From contig JAEUUY010000030.1 of assembly GCA_016787225.1 (NCBI GenBank), positions 62,001 to 126,000 on the forward strand: a stretch of 64,000 bases of DNA, given 5' to 3'. Source of the stretch: Chitinophagales bacterium. Lineage in GTDB: Bacteria; Bacteroidota; Bacteroidia; Chitinophagales; JADJOU01. How positions within the stretch are numbered: the first letter of the stretch is position 1; each line of letters begins with the position of its first letter. Of this stretch, positions 1 through 64,000 are shown in pieces. A program made the translations under genes and the position numbers. The notes beneath the pieces were generated by a model that saw nothing but the letters and a program-made list of their open reading frames with translations, had not been told where the DNA came from and did no database searches.

Positions 1-1
1 C

Positions 2-1237
2 TCCTCGACCGAAAAATATGCTGTAGCCCATATTGGCACACCTATTCTCACAGAAAAAATCCAAGACCTCAATCAGTTTTATAGCCTTCTCAAAACTTCA
101 CTTTCTAAATCTCCCGATGAGCTTTTAAATGAAATCAAAGCTTCGGGGATAAGAGGTAGAGGTGGTGCTGGATTTGCCATGGCATTTAAACTAGAGTCAT
201 GCAAAAACACCCAATCCGACGATAAATTTGTGGTATGTAATGCCGATGAAGGCGACCCAGGTGCTTATTCGGATAGATATTTACTCGAAGAGCAACCGCA
301 TAAATTACTCTTAGGTATGATTCTAACAGGATATGTCATAGGAGCCAATTGGGGTGTGGTCTATATACGAGGAGAATATCCAGAGTCCGTCGATAAAATC
401 AATGATAGTATCGCTTTTTTGCGAGAAAATAGTTTAATAGGCAATAATATATTTGGATCTAGTTTTAGTTTTGACTTCAAGGTGATAAAAGCCATGGGGG
501 CGTATATCTGCGGTGAAGAGACGGCTTTACTATCTTCTATTGAAGGTCAGCGACCAGAAGTTCGTGTGCGTCCTCCCTACCCTACGCAGGTCGGTTTATT
601 CAATAAACCTACTGTTGTCAATAATGTAGAGACGCTCGCCAATATTCCATATATTTTAGAAAAAGGTGGAGCCCATTATGCTTCCATAGGTACAGCTAAA
701 TCTACTGGAACGAAATTAGTGTCCCTCGATAGCCATTTTAACAAACCGGGCATGTATGAAGTAGATATGGGTGTATCTCTATCTAGGGTTATCGACGAAC
801 TTGGCGGTGGATTTCACAATAAGGTAAAAGCTTTGCATATTGGAGGGCCATTAGGAGGCTTGGTTCCTACAAGCAAAATTAAGGAATTGACCGTAGATTA
901 TGAGTCTTTTTCTCAGCATGGATTTTTATTAGGTCATGCTTCTGTGGTGTCTATTCCAGAAGATTTTCCTTTAGTGAAATATATTGAACATCTTTTCCAA
1001 TTTACGGCGCATGAAAGCTGTGGCAAGTGCTTTCCTTGTCGACTTGGTTCTACCAGAGGATATGAACTATTCAAAAAAGCACAAAACGAAGATTATAAAA
1101 TAGACCGTACTCTGTTAAACGATTTATTAAATACCATGGAAAAAGGCTCATTATGTGCCTTGGGTGGCGGCTTACCTTTACCAATCAAAAATGCCTTGAT
1201 GTATTTCGAAGAGGAGTTAAAAGATTATTTAAAATAA
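2..1237 (+). CDS. NAD-linked formate dehydrogenase beta (NuoF/HoxF/FdsB-like) subunit, 5' partial
   Basis: This is the flavin- and NAD-binding subunit that passes electrons from formate oxidation to NAD. The frame is open from base 2 with no stop, so the true start lies left of the window; the first ATG at 179 falls inside the FMN-binding motif and cannot be the start. Visible motifs are the glycine-rich GIRGRGGAGF just before that ATG, the NuoF-type CNADEGDPGAYSDR, GAYICGEETAL, and a C-terminal 4Fe-4S site (ESCGKCFPCR, then GSLCALGGG). The formate dehydrogenase alpha subunit follows at 1795, separated only by a toxin-antitoxin pair, which favours formate dehydrogenase over complex I. A hydrogenase diaphorase is the main alternative, but no hydrogenase genes are seen. 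Confidence 0.88.
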   Translation, partial: SSTEKYAVAHIGTPILTEKIQDLNQFYSLLKTSLSKSPDELLNEIKASGIRGRGGAGFAMAFKLESCKNTQSDDKFVVCNADEGDPGAYSDRYLLEEQPHKLLLGMILTGYVIGANWGVVYIRGEYPESVDKINDSIAFLRENSLIGNNIFGSSFSFDFKVIKAMGAYICGEETALLSSIEGQRPEVRVRPPYPTQVGLFNKPTVVNNVETLANIPYILEKGGAHYASIGTAKSTGTKLVSLDSHFNKPGMYEVDMGVSLSRVIDELGGGFHNKVKALHIGGPLGGLVPTSKIKELTVDYESFSQHGFLLGHASVVSIPEDFPLVKYIEHLFQFTAHESCGKCFPCRLGSTRGYELFKKAQNEDYKIDRTLLNDLLNTMEKGSLCALGGGLPLPIKNALMYFEEELKDYLK

Positions 1238-1247
1238 AATATCGAAT

Positions 1248-1484
1248 ATGCACACCATTTACCACTTAGAATCCGCGCTAGAAGTAAATTCTGATATTCT
1301 TGATGCGATAAAAGCCGCTTATAAAAATAAGCCGATAACTATAACTATTGAAGAGGATACGAATCCATATGAGCTGACAGATGAGATGATGTTAATTCTA
1401 GATCAACGGTTAGAAGAAGATGAGTCAACTTATATAACTGCCGCAGAATCCTTAAAACAATTAGAAAAGAAAAATGAACTATAA
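1248..1484 (+). CDS. Putative type II antitoxin, partner of the ParE/RelE-like toxin
   Basis: A 78-residue acidic protein whose stop overlaps the start of the downstream toxin gene by 11 nt, the usual arrangement of an antitoxin-toxin operon. No clear DNA-binding fold is recognisable. The C-terminal half is acidic and probably helical (DEMMLILDQRLEEDE and onward), as in antitoxin tails that wrap the toxin. It begins 10 nt after the dehydrogenase beta stop and so is likely cotranscribed with the formate dehydrogenase. The function is inferred mainly from the neighbour. Confidence 0.65.
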   Translation: MHTIYHLESALEVNSDILDAIKAAYKNKPITITIEEDTNPYELTDEMMLILDQRLEEDESTYITAAESLKQLEKKNEL

Positions 1485-1773
1485 AATCAAGGTGTCTCCT
1501 AGAGCTCAAAAAGAGATTGAAGACACGTATGATTACTATTCAAATTACAGCAAAGATGTGCCAACAAAATTTTTAACTACAATTCGTTCGGCCTACGAAA
1601 TTTTACAAAAATCTCCTTATTTAAAAACTCATTATAAAAATATTCGAAGTCTGAAACTAAACAAATTTCCGCATTCATTATACTTTACAATAAATGAAGA
1701 AAAACATATTATCAATATTTTAGCTTGTTTTCATAATAAAAGGAACCCTAAAAATAGACCACAACTTATCTAG
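1474..1773 (+). CDS. ParE/RelE-superfamily toxin
   Basis: A 99-residue basic protein with the ParE/RelE plasmid-stabilisation layout. It has an N-terminal strand (YKIKVSPRAQKEIED), two helices, then a beta sheet ending in INILACFHNKRNPKNR, where family members carry the basic and histidine residues near the C-terminus. Family toxins either cleave ribosome-bound mRNA (RelE) or poison gyrase (ParE); the sequence does not decide which. The start overlaps the antitoxin end, and the stop lies 21 nt before the formate dehydrogenase alpha gene, so the pair sits inside the dehydrogenase operon. Confidence 0.8.
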   Translation: MNYKIKVSPRAQKEIEDTYDYYSNYSKDVPTKFLTTIRSAYEILQKSPYLKTHYKNIRSLKLNKFPHSLYFTINEEKHIINILACFHNKRNPKNRPQLI

Positions 1774-1794
1774 TTAGACATAATTTATTTACCT

Positions 1795-4518
1795 ATGACA
1801 AAAATCGCATTTATCAACGACCGAGCTTTTGAATACCAAGAGGGCGATACTATTTTGCAATTTATCAAGCGGTATTTTGAAAGCAATTATGTGCCTACCC
1901 TTTGCGATGCACCCAACCTTAAGCCTTTTGGCTCGTGCAGAGTGTGCAGTGTAGAGGTAGCGCTTCAGAAAAATGGCGGTAGAAAAACACAAGCTTCCTG
2001 TCATACTCCCGTGATGGAAAACTCCTATATCTATACCCATAGTGAGGCTATTCTGACACTGAGAAAAAATATAATAGAGCTGGTTTTGACTGATCATCCA
2101 TTGGACTGCCTCACCTGTGAAGTCAATAATAATTGTGAGCTGCAAGATGTAGCTGCTCAGGTAGGTGTGCGCAAGGTTCGTTATCCAGAGGGAAAGAATC
2201 ATTTAGATAGAGAAAAAGACTTAAGTCATCCTTATATGACCTCTGATTTCTCCAAATGTATCAACTGCTATCGCTGCGTGCGAGCCTGCGAAGAAGTACA
2301 GGGCGAACTGGTGCTATCTATGGCTGGACGTGGCTTTGATAGTCATATTATCAAAAGCTTTGAGACGAGTTTTATGGAATCAGATTGTGTGAGTTGTGGT
2401 GCTTGTGCTCAGGCCTGCCCTACATCCGCCATTTCGGACGTTTTTGAATCTAAATCGATTGTAGGAACAGAAAAAACAAGAACGATATGCACCTACTGTG
2501 GAGTCGGTTGCAATTTAGAAGTATCGACCCTCAATGGCGAAGTCAAATCCATACGAGCACCTTATGATGCCGAAGTCAATGCAGGGCATACTTGTCTCAA
2601 AGGTCGCTATGCATTTTCATTTTACAAACATCCCGATAGAATACGAACACCTCTCATTCGTAAAAATGGCGAGTTGGTTCCTGCCACATGGGACGAGGCT
2701 TATGACTTCATAGCAGATAAACTAACTTCGATAAAAAATGAATACGGACCCGATGCCATAGCTGGTATATCCTCCGCAAGATGCACGAATGAAGAAAATT
2801 ATTTGATGCAGAAATTTATCCGTGCTGTCATAGGCACGAATAATATCGACTGCTGTGCTCGAGTTTGTCACTCGCCTACGGCTCTAGGAATGCAGCGAGC
2901 CTTTGGTACTGGAGCAGCTACTAATTCTATAGAAGATTTGAAGCATACCAATTGCATTATGATCATCGGCGCGAATCCTACAGATGGACACCCTGTCACG
3001 GGGGCTAAGCTCAAGCAATTTGCGATGAAGAGTAAAACTACAATAGTCATAGACCCTCGTGAAACCGAAATAGCAAAATATGCTACCTATCATCTGCAAT
3101 TGCAACCCGGTACGAATGTAGCCTTATTGAATATGATGCTCTACTACATTATTTTCGAAGGACTGGAAGCTAAGGATTTTATAACTCAGCGCACCGAAGG
3201 TTACGAAGAATTCAAAGAGCAAATCTTAGCTCTAAATATCGACGAAATGGAAAGAGTAACAGGTGTCGATAGAGAGCTCGTTCGCAAGGCAGCTATAGCC
3301 TATGCCACCGCAGGCAATGCCATGTCTTTTCATGGACTAGGAGTTACTGAGCATTCACAAGGTAGCTATACCGTCATGCTCATTTCAGACTTGGCTATGA
3401 TTACAGGCAATATAGGTCGCAAAGGAGTAGGTGTCAATCCACTTCGGGGTCAAAATAATGTGCAAGGCGCAGCTGATATGGGTTGTCAACCGCATCAAGG
3501 CGCAGGTTATCTCAGTTCCTACGACCCAGAAATCAATAAACACTACGAGCAATTTTATAAAACGAAAATTCCACTCGGTAAAGGTTTGAAAATTCCTGAA
3601 ATGTTTGAAGCCTCTATTCATGGCAAGCTAAAGGCTTTGTGGCTCATGGGAGAGGACGTGGTGCAAACCGACCCCAATACCAATAAAGTAATTGCAGCGA
3701 TGCAAGGATTAGATTTACTGGTCGTCCAAGAAATATTTATGACTGAAACAGCAAAGTATGCCACAGTGATTCTTCCAGCCTCTTCTTTCCTAGAAAAAAG
3801 CGGAACATTCACCAATGGTGAACGCCGTATTCAGCGTGTACAGAGGGTCGTAGAGCCCCTCGAAGGCACTAAACCCGATGGTCAAATCATCGTGGACATT
3901 ATGAATAAAATGGGCTTCCCACAGGCAGACTATGATGCAGCGGATGTGCTAGAAGAGGTGTCTCAAATTGTTCCTTTCTTTGCAGGTGTGAAATGGGACG
4001 AACTAGGAAACAATGGCAAACAATGGCCTGTAGCTCCTGATGGTACAGATGCTAAGATTATCCATATTGATCAATTTTCACGTGGTTTGGGTAAGTTTCA
4101 CTACTTTGACTGGGAGGAAAGCAATGAACTCAAAAAGTACAAAAAAGAATATCCCTATATCGTCACCACCAATCGTGAGCTCGAGCATTATAACTGTGGT
4201 ACCATGACACGCCGCACTGGCAATGCACAAATTCTTACGGAAGATGTCATTATGATTCATCCTGAAGATGCCGCCAAACACTTTATCCAAGAAGGCGATA
4301 TGGTCTGCGTAGAGTCTCCACGAGGCAAGGTAGATATTAAGGCTCGCATTACGGAAGAAGTGAAACAGGGCGTATTGAGTACCACCTTCCATTTCCCAGA
4401 TGTTATGCTCAATATCATCACCAGTGACGAGCATGATACGGAAGCTATGTGCCCAGAATATAAAGTGGTAGCTGTGAATATCAGAAAGAGTAAAGGGAAG
4501 AAGTTGGTGACTAGCTAG
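1795..4518 (+). CDS. fdhF: NAD-dependent formate dehydrogenase alpha subunit (molybdopterin, Cys-type)
   Basis: This 907-residue molybdenum or tungsten enzyme oxidises formate to CO2. Domains in order: an N-terminal 2Fe-2S ferredoxin (C37, C48, C51, C69); a His-Cys 4Fe-4S module (H101, C105, C108, C114); two 4Fe-4S clusters (C155/158/161/165 and C198/201/204/208); then the molybdopterin catalytic part with its own 4Fe-4S site (C232, C235, C239, C267). The metal-ligand position is cysteine, C358 followed by H359 in RVCHSP, so selenocysteine is not used. The length and domain order match the FdsA/FdhF group that works with a NuoF-like beta subunit, which is encoded upstream at the left edge. 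Confidence 0.93.
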   Translation: MTKIAFINDRAFEYQEGDTILQFIKRYFESNYVPTLCDAPNLKPFGSCRVCSVEVALQKNGGRKTQASCHTPVMENSYIYTHSEAILTLRKNIIELVLTDHPLDCLTCEVNNNCELQDVAAQVGVRKVRYPEGKNHLDREKDLSHPYMTSDFSKCINCYRCVRACEEVQGELVLSMAGRGFDSHIIKSFETSFMESDCVSCGACAQACPTSAISDVFESKSIVGTEKTRTICTYCGVGCNLEVSTLNGEVKSIRAPYDAEVNAGHTCLKGRYAFSFYKHPDRIRTPLIRKNGELVPATWDEAYDFIADKLTSIKNEYGPDAIAGISSARCTNEENYLMQKFIRAVIGTNNIDCCARVCHSPTALGMQRAFGTGAATNSIEDLKHTNCIMIIGANPTDGHPVTGAKLKQFAMKSKTTIVIDPRETEIAKYATYHLQLQPGTNVALLNMMLYYIIFEGLEAKDFITQRTEGYEEFKEQILALNIDEMERVTGVDRELVRKAAIAYATAGNAMSFHGLGVTEHSQGSYTVMLISDLAMITGNIGRKGVGVNPLRGQNNVQGAADMGCQPHQGAGYLSSYDPEINKHYEQFYKTKIPLGKGLKIPEMFEASIHGKLKALWLMGEDVVQTDPNTNKVIAAMQGLDLLVVQEIFMTETAKYATVILPASSFLEKSGTFTNGERRIQRVQRVVEPLEGTKPDGQIIVDIMNKMGFPQADYDAADVLEEVSQIVPFFAGVKWDELGNNGKQWPVAPDGTDAKIIHIDQFSRGLGKFHYFDWEESNELKKYKKEYPYIVTTNRELEHYNCGTMTRRTGNAQILTEDVIMIHPEDAAKHFIQEGDMVCVESPRGKVDIKARITEEVKQGVLSTTFHFPDVMLNIITSDEHDTEAMCPEYKVVAVNIRKSKGKKLVTS

Positions 4519-4520
4519 TT

Positions 4521-4598
4521 CAGTGGACAGTGGTCGGTAGTCAGTTAGCTAGAGGCTAGACACAGAGATACACTGAGAAGACACAGAGAAGCACGGAG
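4521..4598 (+). repeat. Intergenic direct repeat, copy 1
   Basis: This 78-nt segment matches 4741-4818 in the same orientation with no gaps and 10 mismatches (87% by eye). It contains the core acacagagaagcacggag. It starts two bases after the fdhF stop. Similar 'acagag/acggag' sequences are commonly seen as dispersed intergenic repeats in bacterial genomes; no open frame is associated with it. Confidence 0.75.
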
Positions 4599-4740
4599 TA
4601 GAGACTCTATGAACCTCCTAATGCTCTGTGCAACTCTGTGAAACAACCAGCAGCTAGCGACTAGAAACTAAGATATACAGAGTATCATGAAGGTTCATCT
4701 CTGCGTCCTTTGCGTCTTTGCAGTAAAATATATAAGTAAT

Positions 4741-4818
4741 CAATGGACATTGGTCAGTAGATAGTTAGTTAGAGGCTAGACACAGAGTTACACGTAGAAG
4801 ACACGGAGAAGCACGGAG
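4741..4818 (+). repeat. Intergenic direct repeat, copy 2
   Basis: Second 78-nt copy of the repeat at 4521-4598. Between the copies lie a reverse-oriented fragment (ctctgtgcaactctgtg near 4624-4640) and the motif tcctttgcgtctttgcag near 4707-4724. The spacing suggests a two-unit array with an inverted partner rather than a simple tandem duplication. Confidence 0.75.
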
Positions 4819-4903
4819 AAAAACTTTTTAAAGGGCTAGTGTTGTTTTTTAGTAAAGTTACAAAATAAGCAAACCCAGCAGTCGCGCCAAGCCTTTAGGT
4901 GCA

Positions 4904-5071
4904 GAGGTGGTCGTTTTAGCTATCAAGGCTAAAGCTTTGAGAAAACGACTTAAAAGTTTAGGTAAAGTCGCCAAAGTTTATGGATACTATGTATAAAGCT
5001 TTAGACAAATTCGTTAAAATTTTAAGCATCATGGATAAAATTTTAACGGACTTAGCTAAACGAACCACCTC
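4904..5071. repeat. Nested inverted-repeat element (MITE-like or structured RNA)
   Basis: A 168-nt block bounded by 18-nt near-perfect inverted repeats (gaggtggtcgttttagct at 4904-4921, complementary to 5054-5071 apart from a shifted T). Inside are a perfect 10-bp stem (4929-4938 with 4995-5004, ctaaagcttt), a 6-bp hairpin nested in it (4946-4951 with 4965-4970), and a perfect 13-bp hairpin (5012-5024 with 5036-5048). The fold would be an outer stem enclosing two arms. No protein frame is apparent. It could be a small non-autonomous mobile element or a structured transcript; which one cannot be told from one copy. Confidence 0.6.
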
Positions 5072-5135
5072 GGAGGGTAAAACTTAGGGTTTTAAGCAAT
5101 TCATGAATAATTAACATATTTATGGGAATATCTTT

Positions 5136-5143
5136 TATCTTTG
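5136..5143 (+). promoter_or_regulatory. Putative Bacteroidota -7 box (TAnnTTTG)
   Basis: tatctttg matches the TAnnTTTG element recognised by the Bacteroidota housekeeping sigma factor. No good upstream TTG element is obvious. It would drive a short leader frame at 5166 and the STAND NTPase gene at 5287. Confidence 0.4.
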
Positions 5144-5165
5144 TTTGAAACAAAAATTTAGAAAA

Positions 5166-5264
5166 ATGGGGCTCAACTATGCTAATTTATTGCGTGATAT
5201 TACCCAAAATAGGGTGGATATACGAAGAAAGTTGCGGATGTTATATAGTTGTGTGAAATTTTAA
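5166..5264 (+). CDS. Short 32-residue leader peptide or truncated gene remnant
   Basis: An ATG 22 nt after a TAnnTTTG box opens a 32-codon frame (MGLNYANLLRDI onward) that stops 22 nt before the STAND gene. It is rich in arginine (RRKLRM) and has no recognised family. It may be the 5' end of a gene interrupted by insertion of the STAND cassette, since the candidate cassette boundary (gttatat at 5240) lies inside it; it may also be a leader peptide or chance. Confidence 0.25.
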   Translation: MGLNYANLLRDITQNRVDIRRKLRMLYSCVKF

Positions 5265-5286
5265 AAAACGTATATAAATCGATAAA

Positions 5287-8049
5287 ATGGATTATACTCA
5301 GAAATTAAGAATTAAAACAGCAATGGTTATTTATGAGCTTGAATTATCATTAGGAAATTATGTGATTGACAATGAGGTCTTACATAATATCCCAGCTTCA
5401 AGTTTGGATTCCATTGTTGAACGGGAGGCTTCAAAGGGAAGAGACATAAACAAAAACAACTTGAATTTAATAGTTGAGGCAAGTTATCTTGATGAAATAT
5501 TCAATTTTGCAATAAGCATCACGGAAAATACAAGTTTGCACACGCAAATGATTGAATTAAAACAACTCTGCTCAATTCTTGGAATATTTAATATCAGAAA
5601 CGCGGTTAGTCATCCCAATCGTGCATTCCCTGATTGTTATTGGTTTAGAGTTGCAACAATAGCCAGCGACCCACTAATTGAGAGATTGAATTTAACTTCA
5701 GTTAGAAACGCATTAAATTCTGCAATTGAAGAAAATTTAAATACTCCACCAGATGAATGGTTGTTTAATGTGAATTGGGCAATTCCAAATACTTTGCCCA
5801 TGGCTTTTGATCATGAAATAACAGGATTACTTGGAAGGGATAAAGAATTTAAGGATCTAGAATCAGTTTTATCTAAAAACAGGAGTAATCTGGTAGCTAT
5901 TGTAGCACCAGGTGGGATTGGAAAAACCGCTCTTGTACTTCAATATTTGAAAGACTTATCTTTAAATCCTCTGTGGTCTGCAAAATTAAGTGCAATAATA
6001 TTTTGTACTTTAAAGAACGAAAAACTCACTGCAAATGGAATTGAGACGATAGACGCTATTAGTGGTATAGAACAAATTAAAGATTCAATTTTTGAAGACC
6101 TCAAGAAAATTTACTCCAATAAATTTCAGTTTAGCTCATTTGATGAGGCCTTAACTGATTTAGAAAACGAAAATATTTTGATTTGTATTGACAATCTAGA
6201 AACATTATTAGTTGATTCTCAAAAAGAGTTTATAGAATTTAATCAATTATTGCCTTTAAAGTGGAAATTACTCGTGACAAGCAGAATCTCAATAGATTCT
6301 GCTACTACAGTCCCTTTAGAACCTTTAGTAAAGAGACACGCAGTAAACTTGGCAAGAAACTATTTTAGAAAAAGAGGTGTACTTGATTTTAAACAAGATG
6401 AACTGGAAAAAATTGCTGATGCAGCGAATAACAACCCTTTAGCAATTAGACTTACTATTGATTTGTATTTAAATGGTGGAGACATTAAATCTTCCATATC
6501 TAAATCCCAAAAGGACATCGCTTCATTTTCCTACAAAAATCTTATAGAGTCACTAAAGAACAATTCTATTTCATTGCTAGAAGCAATTTATGCAATTGGA
6601 CAACCTACACGACTTGATTTAATTGATTTCATCGAAATGGACAGAGATGACCTTATAGAATCATTAAATGAGCTTGCCAAAACAAGCTTAATAATAAGAA
6701 GCACAGATGAATACGGTAATGATGTTTACAAATTAAGTGATTCAATTCGTGATTTGCTATTAACGAATCCAAAAAATATTGAGATAAGAAATAGTATTAC
6801 AGAAGGTCTCAAAAAGCGAAAATCCAAAATACTTGAACAATCTGCACGAATCAAGCAATTAGGGCTTACCGAACTTGATGAAGAATTTATACCTGAAGAT
6901 ATTGACCAAAGCTTGTATGTTCTTATATCTGATTTGAACAAAACACTTGGAAAAAACAACAAGTATGATATTCAGGATGTGATTTCCATAAAAGACAGAT
7001 TTTTAGAGGTAATTAAATATAAAACTAAGGACAGTTTACTACTATACAATTATTCTCGAATATTTAAAGCACTTAGGGATTTCGCTAACGAATTAACTTA
7101 CTTGAAAAAAGCCGAAGAAACAGATCGTCAATCACCGAAGGTTAAATTGGCAATTGCCCTATGCTATTTTTATAATAGCGATTATGAGGAAGCAAAAGAG
7201 TACTTCGAAACGTTAATAAATACTGGGGCAAATATTCCAACAAATACAAATAAAAAGTTTAGTTTTTCTGTTACAAAACTATACCATTTATGCCTTTTAT
7301 ATTTAGGTGAGTACGACACAATAATTGAATCCTCAAAGAATTGGAAAGAATTAGATTATTGGTCAGGACTTGTTGGCGTTTATAGAGCAACTGCGTTAAA
7401 ACGAAAAATTGAGTTCAAATTTTCATCTATAACTTCCAATGAAGTCATAATTGCTGAAATATTCGATATTTTCAATTTTGTATTGACCGCGGAAAACTAC
7501 TTTGATGCTGCATGTGTTGAAGCAAACAAAATAATCAAGGATTTAATTTTTATCATAAATCCTAATTATGAATACTCCCAAGAAATAATTCATAAATATT
7601 TAGATTTTGTTGCTGTACACTTCTTCAATATTATTTCAAAATTAAGAAGCGAGAATCTTACAAGCGCGGAAAATCAAGATTTCATTTCTAATCTTTATGA
7701 TTTCAATATTGATAATAACCCTCTTCATAAGGTAAAATGGTATAAGAAAACTTCCGAGTTTGATTCAAGATATGATATCGAACATCTGGAAGAGTTAAAG
7801 CAGGAAGGCTATGAGATTGTTAAGGTCTATCATATACCTGAGGATAAAGGTTATGGAATGTCAAGTTTTATGTTTGCAAAGAATGACGCAGGTCAACAAT
7901 TTTATTTATCTGTGAATTACTTTGATCAGGGTTGGAATAGATGGGGATATATAAAAGAGGGAGATTGCTTAGCTATAAAATTCACGAGATCTTCAATAAT
8001 AAATAAACCACATCCAGCAATTGAGATAATCGAAATTGATAAGTTTTGA
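5287..8049 (+). CDS. HEPN-like / STAND NTPase / TPR protein, putative defence or NLR-like protein
   Basis: This 920-residue protein has an N-terminal helical region with the HEPN-type motif R104-N-x3-H109 (RNAVSHP). A STAND NTPase core follows: Walker A APGGIGKT at 207-214, Walker B ILICIDNLET around D302, LLVTSR at 328-333 and a PLAI motif after it. Then come helical, TPR-like repeats (about 560-720). The last 80 residues resemble an OB or cold-shock fold (KGYGMSSFMF, then YIKEGDCLAIKF). HEPN motifs of this form occur in RNases, and STAND proteins sense invaders and switch on an effector in prokaryotic and eukaryotic immunity. That this one is a phage-defence protein is inference. It stands alone, is AT-rich, and is followed by a long hairpin element. 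Confidence 0.7.
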   Translation: MDYTQKLRIKTAMVIYELELSLGNYVIDNEVLHNIPASSLDSIVEREASKGRDINKNNLNLIVEASYLDEIFNFAISITENTSLHTQMIELKQLCSILGIFNIRNAVSHPNRAFPDCYWFRVATIASDPLIERLNLTSVRNALNSAIEENLNTPPDEWLFNVNWAIPNTLPMAFDHEITGLLGRDKEFKDLESVLSKNRSNLVAIVAPGGIGKTALVLQYLKDLSLNPLWSAKLSAIIFCTLKNEKLTANGIETIDAISGIEQIKDSIFEDLKKIYSNKFQFSSFDEALTDLENENILICIDNLETLLVDSQKEFIEFNQLLPLKWKLLVTSRISIDSATTVPLEPLVKRHAVNLARNYFRKRGVLDFKQDELEKIADAANNNPLAIRLTIDLYLNGGDIKSSISKSQKDIASFSYKNLIESLKNNSISLLEAIYAIGQPTRLDLIDFIEMDRDDLIESLNELAKTSLIIRSTDEYGNDVYKLSDSIRDLLLTNPKNIEIRNSITEGLKKRKSKILEQSARIKQLGLTELDEEFIPEDIDQSLYVLISDLNKTLGKNNKYDIQDVISIKDRFLEVIKYKTKDSLLLYNYSRIFKALRDFANELTYLKKAEETDRQSPKVKLAIALCYFYNSDYEEAKEYFETLINTGANIPTNTNKKFSFSVTKLYHLCLLYLGEYDTIIESSKNWKELDYWSGLVGVYRATALKRKIEFKFSSITSNEVIIAEIFDIFNFVLTAENYFDAACVEANKIIKDLIFIINPNYEYSQEIIHKYLDFVAVHFFNIISKLRSENLTSAENQDFISNLYDFNIDNNPLHKVKWYKKTSEFDSRYDIEHLEELKQEGYEIVKVYHIPEDKGYGMSSFMFAKNDAGQQFYLSVNYFDQGWNRWGYIKEGDCLAIKFTRSSIINKPHPAIEIIEIDKF

Positions 8050-8060
8050 TAAAAAAACTT

Positions 8061-8197
8061 CACACAACAGCCGTTTGCCGCAATGGGGGCTGACGTGGTT
8101 AAATCAAGTGCAGTGCTCCTATCAGCATTTGTGCTTGGTTGACAGTGAAGTGCTCCGAAATCCCCCACTGCGGCAAGCGGCAAAACGATATGCGTCA
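8061..8197. repeat. Long imperfect hairpin after the STAND gene, attC-like candidate
   Basis: Arms gccgtttgccgcaatggggg (8070-8089) and its near complement (8162-8181) pair over 20 nt with two mismatches around a 72-nt centre. The element begins with cacacaac and ends with cgatatgcgtc. The overall plan, conserved short end boxes around an imperfect palindrome just downstream of a gene, resembles integron attC sites, but the end boxes do not match the consensus well (cgatatgc in place of gttrrry). The segment ttcacacaac at 8059-8068 is the exact reverse complement of gttgtgtgaa upstream of the gene (5249-5258). Confidence 0.5.
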
Positions 8198-8257
8198 TTT
8201 TAGAGAAACAGCCCCATAGTGCGGAGATGTCCCATGAATGACTGGCGCAGAGTTGAG

Positions 8258-8319
8258 CGTAGCGGTCTTTGTGCCTCCATCTAATGAGGTAAAATTAGGT
8301 AAGCACAGACACCACTACG
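8258..8319. repeat. Second imperfect inverted repeat
   Basis: The segment cgtagcggtctttgtgcct pairs imperfectly with aagcacagacaccactacg, giving a stem of about 19 bp with a loop that itself contains cctc/gagg. Short outer matches (actg at 8241, cagt at 8340) could extend it. It lies between the attC-like hairpin and the LUD gene; no coding frame is seen in 8200-8445. Confidence 0.45.
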
Positions 8320-8463
8320 TTAATGTCTGAGCTAAAGGGCAGTAAAAGGCAAGTTCTTCAATTCGAAATTTTGTCCATTTTTATAAGCATATCACATTTT
8401 TAGGTAGATAGTAGTGCTATACAACTAAGTGATATTGCTATACATTTGCTCAAACATAGAGCG

Positions 8464-9156
8464 ATGTTTTCAAACTTATTACATAATAAAAATAAGCCGC
8501 AAGGCCTTGAAGGACATGAGTTAGATACTGATTTGACCAAGAAGATGTATACCACTTATGTACCTCAAGATGTCCTCGAAAATGAGATTTATAATCATGC
8601 TAAAACCTATGTGGAAATTCCGCATGATGCTGATTTAAATTTTGCACAAAAATTCATTGAGAAAGATGGGAAGTTTATTTACTGTACAACTCAAAAAGAA
8701 TTAGGAGATAAGCTAGTGCAATTCTTCAAATTAAACGATCTCAAAACTGTTTTTTTATGGGAGGAATCCATTATTCCTATCATTAAGGATAATGATTTTA
8801 CTAATGAAATTAGAATAGAACGAGTCATTGACAACTCCAATATTGCAATTAGTTATTGCGAAAGTTTAGTTTCTGAAGAGGGGAATATTATTCTCAATAC
8901 GAATCAGAATAGGTTTAGACCCTTAGATAATTTTCCCCAGTATCACATAATCCTAGCCTCAAAATCTCAGGTTAAATTAAATATAGAACATGCTGTTTCC
9001 GATTATATGCTGAAATATCACGATGTATTTCCATTTCTACTAGACATATCTCCCGAAGAGAAGAGCACTCGCTTCGCTATGAATAAGCCAATTTTAAACT
9101 CGAGAGGAACAAAAAAAGTTTTCGTGTTTTATTGCGAGGAATGTTGTTTTGAATAA
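8464..9156 (+). CDS. LUD (LutC/YkgG-type) domain protein
   Basis: Residues from KFIYCTTQKELGDKL to the ASKSQVKLNIEHAVSDY region match the LUD fold found in lactate-utilisation proteins LutB and LutC. Bacteroidota have stand-alone LUD proteins of this size whose substrate is not established, and no lutA or lutB is present here. The frame extends upstream to a TTG at 8446, but ATG 8464 is preferred. The C-terminus (FVFYCEECCFE) has three cysteines. The stop overlaps the lpxH start by 8 nt, so the two are probably translationally coupled. Confidence 0.75.
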   Translation: MFSNLLHNKNKPQGLEGHELDTDLTKKMYTTYVPQDVLENEIYNHAKTYVEIPHDADLNFAQKFIEKDGKFIYCTTQKELGDKLVQFFKLNDLKTVFLWEESIIPIIKDNDFTNEIRIERVIDNSNIAISYCESLVSEEGNIILNTNQNRFRPLDNFPQYHIILASKSQVKLNIEHAVSDYMLKYHDVFPFLLDISPEEKSTRFAMNKPILNSRGTKKVFVFYCEECCFE

Positions 9157-9961
9157 AATCAATCACACTCATATTGTGAAAAAACATCTTTTCCTATCCG
9201 ATTTTCATTTAGGAGTCCCTGATGCAAAGTCAAGTTTAGAAAGGGAAAAGAGAATCTGTGAACTACTTATAGAAAAAAAAGATGAAGTAAGCGATATTTA
9301 CTTTGTAGGCGATGTATTTGATTTTTGGTTTGAATATAATCATGCCGTTCCTAAAGGTCATTATAGATTTTTGGGGACTCTGGCTCTATTAGCAGATGCA
9401 GGCATTCAACTTCATTTCTTCAAAGGAAATCATGATATGTGGATGAGTGATTTATTTATTAATGAGTTTAATGCTAAAATATACCATGAGCCTATTGAGA
9501 TAGTATTGGACGGTAAAAACATATTGATAGGTCATGGGGACGGATTAGGACCGGGAGATCACAAGTTTAAATTTTTAAAACGTTTTTTCGCATCTTCTAT
9601 CTGCCAGTTTCTTTTTAGATGGATACACCCAGATATCGGAATAAGGTTAGCCAATTACTTTTCTTTTAAAAGTCGCTACGGTCAGCCACATACGCCTGAA
9701 CGATACCTAGGTAATAATAAGGAATGGTTATACATCTACTGTGAAAAAAAATTAATGGAAAAGCCGATAGACTATTTCATATTCGGACATAGACACTTGC
9801 CTATTTATACTAAAGTGGCGAATACGGCGTCTATTTACATTAACTTAGGTGATTGGCTCGACTACAATACCATTGCTATCTTCGATGGAAAAGAAGTATC
9901 TTTGTATCAGCATGAAAGTGGCAAAAACAACTTTGATTTTGACCCTAATTCTTCTCTCTAA
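9149..9961 (+). CDS. lpxH: UDP-2,3-diacylglucosamine diphosphatase (lipid A synthesis)
   Basis: A 270-residue calcineurin-like metallophosphoesterase with all metal-binding motifs: SDFHLG (D18, H20), GDVFDFW (54-60), GNHD (93-96), GHGD (128-131) and GHRH (213-216). LpxH hydrolyses UDP-2,3-diacylglucosamine to lipid X at the inner membrane, the fourth step of lipid A synthesis. The start is a TTG that overlaps the LUD gene by 8 nt; no ATG lies before the first metal motif. Its 3' end overlaps the next gene by 50 nt in another frame. Confidence 0.9.
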   Translation: MNKINHTHIVKKHLFLSDFHLGVPDAKSSLEREKRICELLIEKKDEVSDIYFVGDVFDFWFEYNHAVPKGHYRFLGTLALLADAGIQLHFFKGNHDMWMSDLFINEFNAKIYHEPIEIVLDGKNILIGHGDGLGPGDHKFKFLKRFFASSICQFLFRWIHPDIGIRLANYFSFKSRYGQPHTPERYLGNNKEWLYIYCEKKLMEKPIDYFIFGHRHLPIYTKVANTASIYINLGDWLDYNTIAIFDGKEVSLYQHESGKNNFDFDPNSSL

Positions 9962-10742
9962 GGAGAATAGCGCACAGTCATTTCTTGACACACTAAACTA
10001 CTCTATTGATTCCAATCTGAAGTATATCAAAGTAGATAAACTAAACAATATCTGGTATATTTATGAAAATAAAATAATAAGGACTAGCTCTGAGCAGGCC
10101 TACAATGACACATTAGACAATTTAAATATACAGCAGCTATCCCTGGACCTCAGTACACCTTTAAAAAACTTATTTTATTTTCGAAATAAAAATAGTGTTG
10201 AAATAAAAAATAGTCGCTGGGGGTTAATTTCTAGTTTTAAATTAGATGCTTTGCAGATTTTTGAACCTAGTTTAGTAAACTTTACATCGGATAAAATGGT
10301 ATTGATACTGGATGTAAGAGAAAATATGCTCTATAAACTAAATGAAAATGGAGTAAAAGTAAATCAAAAAACCAATCCATTTAGAATCTATAACAAGTAT
10401 TATTTCCCTAAAGAAATGATTCCATATAAAAACTATTGCATAGCCTTAGACACGACATATGGTATTTTTCTAATTGATGATTATGGAAATTTAAGTCAAA
10501 CAAAAAAAATAGAATATTGTCAAAATTTGTTTGAGCATAAAGGAAAGATATATCTTAGCCAAGGCAATATTTTGCTGCAAATTCAAACTACAGCAAAAGG
10601 TATACTTGATTTCTCCATAGTGAAAAAAGCCATATTTCCAAGTGCAATTCGTTCACTACAAACTTTAAACGAAAATGCGCTCATTCTTTTTGAGAATAAG
10701 CGCATCTATGAGCTGAAAAATTTTGAATCTTTATTTAAGTAA
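9912..10742 (+). CDS. Secreted hypothetical protein, possible beta-propeller
   Basis: From ATG 9912 the protein begins MKVAKTTLILTLILL followed by SKENSAQ, a signal peptide with a plausible cleavage after SAQ, and the mature part has about 255 residues. Repeated strand-like stretches (LNNIWYIYENKI, ENMLYKLNENGVKV, YGIFLIDDYGNL, GKIYLSQGNIL) recur at similar spacing and suggest a small propeller. No family is recognised. The start lies inside lpxH (50-nt overlap), which points to cotranscription. The 3' end overlaps the convergent TlpA-like gene by 12 nt. Confidence 0.65.
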   Translation: MKVAKTTLILTLILLSKENSAQSFLDTLNYSIDSNLKYIKVDKLNNIWYIYENKIIRTSSEQAYNDTLDNLNIQQLSLDLSTPLKNLFYFRNKNSVEIKNSRWGLISSFKLDALQIFEPSLVNFTSDKMVLILDVRENMLYKLNENGVKVNQKTNPFRIYNKYYFPKEMIPYKNYCIALDTTYGIFLIDDYGNLSQTKKIEYCQNLFEHKGKIYLSQGNILLQIQTTAKGILDFSIVKKAIFPSAIRSLQTLNENALILFENKRIYELKNFESLFK

Positions 10743-11264
10743 ATTCGCTAAAGTAGCATCGAGTTGTTCATGACTCAGACTGTTAGCTATAACCTTACCG
10801 CTAGGGTCTACCAAGAAATTAGCCGGAATAGACTCGATTCCATACTTGACTGCCCAATGAGAATCCCATCCACCTAGGTCTGAGATATGATAAGGCCAAA
10901 TCAAACCATCCTTGGCAATTGCACCTTGCCATTTATCAGCCTTGTGATCTAATGAAATTGACAATACTTCAAATCCCTTGGATTGATATTTATTATACAA
11001 AGCGACTAATCCAGGATTAAACTGACGACAAGGTGGACACCAAGAAGCCCAGAACTCTACTAAAACATACTTTGCTTGTATATTCGAAAATTTTACACTA
11101 TCGCCATTAGGTCCTATACCTTCAATTTCTACAAATCGGGGCTTTGCTTCAATTGACTCAGGCGGGGCAGAACTTCCACCCTGCTCGACTGCTATGTTCT
11201 CTTTTTTCGATAAGGTACAGGATGTAAAAAACCATATACCAATTACTAGACATAGCTTATTCAT
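10731..11264 (-). CDS. TlpA/ResA-like thiol-disulfide oxidoreductase, lipoprotein
   Basis: A 177-residue protein starting with a lipoprotein signal peptide (lipobox FFTSC, C16), a Ser/Pro linker, and a thioredoxin fold with active site WCPPC (C77, C80). A later GIESIPANFLVDPSGKV carries the cis-proline. Proteins of this type reduce or isomerise disulfides or cytochrome c apoproteins on the periplasmic side of the envelope. Its start overlaps the THX gene by 8 nt, so the two are cotranscribed. Confidence 0.88.
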   Translation of the reverse strand: MNKLCLVIGIWFFTSCTLSKKENIAVEQGGSSAPPESIEAKPRFVEIEGIGPNGDSVKFSNIQAKYVLVEFWASWCPPCRQFNPGLVALYNKYQSKGFEVLSISLDHKADKWQGAIAKDGLIWPYHISDLGGWDSHWAVKYGIESIPANFLVDPSGKVIANSLSHEQLDATLANLLK

Positions 11265-11478
11265 CGGTACCGTCTGTTGTTTTCTTAGCAGTTCGTTTCG
11301 TCGTTTTCTTTGTTTTTTTCACCTCTGGTTCTGCAGAGGCTTCAGCTACCTTTTTTACTTTTACAGTTTTAACCTTAGCTACTTTAGCCGTTTTCTTTGC
11401 ACTTCTTTGCTTTCTCTTCTTACCGAAAGAACCATTAGCTATTTTACCTCTCTTTGATTTAATATCGCCTTTTCCCAT
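11257..11478 (-). CDS. 30S ribosomal protein THX-like, with long basic tail
   Basis: The first 27 residues (MGKGDIKSKRGKIANGSFG and on) match the small THX protein that sits in the head of the 30S subunit. The rest, about 45 residues, is a Lys/Ala/Thr/Val tail of histone-like composition ending in TDGTDE, longer than the compact Thermus THX. It lies upstream of, and overlaps, the TlpA-like gene. Confidence 0.75.
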   Translation of the reverse strand: MGKGDIKSKRGKIANGSFGKKRKQRSAKKTAKVAKVKTVKVKKVAEASAEPEVKKTKKTTKRTAKKTTDGTDE

Positions 11479-11584
11479 TGTAAAATTATTGTTTTAAATT
11501 TAAAAAATCTGTATTCGACAAATATAGTTGAAAAAAATTATTTTATAAAATCAATGATTCATTGTTGTTAATACAAAAAAAAAA

Positions 11585-11607
11585 ACTCCGCATGAATTAT
11601 GCGGAGT
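11585..11607 (-). terminator. Rho-independent terminator of the HU gene
   Basis: A perfect 9-bp stem (actccgcat/atgcggagt) with loop gaatt is followed on the minus strand by a run of U (plus-strand A tract 11574-11585). It lies 32 nt downstream of the HU stop. Confidence 0.92.
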
Positions 11608-11638
11608 ATAAGTAAACAAGTAAGATATTATGAATAAA

Positions 11639-11926
11639 TTACTTTACTTTTGCTTTTGAAGCAGCAGCAGAAAGATCTGCACCAGCTTTGAATTTAGCTA
11701 CAGTTTTTGCAGCTATTTTGATTTCTTTGCCAGTTTGAGGATTTCTTCCTGTTCTAGCACTTCTTTTAGATACAGAGAAAGTACCAAACCCAACTAAAGT
11801 AACTTTGTTACCTTTTTGAAGAGTAGACTTTACTGCATTCATGAAAGAATTCAATGCATCACCAGCTGCAGCTTTAGTTATACCTGCATCACCAGCAATT
11901 TTGTCGATTAAATCTCCTTTGTTCAT
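11639..11926 (-). CDS. hup: HU family DNA-binding protein
   Basis: A 95-residue nucleoid protein with the typical HU layout: an N-terminal helix pair ([21 protein letters not shown]), the [21 protein letters not shown] arm with its R-x-x-RNPQTG motif and the intercalating proline, and a C-terminal KAKVK tail a little longer than in E. coli HU. It is a single-gene transcript bounded by its own promoter and terminator. Confidence 0.96.
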
Positions 11927-11965
11927 CTTTTAAGATTTTAAGTTGTTAATAATTAATTACGAGAG

Positions 11966-11973
11966 CAAATTTA
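11966..11973 (-). promoter_or_regulatory. HU promoter -7 box
   Basis: The minus strand reads taaatttg, a perfect TAnnTTTG, with a TTG element 18 nt upstream (attg then taaacaggcgatttgcta). The leader to the HU ATG would be about 33 nt. The rest of the 11927-12244 gap holds no recognisable gene. Confidence 0.65.
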
Positions 11974-12198
11974 TAGCAAATCGCCTGTTTACAATACTTC
12001 TCAAGGATTTTCAATTAAAATTATTGTGGAAAAGCCTTGATTCTATGGTCGCGAAGTCACTTAATCAACTATTTTTCTGCATTTTACATAAATTTCAATC
12101 CAAGCTAAAATGTGGATTATTATTTCAATTGAATCGTCTACAAAGCCTATAAAAACTGAATTCACAAAAAAATAATAGGAAAAAGACCCAATTTTCAA

Positions 12199-12206
12199 TA
12201 AATTTG
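12199..12206 (+). promoter_or_regulatory. Putative -7 box upstream of small lipoprotein and phoH
   Basis: taaatttg matches TAnnTTTG, 38 nt before the GTG at 12245. It could drive the small lipoprotein frame, phoH and the overlapping purC and phosphatase genes. Confidence 0.5.
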
Positions 12207-12244
12207 TAGTTATAAATTAAGAGTTTAATCCATAATAGTAAACG

Positions 12245-12451
12245 GTGAAATACATTTTTTTAATTATTATTCTACTTTGCATTCAGACTTCATGTAAGAA
12301 AGCGTCCACTTACTCTACTGTTTGTAATGATGAAGCAAGAAAAAAAACCAGCGGAGTTTCGGGTAGAGAGGTCGGAGCTACCAAGGTAAAGCGTAACTCA
12401 TACAGAACTACCACCAGAAGACCACACAGACTTGGCTTACTCAGACGCTAA
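12245..12451 (+). CDS. Small putative lipoprotein
   Basis: A 68-residue frame starting with GTG encodes a hydrophobic leader (KYIFLIIILLCIQTSC) with a lipobox-like cysteine at residue 17, followed by a short Arg/Thr-rich tail. It ends 21 nt before phoH. No family is recognised. The basic tail (RRPHRLGLLRR) is unusual for a lipoprotein. Support comes from the signal sequence and the promoter upstream. Confidence 0.45.
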   Translation: MKYIFLIIILLCIQTSCKKASTYSTVCNDEARKKTSGVSGREVGATKVKRNSYRTTTRRPHRLGLLRR

Positions 12452-12472
12452 TCTTCCTTATTTAATTCAATT

Positions 12473-13441
12473 ATGATAGAGAGTACTATACTTTTACAAG
12501 ATATAGATCCATTGGTATTATATGGAGTCAATAACAATAAACTTGATTTGCTAAAAAAAGCCTTTCCACTGCTGAAAATGGTTTTCAGAGGGGATAAAAT
12601 TAAGGTAACAGGTAAAGAAGAAGAAATTGCGCAGTTCGAATTGAAAATGCGAGTAATTGTTGAGCATATAAAACAATATCAAGATATCACTTTAAAGGAT
12701 ATTGAGAGAATTACTCTTAGTGAGACTCCAGATACCGCATATCTAGCCAAACCCACTGGGGATGTTATCGTTTATGGAAACAACGGTCATGTGGTGCGCG
12801 CTCGCACCCCCAATCAAAAGGTGATGGTAGAGCAGAACCTAAAAAACGATATCCTATTCGCCATAGGACCAGCCGGTACAGGAAAAACTTATACCGCAGT
12901 TGCCTTGGCAGTCAAGGCTTGGAAAGAAAAACAAGTAAAGAGAATTATCCTCACTAGACCTGCCGTAGAAGCTGGAGAAAACTTAGGATTTCTGCCAGGT
13001 GATTTACGAGAAAAGGTGGATCCATATTTACGCCCGCTCTACGATGCACTCGAAGATATGATTCCATTTGATAAACTGACTCAGCTCAAAGAGACTCGTA
13101 TTATTGAGGTCGCGCCTCTTGCCTTTATGCGCGGTCGAACGCTAGATAATGCTTTTATCATATTGGATGAAGCACAGAACGCTACTTCTATGCAGTTGAA
13201 AATGTTTCTGACACGCATAGGTCCTAACGCTAAATGCATAGTCACCGGTGATATCACACAAATAGATTTACCCAAAACTCAGCAGAGCGGCTTGCCGTTT
13301 ACCTTGAGAATTTTAGATGGAATAGAAGGAATAGGTATCGTACGACTAACCAATGCAGATGTTATACGACACAGATTGGTAGCTAAAATAATTAGCGCCT
13401 TTGAAAATAATGCCGAAAGCCATGATAAAAACTCAAGGTAA
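12473..13441 (+). CDS. phoH: PhoH-like P-loop NTPase
   Basis: A 322-residue protein with an N-terminal KH-like segment (about 1-80), Walker A GPAGTGKT (132-139), the family signature LTRPAVEAGENLGFLPGDL and Walker B FIILDEAQN. PhoH proteins are ATPases linked to RNA metabolism and often sit near ybeY, but here the neighbour is purC. The last 20 nt or more overlap purC. Confidence 0.92.
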   Translation: MIESTILLQDIDPLVLYGVNNNKLDLLKKAFPLLKMVFRGDKIKVTGKEEEIAQFELKMRVIVEHIKQYQDITLKDIERITLSETPDTAYLAKPTGDVIVYGNNGHVVRARTPNQKVMVEQNLKNDILFAIGPAGTGKTYTAVALAVKAWKEKQVKRIILTRPAVEAGENLGFLPGDLREKVDPYLRPLYDALEDMIPFDKLTQLKETRIIEVAPLAFMRGRTLDNAFIILDEAQNATSMQLKMFLTRIGPNAKCIVTGDITQIDLPKTQQSGLPFTLRILDGIEGIGIVRLTNADVIRHRLVAKIISAFENNAESHDKNSR

Positions 13442-14351
13442 TACACAATACTACCGTGGCAAGGTAAGGGATGTTTACTCCCATGATGAATATATTTTTA
13501 TTGTGGTGTCAGATAGAATATCTGCATTTGATGTAGTTCTACCTGAACCCATACCATACAAGGGTGCTGTGCTGAATGGCATATCCACATATTTTTTAAA
13601 TAACACCAAAGACATAGTCCCTAATTGGCTTATCGATACACCTAATAGTCATGTGGCTTATGGACATCTAGCACCGACTATACCTATAGAAATTGTAGTG
13701 CGAGGCTATATAGCTGGCAGCATGTGGCGTGCCTATGAAGCAGGTGAACGAAATTTTTGTGGTATTCAATTACCCGATGGATTAAAAAATAATCAAAAGC
13801 TTGATTCACCTATCATCACTCCTACGACCAAAGCGGCAGCTGGTCACGATGAAAACACTTCTGAAGATGAAATACTCAAACAGGGAATTGTATCTAAGGA
13901 AGAATGGGAATTGATCAAAAAATATGCATTCGATTTATTTGAATTTGGCACCCGATATGCTGCTTCAAAAAATCTTATTTTGGTCGATACTAAATTTGAA
14001 TTTGGGAAAAAGAAAAATGGAGAGATTATCTTAATTGATGAAATCTTGACACCCGATAGTTCGCGTTATTTTATAGCGGATACGTATCATGAAAAATTTG
14101 AAAAAGGTGAAAATCCAGGTCAATTGTCCAAAGAGTTTGTACGACAATGGCTCATTGAAAATAACTTCATGGGACGCCAAGGCGACCAAATCCCAGTCAT
14201 GCACAAAGAGTGGATAAGCGAGATTAGTGATAAATATATTGCGCTCTACAATAAACTAATTGAGCCTCCATTTGTCAAAGAATCTAAAGAATTTAATCTC
14301 CATAAAATTCAATTAGCATATGACAATTTCTACCAAAAATATTATTCGTAG
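13422..14351 (+). CDS. purC: Phosphoribosylaminoimidazole-succinocarboxamide synthase (SAICAR synthetase)
   Basis: It joins CAIR and aspartate in purine synthesis. The N-terminal GKVRDVY motif, SDRISAFDVVLPEPIPYKG, the ARG-region equivalent VVRGYIAGSMWRAYE and the C-terminal LIDEILTPDSSRYF are all present, and the size (about 310 residues) matches the long PurC form. Starts at 13401 and 13410 are also in frame; 13422 places MIKTQGNTQYYRGKVRD closest to the family N-terminus. It overlaps phoH at its start and a nuclease-fold gene at its end. Confidence 0.94.
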   Translation: MIKTQGNTQYYRGKVRDVYSHDEYIFIVVSDRISAFDVVLPEPIPYKGAVLNGISTYFLNNTKDIVPNWLIDTPNSHVAYGHLAPTIPIEIVVRGYIAGSMWRAYEAGERNFCGIQLPDGLKNNQKLDSPIITPTTKAAAGHDENTSEDEILKQGIVSKEEWELIKKYAFDLFEFGTRYAASKNLILVDTKFEFGKKKNGEIILIDEILTPDSSRYFIADTYHEKFEKGENPGQLSKEFVRQWLIENNFMGRQGDQIPVMHKEWISEISDKYIALYNKLIEPPFVKESKEFNLHKIQLAYDNFYQKYYS

Positions 14352-15375
14352 TATTTCGATACTACTTATAATTCTCTGTCAGCATAAGCTCACCGCTCAG
14401 GATAAAGATAAATTCAATATTGGCCTTATTGGGTTTTATAATCTGGAAAATCTTTATGATACCATAGATCAAGATATGGTACAAGATGAAGAATTTACTC
14501 CTGAAGGCACCAGACGATATACAGGCGAAGTCTATAAAGATAAGCTAACCAAGCTCGACCAAGTTTTATCTGAAATGGGAACAGACCATAGCCCAGATGG
14601 AATAGCAGTATTGGGTGTGGCGGAGATAGAAAATAGAAGTGTTTTGCGCGATTTATGTTTGCAAAATGGCATTAAAAATCGAAACTATAAAATAGTACAC
14701 TACGACTCGAAAGATGCACGTGGTGTGGATGTAGGTCTTCTCTATAATCCTAAATATTTCAAAGTGATGAAATCAGATAAAATCTATGTCGATATGGAAG
14801 ACCTCGGAGAAGGCAAGACTAGAGATATATTATGGGTACAGGGTTTATTTATGGGAGAGGAAACTCATATCATGGTCGCACACTGGCCCAGCCGCCGAGG
14901 TGGAGAAGAAGTGTCTATGCCTAAGCGCTGCCGAGCAGCAGAATTTATGCGAGCAAAAACCGATAGCATTCTTCTGCAAAGTCCTAATGTCAATATTATA
15001 GTGATGGGTGACTTGAATGATGATCCAACCAGTCCTAGCGTAGTCAAATGCCTCAAATCTTCTGGTAAAAAAGAAGAGGCCAAAGATGGCATATTTTTTA
15101 ATCCATTTTATGATTATTTCAAAAAGGGTATAGGAACTCTAGCCTATGCTGATGCTTGGAATTTGTTTGATCAAATCTTAGTCTCCCCTGCTGCACTGCA
15201 AGCTGATAATCCCCTAATCTATGGTGGTGGATTTATTTTTAGTCGCAGCTATATGCTACAGATGGACGGTCAATACAAAGGCTATCCTTTTCGAACCTAT
15301 AATGGCGATATTTACCAAGGTGGTTATTCGGATCATTTTCCGACGTATTTAGTATTTAGGAAAAAGGTGAAATAG
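14320..15375 (+). CDS. Secreted endonuclease/exonuclease/phosphatase-fold protein
   Basis: A signal peptide (residues about 1-26, ending KLTAQ) precedes an EEP-fold domain. Motifs include GFYNLENLYD at the start of the domain, VAEIENRSVLRDL with the catalytic Glu, HWPSRRGGE, VMGDLNDDP and SDHFPTYLVF at the end. EEP enzymes cleave DNA, phospholipid head groups or sugar phosphates; the substrate here is unknown. It overlaps purC by 32 nt, so it is likely cotranscribed. Confidence 0.88.
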   Translation: MTISTKNIIRSISILLIILCQHKLTAQDKDKFNIGLIGFYNLENLYDTIDQDMVQDEEFTPEGTRRYTGEVYKDKLTKLDQVLSEMGTDHSPDGIAVLGVAEIENRSVLRDLCLQNGIKNRNYKIVHYDSKDARGVDVGLLYNPKYFKVMKSDKIYVDMEDLGEGKTRDILWVQGLFMGEETHIMVAHWPSRRGGEEVSMPKRCRAAEFMRAKTDSILLQSPNVNIIVMGDLNDDPTSPSVVKCLKSSGKKEEAKDGIFFNPFYDYFKKGIGTLAYADAWNLFDQILVSPAALQADNPLIYGGGFIFSRSYMLQMDGQYKGYPFRTYNGDIYQGGYSDHFPTYLVFRKKVK

Positions 15376-15384
15376 CTGATATGA
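15375..15384. repeat. Left inverted repeat flanking the four-helix-bundle gene
   Basis: gctgatatga is the exact reverse complement of 15960-15969. Similarity continues inward to about 22 nt with a few mismatches, followed by a gatgag-rich tract (15394-15415). Confidence 0.55.
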
Positions 15385-15545
15385 CAATATGCAGATGAGA
15401 CGATGAGATGATGAAGAAGAGATTCTATGGTCTGAAGATAAAATAATTTAAAAACTAATAAATTTAATTTTTATGTCATTAATTTGATTTTGTTCCTATA
15501 GGAGAATTTTTTGTTAATTTAATTTTACTCAATAAACATATTTAA

Positions 15546-15896
15546 ATGAAAGAAAATGAAATTGTAAAACTTAGTTTTAACTTTGCTCTTGAAACTATTT
15601 CTTATTGTGAAATTTTGGAAGAAAATAGAAAATATGTAATAGCTAGGCAGCTTCTTAGATCTGGAACATCAATAGGAGCAAATGTCAGAGAAGCACAAAA
15701 TTGTGAAAGTCGAGCAGATTTTATACATAAGCTAAAAATTGCTGCCAAAGAAGCTGAAGAAACCGACTATTGGATTAGTTTGTGTAAATATTCAGCTAGC
15801 TATCCCAATGTAGCATTGTTAGAAACTCAAATTACAAGCATTTTAAAGCTATTAAATAAAATTATATCAACCTTGAAGAAGAGGGAGAAATCTTAA
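15546..15896 (+). CDS. Four-helix-bundle protein (23S rRNA intervening-sequence protein family)
   Basis: A 116-residue helical protein with the family hallmarks ARQLLRSGTSIGANVREAQ and KLKIAAKEAEETDYWISL. The family was first seen encoded within 23S rRNA intervening sequences, but chromosomal copies outside rRNA are common in Bacteroidota; their role is unknown. The gene stands alone between 10-bp perfect inverted repeats and gatgag/catcat tracts, which suggests that it moves as a unit. Confidence 0.85.
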   Translation: MKENEIVKLSFNFALETISYCEILEENRKYVIARQLLRSGTSIGANVREAQNCESRADFIHKLKIAAKEAEETDYWISLCKYSASYPNVALLETQITSILKLLNKIISTLKKREKS

Positions 15897-15959
15897 ATTG
15901 AAAGTCTAATTCGTCATCGACATATTTTTAAATCCCTCATTAGTAAAATTTTCATATCA

Positions 15960-15969
15960 TCATATCAGC
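15960..15969. repeat. Right inverted repeat flanking the four-helix-bundle gene
   Basis: tcatatcagc pairs with 15375-15384. The copy lies in a catcat-rich tract immediately before folA. Confidence 0.55.
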
Positions 15970-15986
15970 TCATCATCACATAAAAA

Positions 15987-16487
15987 ATGGAAATTAACAT
16001 CATCGTCGCCTACTCCTCCAATCTCGCTATAGGCAAGGATAACAACCTTCTCTGGCATTTAGCAGATGACATGGCATTTTTCAAAAACCAAACGAACGGT
16101 AAAACTGTTGTAATGGGTAAGAATACCTATTTATCACTGCCTAAAAAATTTCGACCATTACCGAATAGAAAAAATGTTGTTATTAGTCGTCAAGAGCCTA
16201 TTGAGGAGCATGAAAATTTAATTTGGTATAAATCACTAGAAGAAGCGATCTATGCTCTAAAGAAAACTGAAGATGAAATTTATATCATAGGTGGAGGAAG
16301 TATCTATGAGCAAGCCTTACCACTGGCCAATGCCGTATATGCCACGGAGGTTAAGGTCGATATCAATGGTGACACCTATTTCCCTCAACTCAACTATGAA
16401 GAATGGACACGAGAAGTTCTGCATAGCTTTTCAAAAAATGAGAAGAATGAGTATGATTTTGAGGTGGTACGTTATCATAGAAATTAA
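15987..16487 (+). CDS. folA: Dihydrofolate reductase
   Basis: A 166-residue enzyme that reduces dihydrofolate with NADPH. Motifs are the N-terminal IIVAYSSNLAIGKDNNLLWHLADDMAFFK (catalytic Asp in the LADDM helix, Trp before it), GKTVVMGKNTY, and IYIIGGGSIYEQAL for the cofactor. Its length fits chromosomal DHFR. No thyA is visible beside it. Confidence 0.96.
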   Translation: MEINIIVAYSSNLAIGKDNNLLWHLADDMAFFKNQTNGKTVVMGKNTYLSLPKKFRPLPNRKNVVISRQEPIEEHENLIWYKSLEEAIYALKKTEDEIYIIGGGSIYEQALPLANAVYATEVKVDINGDTYFPQLNYEEWTREVLHSFSKNEKNEYDFEVVRYHRN

Positions 16488-16535
16488 AATGTAACCTTTT
16501 ACCTACTAAATCAACTAATAATCAAATTAAAAAAA

Positions 16536-17342
16536 ATGAACAATATTCAAGACCACGAAATAGATTACAAAATAGTAGGCTCAGAGCTACAATATGTAGA
16601 GGTGGAGCTAGACCCTAATGAAGTCGTCATAGCCGAAGCTGGCTCATTTATGTATATGCGTGAAGGTATAGAGATGCAGACCATTTTTGGAGATGGTTCT
16701 CGACAGGCTCAGAATACAGGCGTATTAGGCAATCTACTCAATGCAGGCAAGCGACTGCTTACAGGCGAAAGCCTTTTTATGACAGCATATACCAATGTCA
16801 GCAACAAGAAATCACAGGTAGCTTTTGCTTCACCATACCCAGGAAAGATAATTCCCCTTGATTTGTATAAATTGGGAGGTAAAATTATCTGCCAAAAAGA
16901 TGCTTTTCTCTGCGCTGCTAAAGGAGTAGAGGTTGGAATCGAATTTCAACAAAAACTAGGCACAGGTCTATTCGGAGGAGAAGGATTTATCATGCAGAAA
17001 CTTATAGGCGATGGTATGGCATTTATGCATGCTGGAGGTCATGTAGAAGAGTTTCAACTACAACCCGGACAGGTGCTGAAGGTAGATACCGGTTGTATCG
17101 TAGGCTTTACCCACGGGATAAACTATGATATTCAGCGTATCAAAGGCATTCGCAATATGGTTTTTGGTGGTGAGGGTATATTTTATGCCGTATTGAGTGG
17201 TACTGGAACCGTCTGGTTACAAACTTTACCGATATCAAGACTCGCTTCCCGTATTTTCTCTTATGCACCACAGCAAGGCGGTTCTAAAGAAGAAGGCAGC
17301 ATACTTGGTGGGTTAGGGCAACTCATAGGTGGCGACAGATAG
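16536..17342 (+). CDS. AIM24 / TIGR00266 family protein
   Basis: A 268-residue protein with a repeated beta-helical AIM24 fold: EVVIAEAGSFMYM, a glycine-rich middle (GTGLFGGEGFIMQKL) and VDTGCIVGFTHGINYDIQ. The family is widespread in bacteria and is named after a mitochondrial protein; its biochemical role is unknown. It has no signal peptide or membrane segment. A non-coding gap of 112 nt follows. Confidence 0.88.
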   Translation: MNNIQDHEIDYKIVGSELQYVEVELDPNEVVIAEAGSFMYMREGIEMQTIFGDGSRQAQNTGVLGNLLNAGKRLLTGESLFMTAYTNVSNKKSQVAFASPYPGKIIPLDLYKLGGKIICQKDAFLCAAKGVEVGIEFQQKLGTGLFGGEGFIMQKLIGDGMAFMHAGGHVEEFQLQPGQVLKVDTGCIVGFTHGINYDIQRIKGIRNMVFGGEGIFYAVLSGTGTVWLQTLPISRLASRIFSYAPQQGGSKEEGSILGGLGQLIGGDR

Positions 17343-17439
17343 GTAAAATATTATCTATTGGATTGATTATTAAGCAATTTTCAAATTCTTAATAAATCTT
17401 ATAATAACGAGTTTCGAATTAGACTTAAGTTTTATTAGC

Positions 17440-17447
17440 TAATTTTG
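17440..17447 (+). promoter_or_regulatory. MFS transporter promoter -7 box (leaderless candidate)
   Basis: taattttg matches TAnnTTTG and ends 7 nt before the ATG at 17455, so transcription should start at or next to the start codon. Confidence 0.55.
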
Positions 17448-17454
17448 TAGCCTT

Positions 17455-18702
17455 ATGTCAAAAAAGGCTTGGTTAATCATTATAGTAGCAGCGCTAGGAT
17501 ATTTCGTAGATATCTATGATTTGATATTATTTGGTATTATAAAAAAGGAAAGCTTATTCGCTCTTGGATATGATGAGGTTACCTATAAGCCTTATGAGAT
17601 TTCTCTTTTTAATTTTCAAATGGGAGGAATGGTTATCGGAGGGATCATTTGGGGCATATTAGGCGATAAACGAGGACGAGTTATGGTGCTTTTCGGTTCT
17701 ATTCTCATGTATTCTATAGCCAATATTCTCAATGCTTTCGTTACGGATATTAATACATACAAGGTTTTAAGGCTACTAGCAGGAATAGGATTAGCTGGTG
17801 AACTCGGCGCGGGAGTCACTATGGTTTCTGAAACGATAGAAAAAGGCAAACGAGGGCTTGGCACCATGCTCATAGTTACTTTTGGAGCCCTAGGAGGTGT
17901 TTTTGCTACCATGGTCGGCAATACGGGTGGTTTTGTCAATAATATTTTCCATACCTCCCTTCAAAATTGGCAAATAGCCTACATAATAGGCGGAGTCATG
18001 GGATTAGGACTTCTAGTTTTGAGAACAAGTAATCTTGAAAGTTCGATGTTTGAAAAAATAAAAGAAGAAAAGTCTGTATCTAAAGGAAATTTTTGGTTGA
18101 TTCTTTCTACTACAAAGTTGCGAAACCTATATATAAGTTGTATTGCGATTGGTATTCCTATTTGGTTTATCGTCGGTGTTCTGATTCAATTGGGAGATAG
18201 ATTTGCCTTAAAAAATAGCGGCATACAAATCGAAGTACCAATTTGTATCATGTGGACCTATATTGGTCTTTCTAGCGGTGATATTGTAAGTGGTATATTG
18301 AGTCAATTATTGAAAAACAGGAAAACTGTTATTTATATTTATCTAAGCTTCGCTTTTTTTGCCAGTTGTGTCTTTATGTTCACCACGGATCAAAAGCCAA
18401 GTTTTTATTACACTATGTCGTATATTCTTGGTTTTAGCACTGGGTATTGGGCATTATTCGTTATCAATAGCGCAGAGCAATTTGGCACCAACTTACGTGC
18501 TACTACAAGCTCTACCGTTCCTAATTTTGTGCGAGGTACTGTCGTTCCTATCACCCTAATTTTCGGTCATTTTACGGCTCAGCCAGAAGCCAAAATGATT
18601 CAAATTGCTTTCTTCCTTTGTTTTATTTGCTTCCTTTTGGCGGTATTTGGCACCTCTATGATAGAGGATGGATTTGATAAGGAATTGGATTTTATACATT
18701 GA
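17455..18702 (+). CDS. MFS transporter
   Basis: A 415-residue protein with about 12 membrane segments in two halves. It has the MFS loop motif GILGDKRGR between segments 2 and 3, an acidic residue in the first segment (GYFVDIYDLILFG) and RLLAGIGLAGELGAGV, typical of the sialate/metabolite symporter (SHS/AAHS-like) branch. The substrate is unknown. No neighbouring catabolic gene gives a hint. Confidence 0.88.
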   Translation: MSKKAWLIIIVAALGYFVDIYDLILFGIIKKESLFALGYDEVTYKPYEISLFNFQMGGMVIGGIIWGILGDKRGRVMVLFGSILMYSIANILNAFVTDINTYKVLRLLAGIGLAGELGAGVTMVSETIEKGKRGLGTMLIVTFGALGGVFATMVGNTGGFVNNIFHTSLQNWQIAYIIGGVMGLGLLVLRTSNLESSMFEKIKEEKSVSKGNFWLILSTTKLRNLYISCIAIGIPIWFIVGVLIQLGDRFALKNSGIQIEVPICIMWTYIGLSSGDIVSGILSQLLKNRKTVIYIYLSFAFFASCVFMFTTDQKPSFYYTMSYILGFSTGYWALFVINSAEQFGTNLRATTSSTVPNFVRGTVVPITLIFGHFTAQPEAKMIQIAFFLCFICFLLAVFGTSMIEDGFDKELDFIH

Positions 18703-18705
18703 TTG

Positions 18706-18762
18706 GTAGGAAAGCGCCTAGAGGCGCGTTCAGCACGAACACGCTTCGAAGCGTGTTCCTAC
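18706..18762. repeat. REP-like double hairpin
   Basis: The unit is bounded by gtaggaa (18706-18712) and ttcctac (18756-18762). It contains the hairpin gcgcctagaggcgc and the perfect palindrome aacacgcttcgaagcgtgtt. It lies 4 nt after the MFS stop. The layout resembles a repetitive extragenic palindrome and could also stop transcription or protect the MFS mRNA end. Confidence 0.6.
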
Positions 18763-18818
18763 AAAATTATACTGTAACATTTCCACTAAATTTCCAACTA
18801 ACTACTAAAAACTAGGAT

Positions 18819-19328
18819 TTGACCTCCAAGGAAAAGGATTTTATAGACGCCATAGAACCTCATAAAGGCATAATATACAAGGTATCTAAAGTTTACTGCG
18901 ATGATATCAATGACCAAGAAGATTTGCGTCAAGAGATTTTGTATCAACTTTGGAGTTCGATTGATTCTTTTCGAAATCAAAGCCAGTTATCTACTTGGAT
19001 ATATCGTGTAGCCTTGAATACGGCTATTTTATTTTTTAAAAAGGGAAAAAAGGAGACGGAGAAAGTTATAGAATACAACCAATGGCAGGAAAAATATATC
19101 GATGAGGCAGACGAAACGGAAGATAAATTGAAGCTGCTCTATCAGTCATTTCAATATTTGGACAGAATAGAAAAAGCTATCATCTATATGTACCTCGAAG
19201 ATAAATCACATAATGAAATAGCAGAAACACTAGGGATATCCGCAGTCAATGCTCGAGTAAAACTACATAGAACTAAAGAAAAAATTAAGTCAATCATATT
19301 AAAAAATAAACAACATGGAGCTAGATGA
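18819..19328 (+). CDS. ECF-type RNA polymerase sigma factor
   Basis: A 169-residue protein with region 2 (YCDDINDQEDLRQEILYQLWSSIDSF, STWIYRVALNTAI) and region 4 (LGISAVNARVKLHRTKEKIK, a helix-turn-helix). No start ATG exists; TTG 18819 gives the natural N-terminus. The stop overlaps the next gene by 14 nt, and that gene encodes a membrane protein likely to hold this sigma factor inactive. Confidence 0.92.
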   Translation: MTSKEKDFIDAIEPHKGIIYKVSKVYCDDINDQEDLRQEILYQLWSSIDSFRNQSQLSTWIYRVALNTAILFFKKGKKETEKVIEYNQWQEKYIDEADETEDKLKLLYQSFQYLDRIEKAIIYMYLEDKSHNEIAETLGISAVNARVKLHRTKEKIKSIILKNKQHGAR

Positions 19329-19917
19329 TATCAAAGTTTTTTGGAAGCAAGAGTCGGCAGAAAATGAAAAATTTAAAGAAGACTTTCTTGAAAAAATGAA
19401 AACGTCCAATCCATTATCCAAGTTGAGGACTATGATGAAATGGGAGTTTATCGCTACGTGGATATTTATACTGTCCCTTATCGCAATACCAATATTAAGT
19501 CCAATAAAAAATAAATTGATACATATATTCATATACCTAGCACTAAACTTAACGGTAATGACGACGATATTTTATCATGTTTTGTTTTATAAAATTTATA
19601 GAGGTGGTATGAAGCAAGCAACGAATTCGTTCATGCACTTAGTTGAGTTTATAGCTGAGTATAGAGTCGCTTTAAACTTATATCGCTGTTATAATTATAC
19701 ACTCGTTGTGTTTCTAGTTCCAGCGGTTTTACTCTATAGATTTAAATTTAATTTTGACTATATCGAAACTATAACTACTCCCTTGCTCTGGTTAATAATT
19801 TTTTTTACTTCCATAGCCATTATTCTAGTCGTTATTTTCTGTGAAATATGGATAAAATACTTCTATGGTAAATATCTCAAGGAGCTAGAGTATATCAAAT
19901 CACAATTCTACTCATAG
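19315..19917 (+). CDS. Four-segment membrane protein, probable partner/anti-sigma of the ECF factor
   Basis: A 200-residue protein with an acidic cytoplasmic N-terminus (ELDDIKVFWKQESAENEKFKED, about 45 residues) and four hydrophobic segments, two near 46-90 and two near 128-185. The N-terminal DxxKxxWxQ pattern is common in Bacteroidota membrane proteins encoded after ECF sigma genes. The coupling by overlap and the membrane location support an anti-sigma role, but no conserved anti-sigma domain is recognised. Confidence 0.7.
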   Translation: MELDDIKVFWKQESAENEKFKEDFLEKMKTSNPLSKLRTMMKWEFIATWIFILSLIAIPILSPIKNKLIHIFIYLALNLTVMTTIFYHVLFYKIYRGGMKQATNSFMHLVEFIAEYRVALNLYRCYNYTLVVFLVPAVLLYRFKFNFDYIETITTPLLWLIIFFTSIAIILVVIFCEIWIKYFYGKYLKELEYIKSQFYS

Positions 19918-19985
19918 TCAACTAAGTGAATTCATCGCTCCTAGTTCATGGGAACTTAGTATTTTTACCCAAAAAAAAATAGCTT

Positions 19986-21032
19986 ATGAGTTATTGGAAG
20001 ATTTTGGGATTCTTATTGTTGATTCCTTTGAGCTACGTTATAGGTTGCATTGTATATGCTAAGTTGACCTATTACGACCCACCTTTAGTGGAGGTATTAT
20101 ACGCTAATGATGCAGCACCTCAATTAGAACAAGATTCATTCTCAGCTCTGATATGGAATATCGGCTATGCAGGTCTTGGTGCGGAATCAGACTTTTTCTA
20201 TGATGGAGGTAAAATGATGAATCCAGATGAGAAAGTAGTCAATAATTATTTCGATGGAATAGTCAATAATTTGGGAGATACCACGATAGATTTTGTCATG
20301 CTACAAGAAGTAGATTCGCACTCCAAGCGCAGTTATTATCTAGACCAAGTTTCCTTTCTAAAAGCCCAGACACACCAGTCAAATCCTTTTGCCCACTTCG
20401 CATTTAACTATAAAGTAAATTATATTCCTCAGCCATGGACCGAGCCTATGGGGAAAGTCAATAGTGGACTATTATCTTTGTCAAAATTTGAACCATACAA
20501 AGTAGAACGCCATCAATTACCCGGTCATTTTGGTTTTCCAAAGCAGCTGTTTTTTCTTAGAAGATGCTTGCTCATTCAGTATTTTAATTTAGTAAACGGA
20601 AAGGATTTGGTCGTCATCAATGTGCACAATAGCGCCTATGATGACTCTGGAAAATTGAAAAAAGAGGAGATGAAATATTTAAAAGGTTTGTTAGACGCTG
20701 AGGATGCCAAAGGAAACTATATTATCTGCGGAGGTGACTGGAATCAATGCCCACCAGATTTTAAGTATAATACGTTGGCTGCGGGCAAGGAAGGAGACTA
20801 TTTTCAAACCAATGTAGCGCCTCTGACAAATGGTGGTCAATGGATCTATGATAGCATGACTGCAACCAACAGAAAAAATGACAAGCCATATCACCCTGAG
20901 AAGACCTTTGTAACTGTCATTGACTTTTTCTGGATATCAAAGAATATAGAATCAAACTTCTGCAAAGGTCTAGACCTAGGATTTAAATATTCAGATCATC
21001 AACCTGTGAAAATTAATTTTAAATTGAAATAA
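19986..21032 (+). CDS. Membrane-anchored endonuclease/exonuclease/phosphatase-fold protein
   Basis: One N-terminal membrane segment (WKILGFLLLIPLSYVIGCIV) anchors an EEP-fold domain with LIWNIGYAGLG, the catalytic Glu in MLQEVDSHSKRS, VINVHNSAYD, CGGDWNQCP and a closing FKYSDHQPVKINF. The fold hydrolyses phosphoester bonds; the target is unknown. A second EEP protein is at 14320, but the two differ in anchoring and are not close relatives. Confidence 0.85.
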   Translation: MSYWKILGFLLLIPLSYVIGCIVYAKLTYYDPPLVEVLYANDAAPQLEQDSFSALIWNIGYAGLGAESDFFYDGGKMMNPDEKVVNNYFDGIVNNLGDTTIDFVMLQEVDSHSKRSYYLDQVSFLKAQTHQSNPFAHFAFNYKVNYIPQPWTEPMGKVNSGLLSLSKFEPYKVERHQLPGHFGFPKQLFFLRRCLLIQYFNLVNGKDLVVINVHNSAYDDSGKLKKEEMKYLKGLLDAEDAKGNYIICGGDWNQCPPDFKYNTLAAGKEGDYFQTNVAPLTNGGQWIYDSMTATNRKNDKPYHPEKTFVTVIDFFWISKNIESNFCKGLDLGFKYSDHQPVKINFKLK

Positions 21033-21103
21033 TTTTGTTAAAAAGTCAAAAGGAAATCTAGTTTTTTCTTTGTGCCTTCGTGGCATAAAACAACCCTATA
21101 CAA

Positions 21104-22135
21104 ATGACCACTACATCACGAACAGAAATAAGCCAATTGGGCGAATTTGGATTGATACAACACCTTTCCAAAGGGAATAAAACCACGAAGGACACCATTA
21201 AATCTATTGGGGATGACTGTGCCGTAATTCAAAATAATGGATTAAAAACCCTCATAACCACAGATTTTTTGGTAGAAGACATTCACTTCGATATGAGCTA
21301 TACTCCACTAAAACATCTTGGGTATAAAGCAGTCGTAGTTAACGTCTCAGATATCTATGCTATGAATGGAAAACCTAAGCATATCACTGTGAGTATTGCA
21401 GTTTCGAACCGCTATTCGGTAGAGGCTCTAGAAGAGCTTTATGCAGGAATTTACCTCGCTTGCGATCATTATGGGATAGATGTGATAGGTGGAGATACTA
21501 CTAGCTCATTGAAAGGTCTTGTGATATCTATCACGGCAATAGGCGAAGCAGAAGAAAGTAAAATCGTCTATCGAAATGGAGCAAAAGTCGGTGACCTCAT
21601 CTGCGTTACAGGTAATCTAGGGGCGGCTTATCTAGGCTTGCAAATATTGATGCGAGAAAAACAAGTCTATCTCGAAGACCCCAATATGAAACCAGAGATT
21701 AATGAATCCAACTCGTATTTAATTCAGCGAATACTCAAGCCCGAAGCTAAGAAAAAAGTCATAGAATTTCTCAATGCAGAAAATATACTTCCTCATTCAA
21801 TGATAGATATTAGCGACGGTCTAAGCAGTGAATTGATGCATATTTGCAGTCAATCTAAGGTGGGATGTATCATAGAAGAAAAATCTATTCCTATAGATCA
21901 AACCGCCTATGAACAGGCTATGCAGTTCAATATGGACCCTACCTTGTGCGCTCTCAGTGGAGGTGAAGATTATGAATTATTATTTACAATTGACCCTAAA
22001 GACAGAGATGTTATTGAAAAAAATGAAGGCATTTCTATCATAGGTGAGATCACGGATACTAGTCAAGGCATGAAACTTCAAACCCGTGGAGGAAGCCTTT
22101 ATGACTTGAAAGCACAGGGTTGGGTGAGTTTTTAA
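21104..22135 (+). CDS. thiL: Thiamine-monophosphate kinase
   Basis: A 343-residue ATP-dependent kinase forming thiamine diphosphate. Visible motifs are SIGDDCAVI, TTDFLVEDIHFDMSYTP with the Mg-binding aspartates, VNVSDIYAMNGKP, DVIGGDTTSS, DISDGLSSELMHI and LSGGEDYELLFT. The length and motif order match ThiL. A dispersed repeat-like ctttgtgccttcgtggca ends 18 nt before the start. No other thi genes are close. Confidence 0.95.
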   Translation: MTTTSRTEISQLGEFGLIQHLSKGNKTTKDTIKSIGDDCAVIQNNGLKTLITTDFLVEDIHFDMSYTPLKHLGYKAVVVNVSDIYAMNGKPKHITVSIAVSNRYSVEALEELYAGIYLACDHYGIDVIGGDTTSSLKGLVISITAIGEAEESKIVYRNGAKVGDLICVTGNLGAAYLGLQILMREKQVYLEDPNMKPEINESNSYLIQRILKPEAKKKVIEFLNAENILPHSMIDISDGLSSELMHICSQSKVGCIIEEKSIPIDQTAYEQAMQFNMDPTLCALSGGEDYELLFTIDPKDRDVIEKNEGISIIGEITDTSQGMKLQTRGGSLYDLKAQGWVSF

Positions 22136-22157
22136 ATGTCTAAAACCATTTATTTAT

Positions 22158-22165
22158 TACATTTG
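22158..22165 (+). promoter_or_regulatory. Putative -7 box before outer-membrane protein and aminopeptidase
   Basis: tacatttg matches TAnnTTTG, 33 nt before the ATG at 22199. Confidence 0.5.
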
Positions 22166-22198
22166 TTACACTTAAAAGTCTAAAAAAAGTCAATACAT

Positions 22199-22813
22199 AT
22201 GTGGTTTATGAAAGCAAATTTAATTTTAACATTATTATTTTTAGCTTTAAGCTTCAATTCTATATCTCAAAATAGTGACTCAGCAGAATCAAGATACAGC
22301 CTAGGTTTGAAGACTGGATTACAAAGAACAACTTATAAGTTCACCGCAGATACTTCTCTAAATCCAATGGAATCTAGCAGTCAAATATTTGGAATAGAAT
22401 ACCAGCGATTATTAGGCAAAAGTTCTGCATTAGTAATTGAATTCAATTATGCTTCGGTTGAAATGATTGATCCCAAAAATCCAAGAGATATAACCTATTC
22501 TTATTCTCAATTTGATTTGCCAGTCACTTTAAGACTAAGATCTCAAGGTAATTTGAAGTTGATTGGTGATTTAGGTATAGGTTTGTGTTTACTGAATAGA
22601 AATGGAATAGGTTATAATTTGAACATTGCAAAATATATTAGTGATGCTAAAATTACATATCATATAGGTGCTGGGTTTGAATCCAATTTAACAAAAATGG
22701 CTGCTATTTCAATAATTGGTAGATACCAAAATATTGGTAGTAAAGTCGATATTAACAATTTTAATGCGCAACTTGGATTGAAGTTGTATATGCCTTCATA
22801 TAATAATAAGTAA
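22199..22813 (+). CDS. Outer-membrane beta-barrel protein
   Basis: A signal peptide (ANLILTLLFLALSFNSISQ) is followed by about 180 residues of alternating amphipathic strands (YSLGLKTGLQRTTYKF, FGIEYQRLLGKSSALVIEFNYASVEM, GDLGIGLCLL, YHIGAGFESNL), as in small porin-like barrels of the OmpW or PorT type. The stop is 1 nt before the aminopeptidase start, so they are one operon. Confidence 0.75.
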   Translation: MWFMKANLILTLLFLALSFNSISQNSDSAESRYSLGLKTGLQRTTYKFTADTSLNPMESSSQIFGIEYQRLLGKSSALVIEFNYASVEMIDPKNPRDITYSYSQFDLPVTLRLRSQGNLKLIGDLGIGLCLLNRNGIGYNLNIAKYISDAKITYHIGAGFESNLTKMAAISIIGRYQNIGSKVDINNFNAQLGLKLYMPSYNNK

Positions 22814-22814
22814 A

Positions 22815-25226
22815 ATGAAATTTAAATCAATAGCAATTGCTATCTTTTTGGTAGCGCAATTATCCGCTCAAGAACCCACGTGCTATCACTACGACCAAGG
22901 GACTACACGTGAGAAAAATATTAAGCCCTATGACCTTGTCTTAGAGGTTCGATTAAAAGAAAAAGAGGGAAAGGTAGAGGGAAAAGCGAATTATAAGTTT
23001 GTCTATTTGCGAAAAGAAATCGATAGTTTTTTCTTTGATGCCATCAAATTTAGCGTCAATAGCATTACCATCAATAATGAAAAAGTCCAATTCAGAGCTG
23101 ATAGTGCAGGAATAACCGTTTTTCTTCCTAAAAATAGACCTGACACCAATTCAATGGTTATTGATTATTACTGCCATCCGCTTCGCGGCATTTATTTTCT
23201 GAACTGGAATAATCCCAATACCAAAGCTTATCGGCAGATATGGACTCAAGGGCAGGGTATAGACAATCGACATTGGATTCCTGGTTTTGACGATGTAGCC
23301 AACCTTCTTCGCATGACCACCAAAGTCACCTTCAATGATCAATATCCTGTAGTATCTAATGGCAATTTAATATCTACTACACAGAATTCTGATAAAACAA
23401 AAACTTGGACCTACAAGCTAGATCACCCACATGCGCTCTATCTCACCATGATAGCAGCCGGAGACTATAAATTTAAAAATCAAAAATCAAAAGGTGGCAT
23501 TACCCTAGAACAATATTATTATCACGATAAGCCAGAATATTTCGAGCCCACCTATCAGCACAGTGAAGTGATGATGGACTGGTTTGAAGATGAAATCAAA
23601 GTGCGCTATCCATGGGGAAAGATTTATAGAAATGTGCCTACGCAAGATTTTCTCTATGGTGCTATGGAAAATACCTCATCGACTATATTTGCAGATTATA
23701 TGCACCAAGACTGGCGTGGGCAGCAGGAGCGAGGATATTTGGCAGTTAATGCGCACGAACTAGCACATCAGTGGTTTGGTGATCTTATCACAGAACGAAG
23801 CACTCCGCATCATTGGTTACACGAAAGTTATGCCACCCATTACTCTAAAAAATTCCTTCATTTCCTCAAGGGAGAAGATATGTTTGACTGGATTCGAAAA
23901 GGAGAATTAGAAGCTTCTTTCGGAGCGGGAAGGTCTAATTCACTGCCTGTAGCTCATACCGCTTCGGGTTCATCGAGACATTATCCTAAGGGCAGTTTTG
24001 TGCTCGATATGCTCCGCAATGAATTAGGGAATGAGAATTATAGAAAATCCATTGCACTTTATTTAAATAGATTTTATCATCAGAACGTAGAGACGAATGA
24101 CTTAGTAGCTTCTATATATGAAGCTACAGGACGCAATGTCAAATGGTTTTTTGATCAGTGGATTCATAGAGGCGGCGAGCCTGTTATTTCCTTTAAATAT
24201 ACGGTGAATGGTAAAGAATTAATCGCAACCACCCAGCAAATTCATTTAACAGATGCCACGGTGAGCCATTTCAGACTTCCTATGACTGTTTCCATTTATT
24301 ATAAAAATGGTACGATTCAATATGCTAAAACGACTTTGAAAAATAACATGGATACTTTCAAAATTCCACTAGAGCAAAATGCGGCAGTGACAATGGTTTT
24401 ATTAGATGAGAATATGGAATTTCTGAGAAAAGTTAGTTATGATTATGATGACAATAGCTTGAAAAAAATCGCACTAGAAAGCACTAAGACCTTTGGTAGA
24501 TTGGAGGCAATAGAAAAATTGCGCACTGCCGAATGGAAAGATAAGAGCAAAACCTATGTTGATGTTTACCACAAAGAAAAATCGAGTTTAATAAAAAATG
24601 AAATCTTAGATCAAACAGCGAAAAGTAGTGGAGATGAAAGTGCAAATGACCTACTGACGCATGGACTCACAGATCCGCATGTGCAGGTAAGAAGAACCGC
24701 TATTCGCTCTGTAAATTATAAAGATGAGTTGATTAAAAATTTATTGATCGATAGACTGAATGACTCCTCTTATGTCAATATAGAAATAGCTGTTCAGAAA
24801 TTGATAGAACTCTATCCAGCAGAGAAATTAACTTGGTTAAAGAAAATAGAAGGTCAATCAGGAATCATGAACAATCTCACTTATCTTTACCATTCTACCA
24901 TAGTAGCAGACAGTACACTTAAGACTCTGCACCCTGCCTCTATCGAGAAACTCAAATTCCTAGCCTCTGAGAGTAACGAATTTCGCTCGCGAGTGCCTGC
25001 CATTACTTTCCTTATGGAAAAGGAAATTATGGATATTAGTATAGCCAAATCTATGATACAAGGTGCATTTTATTTTCACCCTGGCATCAAAGGAAATAGT
25101 ATAGAATTCTTGAAAAAAATCAAGGAAAAGCAACCGCAAATATTTGAAGAGGCAATTCAAGATTATCCGTTCGCCGAGCCAAATTATACGCTTACAAAAC
25201 TTCAAGGCTTCCTAGGTGAAAAATAA
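22815..25226 (+). CDS. M1 family zinc aminopeptidase, secreted
   Basis: An 803-residue exported peptidase (signal peptide through LSAQ, residue 19). The M1 hallmarks are GAMEN at 282-286, HELAHQW at 314-320 with the zinc-binding histidines, and E337 in HESYATHY as the third ligand. A C-terminal helical HEAT-like region follows (LTHGLTDPHVQVRRTAIRSV). It trims N-terminal residues from peptides in the periplasm or outside. It ends without a T9SS sorting domain. Confidence 0.93.
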   Translation: MKFKSIAIAIFLVAQLSAQEPTCYHYDQGTTREKNIKPYDLVLEVRLKEKEGKVEGKANYKFVYLRKEIDSFFFDAIKFSVNSITINNEKVQFRADSAGITVFLPKNRPDTNSMVIDYYCHPLRGIYFLNWNNPNTKAYRQIWTQGQGIDNRHWIPGFDDVANLLRMTTKVTFNDQYPVVSNGNLISTTQNSDKTKTWTYKLDHPHALYLTMIAAGDYKFKNQKSKGGITLEQYYYHDKPEYFEPTYQHSEVMMDWFEDEIKVRYPWGKIYRNVPTQDFLYGAMENTSSTIFADYMHQDWRGQQERGYLAVNAHELAHQWFGDLITERSTPHHWLHESYATHYSKKFLHFLKGEDMFDWIRKGELEASFGAGRSNSLPVAHTASGSSRHYPKGSFVLDMLRNELGNENYRKSIALYLNRFYHQNVETNDLVASIYEATGRNVKWFFDQWIHRGGEPVISFKYTVNGKELIATTQQIHLTDATVSHFRLPMTVSIYYKNGTIQYAKTTLKNNMDTFKIPLEQNAAVTMVLLDENMEFLRKVSYDYDDNSLKKIALESTKTFGRLEAIEKLRTAEWKDKSKTYVDVYHKEKSSLIKNEILDQTAKSSGDESANDLLTHGLTDPHVQVRRTAIRSVNYKDELIKNLLIDRLNDSSYVNIEIAVQKLIELYPAEKLTWLKKIEGQSGIMNNLTYLYHSTIVADSTLKTLHPASIEKLKFLASESNEFRSRVPAITFLMEKEIMDISIAKSMIQGAFYFHPGIKGNSIEFLKKIKEKQPQIFEEAIQDYPFAEPNYTLTKLQGFLGEK

Positions 25227-25241
25227 ATAAGATTACTATCC

Positions 25242-25688
25242 ATGATACCTCAGCTGGCTCCCTTTAATTTTCATACAACCATTCAGCTTCGTTGGAAAGA
25301 CATTGATCAGTTTGGGCATGTCAATAATGCAGTGTATCTCACCTATTTTGAGACGGCTCGATACTACTATTGTCGCGATGTGAATCAGTGGGATTGGGCT
25401 ATAGACCAATTCATAATAGCCAATGTCAAAGTAGATTATCTACGACCCCTTTTCTATCCAGGTGATATTAAAGTTTATCTTCGAACCACCAATGTAGGAG
25501 AAAAAAGTTTTGAGTTCCATTATGCCATCACCTTTGAGCGCAATGGTATTGAAAAATTGGCGGCTACAGGTCAGACCACACAAGTATTTTACGATTTGAA
25601 AAATCAGAGGACCATTCCCATACCTGAGCGCATCGTTCAACAATGGGAAGCATTCGAGAAGAAAGATTATTTTGCTTGTAAAAAATAA
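25242..25688 (+). CDS. Acyl-CoA thioesterase, 4-HBT hotdog family
   Basis: A 148-residue hotdog-fold protein with RWKDIDQFGHVNNAVYLTYFETAR, where the Asp and the VNN/Tyr region mark the 4-hydroxybenzoyl-CoA thioesterase/YbgC subfamily. It hydrolyses acyl-CoA thioesters; the substrate is not inferable. It starts 15 nt after the peptidase gene. Confidence 0.9.
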   Translation: MIPQLAPFNFHTTIQLRWKDIDQFGHVNNAVYLTYFETARYYYCRDVNQWDWAIDQFIIANVKVDYLRPLFYPGDIKVYLRTTNVGEKSFEFHYAITFERNGIEKLAATGQTTQVFYDLKNQRTIPIPERIVQQWEAFEKKDYFACKK

Positions 25689-25700
25689 TTAGTTTTTTTG

Positions 25701-25708
25701 TAAATTTG
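25701..25708 (+). promoter_or_regulatory. Promoter -7 box of PIN toxin-antitoxin operon
   Basis: taaatttg matches TAnnTTTG, with a TTG (25676-25678) 22 nt upstream; the box lies 16 nt before ATG 25725. The motif overlaps the end of the thioesterase operon, so the TA pair probably has its own promoter. Confidence 0.6.
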
Positions 25709-25724
25709 CAGTAACTTGAAGAAT

Positions 25725-25937
25725 ATGAGTACGGTCAATGAACTTACTAAATTAAATGATGTTCAGCTTATGCTATTAAAGATGTTTAATAGACCGCTAA
25801 GGGAACAGCATATTATTGATATTCGAAAGTTACTTTTAGATTACTATGATAAAATGATTTTAGAAGAGGTAGATAGGGTAATTATAGAAAAAGGAATTAC
25901 AGATAAAGATTACGAAGAATTCCTGGAAAAAACATGA
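25725..25937 (+). CDS. Putative antitoxin of the PIN toxin
   Basis: A 70-residue acidic helical protein (LNDVQLMLLKMFNRPLREQHIIDIRKLLLDYYDKMI, then DKDYEEFLEKT) just upstream of a PIN gene, overlapping it by 4 nt (ATGA). The pattern is common for small partners of PIN toxins in Bacteroidota. An upstream TTG at 25716 is in frame, but ATG 25725 is preferred. No DNA-binding motif is clear. Confidence 0.7.
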   Translation: MSTVNELTKLNDVQLMLLKMFNRPLREQHIIDIRKLLLDYYDKMILEEVDRVIIEKGITDKDYEEFLEKT

Positions 25938-26344
25938 AAGTATTCGTAGATACTAATTGTTTATTAGAATCAATCAATAGAAAACGACCAGCCTATAACT
26001 TATATTTAGTTTTTCAAGAGTTAAAATTTGATTGGGTTATCAGTAATGAAATTTATCTTAAAAATAAGGAAGTACTGACCGAATTTTATAGTGAAGATAC
26101 TGCCGAATATGTTCTAAGTCGACTTTTAAATTCAACTAATATCGTTTTTCAAGAACCCTATTTTAAATGGGATCTTATTCAAATTGATGCTAGTGACAAT
26201 AAATTCGTTGATTTGGCAATTTCTAGTGGCGCAGACTATTTAGTAACCAATGATAAGCATTTTCAAGTTTTAAAAGAAATAGAATTTCCTCGAGTGAATG
26301 TAATACCTCTTAGTGAATTTCTAACCATAATTAATAATGACTAA
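25934..26344 (+). CDS. PIN-domain toxin (VapC/PIN_3-like RNase)
   Basis: A 136-residue PIN nuclease with the acidic residues MKVFVDTNCLLES (Asp6), ISNEIYLKNKEV with Glu, and SDNKFVDLAISSGADYLVTNDKHF near the C-terminus, which together bind Mg. PIN toxins cut RNA, often tRNA or rRNA. It overlaps the antitoxin by 4 nt and the Sua5-like gene by 8 nt, so it is wedged into a tightly packed operon. Confidence 0.85.
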   Translation: MKVFVDTNCLLESINRKRPAYNLYLVFQELKFDWVISNEIYLKNKEVLTEFYSEDTAEYVLSRLLNSTNIVFQEPYFKWDLIQIDASDNKFVDLAISSGADYLVTNDKHFQVLKEIEFPRVNVIPLSEFLTIINND

Positions 26345-26954
26345 ACTCCTAAGAATTGATGCGCAAAAACCTGACGAACGCGGACTGAAGCAAGTAATCG
26401 ATGTTCTCGAAAAAGATGGTGTCATCATCTATCCCACAGATAGTGTATATACATTAGGGGCAAGTATTCACAGTGAAAAAGCCTTTAAGCGGATCTGTCA
26501 GCTCAAGGGCGTCAAAGAAGACAAAGCACAGTTTTCTATCGTTTGCTCTGACTATAGCCATTTGAGTGAATTTGCCAAGCAAGTTTCCAACGCAGAGTTT
26601 CGCATACTCAAGCAGTACTTGCCTGGTCCGTTTACGTTTATCCTCGAGGCGAATAAAGAAGCAAGTAAAATATTCAAGCATAATAAAAAAACCATTGGCT
26701 TTCGTATTCCGGACTATCCATTGGTGATCAAAATGATTAAACAGCTGGATCAACCCTTATTTTCTGCTAGTATTCAAATAGAACATGACAGTCCTTATGC
26801 AACTACTGCGGAAGAAATATTCGATTTCTATGATGGCAAAGTAGATTTAATCATAGACGGCGGAATCTGCGGCGAACAACCTACGACTATTGTAGATTTG
26901 ACACAATCTCCTTACGAAATCAAAAGAGAAGGTGCTGGGGAGTTTTTGGATTGA
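26337..26954 (+). CDS. Sua5/YciO/YrdC family threonylcarbamoyl-AMP synthase-like protein
   Basis: A 205-residue YrdC-fold protein: IIYPTDSVYTLGASIHS, KRICQLKGVKEDKAQFSIVC, YLPGPFTFILEA and GFRIPDYPLVIKMI. Family members make threonylcarbamoyl-AMP for the t6A tRNA modification. The YciO subgroup is less well defined, and this short form without a Sua5 C-terminal domain could be YciO-like. It overlaps the PIN gene. Confidence 0.88.
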   Translation: MTKLLRIDAQKPDERGLKQVIDVLEKDGVIIYPTDSVYTLGASIHSEKAFKRICQLKGVKEDKAQFSIVCSDYSHLSEFAKQVSNAEFRILKQYLPGPFTFILEANKEASKIFKHNKKTIGFRIPDYPLVIKMIKQLDQPLFSASIQIEHDSPYATTAEEIFDFYDGKVDLIIDGGICGEQPTTIVDLTQSPYEIKREGAGEFLD

Positions 26955-27012
26955 TGTGATGATGAGAAGATGTGATGATGATTCAATTTGAAAATGAATT
27001 AATTTGAAAATG
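26955..27012. repeat. Dispersed gatgatga / tttgaaaatg intergenic repeat
   Basis: The tract contains two tgtgatgatga units and two aatttgaaaatg units. The reverse complement contains cattttcaaatt and atcatcatcac, matching the motifs at 36177-36270. Related tracts occur at 15394-15415 and 15952-15985. Confidence 0.5.
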
Positions 27013-27082
27013 ATTTTGAGTCCTTTGCGAAAACCTTTGCTAGCTTTGTGTTGAAAATATTGGAGTCTTTGTGGCAAATTAA

Positions 27083-27715
27083 ATGAAACTAAAACAATCC
27101 TTTCCTTTCTATCTCAAACTTGCTAGTTATTTCTATCCCGTAACAATAGAAAAAAGCCATGAGCCATATTACTTAGAATTGATTTTATCCAAAAACAAAC
27201 TTATTTTGGATTCTACCCATGCCAATCAATCCAATGAAGGACTTAAACAAGCCTTTCATCAGGCTTTTCATCACCTAGGGGTGTATGAAAAAAAATATGA
27301 AAACACCTTAGTCCTCGGTTTTGGATTGGGGAGCGTGGTCGAACTCCTCCAAGCGAAAAAATGCCTAGGGAAAGTAACAGCTTACGAAAATAATGCACAA
27401 ATACTTCATTGGCTCGATCAATACTATGATTTAGGCGATATTCAATTTGTCTCAGATTCAGCGGAGAATCTAAAAGATCTCGATTCCAATTACGACCTTA
27501 TCGTAGTGGATTTATTTATCGATAACCAATGTCCTGAATTTTTAAACAACCTAGCCTACTGGATGCAACTCAAAACCCGCCTCTCCCCTTCGGGTATACT
27601 GATTTGGAATACCCTTATCCCCACCCAACCGAAAGTAAACTTCAATATGGAAGATATTTTTAAGAAAAATGTAGAGGTAGAGGGGGTGAATCGAATGTGG
27701 GTAAGCATTGTCTAA
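27083..27715 (+). CDS. SAM-dependent methyltransferase, spermidine-synthase-like fold
   Basis: A 210-residue Rossmann protein: NTLVLGFGLGSVVELLQ is motif I, VTAYENNAQILHWL holds the acidic residue for SAM ribose, and NYDLIVVDLFID is motif II/III. Spermidine-synthase-like methyltransferases of this size are often annotated this way; no polyamine-specific residues are obvious. Its last 38 codons have a decayed copy at 28497. Start ATG 27083 follows a ctttgtggca repeat-like sequence. Confidence 0.75.
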   Translation: MKLKQSFPFYLKLASYFYPVTIEKSHEPYYLELILSKNKLILDSTHANQSNEGLKQAFHQAFHHLGVYEKKYENTLVLGFGLGSVVELLQAKKCLGKVTAYENNAQILHWLDQYYDLGDIQFVSDSAENLKDLDSNYDLIVVDLFIDNQCPEFLNNLAYWMQLKTRLSPSGILIWNTLIPTQPKVNFNMEDIFKKNVEVEGVNRMWVSIV

Positions 27716-27748
27716 ATATTTTTTTTATAAACTCCACAAGCATTTAAT

Positions 27749-27756
27749 TATATTTG
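27749..27756 (+). promoter_or_regulatory. Putative -7 box before secreted protein
   Basis: tatatttg matches TAnnTTTG, 25 nt before the ATG at 27782. Confidence 0.55.
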
Positions 27757-27781
27757 AATCGAACAATAAAACCATAAGTTC

Positions 27782-28441
27782 ATGTTAAAGTTTGCATTAA
27801 TCTCTTTATTCACATTAATCTCAACCTATCTATTTTGTATAGAAGTACCTGGCTATTATATTACTTTGGAAAATGACACTATTCAAACTACTTTTCGTGT
27901 ACCTGATAAACTAGAAAGAGGCCAATATGCTATTGGAGGGGGATATCTCAAAATTCAGAAAGAGATAATATCTGTACAAGATGGTATAGAAAAAAAATTG
28001 ACTCCGAAAGAAATCAAAGAATTTAGTTTTAATTTGGATGGCATTGAAATTAGGATGTTAGTTAAGCATAGTATGGATTATAACCTTGGTGATATTTTTA
28101 AAAGAGTCATATTTGAGGGTCAGCATGTAATGGTAGTTGGTGAATATTTAAGGTTTAGAGGAAGTCTCAATGGAGGAGGCAACGTAACTGGAGTAAAATA
28201 TTGGGTTACTATCAAACATAGTGATAACACGAGTACGTCTGATTCTGAATCTGCGGAGTCTAATTGGGGTAAAAAAGCTCTAGCAGATATATTCAAAGAG
28301 TGCCCTAAGGTAGTAGGTAAAATTCAAGCTAAAATATTAAAAAGAGACGATATAGGCATGATAGCTGAAGAGTATGAAGAATGTCTAAAATCAGCCTCTC
28401 AAACTAACAAATCCACTGAAAATACAGATAAAACAGAATAG
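27782..28441 (+). CDS. Secreted hypothetical protein
   Basis: A 219-residue protein with a signal peptide (LKFALISLFTLISTYLFCIEV), a beta-rich middle (YYITLENDTIQTTFRVPDK) and a polar Ser/Thr/Glu-rich tail ending TNKSTENTDKTE. Similar short N-terminal YYIxxxNDTIxxxF motifs occur in other Bacteroidota secreted proteins of unknown function. The gene sits between the intact methyltransferase and its decayed duplicate, so it may have arrived with, or been inserted by, the duplication event. Confidence 0.65.
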   Translation: MLKFALISLFTLISTYLFCIEVPGYYITLENDTIQTTFRVPDKLERGQYAIGGGYLKIQKEIISVQDGIEKKLTPKEIKEFSFNLDGIEIRMLVKHSMDYNLGDIFKRVIFEGQHVMVVGEYLRFRGSLNGGGNVTGVKYWVTIKHSDNTSTSDSESAESNWGKKALADIFKECPKVVGKIQAKILKRDDIGMIAEEYEECLKSASQTNKSTENTDKTE

Positions 28442-28496
28442 CTGAATTTAGCGCGGTTTTGGTTATCTAATTATGTTAATCCTACTTTACCTTGAG

Positions 28497-28619
28497 GAAA
28501 TCCTTTTCTGGAATACCCTTATCTCCACTATACCGAAAGCCAATTTTAATATGGATGATACTTTTGATAAAAATGTAGAGGTAGAAGGAGTGAATAGGAT
28601 GTGGGTACATGTAATTTAA
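28497..28619 (+). pseudogene. Decayed duplicate of the methyltransferase 3' end
   Basis: In frame it encodes GILFWNTLISTIPKANFNMD followed by DTFDKNVEVEGVNRMWVHVI and a stop. The C-terminus of the methyltransferase at 27083-27715 reads GILIWNTLIPTQPKVNFNME followed by DIFKKNVEVEGVNRMWVSIV. Just before it an in-frame stop (tga at 28494) and loss of similarity show it is only a fragment. The rest of 28442-28859 shows no gene apart from a promoter candidate. Confidence 0.85.
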
Positions 28620-28793
28620 TTGTTCATTCCTCATCATTTATTTCTAATCCATAATCTGCAATTTGCAATCATTAAGGCTGTTTTAAACATTACAAACTAA
28701 CGCCTTCATATATCATTGATTTTCTATTTATTATAGTGCATTATAATACCTTAAATGTGCAAAAAATTGCAAAACTATTATTTAGACTTAGCT

Positions 28794-28801
28794 TATTTTT
28801 G
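28794..28801 (+). promoter_or_regulatory. Promoter -7 box of the 28860-30536 pair
   Basis: tatttttg matches TAnnTTTG. TTG of the ttgcaaaac segment lies 24 nt upstream. The transcript would have a leader of about 50 nt to the ATG at 28860. Confidence 0.5.
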
Positions 28802-28859
28802 CATTCGTCAACGTTAGCGAAGAACATATCTATTTTTCATTTTTAAAAGCCATGAATAT

Positions 28860-29246
28860 ATGGAAAAGAAAAAATATGTTCGCAAATCTAAATCGCTTTC
28901 TTCCAAAAAAAATAAAAATTTAGTTACTGAAAAGCCAGATGACTGCTCTCAAACTAGAAATTGTAGATGCACTATCTGTATTGTTTCGAAAAAACTTAGA
29001 TCCATAGAATTGCGCACGATAAAATCAAATAGCTTTAATCATTTTGAGGCATTAAATACTGAACTTGATAGAGAATACAAAATTAAAATATGTAAGGAGT
29101 CTTATCCATATTTTCAAGATTTGGTCAGCTTAATTAAATTAATAATCTTAATAGTTGCATTTAAAACTCCAATAGTTCTATTATATATGCTAGCCAATTT
29201 TAAAAAAATATTTAAGGCAATATCACTTCCCTTCTTAAATAATTAA
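28860..29246 (+). CDS. Small hypothetical membrane protein with Cys-rich N-terminus
   Basis: A 128-residue protein with a very basic, Lys/Ser-rich start, a cluster DDCSQTRNCRCTIC (four cysteines in 13 residues, possible metal site), a central charged region and one strong hydrophobic stretch (LVSLIKLIILIVAFKTPIVLLYMLANF, about 87-115) near the C-terminus. No family is recognised. It lies 108 nt upstream of the PD-(D/E)XK-like gene in the same orientation, and the AT-rich composition is shared by the two. Confidence 0.5.
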   Translation: MEKKKYVRKSKSLSSKKNKNLVTEKPDDCSQTRNCRCTICIVSKKLRSIELRTIKSNSFNHFEALNTELDREYKIKICKESYPYFQDLVSLIKLIILIVAFKTPIVLLYMLANFKKIFKAISLPFLNN

Positions 29247-29318
29247 TGATCAAATATGATTATATAAAAAGAATCTGTTTTCAATTTAGGAAATGTATTA
29301 AAAAAAATATATGTTAAC

Positions 29319-29344
29319 TAATTGACTAACATATGATTAAAAAA
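29319..29344. promoter_or_regulatory. Dyad upstream of the nuclease-like gene
   Basis: atatgtta (29319-29326) and taacatat (29337-29344) are perfect 8-bp inverted repeats with a 10-nt loop, ending 10 nt before ATG 29355. The position would suit an operator or translation-blocking hairpin. Confidence 0.4.
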
Positions 29345-29354
29345 TAATTAAAAT

Positions 29355-30536
29355 ATGAGTAATTTACTTGAAAAATGGAACAGTGAATTAATATCGAAAA
29401 CTTCATTTTTGAGTATTTATCCGAAAACTAGATATGATAGAAACCAAATTTCTTTTGTTTATGAAACTTTGAAAAAACATTTTGGTCTCGATTATTTTGA
29501 TATGCAAAATGAACGTGAAAAAAAAGCTAAGAATGACTCTTGGTTATATTATTTATTAGCCAATTTCGAAATTTCTGGAACTATTTTTGCTCTAATTGAA
29601 ATTGCACACATCTTAGAGAATAAATCTCTATTTAGTAATGGGATGTCTAAAAAGTTAAAGAGCCTGCATAATGACTCAAGACAGCTAGGAGATATTTTGT
29701 TTGAATTATATGTAGCTAACATATTAGATTATAATGGAATTTCTTTAAAGAAAAATCCCAAAGATAAATCCAAACCGTTAGACGCAGTCTTTACAATTAA
29801 TGACATTGAATTTTTAGGCGAATGTAGAAAACTACACAGTAAAAATTTTAACGAATTAAAAGTTTTGTCAACTTTAATTCAAGAGACCATTCCCAATAAT
29901 TTAAAAAAAAATTCAACAAACATAAATCTTGTTGGGATATTGATAATTGATAAGGTAAACGAAAACTACTTCGATACAATTAATGAAATTGACATTACAC
30001 TTAATGAAATTATACTAAACATTAATACTTCTAAATCTATTTATTTGCCAATAGAATATAAAAAGGACTCCGTACAGATTTTAATTGCAAATTCTTCAAG
30101 TTTAGGCAATGATTTTTTTAACTCATTTGATGGTAAGCAATATTTGAAGTTTCAAACTATTAATGGTGAAATTCAGATGCATTTATCAATAAATTTTACA
30201 AAGGCTATTATGAATGCAAAATTGCTTAAGTCCTTAGATTACAAAAATTTACAACATATAAATTCAGAATATGAAAATAAAATTTTCTTCATTGACAATG
30301 AAATCAATACCAATATACAGCTTCCACTTTTTCCTCTTGAATCTTTTTTTGATGAAAGAATTGTCATAGATTATATTAAGGAAAACTTTCCTAAAAACTA
30401 TATTTTTTGTTTTATACTTAGAAATTATTCCGGAGATTTTCCTGTAATTAAAATTAAGGCACTTGGTAATAATATTTCTCCATACATAAAAACTACCCTA
30501 GAAACTTTAAAAACCAATTTTGCTTATCGTAGCTAA
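29355..30536 (+). CDS. Putative PD-(D/E)XK-like nuclease, accessory
   Basis: A 393-residue protein of no recognised family. Residues 112-159 fit a restriction-endonuclease-like core: helix GDILFELYVANIL with E117, then D143 in PLDAVF, a strand, and E156-C-R158-K159 in EFLGECRKL. D...ExK-type triads with a Glu from the preceding helix are the PD-(D/E)XK signature; the exact K is replaced by R158 or shifted to K159. N-terminal helices (1-110) and a long C-terminal part could be recognition or partner domains. Low-GC and isolated, it looks like an accessory DNA-targeting or defence gene. Confidence 0.6.
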   Translation: MSNLLEKWNSELISKTSFLSIYPKTRYDRNQISFVYETLKKHFGLDYFDMQNEREKKAKNDSWLYYLLANFEISGTIFALIEIAHILENKSLFSNGMSKKLKSLHNDSRQLGDILFELYVANILDYNGISLKKNPKDKSKPLDAVFTINDIEFLGECRKLHSKNFNELKVLSTLIQETIPNNLKKNSTNINLVGILIIDKVNENYFDTINEIDITLNEIILNINTSKSIYLPIEYKKDSVQILIANSSSLGNDFFNSFDGKQYLKFQTINGEIQMHLSINFTKAIMNAKLLKSLDYKNLQHINSEYENKIFFIDNEINTNIQLPLFPLESFFDERIVIDYIKENFPKNYIFCFILRNYSGDFPVIKIKALGNNISPYIKTTLETLKTNFAYRS

Positions 30537-30562
30537 TGCTTATTTTTAGTTTTTATCCCTTC

Positions 30563-32377
30563 CTAAAAACAATACCCCTTCCCTTCTAGCACCTTATCGG
30601 CTATGCGTCGGCGGGCGGCTATGGTGTTGTATGGTTCGTATTTAGTGAATCGCTTAAGACCCATCATCATCATGCGCGCCATATCGCCTTCGGCGTGGGA
30701 AGCTATCGCATTTTTGCCGTAGATATTGATTTTATCGACCATATCGTTGATGAGGACTTTGGTCGCATCGATTTGAAGAGCACAGGCTTCTTCTCCTCTG
30801 ACAGACATCAATTTAGCTGTGCGTAAGAGTGCACTCTCGGCCACGAATACTTCAATCAGCATATCGGCGAGATACATCATGATTTCTTGTTCTTTCTGTA
30901 TCTTCTCACCATACTTCTGTCCGGCACTTCCGGCTATCATCAGAATGGCTTTTTTGGCTTGTTTGATCGCATTAAATTCTTTGGACAAAGTGGTTTCTTC
31001 TTCTGCCTCAAAACTCGGTATCGACATCAATTCTTGCTGTATTGCCATGGCAGGTGCCATGACATTGATTTTGCCTCTTACGGCTCGTTTGATAATCGTT
31101 CCCACGGTGAGGAGTCGATTGATTTCATTCGTTCCCTCGAAGATACGATTGATACGGCTATCTCGGTAGGCACGGCTCACAATGGTCTCCTCACTGAATC
31201 CCATACCGCCAAAGATTTGCACCGCTTCATCGCAGACAAAATCGCCCGTCTCGCTGCCGTAGACTTTCAATATAGCTGCCTCGATACTATATTCATCGGC
31301 TGCTTCTATCTTTGCCTGTGCCAGATCCATGCCCGTTTCGATCAGTTGATTGGTTTTTTCGGTGACAAGTCCGGTCGTTCTGTATGAAGCAGATTCTAAA
31401 CCATAAGTGCGAATCGCCATTTCTGCTAATTTGTGCTTAATAGCACCAAATTTAGCTATCGGCAAACCAAACTGTGTTCTTTCCAGCGCATAGGTCGAAG
31501 CCGACACAATACCCTGCTTACAACCACCTATAGCCAAAAGCCCTAGCTTGATTCTACCTATGTTCAATACATTGAAGGCAATTTTATGTCCATGTCCAAT
31601 TTCACCTAGCACATTCTCTACCGGTATGCGTACATTTTCAAAATAAACTTGACGAGTCGATGAACCATTGATACCCATTTTATGTTCTTCTGCACCTAAG
31701 CTCAAACCAGCAACTCCCTTGGGAATAATAAATCCTGTAAAACCCTTTTTGTTTTCGAGTCGAGCATCTTCTTGTACTTGTGCAAATACGGTAAATACAT
31801 CCGCAAAACCTGCATTTGTAATCCATATTTTCTGACCATTGATAATCCACTCCTTGCCATCTTCGCTCAATTCAGCTTTTGACTTAGCACCCAAGGCATC
31901 ACTTCCTGAGCCTGGCTCTGTCAAGCAATATGAAGCTTTGGCTTGTCCGCTCACAAGTTTGGGTAACCATTCTTTCTTTTGTGCCTCTGTACCATAATAA
32001 TAAATTGGCAATGTACCAATACCCATATGTGCTGTAATAGCTACATTGAAGGATTGTGCTCGACCAAAGCCTTCTGATACCATACAGTCTGTGCTAAAGT
32101 CAGCCCCCATGCCACCATACTCTTCTGGAATACCCATACCGAGCAAGCCCAGTTCTCCCGCTTCTTCTAGCAGAGTAACCACTTTGTCGAATTCCTTATG
32201 CTCAATAGCGTCGAAATTTGGTGCGATACGCTTGTCGATAAATTCGTTGGCGGCATCGATAAATGCCTGCTGCTCCTCAGTTCTATCTTCGAGGATAAAT
32301 ACATCTTGGGGGTCTGTTTCTTTCACGAGAAATTCTCCGCCTTTGAGTATTGTTTTTTTGGTTTCGATGGTGTCCAT
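30563..32377 (-). CDS. fadE: Acyl-CoA dehydrogenase (FadE-type, long form)
   Basis: A 604-residue flavoprotein carrying out the first oxidation of beta-oxidation. The FAD/acyl-CoA motifs are [33 protein letters not shown] and [11 protein letters not shown] with [18 protein letters not shown]. The C-terminal extension of about 180 residues matches the size of Bacillus FadE (about 594). It is the last gene of the fadN-fadA-fadE set on this strand and converges with the PD-(D/E)XK-like gene. Confidence 0.94.
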
Positions 32378-32441
32378 ATTGATTGCGTTTATTTCGTTAA
32401 TAATTAATTGTATAAATTCTTGATAATCCTTACCTCAATAC

Positions 32442-33629
32442 CTAGTTCAAAAACTCATAAATTCCTGCGATTCCTTGTCCTCCTCCGATACATGCCGTGA
32501 CCATTCCGTATTTGTTTTTTCTTCGTCGCATTTCATTGATCAATTGAACGGTCAGTTTCGTACCGGTGCATCCCAGTGGATGCCCTAGTGCTAATGCACC
32601 CCCATTCACATTGATGATTTCAGGATTCAAATCTGAAAGCCCTTTCATTACACCCAGTGATTGCGCAGCAAAGGCTTCATTCAATTCAATTAGGTCGATA
32701 TCCGATAATTTTAACCCTGCCAACTGCAATGCTTTCGGTATAGCTGCCACTGGACCTATTCCCATGATACGTGGATCGACTCCTACAGTGGTAGCGGTTA
32801 CCAATCTTGCTATAGGTTTTAAATTCAATTCCTTGACCATTCGCTCGCTCATGACTAATACGAAAGCTGCACCATCGCTCGTCTGCGAAGAATTACCTGC
32901 TGTCACTTGTCCACCCATTTTAAATACAGGCTTCAACTTAGCCAAAGCTTCTACCGTGGTATCTCCACGAGGACCTTCATCGGTATCTACTATGAATTTT
33001 TTGCTTTGTTTTTTTCCATCTTTATAGAATACTTCTTCTACTTCTATCGGTACGATTTCGTCCTTAAATTTTCCTTCTTGAATCGCTTGGATTGCTTTCT
33101 GGTGAGACTGATAGGCAAAGGCATCGCTATCTTCTCGCGATATACCATACTTCTCTGCAACCTCTTCAGCTGTCAACCCCATGCCGATATAATAATCAGG
33201 ATGCGAAATGGCAATGTCATAGTTTGGAGCTATTTTATAACCTGTCGTAGGAACTAAGCTCATGGACTCTGCACCTCCAGCGAGGATACAATCCGCCATA
33301 CCCGCTTTGATTTTAGCACTAGCCATGGCTATTGTTTCTACTCCTGAACCGCAATAGCGATTGACCGTAACTCCTCCGACAGATTCAGGGAGATTGGACC
33401 GCAGCGAAATCCAGCGTGCCATTTGCAATCCTTGTTCCGCTTCCGGTACGGCATTGCCTACTATAAGATCATCTATTCGATTAGGATCCAATTGTGGCAT
33501 TTGCGCCAAGATATGATTAATGACATTCGCTGCCAAATCTACGGGGGTAGTAAATCGAAACCCACCTCTTTTGGCCTTTGCTACAGCGGTTCTATAACCT
33601 GATACGATATATGATTCCATTTCTGTCAA
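32442..33629 (-). CDS. fadA: Acetyl-CoA acyltransferase (3-ketoacyl-CoA thiolase)
   Basis: A 395-residue thiolase. The active-site cysteine lies in VNRYCGSGVETIAMASAKI, the second catalytic region is NVNGGALALGHPLGCTG, and the final Cys is in GMVTACIGGGQG. It cleaves 3-ketoacyl-CoA to acetyl-CoA and a shortened acyl-CoA. It lies 64 nt upstream of fadE and 75 nt downstream of fadN. Confidence 0.95.
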   Translation of the reverse strand: MTEMESYIVSGYRTAVAKAKRGGFRFTTPVDLAANVINHILAQMPQLDPNRIDDLIVGNAVPEAEQGLQMARWISLRSNLPESVGGVTVNRYCGSGVETIAMASAKIKAGMADCILAGGAESMSLVPTTGYKIAPNYDIAISHPDYYIGMGLTAEEVAEKYGISREDSDAFAYQSHQKAIQAIQEGKFKDEIVPIEVEEVFYKDGKKQSKKFIVDTDEGPRGDTTVEALAKLKPVFKMGGQVTAGNSSQTSDGAAFVLVMSERMVKELNLKPIARLVTATTVGVDPRIMGIGPVAAIPKALQLAGLKLSDIDLIELNEAFAAQSLGVMKGLSDLNPEIINVNGGALALGHPLGCTGTKLTVQLINEMRRRKNKYGMVTACIGGGQGIAGIYEFLN

Positions 33630-33704
33630 TTTTGAATTATGAATTTTAAATTTTGAATATTTATTCTTTGCTTGTATTAAAAATTAAGAATTAAACATTC
33701 AACA

Positions 33705-36092
33705 TTAATTACGTAATGGTTTTCCTGATGTCAATATACTCTGCATTCTTTCCAAGGTTTTTTTCTCACCACAGAGGGATAAAAATGCTTCTCTTTCCAA
33801 ATCCAAAAGATATTGTTCACTCACTCGTGTTGGCTCGGATAAATCTCCACCGCACAATACATAGGCTAGTTTTTTAGAAATGAGTGCATCGTGTTCGCTG
33901 GCATATCTTCCTACTTGAAATGAGGCTATACCCGCATAGAGAGCTGCCAATCCTGTTCGTCCCAAGACCAAAATATCTTCTCGCATCATGGGTTTTGTAT
34001 AGCCCGCGTCATATAGCTCCAAGGCTTTTTCTTTCGCAGCAGCTATGGCTCTATCCGGATTGATGACGACAAAGTCTTTCCTCGCATCAAAGATTCCTAT
34101 ATCAAATGCTTCATAGGCTGAGGTAGCTGTTTTGGCGGTAGCTATTGCGGTGAAGCGCTCACTTAATTTTGGAATCCAAGTGTCTTCAGCACCAAAACTA
34201 TCCGACAATCTTAATGCAAATTCTTTCGTACCACCTCCACCCGGGATGACGCCAACGCCTACTTCGACTAGACCAATATAGGTCTCTGCCGCTGCGGCAC
34301 AGGCATCGGTATGCATAGACATTTCACAACCACCACCGAGTGTCAAGCCATGTGGTGCAGCGACCACAGGGATAGAACTATAGCGCAGACGCATAACGGT
34401 ATTCTGAAAATAACGAATGGCAAAATTTAACTCATCCCACTCTTGCTCTACAGCCTGCATCAATACCATTGCTAGATTAGCTCCTGCGGAGAAATTAGGG
34501 GCATTATTTCCCAATACTACTCCTTTCCATCCCTGAGTCTCGGCGATATCAATAGCTTTATTAATTCCTTCTAAAACCTCTCCACCTATCGTATTCATCT
34601 TGGTCTGAAACTCTACACACATTACTCCATCACCTATATCATGCACGGTGCATCCTGTATTTTTAAAAATAGGAGTTTGACCTCGCTTATGATCTAAGAT
34701 TATGAAACTTTCTCGACCTGGAACTATTTGATAAGACTTATTAGCTATGTCATAATAATACTGTACACCATTTTCTATTTTATAAAATGAGGTATGACCA
34801 TTTGCTACCATTTCTTCTACCCACGAGGCAGGTTGATGACCCATTTCTTTCATCAGTGCCAACACACTTTCCATACCCAATATATCCCAATGCTCGAAAG
34901 GTCCGATATCCCATCCGAAGCCTGTCTTCATGGCATCGTCTATTCGATAGAGTTCATCTGAAATCTCCGGAATCCGATGCGATACATATTCAAAGATAGC
35001 ATAGTTCAGTTTATTGAGAAATTCAGCAGCTTTATCTTTTCCTTTGGCGAGTATTTTCAATCGAGCACGCAAGGAGTCTACTAATTTGGCTTCGCCTACT
35101 GAAGCAAATTTAGTCTTCTCACTTGCTTTATATTCCAAAGTATTGAGGTCTAACTCTAAAATGACTTTCTTGCCATCAATTGTTGTCTTCTTATAAAAAC
35201 CTTGTCCTGTCTTATCTCCTAGCCATTTGTTTTCTTCCATTTTTAGCACATAGTTGGGCACTTGGAAGGTGTCTCTGGCTGAATCATTGGGACAATATTC
35301 ATAAACACCTTTTGCTACTTTGATAAGTGTATCCAGACCTACTACATCTGCGGTTCTAAATGTTGCAGACTTAGGTTTTCCTATTAATGGACCTGTCAGA
35401 GAGTCTATTTCTGATACGGAAAGCCCCATTTCTTGTTGCAATTTGAAAATTGCCGCCATAGAAAATACTCCGACTCTATTCGCTATAAATGCTGGCGTAT
35501 CTTTACACAGAACAGGAGTTTTACCTAAAAATTTATCCGCATAATATTCAAAAAATTGAATAACTTCTTTGTCTGTATGTGCGGATGGAATGATTTCAAA
35601 TAATCTTAGATATCGAGGTGGATTGAAAAAATGTGTTCCACAAAAATATTTTTTAAAGTCATCGCTGCGACCTTGAATCAGCATATTGATAGGAATACCC
35701 GAAGTATTTGATGTAATAAGGGTTCCTAACTTTCTATGTTGCTCTACTTTTTCAAATAATTGTTGTTTGATATCCAACCGCTCTACTACAGCTTCTATGA
35801 CCCAATCGCAATCTTTAATTTCGGCGAGGTTGTCTTCAAAATTTCCAGTTTTAATTCTCGAAGCAAATGAAAATTTATAAATAGGAGATGGATTAGATTT
35901 CAAAGCTGCTTGAAGTGCTCCATTTACCAGAGCATTGCGCTTGGCAGGATTTTTTTTATCTTCTTCTTTCAAGTCAGCTGGAACTATATCCAGCAATAAT
36001 ACTTGCAGACCTACATTTGCAAAATGACAGGCTATTCTTGAGCCCATAACACCTGAACCTAATACAGCAACTTTTTTAATCGAACGAGACAT
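33705..36092 (-). CDS. fadN: 3-hydroxyacyl-CoA dehydrogenase / enoyl-CoA hydratase (FadN-type)
   Basis: A 795-residue bifunctional protein. The N-terminal NAD-binding part begins KKVAVLGSGVMGSRIACHFANVG, with HFFNPPRYLRLFEIIPS and the helical domain after it. The C-terminal crotonase-like domain (from about 470) has GNNAPNFSAGANLAMVL and APHGLTLGGGCEMSMHTDA. This order, dehydrogenase first and hydratase last, and the length fit Bacillus FadN rather than E. coli FadB. Confidence 0.94.
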   Translation of the reverse strand: MSRSIKKVAVLGSGVMGSRIACHFANVGLQVLLLDIVPADLKEEDKKNPAKRNALVNGALQAALKSNPSPIYKFSFASRIKTGNFEDNLAEIKDCDWVIEAVVERLDIKQQLFEKVEQHRKLGTLITSNTSGIPINMLIQGRSDDFKKYFCGTHFFNPPRYLRLFEIIPSAHTDKEVIQFFEYYADKFLGKTPVLCKDTPAFIANRVGVFSMAAIFKLQQEMGLSVSEIDSLTGPLIGKPKSATFRTADVVGLDTLIKVAKGVYEYCPNDSARDTFQVPNYVLKMEENKWLGDKTGQGFYKKTTIDGKKVILELDLNTLEYKASEKTKFASVGEAKLVDSLRARLKILAKGKDKAAEFLNKLNYAIFEYVSHRIPEISDELYRIDDAMKTGFGWDIGPFEHWDILGMESVLALMKEMGHQPASWVEEMVANGHTSFYKIENGVQYYYDIANKSYQIVPGRESFIILDHKRGQTPIFKNTGCTVHDIGDGVMCVEFQTKMNTIGGEVLEGINKAIDIAETQGWKGVVLGNNAPNFSAGANLAMVLMQAVEQEWDELNFAIRYFQNTVMRLRYSSIPVVAAPHGLTLGGGCEMSMHTDACAAAAETYIGLVEVGVGVIPGGGGTKEFALRLSDSFGAEDTWIPKLSERFTAIATAKTATSAYEAFDIGIFDARKDFVVINPDRAIAAAKEKALELYDAGYTKPMMREDILVLGRTGLAALYAGIASFQVGRYASEHDALISKKLAYVLCGGDLSEPTRVSEQYLLDLEREAFLSLCGEKKTLERMQSILTSGKPLRN

Positions 36093-36176
36093 ACCGTTTT
36101 TAGTTTATAGTTATTAGTTTATTTAGTTGATAATTTTTATTGTGTTTAGTCGCAGTAGTCAGTTAAAAGTGATTTT

Positions 36177-36194
36177 TTTCAAATTATCTCATCA
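36177..36194. repeat. Direct repeat, copy 1
   Basis: tttcaaattatctcatca occurs here and again, identical, at 36253-36270. It belongs to the gatgatga/tttgaaaatg family of dispersed repeats. Confidence 0.7.
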
Positions 36195-36252
36195 TCACAT
36201 TATTAAATTATCACATGGACTCATAACCCAAGATAACACATAAAACTATCAT

Positions 36253-36270
36253 TTTCAAATTATCTCATCA
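36253..36270. repeat. Direct repeat, copy 2, overlapping the marR 3' end
   Basis: An identical 18-nt copy of 36177-36194. The marR stop codon and its last codons (DEII) lie inside the copy. Confidence 0.7.
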
Positions 36271-36707
36271 ACATCGTCTTCCAATTTCTCCTGCGCCAAC
36301 GCTTGTATTTTGTTTAATGCGGACACGAGTACATTCATTTCTTCATTGGTGAGGGCATCATTGACTCGTTGCTGAAAATCTAAGACATGTTTTTTAGAGA
36401 GGTCACGCATTTTCAAACCTTTTTCTGTGAGCTTAATTATCACACTACGTCTATCTTTTTTACTGCCCTCTCTTCTAATTAGTCCTTCATTTTCTAGTTT
36501 TATTAAGGTTCGTGAAAGACTCGTCGGCTCTATACCCATCTTTGGACCTAAACTCATACTGAGCGAGCCTTCTTTAGGATCAATAGATAACAGTGTAAAC
36601 GCGGTAACCATCGTGGCATCAAAGTTTGACGCTTGTTCGTTGTACATCTTGGCTACTGCATTCCATGTAGTACGTAAAAGATAGTCAATAGTTACCTTAT
36701 TATTCAT
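36255..36707 (-). CDS. MarR family transcriptional regulator
   Basis: A 150-residue protein with a winged helix: SLSMSLGPKMGIEPTSLSRTLIKLENEGLIRREGSKKDRRSVIIKLTEKG contains the recognition helix and the wing. MarR proteins dimerise and respond to small ligands; the position directly upstream of fadN-fadA-fadE suggests acyl-CoA sensing, in a place where other bacteria use FadR or TetR types. Its own start overlaps a palindromic operator region, consistent with autoregulation. Confidence 0.88.
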   Translation of the reverse strand: MNNKVTIDYLLRTTWNAVAKMYNEQASNFDATMVTAFTLLSIDPKEGSLSMSLGPKMGIEPTSLSRTLIKLENEGLIRREGSKKDRRSVIIKLTEKGLKMRDLSKKHVLDFQQRVNDALTNEEMNVLVSALNKIQALAQEKLEDDVDEII

Positions 36708-36712
36708 TAATA

Positions 36713-36755
36713 CAAAGATAAGACAATTTTCTTATGCATGCATATATTATGCATA
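36713..36755 (-). promoter_or_regulatory. marR promoter and palindromic operator candidate
   Basis: On the minus strand tatctttg (plus 36713-36720) is a TAnnTTTG box 5 nt before the marR ATG, so the mRNA is nearly leaderless. Immediately upstream lie the perfect palindrome tatgcatgcata (36733-36744) and a second tatgcata (36748-36755), centres 13 nt apart, overlapping where the upstream element would be. This is the position expected for a repressor operator. Confidence 0.6.
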
Positions 36756-36796
36756 CATTATTTATTAAATATTGTTAAATCGCGGGTTATTAAGGC

Positions 36797-37867
36797 TTAT
36801 ACGCCTAGCACGCTTTCTAAATAGGCGATATCTTCCATACTATTTGCAGGGAAATTGGAGAAGCGAAGTTGGGTTTCTTTATAAGGACTATATCCCGAAC
36901 TTGGCTTAATATAATGACGCTCTAAATGCTGTAACACCTGGGACTTTTTCTTTATGAATTCTGTTACTATAACAGTATCAGAGCCAAATTTATCTGAATT
37001 GATAAGTTTAAGATATTGATTGTTAGTAAAAATCTTATGCAATCTCTCCTTTTTATTCATCAACTCTAAGACGAGTTGTTCTCTTCCAATTTTATTCAAA
37101 GACTCCGCCACTTTGGATATCAAGTAAACTCCTAAAATATTCGGCGTAGAAGGTGTTTGAAAATTCTCATAATTAGTCAAATAGTCAGCCAAGGTATTAT
37201 GAGCTCCTTTACCTAAATTTAATTTTCGTTCGGCTAGCTGCTTCGCTAGGTATTTATTAATAATAAATATGCCTAAACCCGCAGGTAAACCAAAAGCTTT
37301 TTGACTAGAGAAAAAACAAATATCTACCAATGAAAAGTCAAGCTGTACCAATGGTGCAGAGCTTACGGTATCCACAGCTAGTATCATATTAGGATAACGT
37401 ATCTTTACTTGATGAATAAATTCTTCGGACGTCTTGATGCCTGTGCTCGTCTCATTGTGGGTCATACAGATTAATTCTGTCTCTGCAGATATAATTGGAA
37501 GCGATGAAAATCCTTCTCCGAAGGGAACTTCCACCTTATAAGCATGGATACCTAAGCGCAAAGCATAATCAAAGAACTTCTTAGAGAAGGAGCCATTGAC
37601 AAAATGGAAACTAGAATTTTGAACACAATTTTGTAGTATTCGTTCCATGATTTCAGAACCCGAACTAGCTATGAAAATGGCATGAGTTGATGGAATATTC
37701 ATCAAATGACGAAGTTCATGGTCTAAATTCTTATAGATATTCTGAAAATCGGAACTTCTATGATAGATAGAGCCTAGTCCTAAATCAAAAAAATCTTGAG
37801 TCCATTGACCTACACTAGGATAAATAGCTGCTGGACCGACCGTGAAATATCGTGTATTAGGTTTCAT
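36797..37867 (-). CDS. Class V aminotransferase, phosphoserine-aminotransferase-like
   Basis: A 356-residue PLP enzyme. The N-terminus (NTRYFTVGPAAIYP) resembles SerC (xFxxGPaxlP), with IYHRSSDFQ after it. The PLP-binding lysine is in CFFSSQKAFGLPAGLG, and the aspartate of AVDTVSSAP contacts the cofactor. It is cotranscribed with the SerB-like phosphatase (11-nt overlap), so serine synthesis is likely, though SerA is not seen here and other class V activities are possible. Confidence 0.8.
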   Translation of the reverse strand: MKPNTRYFTVGPAAIYPSVGQWTQDFFDLGLGSIYHRSSDFQNIYKNLDHELRHLMNIPSTHAIFIASSGSEIMERILQNCVQNSSFHFVNGSFSKKFFDYALRLGIHAYKVEVPFGEGFSSLPIISAETELICMTHNETSTGIKTSEEFIHQVKIRYPNMILAVDTVSSAPLVQLDFSLVDICFFSSQKAFGLPAGLGIFIINKYLAKQLAERKLNLGKGAHNTLADYLTNYENFQTPSTPNILGVYLISKVAESLNKIGREQLVLELMNKKERLHKIFTNNQYLKLINSDKFGSDTVIVTEFIKKKSQVLQHLERHYIKPSSGYSPYKETQLRFSNFPANSMEDIAYLESVLGV

Positions 37868-38513
37868 GATGTCTTTGAATAAAATCTACTACTTCATTGA
37901 AATTTTTACATTCGGCATCTGCTTGTTTTACTACGTTTTCTCTATAAATTGTTTCCGTAAAAGCTAGAAAATAATTGGCAGCACCTTCTAATTTTACTTC
38001 CAAATCTGTATAGCCATCACCAACAATATAAACAGGTTTTTCAAGATTTAGGCTTTTAATTACTCTCGGCTTTCCTAGAGTCTGAGACACAAGTATTTTC
38101 TCATCGAACCCTGCAATTTCTTCTCCATAATATACAAAACGATTCGCTATAATGTTCTCTTTTGCAAAGCCGATGTATTCACATATAGGAGCAACATACT
38201 CTATGAATCCACCAGACAAGACATACATATTCTGCCGTGAGGTCTTAAGATGGTCTTTTATCGCTTCAATACTAGGTGAAATAAGCGAAAATAGCTGTTC
38301 GATAAGTAAAGCGATATCTTTCTTTTGGGCATGAAGAATAGCCAAACGTGACTGCAACGAAGCCTGCATAGTGATATGACCCATCATTCCTTTATTAGTT
38401 ATACTCCGAATTTTGACGATTCTACTAGGATCCTCTCCACAACAAATTTCTGCTAAAATGTCTAAACCTTCGGCTCGAATCAAAGTACTATCAAAATCAA
38501 AAATTAAATTCAC
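37857..38513 (-). CDS. HAD-family phosphoserine-phosphatase-like protein
   Basis: A 218-residue HAD phosphatase: catalytic DFDSTL (Asp6, Asp8), motif II in YVLSGGF, the lysine loop near KPRVIKSL and the metal-binding VGDGYTDLEVK. These are the SerB motifs. The start is GTG at 38513, 4 nt after a TAnnTTTG box, so the transcript is probably leaderless. It overlaps the downstream aminotransferase gene by 11 nt. Confidence 0.85.
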   Translation of the reverse strand: MNLIFDFDSTLIRAEGLDILAEICCGEDPSRIVKIRSITNKGMMGHITMQASLQSRLAILHAQKKDIALLIEQLFSLISPSIEAIKDHLKTSRQNMYVLSGGFIEYVAPICEYIGFAKENIIANRFVYYGEEIAGFDEKILVSQTLGKPRVIKSLNLEKPVYIVGDGYTDLEVKLEGAANYFLAFTETIYRENVVKQADAECKNFNEVVDFIQRHHET

Positions 38514-38517
38514 CTTT

Positions 38518-38525
38518 CAAAGATA
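38518..38525 (-). promoter_or_regulatory. serB-like gene promoter -7 box
   Basis: The minus strand reads tatctttg, 4 nt before the GTG start codon, predicting a leaderless or near-leaderless mRNA. Confidence 0.6.
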
Positions 38526-38535
38526 AGCATAAAAA

Positions 38536-38560
38536 AAAGACTGCTATCAAAGCAGTCTTT
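38536..38560 (-). terminator. Terminator of tRNA-Gln
   Basis: A perfect 9-bp stem (aaagactgc/gcagtcttt, loop of 7) is followed on the minus strand by a U run (plus-strand A tract 38531-38538). It lies 8 nt from the tRNA 3' end. Confidence 0.9.
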
Positions 38561-38567
38561 AAAAATG

Positions 38568-38638
38568 TTGACCCATAAGGATTCGAACCTTAACAGACAG
38601 AACCAAAATCTGTAGTGCTACCGTTACACCATGGGTCA
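38568..38638 (-). tRNA. tRNA-Gln (anticodon UUG)
   Basis: The minus strand gives a cloverleaf with acceptor arms tgaccca/tgggtca, the D-arm region ggtgtaacggtagc, an anticodon arm cagattttggttctg whose loop reads UUG, and a T arm aaggttcgaatcctt. The CCA end is not encoded. It decodes CAA, and CAG by wobble. The gene has its own promoter and terminator. Confidence 0.95.
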
Positions 38639-38654
38639 CTATAAAAATGGAGTG

Positions 38655-38662
38655 CAAATATA
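38655..38662 (-). promoter_or_regulatory. tRNA-Gln promoter -7 box
   Basis: The minus strand reads tatatttg, 16 nt upstream of the tRNA 5' end. Confidence 0.6.
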
Positions 38663-38689
38663 TATAAAATGCATCAAGCCATAAAAAAA

Positions 38690-38715
38690 AAATGCACCGC
38701 CAAAGCAGTGCATTT
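38690..38715 (-). terminator. Terminator after gldN
   Basis: An 8-bp stem (aaatgcac/gtgcattt) with a loop of ten bases, two of which can pair further, followed on the minus strand by a U run (plus-strand A tract 38683-38692). It ends the gldKLMN transcript 20 nt after the gldN stop. Confidence 0.85.
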
Positions 38716-38734
38716 GAATAATTAAAGATAAATT

Positions 38735-39586
38735 TTAATACTCCCAAAAATCACTCTCCTTATCTCTGATTTCATTGTGAATTCTATCCGATTCGTACAA
38801 TAAATCTAGATTCGTGGCATAGGCATCTATTCTTCTATCAAAAACATTGGATTCCTTCATAATGTAGCTATTGAAGTATCTCATTTCGAAAATATCCTCC
38901 CAACTTGTGGTATTGGCATCATTTTTAATGTTATATACTTGATTGGTCGCAAGAATTTTCCTGACATCTGGATAATAAACCCAATACATAGGAATATCAC
39001 CTACATAATCTCCATTTTCATTATATTTTTCACGCATGAAACTCATTCCTAATATTCTAACTAACATGGTAGAAGTCTCAATATCAAATAGCCAATCTTC
39101 TTTAATTCTAAGCTTCTTAACAGTTTCTGGATTAAAGGTATTAGCTGTTACTACTCTTTCCTCTACACCTGTTTCAAAATTAATCCTTGAAACCGTATCA
39201 ACTGAAGCACCTATTTGAGCAACATCTTGCACATTCATAGGCTCCTTAAATACTTCGCCAGCATCTGAGGCTGCATATACTTCAATTTCGCCTTTTTTAG
39301 CTGCTTCATGTATGATATTTACCAGACCCATTTTAGGATGAGCGAATGGCAGGTTTAACTTTTCTTGGAAATCTAAAACCCTCCAAACTCTCTTTTTCCA
39401 TTTAATATCAGCTTCTCTTAAATGGTCATAGGCAATTATTTCACGTTCTTTTAAGGTAACCTTTTCATAGGCCCCATCAAGCTTTTCTTCCAACTCATCG
39501 AGTGGAGCAGTCTCTGCTCCTCCTTCGGTCTGTGCATAAGACAAACTTAAAAACAATGAGAAACATACAAACAATAACTTTTTCAT
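38735..39586 (-). CDS. gldN: GldN/PorN, T9SS outer-membrane ring component
   Basis: A 283-residue secreted protein (signal peptide ending LSYAQ). The GldN domain is clear: KRVWRVLDFQEKLN, EDWLFDIETSTMLVRILGMS, PMYWVYYPDVRKIL and WEDIFEMRYFNSYI. GldN pairs with the lipoprotein GldK in periplasmic rings of the type IX secretion system. It is the last gene of the gldKLMN operon, 26 nt after gldM. Confidence 0.94.
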   Translation of the reverse strand: MKKLLFVCFSLFLSLSYAQTEGGAETAPLDELEEKLDGAYEKVTLKEREIIAYDHLREADIKWKKRVWRVLDFQEKLNLPFAHPKMGLVNIIHEAAKKGEIEVYAASDAGEVFKEPMNVQDVAQIGASVDTVSRINFETGVEERVVTANTFNPETVKKLRIKEDWLFDIETSTMLVRILGMSFMREKYNENGDYVGDIPMYWVYYPDVRKILATNQVYNIKNDANTTSWEDIFEMRYFNSYIMKESNVFDRRIDAYATNLDLLYESDRIHNEIRDKESDFWEY

Positions 39587-39612
39587 ATTTATAAGAGTTT
39601 AATTGTTAACGA

Positions 39613-41217
39613 TTACATTCTAATTTGAACAGACAAACCAGTAATCTTTCTCTGCGATCCATCTGGTCCTGTTACTTTTACATTTTCTATTAAAAACACA
39701 TCATTAGGTTTACAAGCATTTACAGCACTTGTCCAATCTTGACTAAATCTATCTCCTTGGCACTTTCCTTCCCTAAGATCACCATTTTTTGGCACATAGG
39801 TGAAATCAAAACTATTTACTGTAAATTTCGCATCAAAATCAAAATTTTCAAGTATAGCCTTTACACCTTGTTGAACTTGTAATGTACCTTTAGGTATTTT
39901 TCCACCCTTTATTGTTCCCCCTATGGTTGTTACAGGGTCAGGAACTCTTTTAACTCTAAATTTAAATGGTGTATTTTGTTTACCATCCGAAACAGTAATA
40001 GTAGATTCTCCAACTGTAGTGGCTCTCACGATATACTTACCAGGAGCAGACCTTGTGAGCGTAACGCCCCCACCACTAGCAGCTAATTTGGTTTTCTCAT
40101 CACCTGTTCCTGAAGAAACTGTAATCGGATTGTCAAGACCTATATAGAATACATTCATTTTATCCAGCATTAGCGCTGCACCAGAAGGCTGGCCTACAGT
40201 ATATGTAATTGTCTTATTTACACTTTTCTTCTCACCCTGAGGTGTTGTAAAGCTGATGTTTACGGGAACATTATATGTGTTTGAACCTCCAGCTGTCATC
40301 TTTTTAATCGCAACACCTTCCGTATTAAGAGGTATAGTAGCTCCACCTATTGTAATAGTAGGCTTTAATTTATCATTAAATGCCCCTACCCCAGCGGTAA
40401 TCTCTATCTCTTCCCCAGGCATACAATAAGTTGTATTTGCTGATGCTACAGCTGCAAATTGATCATATTCGACAACAACTTTACCAAGCTGATTTGCGCA
40501 ATAATTTGAAATTTCTCCCTCTGTATTCTTTATATCATTTTGTAACTTTGTCAGAATAGTGATCGCAGCTATTGCAGGTGTCTGATAGAAATTGCTCTTT
40601 GTCCAACCCTTAAAATTTTGCTCATATTTCTGTCCATATTTATCTCTTTCAGGGATAAATAAGTTTACAGGTAAATTTTTCTCAATAGCAGATATTTCAT
40701 TCATTACCCTATCTTTCACATTTGCATCGACATTGGCCGTCCTAAGTATAGCAATAACTTCTTTTTTATAACTTTCCATTTTATCATACAATTCCTTACC
40801 TCTCTTTTCTCCACCTGTTTGCGGTTCGATAAACAAACCTGTAGCTACATCTTGATCTCCTTCTTTAAATTGTTCCTCTCCATCAACAATTTTTTTATCT
40901 GCAGCTTTTTTTAAATCTTCTTTTAACCCTTCGATATAACTATATAAATTATCGGATTTAGTTTTAATCTGATCTGCTATAGGTTTCCAAATCGCTGCTT
41001 TCGCCGCTTGATTATTATCCTTCATTGCAGCATCAAGAATTGCGTAAGTTTCTTTATTTTTACCATTAAGAACTTCAATAGACTTACCTAGACTCCTATT
41101 TACAGTTTTAAAAGCATTTAAAATTTCTGCCGACACATTCATCGCCAAAAGAGCAGTCAATACAAGATACATCATGTTGATCATCTTCTGACGTGGTGAT
41201 AGCTTACCTCCTGCCAT
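39613..41217 (-). CDS. gldM: GldM/PorM, T9SS/gliding motor rotor component
   Basis: A 534-residue protein with one N-terminal membrane segment (KMINMMYLVLTALLAMNVSAEILNAF) and a long periplasmic part made of a helical D1 region and Ig-like beta domains (VVEYDQFAAVASANTTYCMPGEEIEI, IGGTIKGGKIPKGTLQV). Motor proteins GldL and GldM convert proton flow to movement. The conserved glutamate near the segment end lies in the visible SAEILN. Confidence 0.94.
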   Translation of the reverse strand: MAGGKLSPRQKMINMMYLVLTALLAMNVSAEILNAFKTVNRSLGKSIEVLNGKNKETYAILDAAMKDNNQAAKAAIWKPIADQIKTKSDNLYSYIEGLKEDLKKAADKKIVDGEEQFKEGDQDVATGLFIEPQTGGEKRGKELYDKMESYKKEVIAILRTANVDANVKDRVMNEISAIEKNLPVNLFIPERDKYGQKYEQNFKGWTKSNFYQTPAIAAITILTKLQNDIKNTEGEISNYCANQLGKVVVEYDQFAAVASANTTYCMPGEEIEITAGVGAFNDKLKPTITIGGATIPLNTEGVAIKKMTAGGSNTYNVPVNISFTTPQGEKKSVNKTITYTVGQPSGAALMLDKMNVFYIGLDNPITVSSGTGDEKTKLAASGGGVTLTRSAPGKYIVRATTVGESTITVSDGKQNTPFKFRVKRVPDPVTTIGGTIKGGKIPKGTLQVQQGVKAILENFDFDAKFTVNSFDFTYVPKNGDLREGKCQGDRFSQDWTSAVNACKPNDVFLIENVKVTGPDGSQRKITGLSVQIRM

Positions 41218-41284
41218 TTCTTATTATTTTTCTTTTTACCTAGTTAATAAATATTATTTCAAAAAATTATCCCACTGAATAAAT

Positions 41285-42109
41285 TTATGCTGTACGCATA
41301 GCTGTAAGCATTCCGCCATATATGTTATTCAATGAACTTAGGCTTTTAGAAAGGGCATTCATATTGTCTTTTAGATTCAAGGCATCATTCTTTGTAGATT
41401 CTAAACTCTCCATAGCCTCTGAAAGGTTACCTACAAATCTATTTAGATTTCTAATATGATTATTTGCATCCTGCAATTCTATCTGATATATAGAATTTAG
41501 CTGGGTTAAATTTTTGGTAACTAGTTGAATTTGTTCTTGATATTCTTGTGTACCTGCAGTAGAAATAGCTAAACTTTTAGCATTTTCCGCACTTTTCTCA
41601 AAGACTGTCTGCAGAGAAGCTAGAGAAGAAGAAGCATTACGAGCCGCTTCACTATAGCCTTCTGTTGCGTTGGCTACATCTGCTACGCTATTCATAGAAC
41701 TGATATTATTACTCAATTTTTCTAAATTTTCTCCCAATCTAGATAGCATATCATTATCAAAGTTCCCTTTAGATAAAGCATTATCTAAAGCCATTAGTGA
41801 CCCTCCAGCAGAGGCACCACCACCATAGGCACCACCACCTTCTCCATAGCCACCCTCGCCTTTAAAAACTTCAATAGAATTCTCATCCATAAGATGAGGA
41901 TATACTCTTTCCCACTGATAGTCTTCAAAGGTAGGCTCAAAAGCGGAGATTAAAAATATAAGTACCTCTGTACCCATTCCTGCAATAAGCATTTCATTAG
42001 CACCAGGCCAGTGCATGATTTTAAACAAGGCACCTAAAATCACAATAGCAGCACCAATTCCATAAGCCATTGCTATAATTTTCTTAAATCCGCCAACTTT
42101 TTTTGCCAT
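41285..42109 (-). CDS. gldL: GldL/PorL, T9SS/gliding motor stator component
   Basis: A 274-residue inner-membrane protein with two N-terminal membrane helices. The signature ALFKIMHWPGANEML marks GldL. A Gly/Tyr-rich linker follows (GEGGYGEGGGAYGGG), then a cytoplasmic coiled-coil region with many Asn and Leu residues. Together with GldM it powers type IX secretion and, in gliding species, motility. Confidence 0.95.
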   Translation of the reverse strand: MAKKVGGFKKIIAMAYGIGAAIVILGALFKIMHWPGANEMLIAGMGTEVLIFLISAFEPTFEDYQWERVYPHLMDENSIEVFKGEGGYGEGGGAYGGGASAGGSLMALDNALSKGNFDNDMLSRLGENLEKLSNNISSMNSVADVANATEGYSEAARNASSSLASLQTVFEKSAENAKSLAISTAGTQEYQEQIQLVTKNLTQLNSIYQIELQDANNHIRNLNRFVGNLSEAMESLESTKNDALNLKDNMNALSKSLSSLNNIYGGMLTAMRTA

Positions 42110-42161
42110 TTTACTTTATTATTTAATTTATTAGTTTATTTATAATTAGTTATTATTAATA

Positions 42162-43433
42162 TTATTTCAACATTGATGTAATACATCTAAATCCTACATA
42201 TGACTTTGCAGAGTCAGCATATTCATATATTCTTGTACCATTTTGAATAAAGAAAGCGACGTCCTTCCAAGAACCACCTCTTATCACTTTTCGCTTCATA
42301 CTCTCATTATCTAATTTAGTATGGTCATACTTGATATCAGGATTATGATCATGCACAAAAGAATAGGTATTCTCATAGTATGCAGATATTGTCCATTCTG
42401 AAACATTTCCGGCCATATTATAGAGTCCATAATCATTTGGGAAATAAGAATCAACTCTAACCGTTTTAAAGCCTCCATCCTCTTGATAATTGCCACGTGT
42501 AGGTTTAAAGTTTGCTAATAAGCAACCTTTATGATTTCTAGTATACGGTCCACCCCATGGGTAAGGAGTATTTTTCTTACCACCTCTGGCGGCATACTCC
42601 CATTCGAACTCAGTTGGTAATCTAAATACTTCTACCTCTGGTCTACCTCTTGAAACTCTATACTGATTCCACATATGCGTTCTCCAATAGCTAAACGCAT
42701 TAGCCTGATCCCAAGTAACTCCAACTAAAGGATAATTATCAAAAGCTGGATGTGAATAATAGTTCCTAGTGAATGGTTCGTTGTAAGAGTATGTAAAATC
42801 TCTTGTCCATACAAGAGTATCCGGATATACAGCAATCGACTTTTGCTTTACATGTTGTCTTCTATCCTTATTTCTACTATTCTTTGAACCAGCAGCAGAT
42901 TTATATGATAAATAATCATACTTGTATACTAGCTTTGATATATCGTATTCTTTTTTACCATTTATCCACTGATCCTGCGGAAGTAACATTGCACTCAATT
43001 GATTATTTACTTCAGGATCTTTATAGTTTATCTTCTTTTTCCAATCAATAGGTGGATTTCCAGCAGTGACTTCTTCAGCATTGTTGTTCTGAACAAACAT
43101 CTGAAGAATGGTTCTAGCAGTTGAATCGATAACATATTGCACAAACTGACGATATTCATTATTGGTGATTTCAGTTTCGTCCATATAAAAACCTCCAATA
43201 GTGACTTGACGAGGACGAGCAGTGAGTTCAAAAGTGACATCTTGGTCGCTCGATCCCAATACTAATGTGCCAGTAGGTACTGTAGTCATACCATACGGTA
43301 TTTCGGTACGCCAACTCGGTCTGTGCATAACACCTGTCAGCTGCCCATTAGAACTGCCTCCTCCGCAGGATACAAATAAACTGCCGAAACTAATTGCGCA
43401 TAACGCAAGCTTTAAAAAACTTAATCTTTTCAT
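42162..43433 (-). CDS. gldK: GldK/PorK lipoprotein, FGE-sulfatase-like fold
   Basis: A 423-residue lipoprotein (lipobox FVSC, C23) with a formylglycine-generating-enzyme-like domain: GGFYMDETEITNNEYRQFV, GVTWDQANAFSYWR, LPTEFEWEYAARGGK, YNMAGNVSEWT and VIRGGSWKDVAFFIQ. The enzyme function is lost; GldK forms the ring with GldN. It is the first gene of the operon. Confidence 0.95.
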   Translation of the reverse strand: MKRLSFLKLALCAISFGSLFVSCGGGSSNGQLTGVMHRPSWRTEIPYGMTTVPTGTLVLGSSDQDVTFELTARPRQVTIGGFYMDETEITNNEYRQFVQYVIDSTARTILQMFVQNNNAEEVTAGNPPIDWKKKINYKDPEVNNQLSAMLLPQDQWINGKKEYDISKLVYKYDYLSYKSAAGSKNSRNKDRRQHVKQKSIAVYPDTLVWTRDFTYSYNEPFTRNYYSHPAFDNYPLVGVTWDQANAFSYWRTHMWNQYRVSRGRPEVEVFRLPTEFEWEYAARGGKKNTPYPWGGPYTRNHKGCLLANFKPTRGNYQEDGGFKTVRVDSYFPNDYGLYNMAGNVSEWTISAYYENTYSFVHDHNPDIKYDHTKLDNESMKRKVIRGGSWKDVAFFIQNGTRIYEYADSAKSYVGFRCITSMLK

Positions 43434-43495
43434 TTAGATTTGATTTTCTTTAAAATTTATAAGTCTGCGGTTTCCACAAACTTTTGTTCATAACG

Positions 43496-43503
43496 CAAAT
43501 ATA
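43496..43503 (-). promoter_or_regulatory. gldKLMN promoter -7 box
   Basis: The minus strand reads tatatttg, with a TTG element 24 nt upstream, giving a leader of about 55 nt to the gldK ATG. Confidence 0.6.
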
Positions 43504-43577
43504 AGGATTTTTATTTTAATTTTTTTTCAATATTTTGCAATAAATTCATTATTTAATGATTATCAACATCTTAAAAG

Positions 43578-44339
43578 CTATCTTGATAAACTCGGATTGT
43601 CTTTAAATAATTGCTCAATAGCCATTACCATTGATTTTATTTCTCCTTGTGGTGCTTTAACTAAAACTTTATAACCCCTTTTTTCTAACTCTTTCTGAGT
43701 AGCATCTCCGAAAGCTCCAATAATAGTTTTTCCTTTTTTAAAATCTGGGAAGAGGGTGAAAAAAGCCTTTACTCCTTCAATATTAAAGAAAGCTACCAAA
43801 TCATAATCAAAGTTGCGTTTTTTGACTTCAAGATTTGGTACCATTTTATACATAACTGCTTCTGTAAAATCAAATTTATTATTCTTTAAAAATAAAGATA
43901 ACTGACCAACTCCGATAGAAGAACAAGGCATTATTAATTTTTCGGAAGTTTTATGTTTTAAAAGGATATTTTGAAAGTCAACTAGTGTTCCATTTGCATA
44001 GACAACTTTTCGCTTTCTATATTGAATATATTTTTGAAGATAAAAAGCAATTTGTTCTGAAGAACAAAAATACTTTGCCTCTTGCGGCATTTTATGTCTT
44101 ATCTCGTCACATAATTTAAAAAAATAGTCAATGGCATTTTTACTATTAAAAATTACAGATGTATAATCAGGAATATTTATCTTGAATTTTCGAAACTCTC
44201 TTAATGTTATACTTTCAACGTTTAAGAAAGGAATGAAGTCGACTTTAAAATTATGCTTTTTACTAACTTCATGGTAAGGAGATCTCTCTCCTTGAGGTTC
44301 TTGTTGGGATACAAGAATACGTTTTATGCTCTTTGGCAT
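43578..44339 (-). CDS. hemD: Uroporphyrinogen-III synthase-like protein
   Basis: A 253-residue two-domain HemD fold: KRILVSQQEPQGERSPY, YTSVIFNSKNAIDYFF, LIMPCSSIGVGQL, VAFFNIEGVKAFF and IGAFGDATQKELEKRGYKV. HemD closes the linear tetrapyrrole into uroporphyrinogen III. Position next to a DUF4271 gene is common in Bacteroidota; here the H1-like gene intervenes. Confidence 0.85.
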   Translation of the reverse strand: MPKSIKRILVSQQEPQGERSPYHEVSKKHNFKVDFIPFLNVESITLREFRKFKINIPDYTSVIFNSKNAIDYFFKLCDEIRHKMPQEAKYFCSSEQIAFYLQKYIQYRKRKVVYANGTLVDFQNILLKHKTSEKLIMPCSSIGVGQLSLFLKNNKFDFTEAVMYKMVPNLEVKKRNFDYDLVAFFNIEGVKAFFTLFPDFKKGKTIIGAFGDATQKELEKRGYKVLVKAPQGEIKSMVMAIEQLFKDNPSLSR

Positions 44340-44352
44340 TTTCGATTCCGGA

Positions 44353-44390
44353 GTAGCATCTTCTAATACAACTTTATTAGAAGATGCTAC
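44353..44390. promoter_or_regulatory. Strong hairpin 13 nt upstream of hemD
   Basis: A perfect 16-bp stem (gtagcatcttctaata/tattagaagatgctac) with a 6-nt loop. On the minus strand it follows the H1-like stop and is not followed by a U run, so it is not a standard terminator. It may act as an mRNA processing or attenuation structure. Confidence 0.5.
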
Positions 44391-44404
44391 TTTAGAATCT
44401 TCTT

Positions 44405-44752
44405 TTACTTGCTTACTTTTTTTTTAGGAGCTGCTTTTTTTGCTGCTGCTTTTTTAGGAGCTGCTGCTTTTTTTGCAACTGTCTTTTTTGCTGCTGCTTT
44501 TTTAGGAGCTGCTACTTTTTTTGCAACTGTCTTTTTTGCTGCTGCTTTTTTAGGAGCTGCTGCTTTTTTTGCAACTGTCTTTTTAGCTACTGCTTTTTTA
44601 GGAGCTGCTGCTTTTTTTGCAACTGTCTTTTTAGCTACTGCTTTTTTAGGAGCTGCTGCTTTTTTTGCAACTGTCTTTTTTGCTGCTGCTTTTTTAGGAG
44701 CTGCTTTTTTTACTGTTGCTTTTGCTGTTGTTTTTTTAACTGTTTTAGCCAT
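44405..44752 (-). CDS. Histone H1-like Lys/Ala-rich repeat protein
   Basis: A 115-residue protein made of a KKAxAKKT-type repeat: about five 16-residue units (AxAKKTVAKKAAAPKK) in a 48-bp tandem DNA repeat, plus a basic tail (KKKVSK). Composition resembles chlamydial HC1/HC2 and bacterial H1-like DNA compaction proteins. It likely binds DNA non-specifically. The gene has a promoter candidate within the end of the DUF4271 gene. Copy number variation of the repeat unit is expected. Confidence 0.8.
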   Translation of the reverse strand: MAKTVKKTTAKATVKKAAPKKAAAKKTVAKKAAAPKKAVAKKTVAKKAAAPKKAVAKKTVAKKAAAPKKAAAKKTVAKKVAAPKKAAAKKTVAKKAAAPKKAAAKKAAPKKKVSK

Positions 44753-44785
44753 TGTTAATTTTTTTAAAGTTAAAAATAAATCAAA

Positions 44786-45628
44786 CTATAAAAGTTTTAA
44801 ATACTTTAGAAGCAAAAGTATTGGAATAATTTCAACTATATAAAAATAAATCGCTCCTTTAAAAACATTGCGTGTTAATAAGTGGAGGTTTAAACTGAAA
44901 ATTTTAAAATAAATAAATAAATAAAGTAAAATAAAAATCGCTAGAATGCTTATCAGTATAGAATTTGAAACATGTGGGTTCATTAATGATGCGATAAAAA
45001 TAAGTGGTAAACTTATGAACACAAAAATATACATAAAATCAAAAATTATATAACGCACTTCAGAAATTTTATTCATAAAATTAAAAACATAGGATATAAA
45101 ATGAAACAAAACATACTTATACAATAGTAAAATTATACAAGAAAATAGAATTTTGAAATACGAAAAATTGGAATAACTATTGACTGAATTTTTTACGATT
45201 AATTGAAAAAGGAAAAAACTAAATAATAGAATAAATGTAGAAAATAAAAGTAAGTTTTTAAAAAAACTACTGGGATATGCTTCGCGATACTTTAAAGAAA
45301 AAAAACTCGATAAAAGCTCTCTATAACTAATTCCTGCTAGGTATCGAATCATTGAAAAAAAGAAAAGTGCAATGAGTAAATAAAAAAAAGAAAAATTATA
45401 TATTGGAGTACCTCGACTCTGGATTATTTGAACACTTCTATTACAAACTACATCTTGGTCATGAAATGTTAAATTATATAAGACCCGACTTGAATCTACC
45501 ACTACCCTTTTTCCTTCTAGATTATTATACTTATAAATCCTTTGAAGCAATACATCTTGGATCGCAAATAGATTATCTGTATTGTGTATAAGTAAAAATA
45601 GTATGAGAAGTCTAGAAAACACTTGCAT
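44786..45628 (-). CDS. DUF4271 multi-pass membrane protein
   Basis: A 280-residue protein with a signal-like start and about seven hydrophobic segments (FFYLLIALFFFSMIRYLAG, ILFSCIILLLYKYVLFHF, YIIFDFMYIFVFISLPLIFI and others). DUF4271 genes lie next to hemD in many Bacteroidota and have no known function. The start overlaps the Omp85-like gene by 17 nt. Confidence 0.72.
   Translation of the reverse strand: MQVFSRLLILFLLIHNTDNLFAIQDVLLQRIYKYNNLEGKRVVVDSSRVLYNLTFHDQDVVCNRSVQIIQSRGTPIYNFSFFYLLIALFFFSMIRYLAGISYRELLSSFFSLKYREAYPSSFFKNLLLFSTFILLFSFFLFQLIVKNSVNSYSNFSYFKILFSCIILLLYKYVLFHFISYVFNFMNKISEVRYIIFDFMYIFVFISLPLIFIASLMNPHVSNSILISILAIFILLYLFIYFKIFSLNLHLLTRNVFKGAIYFYIVEIIPILLLLKYLKLL
44813..44820 (-). 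promoter_or_regulatory. H1-like gene promoter -7 box
   Basis: The minus strand reads tacttttg inside the last codons of the DUF4271 gene. The leader to the H1-like ATG would be about 54 nt. Confidence 0.45.
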
Positions 45629-47312
45629 AACTTAAATGTACCTTCATGCTTCCTAATGAAAACTTTGATTCCCCCAAATATCCTGTTCCAATATTAATTC
45701 GGAAAATGTTATCAGATGCCTTAAATGATAATCCTACACCTAGACCTATAGGTGAAACTACTTCATTATTTAAACGATTTTTCAAGGTAGCCACGTCGAC
45801 AAAAATATTAGAATAAAAATATTCTGAAAGATAATATTGTAGTTCATTGCTAAAACTAACATACCATGGAACGATAAAACTATTATCATCGAATCCGCGC
45901 GGCAATTTGTTTCCACCAATATAGTGCATTTCACCAGTGCTAATAGTTTCAGATAACCAAAATTTAGAATCAAGTCTAGTCTTTAGCACAAAATCTCCAC
46001 CTATTGATGTATACTTATTTAAATCAACCATAAGAGAGAATGTAAGTTGAGAAAGAGGAATTCCTTGATACAGCTTTGCTAGAGATTCACCATTAGTATT
46101 TCTCAACTCCCCTATTTTAGAGTTTATAAAAGTTGATTTATTTCCTGCCATAAAACTAGTTTCGAGAGACCACCCTTTTCTTGTAAATAATGGTCTATTG
46201 AGCTTATATAAACTATAGCCTAGTCCTATTTCACTTGTACTAAAATCTAAATGAGCGGGTAATTTTCCATTCAATACCTCATTTTGGCTAAACCCAGTTA
46301 TTGTACTAATATTCCTTCTAAAATAAAAAGTAACCATCTGATTTGATTGTATATGGTAGTTTAGGCCTAATTGGTACTGAACACGAAGAAAGGATGTATC
46401 GAATTTTTCAATATTAAAAAGACCTCCAACTCCTAATTTCGTATTTAATACAAAGGGAACATTAATTTTAGAATATAGAAACTGGCTATTATCTAGGTTC
46501 TTCTGCCAGTTCAATTGAAATGCTATTCCTCTTTTAAACAGGTTTACAAATGATAGTTTGACATCACCTGTAAATTCAACTTGTTCTGTGTTATAAGCAT
46601 TAGATAGTATTCCTAAGATGGCGTTGACCTGATTCAGTTTTCTCTCTTGTAGGTATAAATTTAAAATAGCAGTAGAATCTAGAATAGTAAAATCAGGATT
46701 TTTTTCTAACTCCAAAAAATCGAAATACCGTAATTGATTAACAACTGCTTTCCAATCAAAACTATTTCGATCTTTAAAATACCGGTTGATATAATTCTGG
46801 ACAAATTGTATATTGAAGGAGTTTGAACTTCGATGAATTCGAACCGAATCAATAGCGTACTTTTTGTTTAAATTAAAATCATAACTTATTATTACCTTTC
46901 TATTTAAAATTTTAATAGTGTCAAACTTATAGCTTGCTCTTAAATATCCTTTTTGGATTTGAGCATTTAACAGATAATCTAGCTTATACTGAAGCGACAC
47001 AAAAGAATGCCCCTTGATTTTGTGCCATTCAACCTGGGTTCCTTCGATGGCTATTTCCAAAATGAGACTGTCAAACTGACGATTGGGAACTAATTTCCAA
47101 TTTGATAGGCTATCATTTTGCTTATCTATTGAATCTAAAGAAGCAAATAAATATCCTTTGCGAATCAAATTTTTTCTTTGATTTATCAGTTTTTCATCGA
47201 GAGTACCTTTAAATTCAATCGTTGTCAATGTATCTAATGCCTGAATCCCTTGACCATATGCTATATTACAAACATAGAGCGCTGTTAGACCTACAATAAC
47301 CAGAATCTTCAT
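45612..47312 (-). CDS. Omp85/BamA-like outer-membrane protein
   Basis: A 566-residue exported protein with a signal peptide (VGLTALYVCNIAYG). A periplasmic part follows with POTRA-like pattern (about 70-200), then a C-terminal beta-barrel of about 340 residues. The loop motif GGNKLPRGFDDNSF resembles the (V/L)RGF loop-6 motif of Omp85 proteins. It is shorter than BamA and closer to TamA/patatin-type forms. Its partner proteins are unknown. The VWA gene lies upstream. Confidence 0.75.
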   Translation of the reverse strand: MKILVIVGLTALYVCNIAYGQGIQALDTLTTIEFKGTLDEKLINQRKNLIRKGYLFASLDSIDKQNDSLSNWKLVPNRQFDSLILEIAIEGTQVEWHKIKGHSFVSLQYKLDYLLNAQIQKGYLRASYKFDTIKILNRKVIISYDFNLNKKYAIDSVRIHRSSNSFNIQFVQNYINRYFKDRNSFDWKAVVNQLRYFDFLELEKNPDFTILDSTAILNLYLQERKLNQVNAILGILSNAYNTEQVEFTGDVKLSFVNLFKRGIAFQLNWQKNLDNSQFLYSKINVPFVLNTKLGVGGLFNIEKFDTSFLRVQYQLGLNYHIQSNQMVTFYFRRNISTITGFSQNEVLNGKLPAHLDFSTSEIGLGYSLYKLNRPLFTRKGWSLETSFMAGNKSTFINSKIGELRNTNGESLAKLYQGIPLSQLTFSLMVDLNKYTSIGGDFVLKTRLDSKFWLSETISTGEMHYIGGNKLPRGFDDNSFIVPWYVSFSNELQYYLSEYFYSNIFVDVATLKNRLNNEVVSPIGLGVGLSFKASDNIFRINIGTGYLGESKFSLGSMKVHLSYASVF

Positions 47313-47377
47313 ATTAAAAGAACAAATTGTCAGCTATAAACCTCAATTATTTTCTTTTGGTAATTACCTTATATAAC

Positions 47378-49447
47378 TTAGTTTAAACCAAAATATTTCC
47401 TAAGGAGCCATTCTGCAGACAATGCTAATAATATAAATATTAACAGAAACAACATATCATTGGCTTTTAATTGCTTTGTTTCCTTTACGAGTTTCACTTT
47501 GCTATTCGCCGCCTCTTCTATACTATTCATAATATTCATTCTATTCTTCCACAAATAAAATTCTCCCCCGGTTTTCATGGTTAAAGCATACATATCTTCA
47601 TAATTGGAGGCAGTATAAGCATCTTCTAAATCATTCTTCATGATTGAAAAACTCCCCTCATGTTTCGACAACTTTCCGCCGATAACTGCTAAAATTTCAT
47701 ACATGTATCGCCCAGCTTTCAGATCCTTTGGGCTGAGTGAATATGAATTTGCACTCGGAAGCATTTCATACGATTTTTTTCCTAGGTCACCTCCGGTAAT
47801 AATGCACTGCACCTTTTCTGCTTTACTAGGCTGATAAAGCTCGTTATAAGTATTCGCATTAATAGAAAAGTTATCTCCTTCCACCAAATTTTCATTTGAC
47901 AAATTTACTGTCAATTGTTTTTTGTCTTTCTTAATGGCTAGATAATTCACTATCTTATCGATGAGGTCTTGAGTTTCTCCAAAATTCTTTTTAGTTTGAT
48001 AATTACTAACTCTCCATTTCCAAATATTCTCTGCTGCGATTAGACCTACTTGAATATTATCTTGATAAGAAAATGATATTAAAGGTTGATCAGAATCGAC
48101 TCTACCTAATTTAGATAAAAGCATATGACTAGCATTCGCTTTAGATTCTATAGTCAATAAATAATTAGATAGAGGGGGATAAGTTTGAAAATCTCCACTA
48201 AAGGCTTCATTTAAATAGAATTTAGAAAAGCTTAAATTTGGTCGATTGCCATAATCCTGCAAAACATTTCCCATGACATTTACTTTATAGCATTCCTGAA
48301 GCTGATTATATGCTGAAAAATCACTCTTTGTCCCTAAAACAAACAAAACCGACTTTCCTGCAGCCTTAGCTTTTTCAAATAGTAATCTTCCATTGTTAAA
48401 TTGATTTGGCAATTGATAAAGTACAATTAAATCAGCTTTATCTGAGAAGGAAAGATTTGTTTCCGAAATGTTCAAATTCACTTTAAAGCTTTTATTAGCA
48501 GCTAACCAAGATTTCAAAGCAGATAAATCTGGATGCGGGAAACTAGCTAATACGTCTATTTGTTTAGTACCATCTATCACATCTATTGAAAATTCTCGAC
48601 TATTGTTCGCTAGGTTTTTCTCCTTTAAATTTGAAACAATTGAAACTCTATAATTGTGTTTTCCTTTGCTGAATCCAGATAATTTAAATTGGATACTTTG
48701 ACTGAAATTATTCTTCGTATTACTGACTACGGTTTGGTTTATAAGTCTATACCCAGTTGATGTCAATTCTTCAAGTATAATTTTTGCTTTAGTAGAAGAG
48801 GTTAAATAGGCAGAAACTGCTATGTTTAAGGGATTGATTTCATCTTGCAGCATGAGATTATTATACTCTATACTCTCAATTTTATAATCGCTAACTCTTG
48901 CGGTATCTCCTACTAATACAACATCGATAGGAATCATACCTAAATTAGTCACAAATGCTGGATTATTACCTTCATTATAATTACCATCAGTTATTAATAT
49001 AATTCTATTGAGATTAGCGTCTAGGTTTGAAGATATCGTTTCATTCAATGCAGAATATATATTGGTGCGATTACCAGATAAATCAAGAGAATCAATTGAC
49101 GCCAATTTCTTATCAAAAATTCGAACTTCTATGTCGTAATCTCCTTTATTGAGAAGTTCTCGAATACCTTTTACTTCCTTAATATAATCAGGACCAGCAT
49201 TCCTAATAGAGCGCGAATTGTCGAATAGTAAAACAATTTTTGGTTTTATAGTCTTAGACTTGGTACATTTTAAAATAGGAGATAATAATAGAACTAACAA
49301 GGTGAATAGAGATAAAAAACGAAGACCTCCTATTATGTATCTTAACCAAGTATTATTTAATGGTAGTTTTCTTATAAAATAAAAACTAGCGAAAATTGCG
49401 AAAAGCGCAAATAAAAAGAACAAAAAATAATTTTCAATCTGTATCAC
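47378..49447 (-). CDS. VWA-domain membrane protein
   Basis: A 689-residue protein with two N-terminal membrane segments (about 7-24, 40-58), a VWA domain (IVLLFDNSRS: MIDAS D76-x-S78-x-S80; RIILITDGNYNEG) and a C-terminal hydrophobic segment (DMLFLLIFILLALSAEWLL). The layout resembles Bacteroidota VWA proteins related to the BatA/aerotolerance group, but the rest of that operon is missing. Confidence 0.8.
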   Translation of the reverse strand: MIQIENYFLFFLFALFAIFASFYFIRKLPLNNTWLRYIIGGLRFLSLFTLLVLLLSPILKCTKSKTIKPKIVLLFDNSRSIRNAGPDYIKEVKGIRELLNKGDYDIEVRIFDKKLASIDSLDLSGNRTNIYSALNETISSNLDANLNRIILITDGNYNEGNNPAFVTNLGMIPIDVVLVGDTARVSDYKIESIEYNNLMLQDEINPLNIAVSAYLTSSTKAKIILEELTSTGYRLINQTVVSNTKNNFSQSIQFKLSGFSKGKHNYRVSIVSNLKEKNLANNSREFSIDVIDGTKQIDVLASFPHPDLSALKSWLAANKSFKVNLNISETNLSFSDKADLIVLYQLPNQFNNGRLLFEKAKAAGKSVLFVLGTKSDFSAYNQLQECYKVNVMGNVLQDYGNRPNLSFSKFYLNEAFSGDFQTYPPLSNYLLTIESKANASHMLLSKLGRVDSDQPLISFSYQDNIQVGLIAAENIWKWRVSNYQTKKNFGETQDLIDKIVNYLAIKKDKKQLTVNLSNENLVEGDNFSINANTYNELYQPSKAEKVQCIITGGDLGKKSYEMLPSANSYSLSPKDLKAGRYMYEILAVIGGKLSKHEGSFSIMKNDLEDAYTASNYEDMYALTMKTGGEFYLWKNRMNIMNSIEEAANSKVKLVKETKQLKANDMLFLLIFILLALSAEWLLRKYFGLN

Positions 49448-49631
49448 AAAAACCTATATCCTACAAATGTACATATATTTTCTCTACGTCAATTCAGAAA
49501 CAAACAATGTCTGTTTGAACTATTTCAATACATCAATTAAAAAAAAGCCGTTTTATACCGAAGTGAAAAACAATATAGTCCCATATTCGTTTCTCTCGAT
49601 TGTTCTATTTGTTCAAATTTTCGGTATTTAC

Positions 49632-49681
49632 TTCCACACGTGCGGAATAAGATTTATATCTATTGGCATTAGATATAAATC
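49632..49681. repeat. Adjacent palindromes in a gene-free region
   Basis: ttccacacgtgcggaa (49632-49647) is a palindrome with one mismatched pair. It is followed by a perfect 12-bp hairpin, gatttatatcta/tagatataaatc with loop ttggcat (49651-49681). The remainder of 49448-49744 holds no convincing gene. Confidence 0.5.
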
Positions 49682-49744
49682 ACGTTGGTATTAAATGAAA
49701 TCGAAGGCGCTTTTATAAAAAGTGAAGTTTAAAAGATAAAAAAA

Positions 49745-49767
49745 AAGCCGCTCAAGAAGAGCGGCTT
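49745..49767 (-). terminator. Terminator after the OmpA gene
   Basis: A perfect 9-bp stem (aagccgctc/gagcggctt, loop aagaa) and a U run on the minus strand (plus-strand A tract 49738-49746). Confidence 0.92.
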
Positions 49768-49792
49768 TAATTATTTCAGTTAAAATATGATA

Positions 49793-51739
49793 TTATTCAA
49801 AAGTGTAGATTTGAACATCTGCTCTATTGTCTTGACCACTATTGTATTTAGGTCGAGAATCGCCATAAGAAGTTACTTTAGCAGAGCTAACATTAACACC
49901 TTTCATTCTTAACAATTGAGCCACTTTTTGAGCTCTTTGTAGAGCACATGACTTAGATCCACCTTTAGAAGTGTTACCTCCTATTTCTACAGTATAGTTA
50001 GGGTTAGACTTAAGCATAGTAGCTATTTGCTGCAATGTTTCTACCTGACCTGGAGATAATGTATTACATCCTGTAAAGAATATTTCATAATTACCTACAA
50101 CGTTCTTAGTTTTACCAGTTTTTGTATTATTAGTAGTCGCTGTGGTATTATTGTTAGTAGTAGTTTCTGTTGGAACAACTGGATCTACTTTTGCTACCTC
50201 AGGACATCCATTATTTGAAGCAGGTCCAGCTTCAAATGGACACTTATCTCTTGAATCTCCAATTCCATCATTATCAGAATCTGGACAACCAAACATTTCA
50301 GGCTTACCAGGTACATAAGGACACTCATCTGTAAGATCAGGAATACCATCACCATCAGAATCAACTACCTTAGGAGCATCTGTTGAAGCTTTAGGAGCTA
50401 CTGGTGCAGAACCAGCACAACTACCAAGAGCATAAACACCTCTAATAGCAGCTTGATTATAAGAGTAGCTATTGTCTAGCTTCCAATTTCTTCCTCCCTC
50501 TACCTGAACAGAGAATCTGTCAGAAGTTCTGAAGTTAAATCCAAGACCAGAAGCTATATGAAAATTCACATCATCAGTACCATAAGTTTTTTGATCAGCA
50601 TTTGCAGCTGTAGGAGCAGCATTCCAGTTTCCAATAGAAGTTATGTAATTAACACCAGGACCTGCGTATACATAAGGAGCAAATATTGCATTTTCCTTTA
50701 ACCAGCTACCGTTAGCAAATTTGAATACCGGCTGTAAGTTGAAGTCAATCATTTGAGCATTGCCATATGATGTACCACCTGTAGTACCTCTCCAGTTATC
50801 ACCATCATGAGGCTGACTAGCACCTCTTTGGATTGGGTAAAATACATTACCAAAACCTAAACCAGCTCTTACATCGAAGAATCTAGAAACATACTTTGTT
50901 AAATTGATTCCAAGAGAAGTAGTATAATCTTCTAAAATAAAGTTCTGAGCTCTTTGAACAGCCTCAAAGCTATTGAAATTAGCACCAACGCCAATTTTCC
51001 AGCTATGATTGTTGCACCAGTTAGCATTAATAGCCGATTCTTCCTGACTAGCAGCACCAGCAGCAGGAGCAGCAGCAGCACCACCACCGAAGTTATAACC
51101 GATTCTTACCGCAGAGCTACCATAGCTATATGCCTCACCAAGGGCAACTTTATAACCATACTCAGCAGCAGCGTTCCATTTTTCACTCAAATTAAAACCA
51201 AAACCTAAACCAACAGGTATATAAGGATTGATTTGATCAGATCCTGCACCACCAATATTAGAACCATTTTGAGTTCCTATCTTGTTGATAGAGTTTATAC
51301 CCACACCTGAAAACAAATAAGGCTGGATAAAAGAATTTTCCTTTAAGATATATCCATTTGCTAGTTTATATACTAAGTTTAAACCACCATCAAAGAAAGA
51401 TGAATTTTCATATCTCATTTGACCTTTTTGAGCAGTATTAAAATTAGTAGGAACTGTTTGGTTTGTATTTGTTATTAATCCATTTGTTGTAACTACTGGA
51501 TAGAAAGCCTCACCAAACATTACATTCAATCTACCATCGAATGATTTTCCTAGGTATCTTTGAATGTTAAGGTTAGCGTTTCCTCTCCACTTGTCTACCA
51601 TCAAAAATTGCTTGTTGATAGGGTTTACGAAATCTGTGAAACCAATACCGGCCCCAATGTTCCAACGATTGCTCGCTGTCTGCGCTATAGCTGCGACAGA
51701 AGCTGCAGTTAATGTTAGAAGTAAAAATGCTTTTTTCAT
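49793..51739 (-). CDS. OmpA-family protein with two tandem beta-barrels and TSP3 repeats
   Basis: A 648-residue outer-membrane protein: signal peptide (1-20), barrel-like domain 1 (about 25-218), an Ala-rich linker, barrel-like domain 2 (245-440), calcium-binding TSP3 repeats (DSDGDGIPDLTDECP, DSDNDGIGDSRDKCP, 460-512), a Thr/Asn linker and a C-terminal OmpA domain (549-648). The two barrels share motifs (WNIGAGIGF/WKIGVGANF, YKLANGYILKENSF/FKFANGSWLKENAI), so one arose by duplication. In the OmpA domain the usual GHTD is GNTS, so the peptidoglycan-binding aspartate is not at its usual place; the NRADVQI arginine is kept. Confidence 0.9.
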   Translation of the reverse strand: MKKAFLLLTLTAASVAAIAQTASNRWNIGAGIGFTDFVNPINKQFLMVDKWRGNANLNIQRYLGKSFDGRLNVMFGEAFYPVVTTNGLITNTNQTVPTNFNTAQKGQMRYENSSFFDGGLNLVYKLANGYILKENSFIQPYLFSGVGINSINKIGTQNGSNIGGAGSDQINPYIPVGLGFGFNLSEKWNAAAEYGYKVALGEAYSYGSSAVRIGYNFGGGAAAAPAAGAASQEESAINANWCNNHSWKIGVGANFNSFEAVQRAQNFILEDYTTSLGINLTKYVSRFFDVRAGLGFGNVFYPIQRGASQPHDGDNWRGTTGGTSYGNAQMIDFNLQPVFKFANGSWLKENAIFAPYVYAGPGVNYITSIGNWNAAPTAANADQKTYGTDDVNFHIASGLGFNFRTSDRFSVQVEGGRNWKLDNSYSYNQAAIRGVYALGSCAGSAPVAPKASTDAPKVVDSDGDGIPDLTDECPYVPGKPEMFGCPDSDNDGIGDSRDKCPFEAGPASNNGCPEVAKVDPVVPTETTTNNNTTATTNNTKTGKTKNVVGNYEIFFTGCNTLSPGQVETLQQIATMLKSNPNYTVEIGGNTSKGGSKSCALQRAQKVAQLLRMKGVNVSSAKVTSYGDSRPKYNSGQDNRADVQIYTFE

Positions 51740-51784
51740 ACTGAAATATTTAATTTAAAATTTTTTCTTTTTCAATTTTCGCTG

Positions 51785-51792
51785 CAAAGATA
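51785..51792 (-). promoter_or_regulatory. OmpA gene promoter -7 box
   Basis: The minus strand reads tatctttg, 45 nt before the ATG. Confidence 0.55.
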
Positions 51793-51835
51793 GACTTATT
51801 TTATAAAAATGATTTTTTTTTTACACTCTAAAAGC

Positions 51836-52144
51836 CTAGTCAGTAAACCTTTTCGCATCTCTTTTTGTTTTTTTAACAAAACTTTTACGCAACTCTTCTG
51901 TTAAATCTACGTCTTTTTGATTTGCAAGACACAGTATTACCCAAAGGATATCTGCGAGTTCCTCGCCAAAATCTAAAATTTCATTCTCTTTCTTTTTTTG
52001 CATGCCCTCTGTTCTAGAAACTACTCGTGCTAGCTCACCAACCTCCTCCATCAAAATAGTAGTATTGGTCAAAATATCAAAATACCCACCACCATAATTA
52101 ATAATCCATTCATTGACTTGTTTTTGTGCCTCAGTTATAGTCAT
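51836..52144 (-). CDS. MazG-like nucleotide pyrophosphohydrolase
   Basis: A 102-residue all-alpha NTP pyrophosphohydrolase: TTILMEEVGELARVVSR holds the EExxE metal site and DFGEELADILWVILCLAN the ExxD site. Single-domain MazG proteins remove non-standard nucleotides. The start lies 5 nt from the stop of the acetyltransferase-like gene, so the two are one operon. Confidence 0.9.
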   Translation of the reverse strand: MTITEAQKQVNEWIINYGGGYFDILTNTTILMEEVGELARVVSRTEGMQKKKENEILDFGEELADILWVILCLANQKDVDLTEELRKSFVKKTKRDAKRFTD

Positions 52145-52149
52145 TTCAT

Positions 52150-53271
52150 TTATGATTTAAAAGGTGATCGGGGTGTCCACTTATCGGGAATCATTCTACC
52201 GAGAAAGATAGGAGTAAAGAGATTAAGAAAAAGGTGATTAATTCTTAGTGAACTTAATGTAGAGTAGGGCTCTGCTCCTAGAGTACTCTTTAACTCTTGA
52301 GCAGTACGACCAAAGCATACTTTGTTCAGATTACTTTGAAAGGCTTGCTGAATCATTAGTATCAAAATAAAATTATATGTTTTATATGTTTGATTATAAA
52401 AGTAGTCTAGTCCGGCATAGTGAACTTCAATTATTGTATCCAACTGAAAATATGTGACAAACCCTACTAATTTATTGTTCATTAATATGCCTTTCATCTT
52501 AAACCGATTCACATTTTTAAGAAATTCATAAAAATAGTCGACTGAAATAGTAGTCAGTTTAAATTTCGAGTTATTTAAAACACTTAGGAATAATGATTCT
52601 ATTTGAGTTCTATATTGAGAAAAATTGTTCTTATCAATTTCTATTACGCTTGTTTCCTTATTCGATTCTATTACTTTGCGGACTCTTAATCGGTATTTTG
52701 AATGCATTTTGTTGAGGTAGTCGTCAAATGAATTCATTCCTGCAAGACTAAGCTCCATTCGGTCTTCCACATGAAAAGTGTGAAATTTTTTAGGACAAAA
52801 TAAGGCGGTAGAAATTGATTTGATATTTTCGGAAATCATAGTACCTAATGGCTTTCTTTCTAAAGAAATTTTTACCTCCTCGATAGTATCCAATACCAAA
52901 CTTTCAGCGTTTGAGGTATATTTACTATCAATCAAAACTCCATTCTCACAAGTAAAAATGACATTTCCTAATACCAATAAGTCTGTACGAACCTTAGCCA
53001 ATGTATTTTCATATAGATTCTTGAATATAGAATTTGATGTTGGCAAATAATTGCGCAATGCCTCCCCGCTAAATGGAATAATTTGAAAATAAAACAAACC
53101 AACGAATTCGTTGTTATCGTCATAAACTAATACATACCGATAATTGATTTGCTGACATGCGAGCTCCAATGTTTTTAAATAATGATAGGAAAGAAAAAAC
53201 CGCTTAGAAACCATGCTATCCCAATTAGCTTCGCCTACTTCTTCAATAGTTTTGTAAACTCTATAAATCAT
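52150..53271 (-). CDS. FemAB/BioF2-like GNAT acyltransferase
   Basis: A 373-residue protein with N-terminal ANWDSMVSKRFFLSYHYLKTLE (GNAT-fold domain of the peptidoglycan-recognition acyltransferase type), SKYRLRVRKVIES and a second domain with VGFVTYFQLDTIIEVHYAGLDYFY. These are typical of GNAT/FemAB-like proteins that transfer amino acids or acyl groups to cell-wall or lipid precursors. Exact substrate unknown. Confidence 0.72.
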   Translation of the reverse strand: MIYRVYKTIEEVGEANWDSMVSKRFFLSYHYLKTLELACQQINYRYVLVYDDNNEFVGLFYFQIIPFSGEALRNYLPTSNSIFKNLYENTLAKVRTDLLVLGNVIFTCENGVLIDSKYTSNAESLVLDTIEEVKISLERKPLGTMISENIKSISTALFCPKKFHTFHVEDRMELSLAGMNSFDDYLNKMHSKYRLRVRKVIESNKETSVIEIDKNNFSQYRTQIESLFLSVLNNSKFKLTTISVDYFYEFLKNVNRFKMKGILMNNKLVGFVTYFQLDTIIEVHYAGLDYFYNQTYKTYNFILILMIQQAFQSNLNKVCFGRTAQELKSTLGAEPYSTLSSLRINHLFLNLFTPIFLGRMIPDKWTPRSPFKS

Positions 53272-53309
53272 AAAATCCCATTAAATACAAAATATGTCTG
53301 GATTTAGTT

Positions 53310-54041
53310 CTATCTTCCATTGAGTATATTCCTGCTATTTGCAAGATTTATCAGAGCACTTGGACAATCTTCTACCCAATTTCCTACGACTAGACAGTCT
53401 GCACCAGAAGTCCATATCTCCTCTGCCTGTTTAATATTGCGCACTCCGCCTCCTGCGAATAAATAAGTGTCCAACAAGAGGTTTCTAGTTTGTTTTACGT
53501 ATTCAGAATTTATAACATATTTAGATCCGCTGCCAGCCTCAAGATACAGACATATAGGATTAAGAATTTTCAAACCTAGAAGATATGACTTTAGAACGGT
53601 CTCATTGTCAATGATGGAAATTTTGTTCTCCAAAGCCTTTTCAACCGCAGTTTCTCCTGAACTACCTATAATAAGATAAGGCGTATAATAAGTAGATAGA
53701 TTTAGCTCATCTATGATTTTAGCTGCTTTAAAAAGAGGTGAAAAAATATAGTTTGCATCACTACTTTGCACTACAGATAGTGCTAGCAGAGCATCATATT
53801 TTGGGTGAATTTGATCAACCGTTCCTGGGAATCCTACTAAGGGAATAGTTAGATTTGCTTTTAGCTTATCAACCATACTATCCAACAAATGATAATCAAA
53901 AGGCTGACTACCACCTAATAAAATTAAATCTGGATTGGCTTCTCTTATAATTTCCAGCCAAGAATCATCAATGACAGTTTTATCAGGATCTAGAAGCAAA
54001 GCTAAAGCTTTTGACCCTTTCAACTTGTCAATACTAAACAT
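53310..54041 (-). CDS. Geranylgeranylglyceryl/heptaprenylglyceryl phosphate synthase family
   Basis: A 243-residue TIM-barrel prenyltransferase: ALLLDPDKTVID with the Mg/glycerol-phosphate site, LILLGGSQPFDY, IPLVGFPGTVDQIHPKYDALL, YLEAGSGSKYVI and FAGGGVRNIKQAEEIW. Archaea use GGGP synthase to make ether lipids; Bacteroidota members (group II) also have activity in vitro, and their in-vivo product is unclear. No downstream ether-lipid genes are seen here. Confidence 0.9.
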   Translation of the reverse strand: MFSIDKLKGSKALALLLDPDKTVIDDSWLEIIREANPDLILLGGSQPFDYHLLDSMVDKLKANLTIPLVGFPGTVDQIHPKYDALLALSVVQSSDANYIFSPLFKAAKIIDELNLSTYYTPYLIIGSSGETAVEKALENKISIIDNETVLKSYLLGLKILNPICLYLEAGSGSKYVINSEYVKQTRNLLLDTYLFAGGGVRNIKQAEEIWTSGADCLVVGNWVEDCPSALINLANSRNILNGR

Positions 54042-54058
54042 AAAGAAATCTAGGAATC

Positions 54059-54691
54059 TTAATTTTTATTAGACTGCATTTCATTCAATGGCAGTCGTCG
54101 TGCGGTCATATAACGCTTACTAAAATACTCGCTCTTATCGAGTTCTTCAATATGCACACCTTTTGATGAAGAAGAATGCATCATTTTAACAGCTTCATTA
54201 GTTACCTCTACAACTATGCCTATGTGACCAATAACGCCATTATTCATATTTCTGCCTGAAAAAAATATAAGATCACCTTTTTGAAGCTCACTTCTACTTA
54301 CATATGAGCCTACATGGGCCATTTCCCTAGAAGTCCTTGGCAATCTAATTCCAAACCAATCGAATATATGACGAATAAATCCACTGCAATCAAAACCATT
54401 TTCAGTAGTACCACCCCATCTATAAGGGATACCTAGAAATGTTTTACCAACAGATATTACGTTATCTACAGTATTCGAATAAAAATCAGATGCCATAGCA
54501 GTGAATGAGCTCGATTTTGAAGTTTCTTTCTTTGGCTCTTCTTTCTTTGCAAAATACTTAGAAAATGTTGTAATCAGAGAATTGTCACAATCTTTATCAA
54601 CTTGTTCATTAGGATTATAATAAAGACTAGACTGTGAATATAAGGACACAGAAAGGAAAGTAATTAAACCTAAGACAAGTGTTTTAGTCAT
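54059..54691 (-). CDS. NlpC/P60 cell-wall hydrolase
   Basis: A 210-residue exported protein (signal peptide ending SLYSQ) with an NlpC/P60 peptidase domain: C102 in GFDCSGFI, H156 in IGHIGIVVEV and H172 in MMHSSSSKGV. These enzymes cut peptide stems of peptidoglycan. It is the first gene of a minus-strand run with the GGGP synthase gene. Confidence 0.92.
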   Translation of the reverse strand: MTKTLVLGLITFLSVSLYSQSSLYYNPNEQVDKDCDNSLITTFSKYFAKKEEPKKETSKSSSFTAMASDFYSNTVDNVISVGKTFLGIPYRWGGTTENGFDCSGFIRHIFDWFGIRLPRTSREMAHVGSYVSRSELQKGDLIFFSGRNMNNGVIGHIGIVVEVTNEAVKMMHSSSSKGVHIEELDKSEYFSKRYMTARRLPLNEMQSNKN

Positions 54692-54699
54692 ATTTTGTT

Positions 54700-54707
54700 A
54701 TTTTTGT
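54700..54707 (+). promoter_or_regulatory. ATL gene -7 box
   Basis: tatttttg matches TAnnTTTG, back-to-back with the minus-strand promoter at 54743. It overlaps the only upstream TTG start in frame (54705). Confidence 0.45.
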
Positions 54708-55094
54708 GGGGTTTAAAAAAATAAAAATATCAAAACGAGCGCCAAAAATATAGATAAAAAACTCAAGCAGTCTATTTTTTTTCAAAATGTATATGAAATA
54801 GTAGCTAAAATACCGCATGGTATGGTCACTTCTTATGGAAGTATAGCCAATGCACTAGGCGCCACAAATAGCTCTAGACTAGTAGGTTATGCCATGAATG
54901 AAAGCCATAAGTCTCACCCCAATTTGCCTGCTCATAGAGTGGTTAATAGAAACGGGATTTTGACAGGAAAACACCATTTTGGATCAGAAACTAGGATGCA
55001 AGAGCTTTTAGAATCAGAAGGAATTCAAATCATAAATAATGCCATCCAAGATTTTAAGTCTAAATTTTGGGATCCTAATATAGAATTGATATAA
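54705..55094 (+). CDS. Alkyltransferase-like (ATL) DNA-damage protein
   Basis: An MGMT-fold protein in which the alkyl-accepting Cys is replaced: PAHRV stands where PCHR is expected. ATL proteins bind O6-alkylguanine and pass it to nucleotide excision repair. Codons before the first ATG (54822) still encode the family N-terminus (FFQNVYEIVAKIPHG), so translation must begin earlier; TTG 54705 is the only usual start, but it lies in the promoter box, so a rare ATT start at 54774 is possible. The start is uncertain; the end is solid. Confidence 0.72.
54743..54750 (-). promoter_or_regulatory. NlpC/P60 gene -7 box
   Basis: The minus strand reads tatttttg. It is part of a divergent promoter pair with 54700-54707; the leader to the ATG at 54691 is about 45 nt. 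Confidence 0.45.
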
Positions 55095-55167
55095 AGCAAA
55101 TAGAAATTTATCTTGCTCCAAATAATATTGCTCTATTTTCGTTTCCTATACATTTAATAAAAAGTCA

Positions 55168-56022
55168 ATGCAAGCTACCCATCTAAAACCACTACACGAC
55201 TATCAGTTGATCGATTTATTTCGAATCTGGAATCAATATAAGAAACAAATCCTCTATTTTACCATTCTGTGCGCTATAATATCGATTACTGCATCTTATT
55301 TATTGCCAGAGTATTTTAAATCTAGAACCATTTTATATCCTATCAGCATGACTATGGCAGATAGAAATATTATATTTGGTCAGCAACAAGGTCAAGCAGA
55401 GTTTTCCTATTTTGGAAATAAATATGATGCCAGTAGAATATTACAAGTAGCTAATTCTTCTGAAGTAATAGACTACATCATCAATAAATATGATTTAAAA
55501 ACACACTATAACTATTCTAAAGATGAGAAATATCTCTATACAAAAGTCAAGGAAGACTTTCTTGATAATTACCATGCCTTGAAAAATGACAAAGATGCTA
55601 TAGAAATAACCCTTATAGATACAGATAAAGAAAAGTGCGCCGAAATGGTCAATGATATTGCTCTTAAAATAGATGAAATAGCTACAAAGCCAGTAACAGA
55701 AGGCAAGGCGAAAATTATAAAAATGCTAGAATCAGAATTAAAAAATAAAAACACAGAACTAACCTCAGTCACTGACCCTGTTAATAAAGAAAACTTGAAA
55801 TCTGAAATCAAACAATTAAGTGAAGCTTTGACACAATATAAAGTTTCGAATAATGACAAGTTTTCTTCAATTACAATATTGGAAAAAGCTGCCCCTGCAG
55901 AAAAAAAATCTAAACCAATTCGCTGGCTCATAGTTATTTTATCTGTCGTTGGTGGATTCTTTTTCTCTCTGCTAAGCGCTGTAGTCGTGAGTCAGATTAC
56001 TTATATTCGAAAATCATTATAA
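55168..56022 (+). CDS. Wzz-type polysaccharide chain-length determinant
   Basis: A 284-residue inner-membrane protein with two membrane segments (about 27-47, 256-277) framing a periplasmic coiled-coil domain, plus the proline-rich KAAPAEKKSKPIR before the second segment. This is the Wzz/PCP layout that sets polysaccharide length. The next gene, 3 nt on, is the O-antigen ligase-like gene. Confidence 0.82.
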   Translation: MQATHLKPLHDYQLIDLFRIWNQYKKQILYFTILCAIISITASYLLPEYFKSRTILYPISMTMADRNIIFGQQQGQAEFSYFGNKYDASRILQVANSSEVIDYIINKYDLKTHYNYSKDEKYLYTKVKEDFLDNYHALKNDKDAIEITLIDTDKEKCAEMVNDIALKIDEIATKPVTEGKAKIIKMLESELKNKNTELTSVTDPVNKENLKSEIKQLSEALTQYKVSNNDKFSSITILEKAAPAEKKSKPIRWLIVILSVVGGFFFSLLSAVVVSQITYIRKSL

Positions 56023-56025
56023 GCT

Positions 56026-57471
56026 TTGGATAGACTAATTCATAGTCTCAAAACCATACCTGAAAAGACTATTTTAAATAGTCTGTTTGTTTTATTTACT
56101 TTTTTCTTAATCTCCTCAATTCGTTTAGAAAAATATTGGTTAATTGCTTTGCCATTTTTTATAGGGTTTCTAGTCATCCTCCTTTATCATTTTCGATTAT
56201 TATATTGGGTTCTATTATTTAGTATAGCATGTTCGATTACCTTAGATTTCAATAAAAAGTTGTCAACTGACTTCCCTACAGAGTTCATTAGTATCGGTCT
56301 CACAGCTATATTCTGGATTATGTGGATTGTGTATAGACCTCAGTACTTAAGTTACCTATGGAATCATAAAATTTTCTGGGGAATAATAGCTACGTGGGTA
56401 TGGTCCATAATAGCCACACTCCAGGCAGTTCAAGTTCTTATATCGATTAAATTCGTATTGGCCAAAGTCTGGTATATCACCTCATTTTTCATATTTACGT
56501 ATTATATGATTCGATCCAAAGAAGATATTAAAAAAATCTTTTGGGTTGTTTATACGCCAGTTTTGATTACATCACTATATAGTTTTGCTCGCACGGTTTT
56601 GGGAGGTTTTAGTTTTGAATTTACAAACCAATATTCTCTCCCTTTTTATGATAACCATGTCATTTATGCAACAACCATGACCCTAATGCTTCCTATGGTC
56701 TATGCCGCAAGAAATTGGTATAAAAAGGGATCCCTCATTCGGATTTTATTAACTAGCTCCATACCCTTCCTAATCATTGCGATATACTTTTCCTATACTC
56801 GCGCCTGTTATCTGGCACTAATAGGAGGCTTAGCATTTGTTTTACTTTTGAAAATACGAAAATTAGTGATGGGATATATTATGGCTGTTCTATTAGTAGC
56901 GAGCGTTTTGTTTGTGTTTTCATATGATTATCTTTATTTGAGATTAGCTCCAGACTATAATACTACGGTAATGCACGATGAGTTTAAGGATCATTTGGTC
57001 TCTACATTTTACGGGAAAGATGCTTCGAGTATGGAGCGTCTCAATATGTGGATTAGTGTCTTTCGCATGTATCAAAAAAGGCCTATAGCAGGGTACGGAC
57101 CCAATAATTTCCCTAGCACTTATAAACCCTATTCGGTCATGTATTTTAAAACGTGGGTGAGTGATAATGTCCTCAACCTCTCGTGTCATAATTATTTTTG
57201 GCTATTATTAGCCGAACAAGGGCTTGTGGGACTTAGCTTATTTTTACTATTCATTGGTTTTGTTTTATATCTCATACAGAAAGTCTATCATCAAACCGAA
57301 TGCCAATTTAGAAGACAGCTTATAGCATCCATAGCAGCTGTTATGGGAATCTTTCTCATTATTCTTTTCTTTAATGATTTGATAGAAACAAACAAGAACG
57401 GTTCCCTTTACTTTATTTTTCTAGCGCTATTAGTCAAACTACAACAGTTTAGTGAAGAAAATGTCACCTAG
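56026..57471 (+). CDS. O-antigen ligase/polymerase (Wzy/WaaL) family membrane protein
   Basis: A 481-residue protein with about 12 membrane segments and a large periplasmic loop (near 290-375, KDASSMERLNMWISVFRM, then GYGPNNF) as in the Wzy_C family. It joins or polymerises O-chains. The start is TTG 56026, 3 nt after the wzz-like stop; no nearby ATG gives the full first membrane segment. It overlaps the class IV aminotransferase gene by 11 nt. Confidence 0.82.
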   Translation: MDRLIHSLKTIPEKTILNSLFVLFTFFLISSIRLEKYWLIALPFFIGFLVILLYHFRLLYWVLLFSIACSITLDFNKKLSTDFPTEFISIGLTAIFWIMWIVYRPQYLSYLWNHKIFWGIIATWVWSIIATLQAVQVLISIKFVLAKVWYITSFFIFTYYMIRSKEDIKKIFWVVYTPVLITSLYSFARTVLGGFSFEFTNQYSLPFYDNHVIYATTMTLMLPMVYAARNWYKKGSLIRILLTSSIPFLIIAIYFSYTRACYLALIGGLAFVLLLKIRKLVMGYIMAVLLVASVLFVFSYDYLYLRLAPDYNTTVMHDEFKDHLVSTFYGKDASSMERLNMWISVFRMYQKRPIAGYGPNNFPSTYKPYSVMYFKTWVSDNVLNLSCHNYFWLLLAEQGLVGLSLFLLFIGFVLYLIQKVYHQTECQFRRQLIASIAAVMGIFLIILFFNDLIETNKNGSLYFIFLALLVKLQQFSEENVT

Positions 57472-58201
57472 CTCTCCTATTTTTTTTGAGTCTATTCTAT
57501 TTTATAAAGGACTGTTCCCATTTCTCAATCTCCACCTAAAGCGGATAGAAGACCTTGCGAGCAATTATCGCTCTGAGTTTCGAATGAGTCTAGGAGAATT
57601 TGAAAGCCTGCTGAGAGCAAGCTTACATGAAGGATCTGAACAAAAACTTAGACTAAAACTAAATATTGATGGATCTAGGCTAAGGATAAGTTGTATAGAA
57701 TCGGAAATAATATTCAACCACTCTTTTAATCAATATCCACCTATTAAATTGTCGATTTATCCTCATTACTTGAAACCGCTTGAAAAACAGTCTGCTTGGA
57801 AATATGAAAATCCAAAGATTTACAAAGACTCTATAGCGCACGCCTTTGAAAATAATGCCTCCCAGTCCATTTTAATAAATGAACATGGAGAAATAGTAGA
57901 GACCTCACTATCCAACTTTTTCTATATCATAGATGAAAAGATATATACGCCTCCACTACAATCCGGTGCAGTGAACGGGGTGTTTCGTCGTTATCTGATG
58001 TCAAAGGTAGACATACAGGAGAGATGTTTACATCTAAATGAATTAGAATTGATAAATGAGTGCTTCGTAACAAGTGCAGTGCGTGGAATTGTCGGTGTAT
58101 ATCAAATTGATACGAATGACTTTCTCACATGCCAAATAGACCGTTTAAAAAAGGACTTGGCTATAGAGACTACTATAATACATAGATTATCAGATAGATA
58201 G
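57461..58201 (+). CDS. Class IV aminotransferase / aminodeoxychorismate lyase-like
   Basis: A 246-residue PLP fold-type IV protein: FFESILFYKGLFPFLNLHLKRIE, the lysine region KYENPKIYKDSI, EHGEIVETSLSNFFYI and LQSGAVNGVFRRYL, GIVGVYQID. These match PabC, which forms 4-aminobenzoate for folate, although other class IV activities are possible; no pabA/B is near. GTG 57452 is also in frame, but ATG 57461 is chosen. Confidence 0.78.
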   Translation: MSPSSPIFFESILFYKGLFPFLNLHLKRIEDLASNYRSEFRMSLGEFESLLRASLHEGSEQKLRLKLNIDGSRLRISCIESEIIFNHSFNQYPPIKLSIYPHYLKPLEKQSAWKYENPKIYKDSIAHAFENNASQSILINEHGEIVETSLSNFFYIIDEKIYTPPLQSGAVNGVFRRYLMSKVDIQERCLHLNELELINECFVTSAVRGIVGVYQIDTNDFLTCQIDRLKKDLAIETTIIHRLSDR

Positions 58202-58253
58202 TATCTCAAGACAATTGCTCTGGCTTTATCATTCATATATAATTTTTTTCTCA

Positions 58254-58261
58254 TATATTTG
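58254..58261 (+). promoter_or_regulatory. ppiD-like gene -7 box
   Basis: tatatttg matches TAnnTTTG. The leader to the ATG at 58344 is about 75 nt. Confidence 0.55.
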
Positions 58262-58343
58262 CGCTCCTGTAAAATTTCACTATAAGGATAAATTAATTAA
58301 ACTAAAGTACTGATGCTCTGCATCATAAATTAAAAAAACAGAT

Positions 58344-60455
58344 ATGAAAGTTATTTCGACCATCCAAAAGCGTGCTTATATTATTTTTGGAATCATTGCC
58401 TTCTGTATTATTGCGTTTCTATATCAGGATATTAGTCCAGGGGTAAACAGCATAGCAGCAGGGAACAACTATATAGGCAAGGTCAATGGTGAAACCTTGT
58501 CCTATGATGATTACAAAAAAGAATATGACAAAAAAGAGGCAGAATTAAAGCTTCAAAAAAATGGGCAAAGCCTCACAGAAGATGAAGCTACGCAATTGAG
58601 AGATCAAATTTTCTCCAATTTCATTAAAAAGAATACCATTACCGAAATGCTTTCTAAACTTGGTCTCGTTATTTCAGAAAAAGAAATTTTAGAAATTACA
58701 AGAGGTCAGAATATAGACCCAGCTTTTCAGCAAATACCTGCTTTTAAAAATCAAATGGGACAATTCGATCCGATGTTGTTTGAAAATTTCCTCAAAACTA
58801 TTAAGCAAGATGAACCTGGTACACCTGCTGGTACAAGAGAAAAACAATGGAATGCATTCGCTGAAGAGGTAATGGAAAACAGAAAGGTCAATAAGTTTAA
58901 TCAGATTATTCAAAATGCGCTATATGTTCCGAAATGGCAAAGCGATTATGACATTAAACTATTTGGTACAAGCCGAGACATTAAATATGTAGCTGTTCCT
59001 TATACTTCAGTAGATGTAGATAAGATAAAGGTTGAGCATAACGAATTGGAAGATTATTTCGAAAAAAATAAATATAAATTCACTGCATTAACGCCAACCG
59101 TAAAAGTGGCATTAGCCTCATTTGAACTAAAGCCTTCTTCATTTGACTCCACAGAGATTTTCAATAAATTCAATGCCAGAATCGAAGAGATGAGAACAGC
59201 TACAAACGATACTGCATTTTTCAGAGCTTATGGCGATAATGGAGGATATAACCCTATGATGTACACGGCAGAGCAGATCGGCGATCATCCGAAAATTTCA
59301 GAAATGTTTTCCGCAGCTCCTAGATCCATTATCGGACCTTATATAGATAAAAATGATGTGAAGGCATTTCGCATTCTTGCAAAGAAAAATATTGCAGACT
59401 CTGTCTTAGTAAAAGCTATAACGATTTCATTCCAAGACGTTAAAACACAAGAAGCTCAGATGCAACGATACAAACTAATAGATAGCATCTTCAAAATGGT
59501 GGATACTCTCAATATGGATTTTGATCAAGTTGCTGCTAAATATTCAGCAGATAGAGGTCAAGGTGCTCCTATATGGTTAGCAAGAGCTGATAAAAGTATC
59601 ACAGAACCAGAGGTATTCTGGCATGGAGCTACTACTAAGCATTTTAGAATGGCTTTCCAAAGAGAAGGAGCTATCAAAATAGTAAAGGTATTGAATTTTC
59701 CTGCTAAGATTCCAGCAGTGCAGTTAGGGGAAATATCAATGCCATATGTGCCTTCTAATGAGACACAGCAAGCTACGCTAAGCAAAGCTATGCAATTTAT
59801 TCAGAAGTGTAAAAATGCTACACAAATGGAAAAGGCTTCAAAAACTAATCCAGATGTAAAGTTCAAAGCAACGTATGTCAATAAAGAGACAAAATCACTT
59901 GAAGGAATTGAAGGTAATGTAAAAGAAATAGTGCGATGGGCATTTAATGGTGAAAGCGGAGACGTATCTAGTATGATGCAAGTTGGAAACCATTATGTTT
60001 ATTGTGGGCATTTAGGATCTAGATCTAGAGATGATATTCAAATGGAGGATATCATTGAAGATATTACTCCAATAGTAAAAAATGAGAAGGCTTTTAAAAT
60101 GATCGCAGAGAAAATGAATGGAAAGTCTTTAGAGGAAATTGCCGCTAAAAATAAAGTGAAAGTTGATACTTCTATGAATTTCTCCTATGGAAAATCTACT
60201 TTAGGAAATGTACCAGAGCCTTCCGTTGTAACGGTAGCATCTGGACTCAATCTCAATCAAATTTCTAAACCTATCAAAGGTACTGGTGCGGTATATAGAA
60301 TTATGAATACCAAAATCAATCCATCTAATATGGGTCCTGCCGAAGAATTACAAACAAAAACACAATTAGGACAAGGATTTAAAGAGGTGCGTGGATTATT
60401 CGAAGCCATATTAGGAAGATATAAATTAGACGATAATAGAATTAATATATTCTAA
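58344..60455 (+). CDS. ppiD: PpiD/SurA-like periplasmic folding factor
   Basis: A 703-residue protein with one N-terminal membrane anchor (AYIIFGIIAFCIIAFLY), a SurA_N-like helical region (GKVNGETLSYDDYKKEYDKKEAEL, then DEATQLRDQIFSNFIKKNTI) and parvulin-type segments in the periplasmic part. It helps envelope proteins fold as they leave the Sec channel. Bacteroidota PpiD proteins have this length. A strong terminator follows. Confidence 0.9.
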   Translation: MKVISTIQKRAYIIFGIIAFCIIAFLYQDISPGVNSIAAGNNYIGKVNGETLSYDDYKKEYDKKEAELKLQKNGQSLTEDEATQLRDQIFSNFIKKNTITEMLSKLGLVISEKEILEITRGQNIDPAFQQIPAFKNQMGQFDPMLFENFLKTIKQDEPGTPAGTREKQWNAFAEEVMENRKVNKFNQIIQNALYVPKWQSDYDIKLFGTSRDIKYVAVPYTSVDVDKIKVEHNELEDYFEKNKYKFTALTPTVKVALASFELKPSSFDSTEIFNKFNARIEEMRTATNDTAFFRAYGDNGGYNPMMYTAEQIGDHPKISEMFSAAPRSIIGPYIDKNDVKAFRILAKKNIADSVLVKAITISFQDVKTQEAQMQRYKLIDSIFKMVDTLNMDFDQVAAKYSADRGQGAPIWLARADKSITEPEVFWHGATTKHFRMAFQREGAIKIVKVLNFPAKIPAVQLGEISMPYVPSNETQQATLSKAMQFIQKCKNATQMEKASKTNPDVKFKATYVNKETKSLEGIEGNVKEIVRWAFNGESGDVSSMMQVGNHYVYCGHLGSRSRDDIQMEDIIEDITPIVKNEKAFKMIAEKMNGKSLEEIAAKNKVKVDTSMNFSYGKSTLGNVPEPSVVTVASGLNLNQISKPIKGTGAVYRIMNTKINPSNMGPAEELQTKTQLGQGFKEVRGLFEAILGRYKLDDNRINIF

Positions 60456-60483
60456 TAGATATTCTATAATATTTCAAAAAAAA

Positions 60484-60503
60484 GACCACTGTATTCAGTG
60501 GTC
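60484..60503. terminator. Bidirectional terminator after ppiD
   Basis: An 8-bp GC-containing stem (gaccactg/cagtggtc, loop tatt) extended by A/T pairs on both sides (about 8 more), with a T run after it on the plus strand and an A run before it. Confidence 0.92.
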
Positions 60504-60569
60504 TTTTTTTTGAAATATAAGATTGGAAACATATTTGCAATTTTTAAATGAATAATTATTGAGTGTAAC

Positions 60570-60577
60570 TATCTTTG
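60570..60577 (+). promoter_or_regulatory. Putative -7 box of the LPP20-like operon
   Basis: tatctttg matches TAnnTTTG, 16 nt before ATG 60594. Confidence 0.5.
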
Positions 60578-60593
60578 TGCTAAATATTTGCAC

Positions 60594-61655
60594 ATGAAAT
60601 GTTATCTAATTTTACATATTCTACTTCTTCAAATTGCAGTATGTGCTCAATCAAATTCAGAATCGAAAGTCCTTGATAGAATTCCTACATCGACTTCTAA
60701 GACTGAAAACCAAACAGTAATAAAAGATATCAGCACACCCCCTATTGTACCAGCCTCTGTGGAAGGGCCGAAAGACCCTTTGAAACTAGTTACCGAAGTG
60801 ATATCGACACCAGTTAGTATCGAGTCCAGTAGTAATCAAGAGCAAACGATTCAAAAAGAGAAGCCACTTACAGAAGAAATTATAGTAGAAAAACCAAATG
60901 GTAGTATCAACTGGTCTCAACAATACATAGAAGCCAGAGGTCAAACGGCAATCGATTATGAAAAGTTTAAGAATAAGGCACAAGCAAAACTCATGGCAAC
61001 GCGCGGAGCTATGGTTGTGGCTCAAAGAAATCTTCTAGAAATAGTCAAAGGTGTAGAAATAGTAGGTGAAACTAAGGTAGAAGACATGATTACCACTTAT
61101 GATTATATCTACACCAGAGTAGAAGGTAAAATAAAAGGTGCCAAACAAGTAGGAATAGCAATAGAAAAAGATGGTATAATAGAAGTGACCGTAAGAATGC
61201 CTCTCTATAGCAAGAATGGTATAGCCAGTATTTTCGGCGATAAAGAAATAGCACAGGCACAATTAAAAAATGGTTATACAACAAACTTAATGCCTCAAAA
61301 TTCAGGTTCTGACATCTTATTAGACCCTAATAAGCCGTTGGTTTTTAATCTTAATGGCAAAATGATAGATTTATCCTTATTTCCAGTCATTGTAGACGAT
61401 AATGGAAATGTGCAATTTGATTTCTCTAAACTAATCAATACCAAAACGGGGGAATTTCCAAAGTATCTGCAATTGGGTAAAGAAATCATGAAAGATCTGG
61501 GATATGAACAAGGCGTTAATGTCATTGATATTATTCAATCGGGCAAAGGCGAGTTTAAACTACCAAATAAAAAAGTTGGCGGTAAGTTTTGGCAGACTCT
61601 TGGCAATATAGCAAAGACGACAGGCAAAATATTATTTAATTTACCATTTAAATAA
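60594..61655 (+). CDS. LPP20-like envelope protein
   Basis: A 353-residue exported protein (signal peptide ending AVCAQ; TTG 60588 is upstream in frame, ATG 60594 chosen). A Thr/Pro/Glu-rich linker leads to the core YIEARGQTAIDYEKFKNKAQAKLMATRGAMVVAQRNLLEIVKGVEIVGETKVEDM, which matches the LPP20 domain found in proteobacterial envelope and flagellar accessory proteins. Its role here is unknown. It is followed 6 nt later by a second LPP20-like gene. Confidence 0.75.
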   Translation: MKCYLILHILLLQIAVCAQSNSESKVLDRIPTSTSKTENQTVIKDISTPPIVPASVEGPKDPLKLVTEVISTPVSIESSSNQEQTIQKEKPLTEEIIVEKPNGSINWSQQYIEARGQTAIDYEKFKNKAQAKLMATRGAMVVAQRNLLEIVKGVEIVGETKVEDMITTYDYIYTRVEGKIKGAKQVGIAIEKDGIIEVTVRMPLYSKNGIASIFGDKEIAQAQLKNGYTTNLMPQNSGSDILLDPNKPLVFNLNGKMIDLSLFPVIVDDNGNVQFDFSKLINTKTGEFPKYLQLGKEIMKDLGYEQGVNVIDIIQSGKGEFKLPNKKVGGKFWQTLGNIAKTTGKILFNLPFK

Positions 61656-61661
61656 ATCCTT

Positions 61662-62822
61662 GTGCGATATTTTATCATTTTCATTATACTATTTTCTTCT
61701 CCACTACTTTCTCAGTCAATAGAGACAGAGGCAAAAGGAATAGGTCTGACAAAAACAAAAGCTCTTCAAGATGCACTTCGAAATGCAGTATCCCAAGCAG
61801 CTGGAGTAGAAATCTTATCCGAAACAAAGGTTGAAAATTACCTTATTGTATCTGATGCTATCTCCTCTAATACAAAAGGTTATATACAAACTTATGAAAT
61901 TCTCAAGGAGACTCCATTTCCCGATAGATATGAAGTGACTGTAAAAGCTAAGGTAACTACTGAAAGTATAAAGGCCGACTTTCAATTACTAGCTAGACAA
62001 ATAGGCGGTTTGCGGTTTCTAGTATTATCTGACCCGAAAGTATCGAACCCAGCCGATATAGAACTTCTAGAAATAGCCGTTAATAAATTAAATGAGAGAC
62101 TGGCTTCAAAAGGTTGCCGATACATCGAAAGGGATCGATTTAATAGCTTAAAAAAGGAAGCTATTGCACTCATGGAATCTACAAGTTCTGAAAAATTTAA
62201 TTATGCTCAGCAGCTCGGTTTCATGGCGGATGCTCAGTTCATACTAACCATAGGAGATATAAAAAAAAGTAGTCAACCAGGGGCTTTTGATATATCTAAA
62301 GGTGACAAATACTCATTCAATGTTAAAGTAATGGATAATTGTACAGGTGAGGGACTAGGCACGCTCACATTTACAAATCCACTAGCTTCTAAATCTCCTA
62401 GTGACGCTATTGACAAAGCCATTCAAGCTCAATTTGAATCTTTGTTTAGCACAATAACTTCCTATATTGGTAGTTGGTTAAATAATGGAACACCATTTGA
62501 GTTGAGATTTTATCAAACAGGAACATATAGAGATTTTAGAGACTTACGCAATAAACTGAAGGCAGACCCCAGCTTTGGCGGTGAAATGGAAATTACAAGC
62601 GTTTTAAACTATACGAAGTTAAACTGTACTTTCAAAAAAAGAGCAGATGACCTAGCTGATAAGCTATTAGATATAGCAGATGAAATACCTAGCTTCAAAG
62701 AACAGAGACTGGATGTAAAGTATATTTTCGGAAGACAAATATCGCTAGCTCCTCAGAAATATGTTATTCCTTCATTCCCTGCTAAAACTATTGATTCTAC
62801 ACAAAATTCTATTCCTAGATAA
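61662..62822 (+). CDS. LPP20/FlgT-N-like envelope protein
   Basis: A 386-residue exported protein starting at GTG 61662 (signal peptide through SQSIETEAKG). The core EAKGIGLTKTKALQDALRNAVSQAAGVEILSETKVENY resembles the N-terminal domain of LPP20/FlgT proteins, and a TolB-N-like alpha-beta region follows (LRFLVLSDPKV, GCRYIERDRFNSL). Similar to the previous gene in the core, so the two may form a complex. Function unknown. Confidence 0.72.
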   Translation: MRYFIIFIILFSSPLLSQSIETEAKGIGLTKTKALQDALRNAVSQAAGVEILSETKVENYLIVSDAISSNTKGYIQTYEILKETPFPDRYEVTVKAKVTTESIKADFQLLARQIGGLRFLVLSDPKVSNPADIELLEIAVNKLNERLASKGCRYIERDRFNSLKKEAIALMESTSSEKFNYAQQLGFMADAQFILTIGDIKKSSQPGAFDISKGDKYSFNVKVMDNCTGEGLGTLTFTNPLASKSPSDAIDKAIQAQFESLFSTITSYIGSWLNNGTPFELRFYQTGTYRDFRDLRNKLKADPSFGGEMEITSVLNYTKLNCTFKKRADDLADKLLDIADEIPSFKEQRLDVKYIFGRQISLAPQKYVIPSFPAKTIDSTQNSIPR

Positions 62823-62860
62823 TTCTTATATTTTAAAATATTCAATCAAAAACAAATTAT

Positions 62861-63841
62861 ATGAAATTTTTAGTCTCAACCTTATTTTTCTTTGGTACAT
62901 ATTCTGCACTCATAGCTCAAAAAGCTGGCTTAACATTTTTCTCACAAGAAGGAGAATTATTCTATGTCATTCTCGATGGCATTAGACAAAATAATGCAGC
63001 AGCTGCCAATGTGAAAGTAACTGACCTTGATAGACCAAACTATAGAGTCAAAATAGTTTTTGATAACGCTGAGCTTAAGGATATTAATAAGAACTTATTC
63101 GTACAGGATATGGATGGGAAATATTTTCATACCGTATACATGATTTATAAAAATAAAAAAGGAGAAATGGATTTAAAGATGAGTAGTTATAACGAGGCGA
63201 AAGATGTAGCTCCTACAGCCAGAGAAAGTGTGGTAAAATATCACGACAAAGAAATGCCTATAGAAACAAAGACAAATACTGGTACTACCAGCGAAAATGT
63301 CAATTTAAATATGTCTGGCACTAATGTCAATGTGAAGCAATCGGACGAATCTGTTAGTATCAAAATGGACTTAGGAGGATTGAAAGATATGATGAATATG
63401 GAGACTGGTGGGCAAGCCAATACAGAAACGACGACTACGACTGTAACCACTACTACTACAACTAGAAGTACCAATACGAACACCAAACCAAAAATAGACA
63501 ACCCTTATGAACAGCCAGCAACATCAGCTCCTGCACCAAAAGGCTGTATATTGCCTATGAGTTCATCAGATTTTGAAAAAGGTCTAGCCTCTGTAAAAAA
63601 ACAATCATTTGCGGAATCTCAAATGAAAACAGCTAAACAAATGACCAAGGTTAATTGTTTATCCGTAAAACAAATACGTGCTATAATGGACATATTTAGC
63701 TTTGAAGATAACAAACTGGAATATGCGAAATTTGCCTATGAATTTTGCACTGATAAGAAAAACTATTTCCAGCTAACAGAAGCATTTAGCTTTTCGTCTT
63801 CTGCTGATAGCCTCAATGAGTTTCTAGATAGTCAGCATTAG
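62861..63841 (+). CDS. Exported DUF4476 protein
   Basis: A 326-residue protein with a signal peptide (FLVSTLFFFGTYSALIAQ), a beta-rich N-terminal part (FFSQEGELFYVILDGIRQNN), a Thr-rich linker (TTTTTVTTTTTTRSTNTNT) and a C-terminal DUF4476 domain (PMSSSDFEKGLASVKKQSFAESQMKTAKQM, QIRAIMDIFSFEDNKLEYAKFAY). DUF4476 is a helical repeat-like domain common in Bacteroidota; no function is known. The stop is 21 nt from the convergent permease gene. Confidence 0.85.
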   Translation: MKFLVSTLFFFGTYSALIAQKAGLTFFSQEGELFYVILDGIRQNNAAAANVKVTDLDRPNYRVKIVFDNAELKDINKNLFVQDMDGKYFHTVYMIYKNKKGEMDLKMSSYNEAKDVAPTARESVVKYHDKEMPIETKTNTGTTSENVNLNMSGTNVNVKQSDESVSIKMDLGGLKDMMNMETGGQANTETTTTTVTTTTTTRSTNTNTKPKIDNPYEQPATSAPAPKGCILPMSSSDFEKGLASVKKQSFAESQMKTAKQMTKVNCLSVKQIRAIMDIFSFEDNKLEYAKFAYEFCTDKKNYFQLTEAFSFSSSADSLNEFLDSQH

Positions 63842-63862
63842 ATAGATTCTTATACCGCTCAA

Positions 63863-64000
63863 TCAATCATTCTGAACTTCCACTAGTCTTTTCTTTGCTC
63901 TTAATGCAGGGAAAATAGAAGCCGAAGCTGAAACAAGGAATAGTATAATCAAGATAAAAATGACGTCCAACCAATAGATGGTCACTGGATAAGCTTGCAC
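63863..64000 (-). CDS. FtsX/LolE-like ABC permease, C-terminal fragment
   Basis: The minus strand is open from the right edge to a TGA at 63863 and encodes VQAYPVTIYWLDVIFILIIL, FLVSASASIFPALRAKKRLV and EVQND. The YPV...W.D membrane segment and SxxPAxRAxK end are typical of the last helix of FtsX-fold permeases (lipoprotein-releasing LolC/E or MacB types). The rest of the gene lies outside the window. Confidence 0.72.
   Translation of the reverse strand: MQAYPVTIYWLDVIFILIILFLVSASASIFPALRAKKRLVEVQND

Follow-up and report, generated by a model that had tools for sequence, protein, structure and literature searches.

The analysed window, i.e., the whole 64-kb stretch of DNA, contains at 4904..5071 an element lying upstream of a + strand gene (5287..8049) for a 920-aa STAND-like protein, the 'defence-like gene' of the initial annotation, in which weak ATPase_2 and AAA_16 matches and one TPR were detected, with Pfam scores below the curated cut-offs and mad8 (E 0.0034) as the only PADLOC match. 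Synteny analysis revealed that the formate-dehydrogenase-like and LUD genes bordering this region are neighbours, about 90-120 nt apart, in the genomes G001 (same genus), G002 and G003, so the ~3.9 kb from 4519 to about 8420 (right end approximate) represent an insert of this lineage. The insert comprises the repeat array described below with 35 nt of its gene-side flank, a right flank module (5065..5263, + strand) and the STAND-like gene. The right module is shared with contig C21 (85% over 199 nt at C21:86591) and, more weakly, with C29:2670 and G001:C91, and it carries TATCTTTG at about 5136, which we take to resemble a Bacteroidota -7 element. Among 396 genomes of the order, its 3' part matched a single one, namely this genome (three places), and it matched none of the viral contigs; a widespread mobile downstream module was rejected on these counts. 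In addition, a 79-nt direct repeat (4520-4598 and 4740-4818, 87%) with CAGTGG/CACAGAG words forms the second-best 21-periodic stretch of the window, and a long hairpin with a stem of 13 bp + 6 bp (8070-8182, DNA fold z -2.4), presumably similar to a cassette-end palindrome, directly follows the STAND-like gene. The strongest tandem repeat of the window by autocorrelation, with period 48/24, is situated elsewhere, at about 44504.

All inverted repeats reported in the initial annotation were found, nested, at 4904..5071, including a perfect 13-bp stem (CGTTAAAATTTTA/TAAAATTTTAACG), and both strands fold far better as RNA than shuffled sequences (+ strand, -54.0 kcal/mol, z -6.5; - strand, -51.5 kcal/mol, z -7.6; 0 of 200 dinucleotide shuffles as good on either strand, with the same excess in a repeat run of 40 shuffles), supporting the nested inverted-repeat element with a branched fold proposed there. 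The outer 18-nt terminal inverted repeats claimed in the same place, GAGGTGGTCGTTTTAGCTA (from 4904) and TTAGCTAAACGAACCACCTC (to 5071), are present but imperfect, with a one-base offset after 8 bp. Moreover, the element is periodic at 21 nt, with a match fraction of 0.46 at lag 21 and again at lag 42 against a mean of 0.28, and an autocorrelation scan identified it as the best 21-periodic 168-nt stretch of the whole 64 kb, peaking at 4893 with a z of 7.6 (such z values are the product of a scan and should not be read as formal probabilities) and showing its signal at lag 21-22 and the multiples thereof. The 168 nt equal 8 x 21 and, when wrapped at 21 nt, fall into register with one 22-nt step, the first units being AGTTTAGGTAAAGTCGCCAAA, AGCTTTAGACAAATTCGTTAA, AATTTTAAGCATCATGGATAA, AATTTTAACGGACTTAGCTAA, and so on. 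Each unit conforms imperfectly to a dyad of the type (G/C)(C/T)TAAANNTTTAG(G/C) centred on TAAANNTTTA, with a symmetry P of 0.003 in a comparison with permuted columns, and the units start at about 4892, 4913, 4934, 4955, 4976, 4997, 5018, and 5039. The stretch 4892..5071 is thus a worn array of eight dyad-symmetric DNA units with a strict 21(22)-nt pitch. Because dyad units can pair with themselves and with one another, they give rise to the branched fold, the hairpins, and the inverted arms, and the outer arms are the first and last half-sites of the tandem array.

The genome-wide search for further copies that the initial annotation had called for revealed that the element is not single-copy: blastn identified two more in this genome (G000), at C1:1348-1605 (91% over 262 nt) and C1:38431-38617 (88% over 188 nt). 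G001, of the same genus, has a single copy at C100:42725 (79% over 228 nt). In line with the initial annotation, a real repeated non-coding element precedes a defence-like gene at short distance, the STAND-like gene lying 0.2 kb downstream of the window copy. The copies at C1:1.6 kb and G001:C100 are located 5' of, and within 1 kb of, a divergent gene for a protein of ~160 aa belonging to the family described below, frameshifted at C1:1.6 kb, and blastn and gene positions showed that the left flank of the window array (4857..4891) is homologous to the spacer between array and gene at these two places. At L070 (1690-2159, G000:C1), the family gene beside the window-type array is split by a frameshift, and it is intact in G001. 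No family gene is close to the copy at C1:38 kb, which has a sharp left edge because it is cut there by an IS end adjoining an rve/HTH_21 transposase frame; the same IS end directly follows the array on C14. It was noted at L085 (about 2355) and L008 (about 2618), i.e., after the C14 array and left of the C1:38 kb array, and the arrays or their surroundings may be IS targets. Beside the C1:38 kb copy, genes for AbiJ_NTD4, a PDC-S26 nuclease, and an Eco57I-like methylase are clustered (L071, 8786-14371). The extent of the flank shared between copies differs from copy to copy.

The ~160-aa protein family was detected in 47 of 396 genomes of the order, with 120 matches and up to 8 per genome, and in 31 of 395 genomes sampled across the phylum, with 26 of these 31 falling outside the order. 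Among the members scanned, there was no NCBIfam match, no Pfam match above the curated cut-off, and no known DNA-binding domain, and the PHROG matches were only weak; a profile search of the PDB with the family returned nothing convincing, and no members were found in phage records, plasmid records, or viral contigs. Structure prediction from a single sequence gave a useless model (pLDDT 38.7). The proteins are mostly acidic, with a median pI of 4.86 among 71 proteins and five above 7. Such acidity is unfavourable to plain binding of nucleic acid, and a partner protein may be involved. Paralogues in G000, G001, and G003 have 21-nt arrays of their own, differing in word and placed either 5' or 3' of the gene, and several different words occur per genome. 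No family gene was found in the 64-kb window, and thus none within 1 kb of its array, which is therefore called an orphan. The window array shares its word with arrays of the same protein subfamily elsewhere, as local alignments revealed a common word in the arrays at L100, L116, and L119, from other families, whose proteins share about 40-56% identity with the MPLNNL type. This word class is located 5' of the gene at L078, L082, and L116, and 3' at L100 and L119; at L078 and L082, the array is the same as that of the window.

The association between arrays and family genes was examined in 75 of the 120 family matches (35 from searches and 40 taken roughly in score order, the remainder being lower-scoring and some contig-end matches). 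Of these 75 loci, 48 contain a 21- or 22-nt array (z>=6); among 100 segments of 3,450 bp taken as controls from the same genomes, 6 do, and these six matches were 7-mer simple repeats or 42/44-mers. Outside the order, the 25 loci supplied by the phylum-wide search, which had not been used before, yielded an array in 19 cases (43-nt arrays counted). A single-lag spectrum computed within 700 nt of the gene at 100 loci (z>=5) was sharply quantised, with 1, 50, 24, and 1 loci at lags 20, 21, 22, and 23, respectively, with 1, 38, 16, 11, and 0 at the double lags 41, 42, 43, 44, and 45, and with 2, 35, 14, 4, and 10 at the triple lags 62, 63, 64, 65, and 66; every other lag tested between 8 and 75 gave 0-3 loci, and the signal was confined to 21-22, 42-44, and 63-66, as helical phasing would have it. 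By the same measure, 66 of the 100 loci reached z>=6 and 34 fell below z 6, such that about a third of the family loci have no detectable array. Lags of 64, 66, and 63 were observed beside the family gene at L225 (about 2071), L096 (about 2347), and L101 (about 2503), respectively, and L225 also showed lag 32, which is close to three turns of the helix. A survey of 20 regions of 14-16 kb placed 19 arrays no more than 1 kb from the gene, with a single array in the other 262 kb; of these counts, only the far one is informative, given that the regions were mostly picked from array-bearing loci. Taken together, the window array belongs to a phylum-wide class of arrays situated 5' or 3' of the genes of one unnamed protein family.

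Furthermore, the similarity of arrays between genera rises with the identity of the proteins beside them (Mantel r 0.288, 69 arrays, 0 of 2000 permutations; r 0.31 and 0 of 1000 in an earlier set of 51 arrays with z of at least 6), the 69-array value being computed without gene-overlapping arrays, short genes, and same-genus pairs. The distal flank, i.e., the DNA lying 120 nt past the array, showed r 0.034 against protein identity (176 of 2000 permutations). When arrays were shuffled only within a genus, so that composition and lineage were controlled for, the count was still 0 of 2000. These comparisons of sequences indicate that the unit word evolves together with the protein. Among arrays with z of at least 6, dyad symmetry reached P<0.05 in 29 of 52, and the 23 without significant dyad include the cleanest ones. 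When gene-overlapping arrays were set aside, 42 of 67 arrays were on the 3' side of the family gene, and a terminator-like hairpin was detected within 120 nt of the gene's stop at 24 of the 42 loci with 3' arrays (1.4 expected), in 23 cases before the array, suggesting that the array is not in the gene's mRNA. A genome-wide regulon of single sites was also considered and rejected, since there was no excess of such sites (3 perfect window-type dyads versus 5 of a control pattern).

From the observed periodicity, gene association, coupling, and insert, we infer, with a probability of about 0.5, that the phased dyad sites are bound by a dimer of, or in dependence on, the cognate family protein and that the window array is a second address for this system. 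A pitch of 21(22) nt corresponds to two turns of B-DNA, by which all units would face the same side of the helix, and each array might serve as a cluster of candidate binding sites for a dimer of the product of its cognate gene or of a partner tied to it. Loading of such a dimer could be cooperative, resembling that on plasmid iterons or centromere arrays, and each paralogue would thus possess a private DNA address. The orphan array of the window would then be a second address for an MPLNNL-type protein, 0.2 kb upstream of the STAND ATPase gene, and a protein occupying it could silence or mark that gene.

In geometry, the nearest known systems are plasmid iterons and the centromere arrays of ParR and TubR, in which helically phased sites spanning about two turns follow one another in tandem next to the gene for the protein that binds them. 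The arrays described here likewise consist of tandem phased units of about two turns beside a gene, with a system-specific word and putative binding; unlike iterons and centromere arrays, they are chromosomal and multicopy, have different words in one genome, and accompany an acidic unnamed protein. REP/BIME elements are likewise palindromic intergenic units that occur in several copies; they are not known to have a 21-nt pitch, and the word here is private to each locus type. BrickBuilt, a 23-nt minisatellite MITE of Porphyromonas gingivalis with leader and tail at 19 places, resembles these arrays in its intergenic imperfect tandem repeats, similar unit length, and Bacteroidota host, and differs in having one word, 23 nt, and no partner protein in the accessible part of its description (PMC4596501). 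The TAACTGA heptamers of a few Bacteroidetes are also short direct repeats in intergenic DNA, but with a fixed 7-nt word and no link to one gene family in the available portion of their account (PMC4679880).

In protein-plus-repeat layout, the nearest known system is type III toxin-antitoxin, which fails on position and protein family. Following ToxIN, in which a small protein is combined with cognate tandem repeats according to the accessible text of PMC8860590, transcription of the array could yield a tandem-repeat RNA binding to the ~160-aa protein in the way ToxI repeats bind ToxN. The small protein, the tandem repeats, and the word-protein coupling all reproduce the layout of a type III pair as outlined in that text, and on most of the strands tested the arrays outperform shuffles in folding; better folding would, however, be given by dyad units anyway. 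In type III loci, the repeats act as RNA and are placed 5' of the toxin gene, between a promoter and a terminator (PMC8860590), whereas 42 of 67 arrays here are 3', with 21/22-nt units in 8 or more copies. Among the members scanned, Pfam, NCBIfam, and PADLOC gave no toxin match, including ToxN/CptN/TenpN families. Compensation within units was tested in arrays with z of at least 6, 43-nt arrays and arrays with N being left out: a first test gave 13 of 47 at P<0.05, but 4 of 47, no more than chance, remained once the axis was re-maximised under a stricter null, and hairpins selected as RNA were rejected on this ground. Nor does an RNA partner give an evident reason for exclusively 21/22 nt, and we regard it as unlikely. 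The three-way-junction RNA of the initial annotation fared no better: on the four copies, which are few for a covariance analysis, the RNAalifold covariation term was 0 with 1 of 48 pairs showing a double change, and an Rfam scan of the element found no family near its gathering score. It is likewise improbable that the arrays are operator clusters for an unrelated regulator with the family gene as merely one target among neighbours; the dyad symmetry, the intergenic location, and the position of the window array 0.2 kb upstream of a gene would suit this, but the word tracks the protein subfamily even under within-genus shuffling, one word class is found 5' at some loci and 3' at others, and there are several words per genome.

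Some arrays are nearly perfect tandem repeats (L106, L122, and L142), as neutral minisatellites that arose by slippage and lie there by chance would be; yet the pitch remains 21-22 nt across all word types seen, arrays are enriched at the family gene with controls suggesting rarity elsewhere, and the word is kept where the flank is not, rendering this origin very improbable. A miniature inverted-repeat element or decayed transposon end pair, as envisaged in the initial annotation, would agree with several copies having sharp partial edges and with a window copy inside a recent insert, but it is highly improbable: the inverted arms are edges of the array explained by its internal 21-nt tandem structure, the flanks are of unequal extent, the edge at C1:38 kb is an IS end, and the target duplications expected around copies were not seen by eye. 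An IS21-type MITE was considered, as GGTAAAACGACCAC repeats at G001:C91 resembled IS21 ends, and was dropped: that stretch is a 22-nt array of the same 21/22-nt class, and a search of the genome with the IstB model for an IS21-family transposase matched only a 486-aa frame (34.3 bits), which we take to be a DnaA-type ATPase. Since 21 nt equal 7 codons, decayed coiled-coil coding sequence was also weighed, and heptad-like short frames (KALDKFV KILSIMD KILTDLA) are discernible by eye in the window array; it was discarded and retains hardly any credence, as in 31 of 51 arrays none of the six reading frames stays open across 168 nt, and the dyad symmetry and the 22- and 43-nt pitches oppose it as well. 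Separately, several arrays in G000 and G001 lie near restriction, Abi-like, or STAND genes, but a defence-island link was not upheld: the 140 ORFs nearest 20 family loci and the 140 ORFs of 20 control regions matched 170 versus 102 PADLOC models, and no order-wide link of arrays to defence genes was established from this comparison.

Returning to phased sites bound by, or in dependence on, the cognate family protein, a broader reading is advanced tentatively and with some doubt, in which the family would constitute phylum-wide orthogonal protein-DNA address pairs, with a co-evolving word, a constant pitch, several pairs per genome, and orphan arrays through which the address reaches new genes, a STAND defence-like gene among them. 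No account of the gene-array pair emerged from literature searches confined to open-licence PMC papers. Even if another mechanism applies, the link between gene and array and the quantisation at 21/22 nt are open to immediate testing with existing data. If the coupling reflects physical binding, Bacteroidota genomes would contain an entire, as yet unnamed class of protein-DNA pairs in which specificity evolves while geometry stays fixed. Such pairs would provide matched sets for studying the co-evolution of binding specificity as well as a candidate chromosomal partition or silencing device, and they would explain worn intergenic hairpin clusters that otherwise resemble decayed mobile elements.
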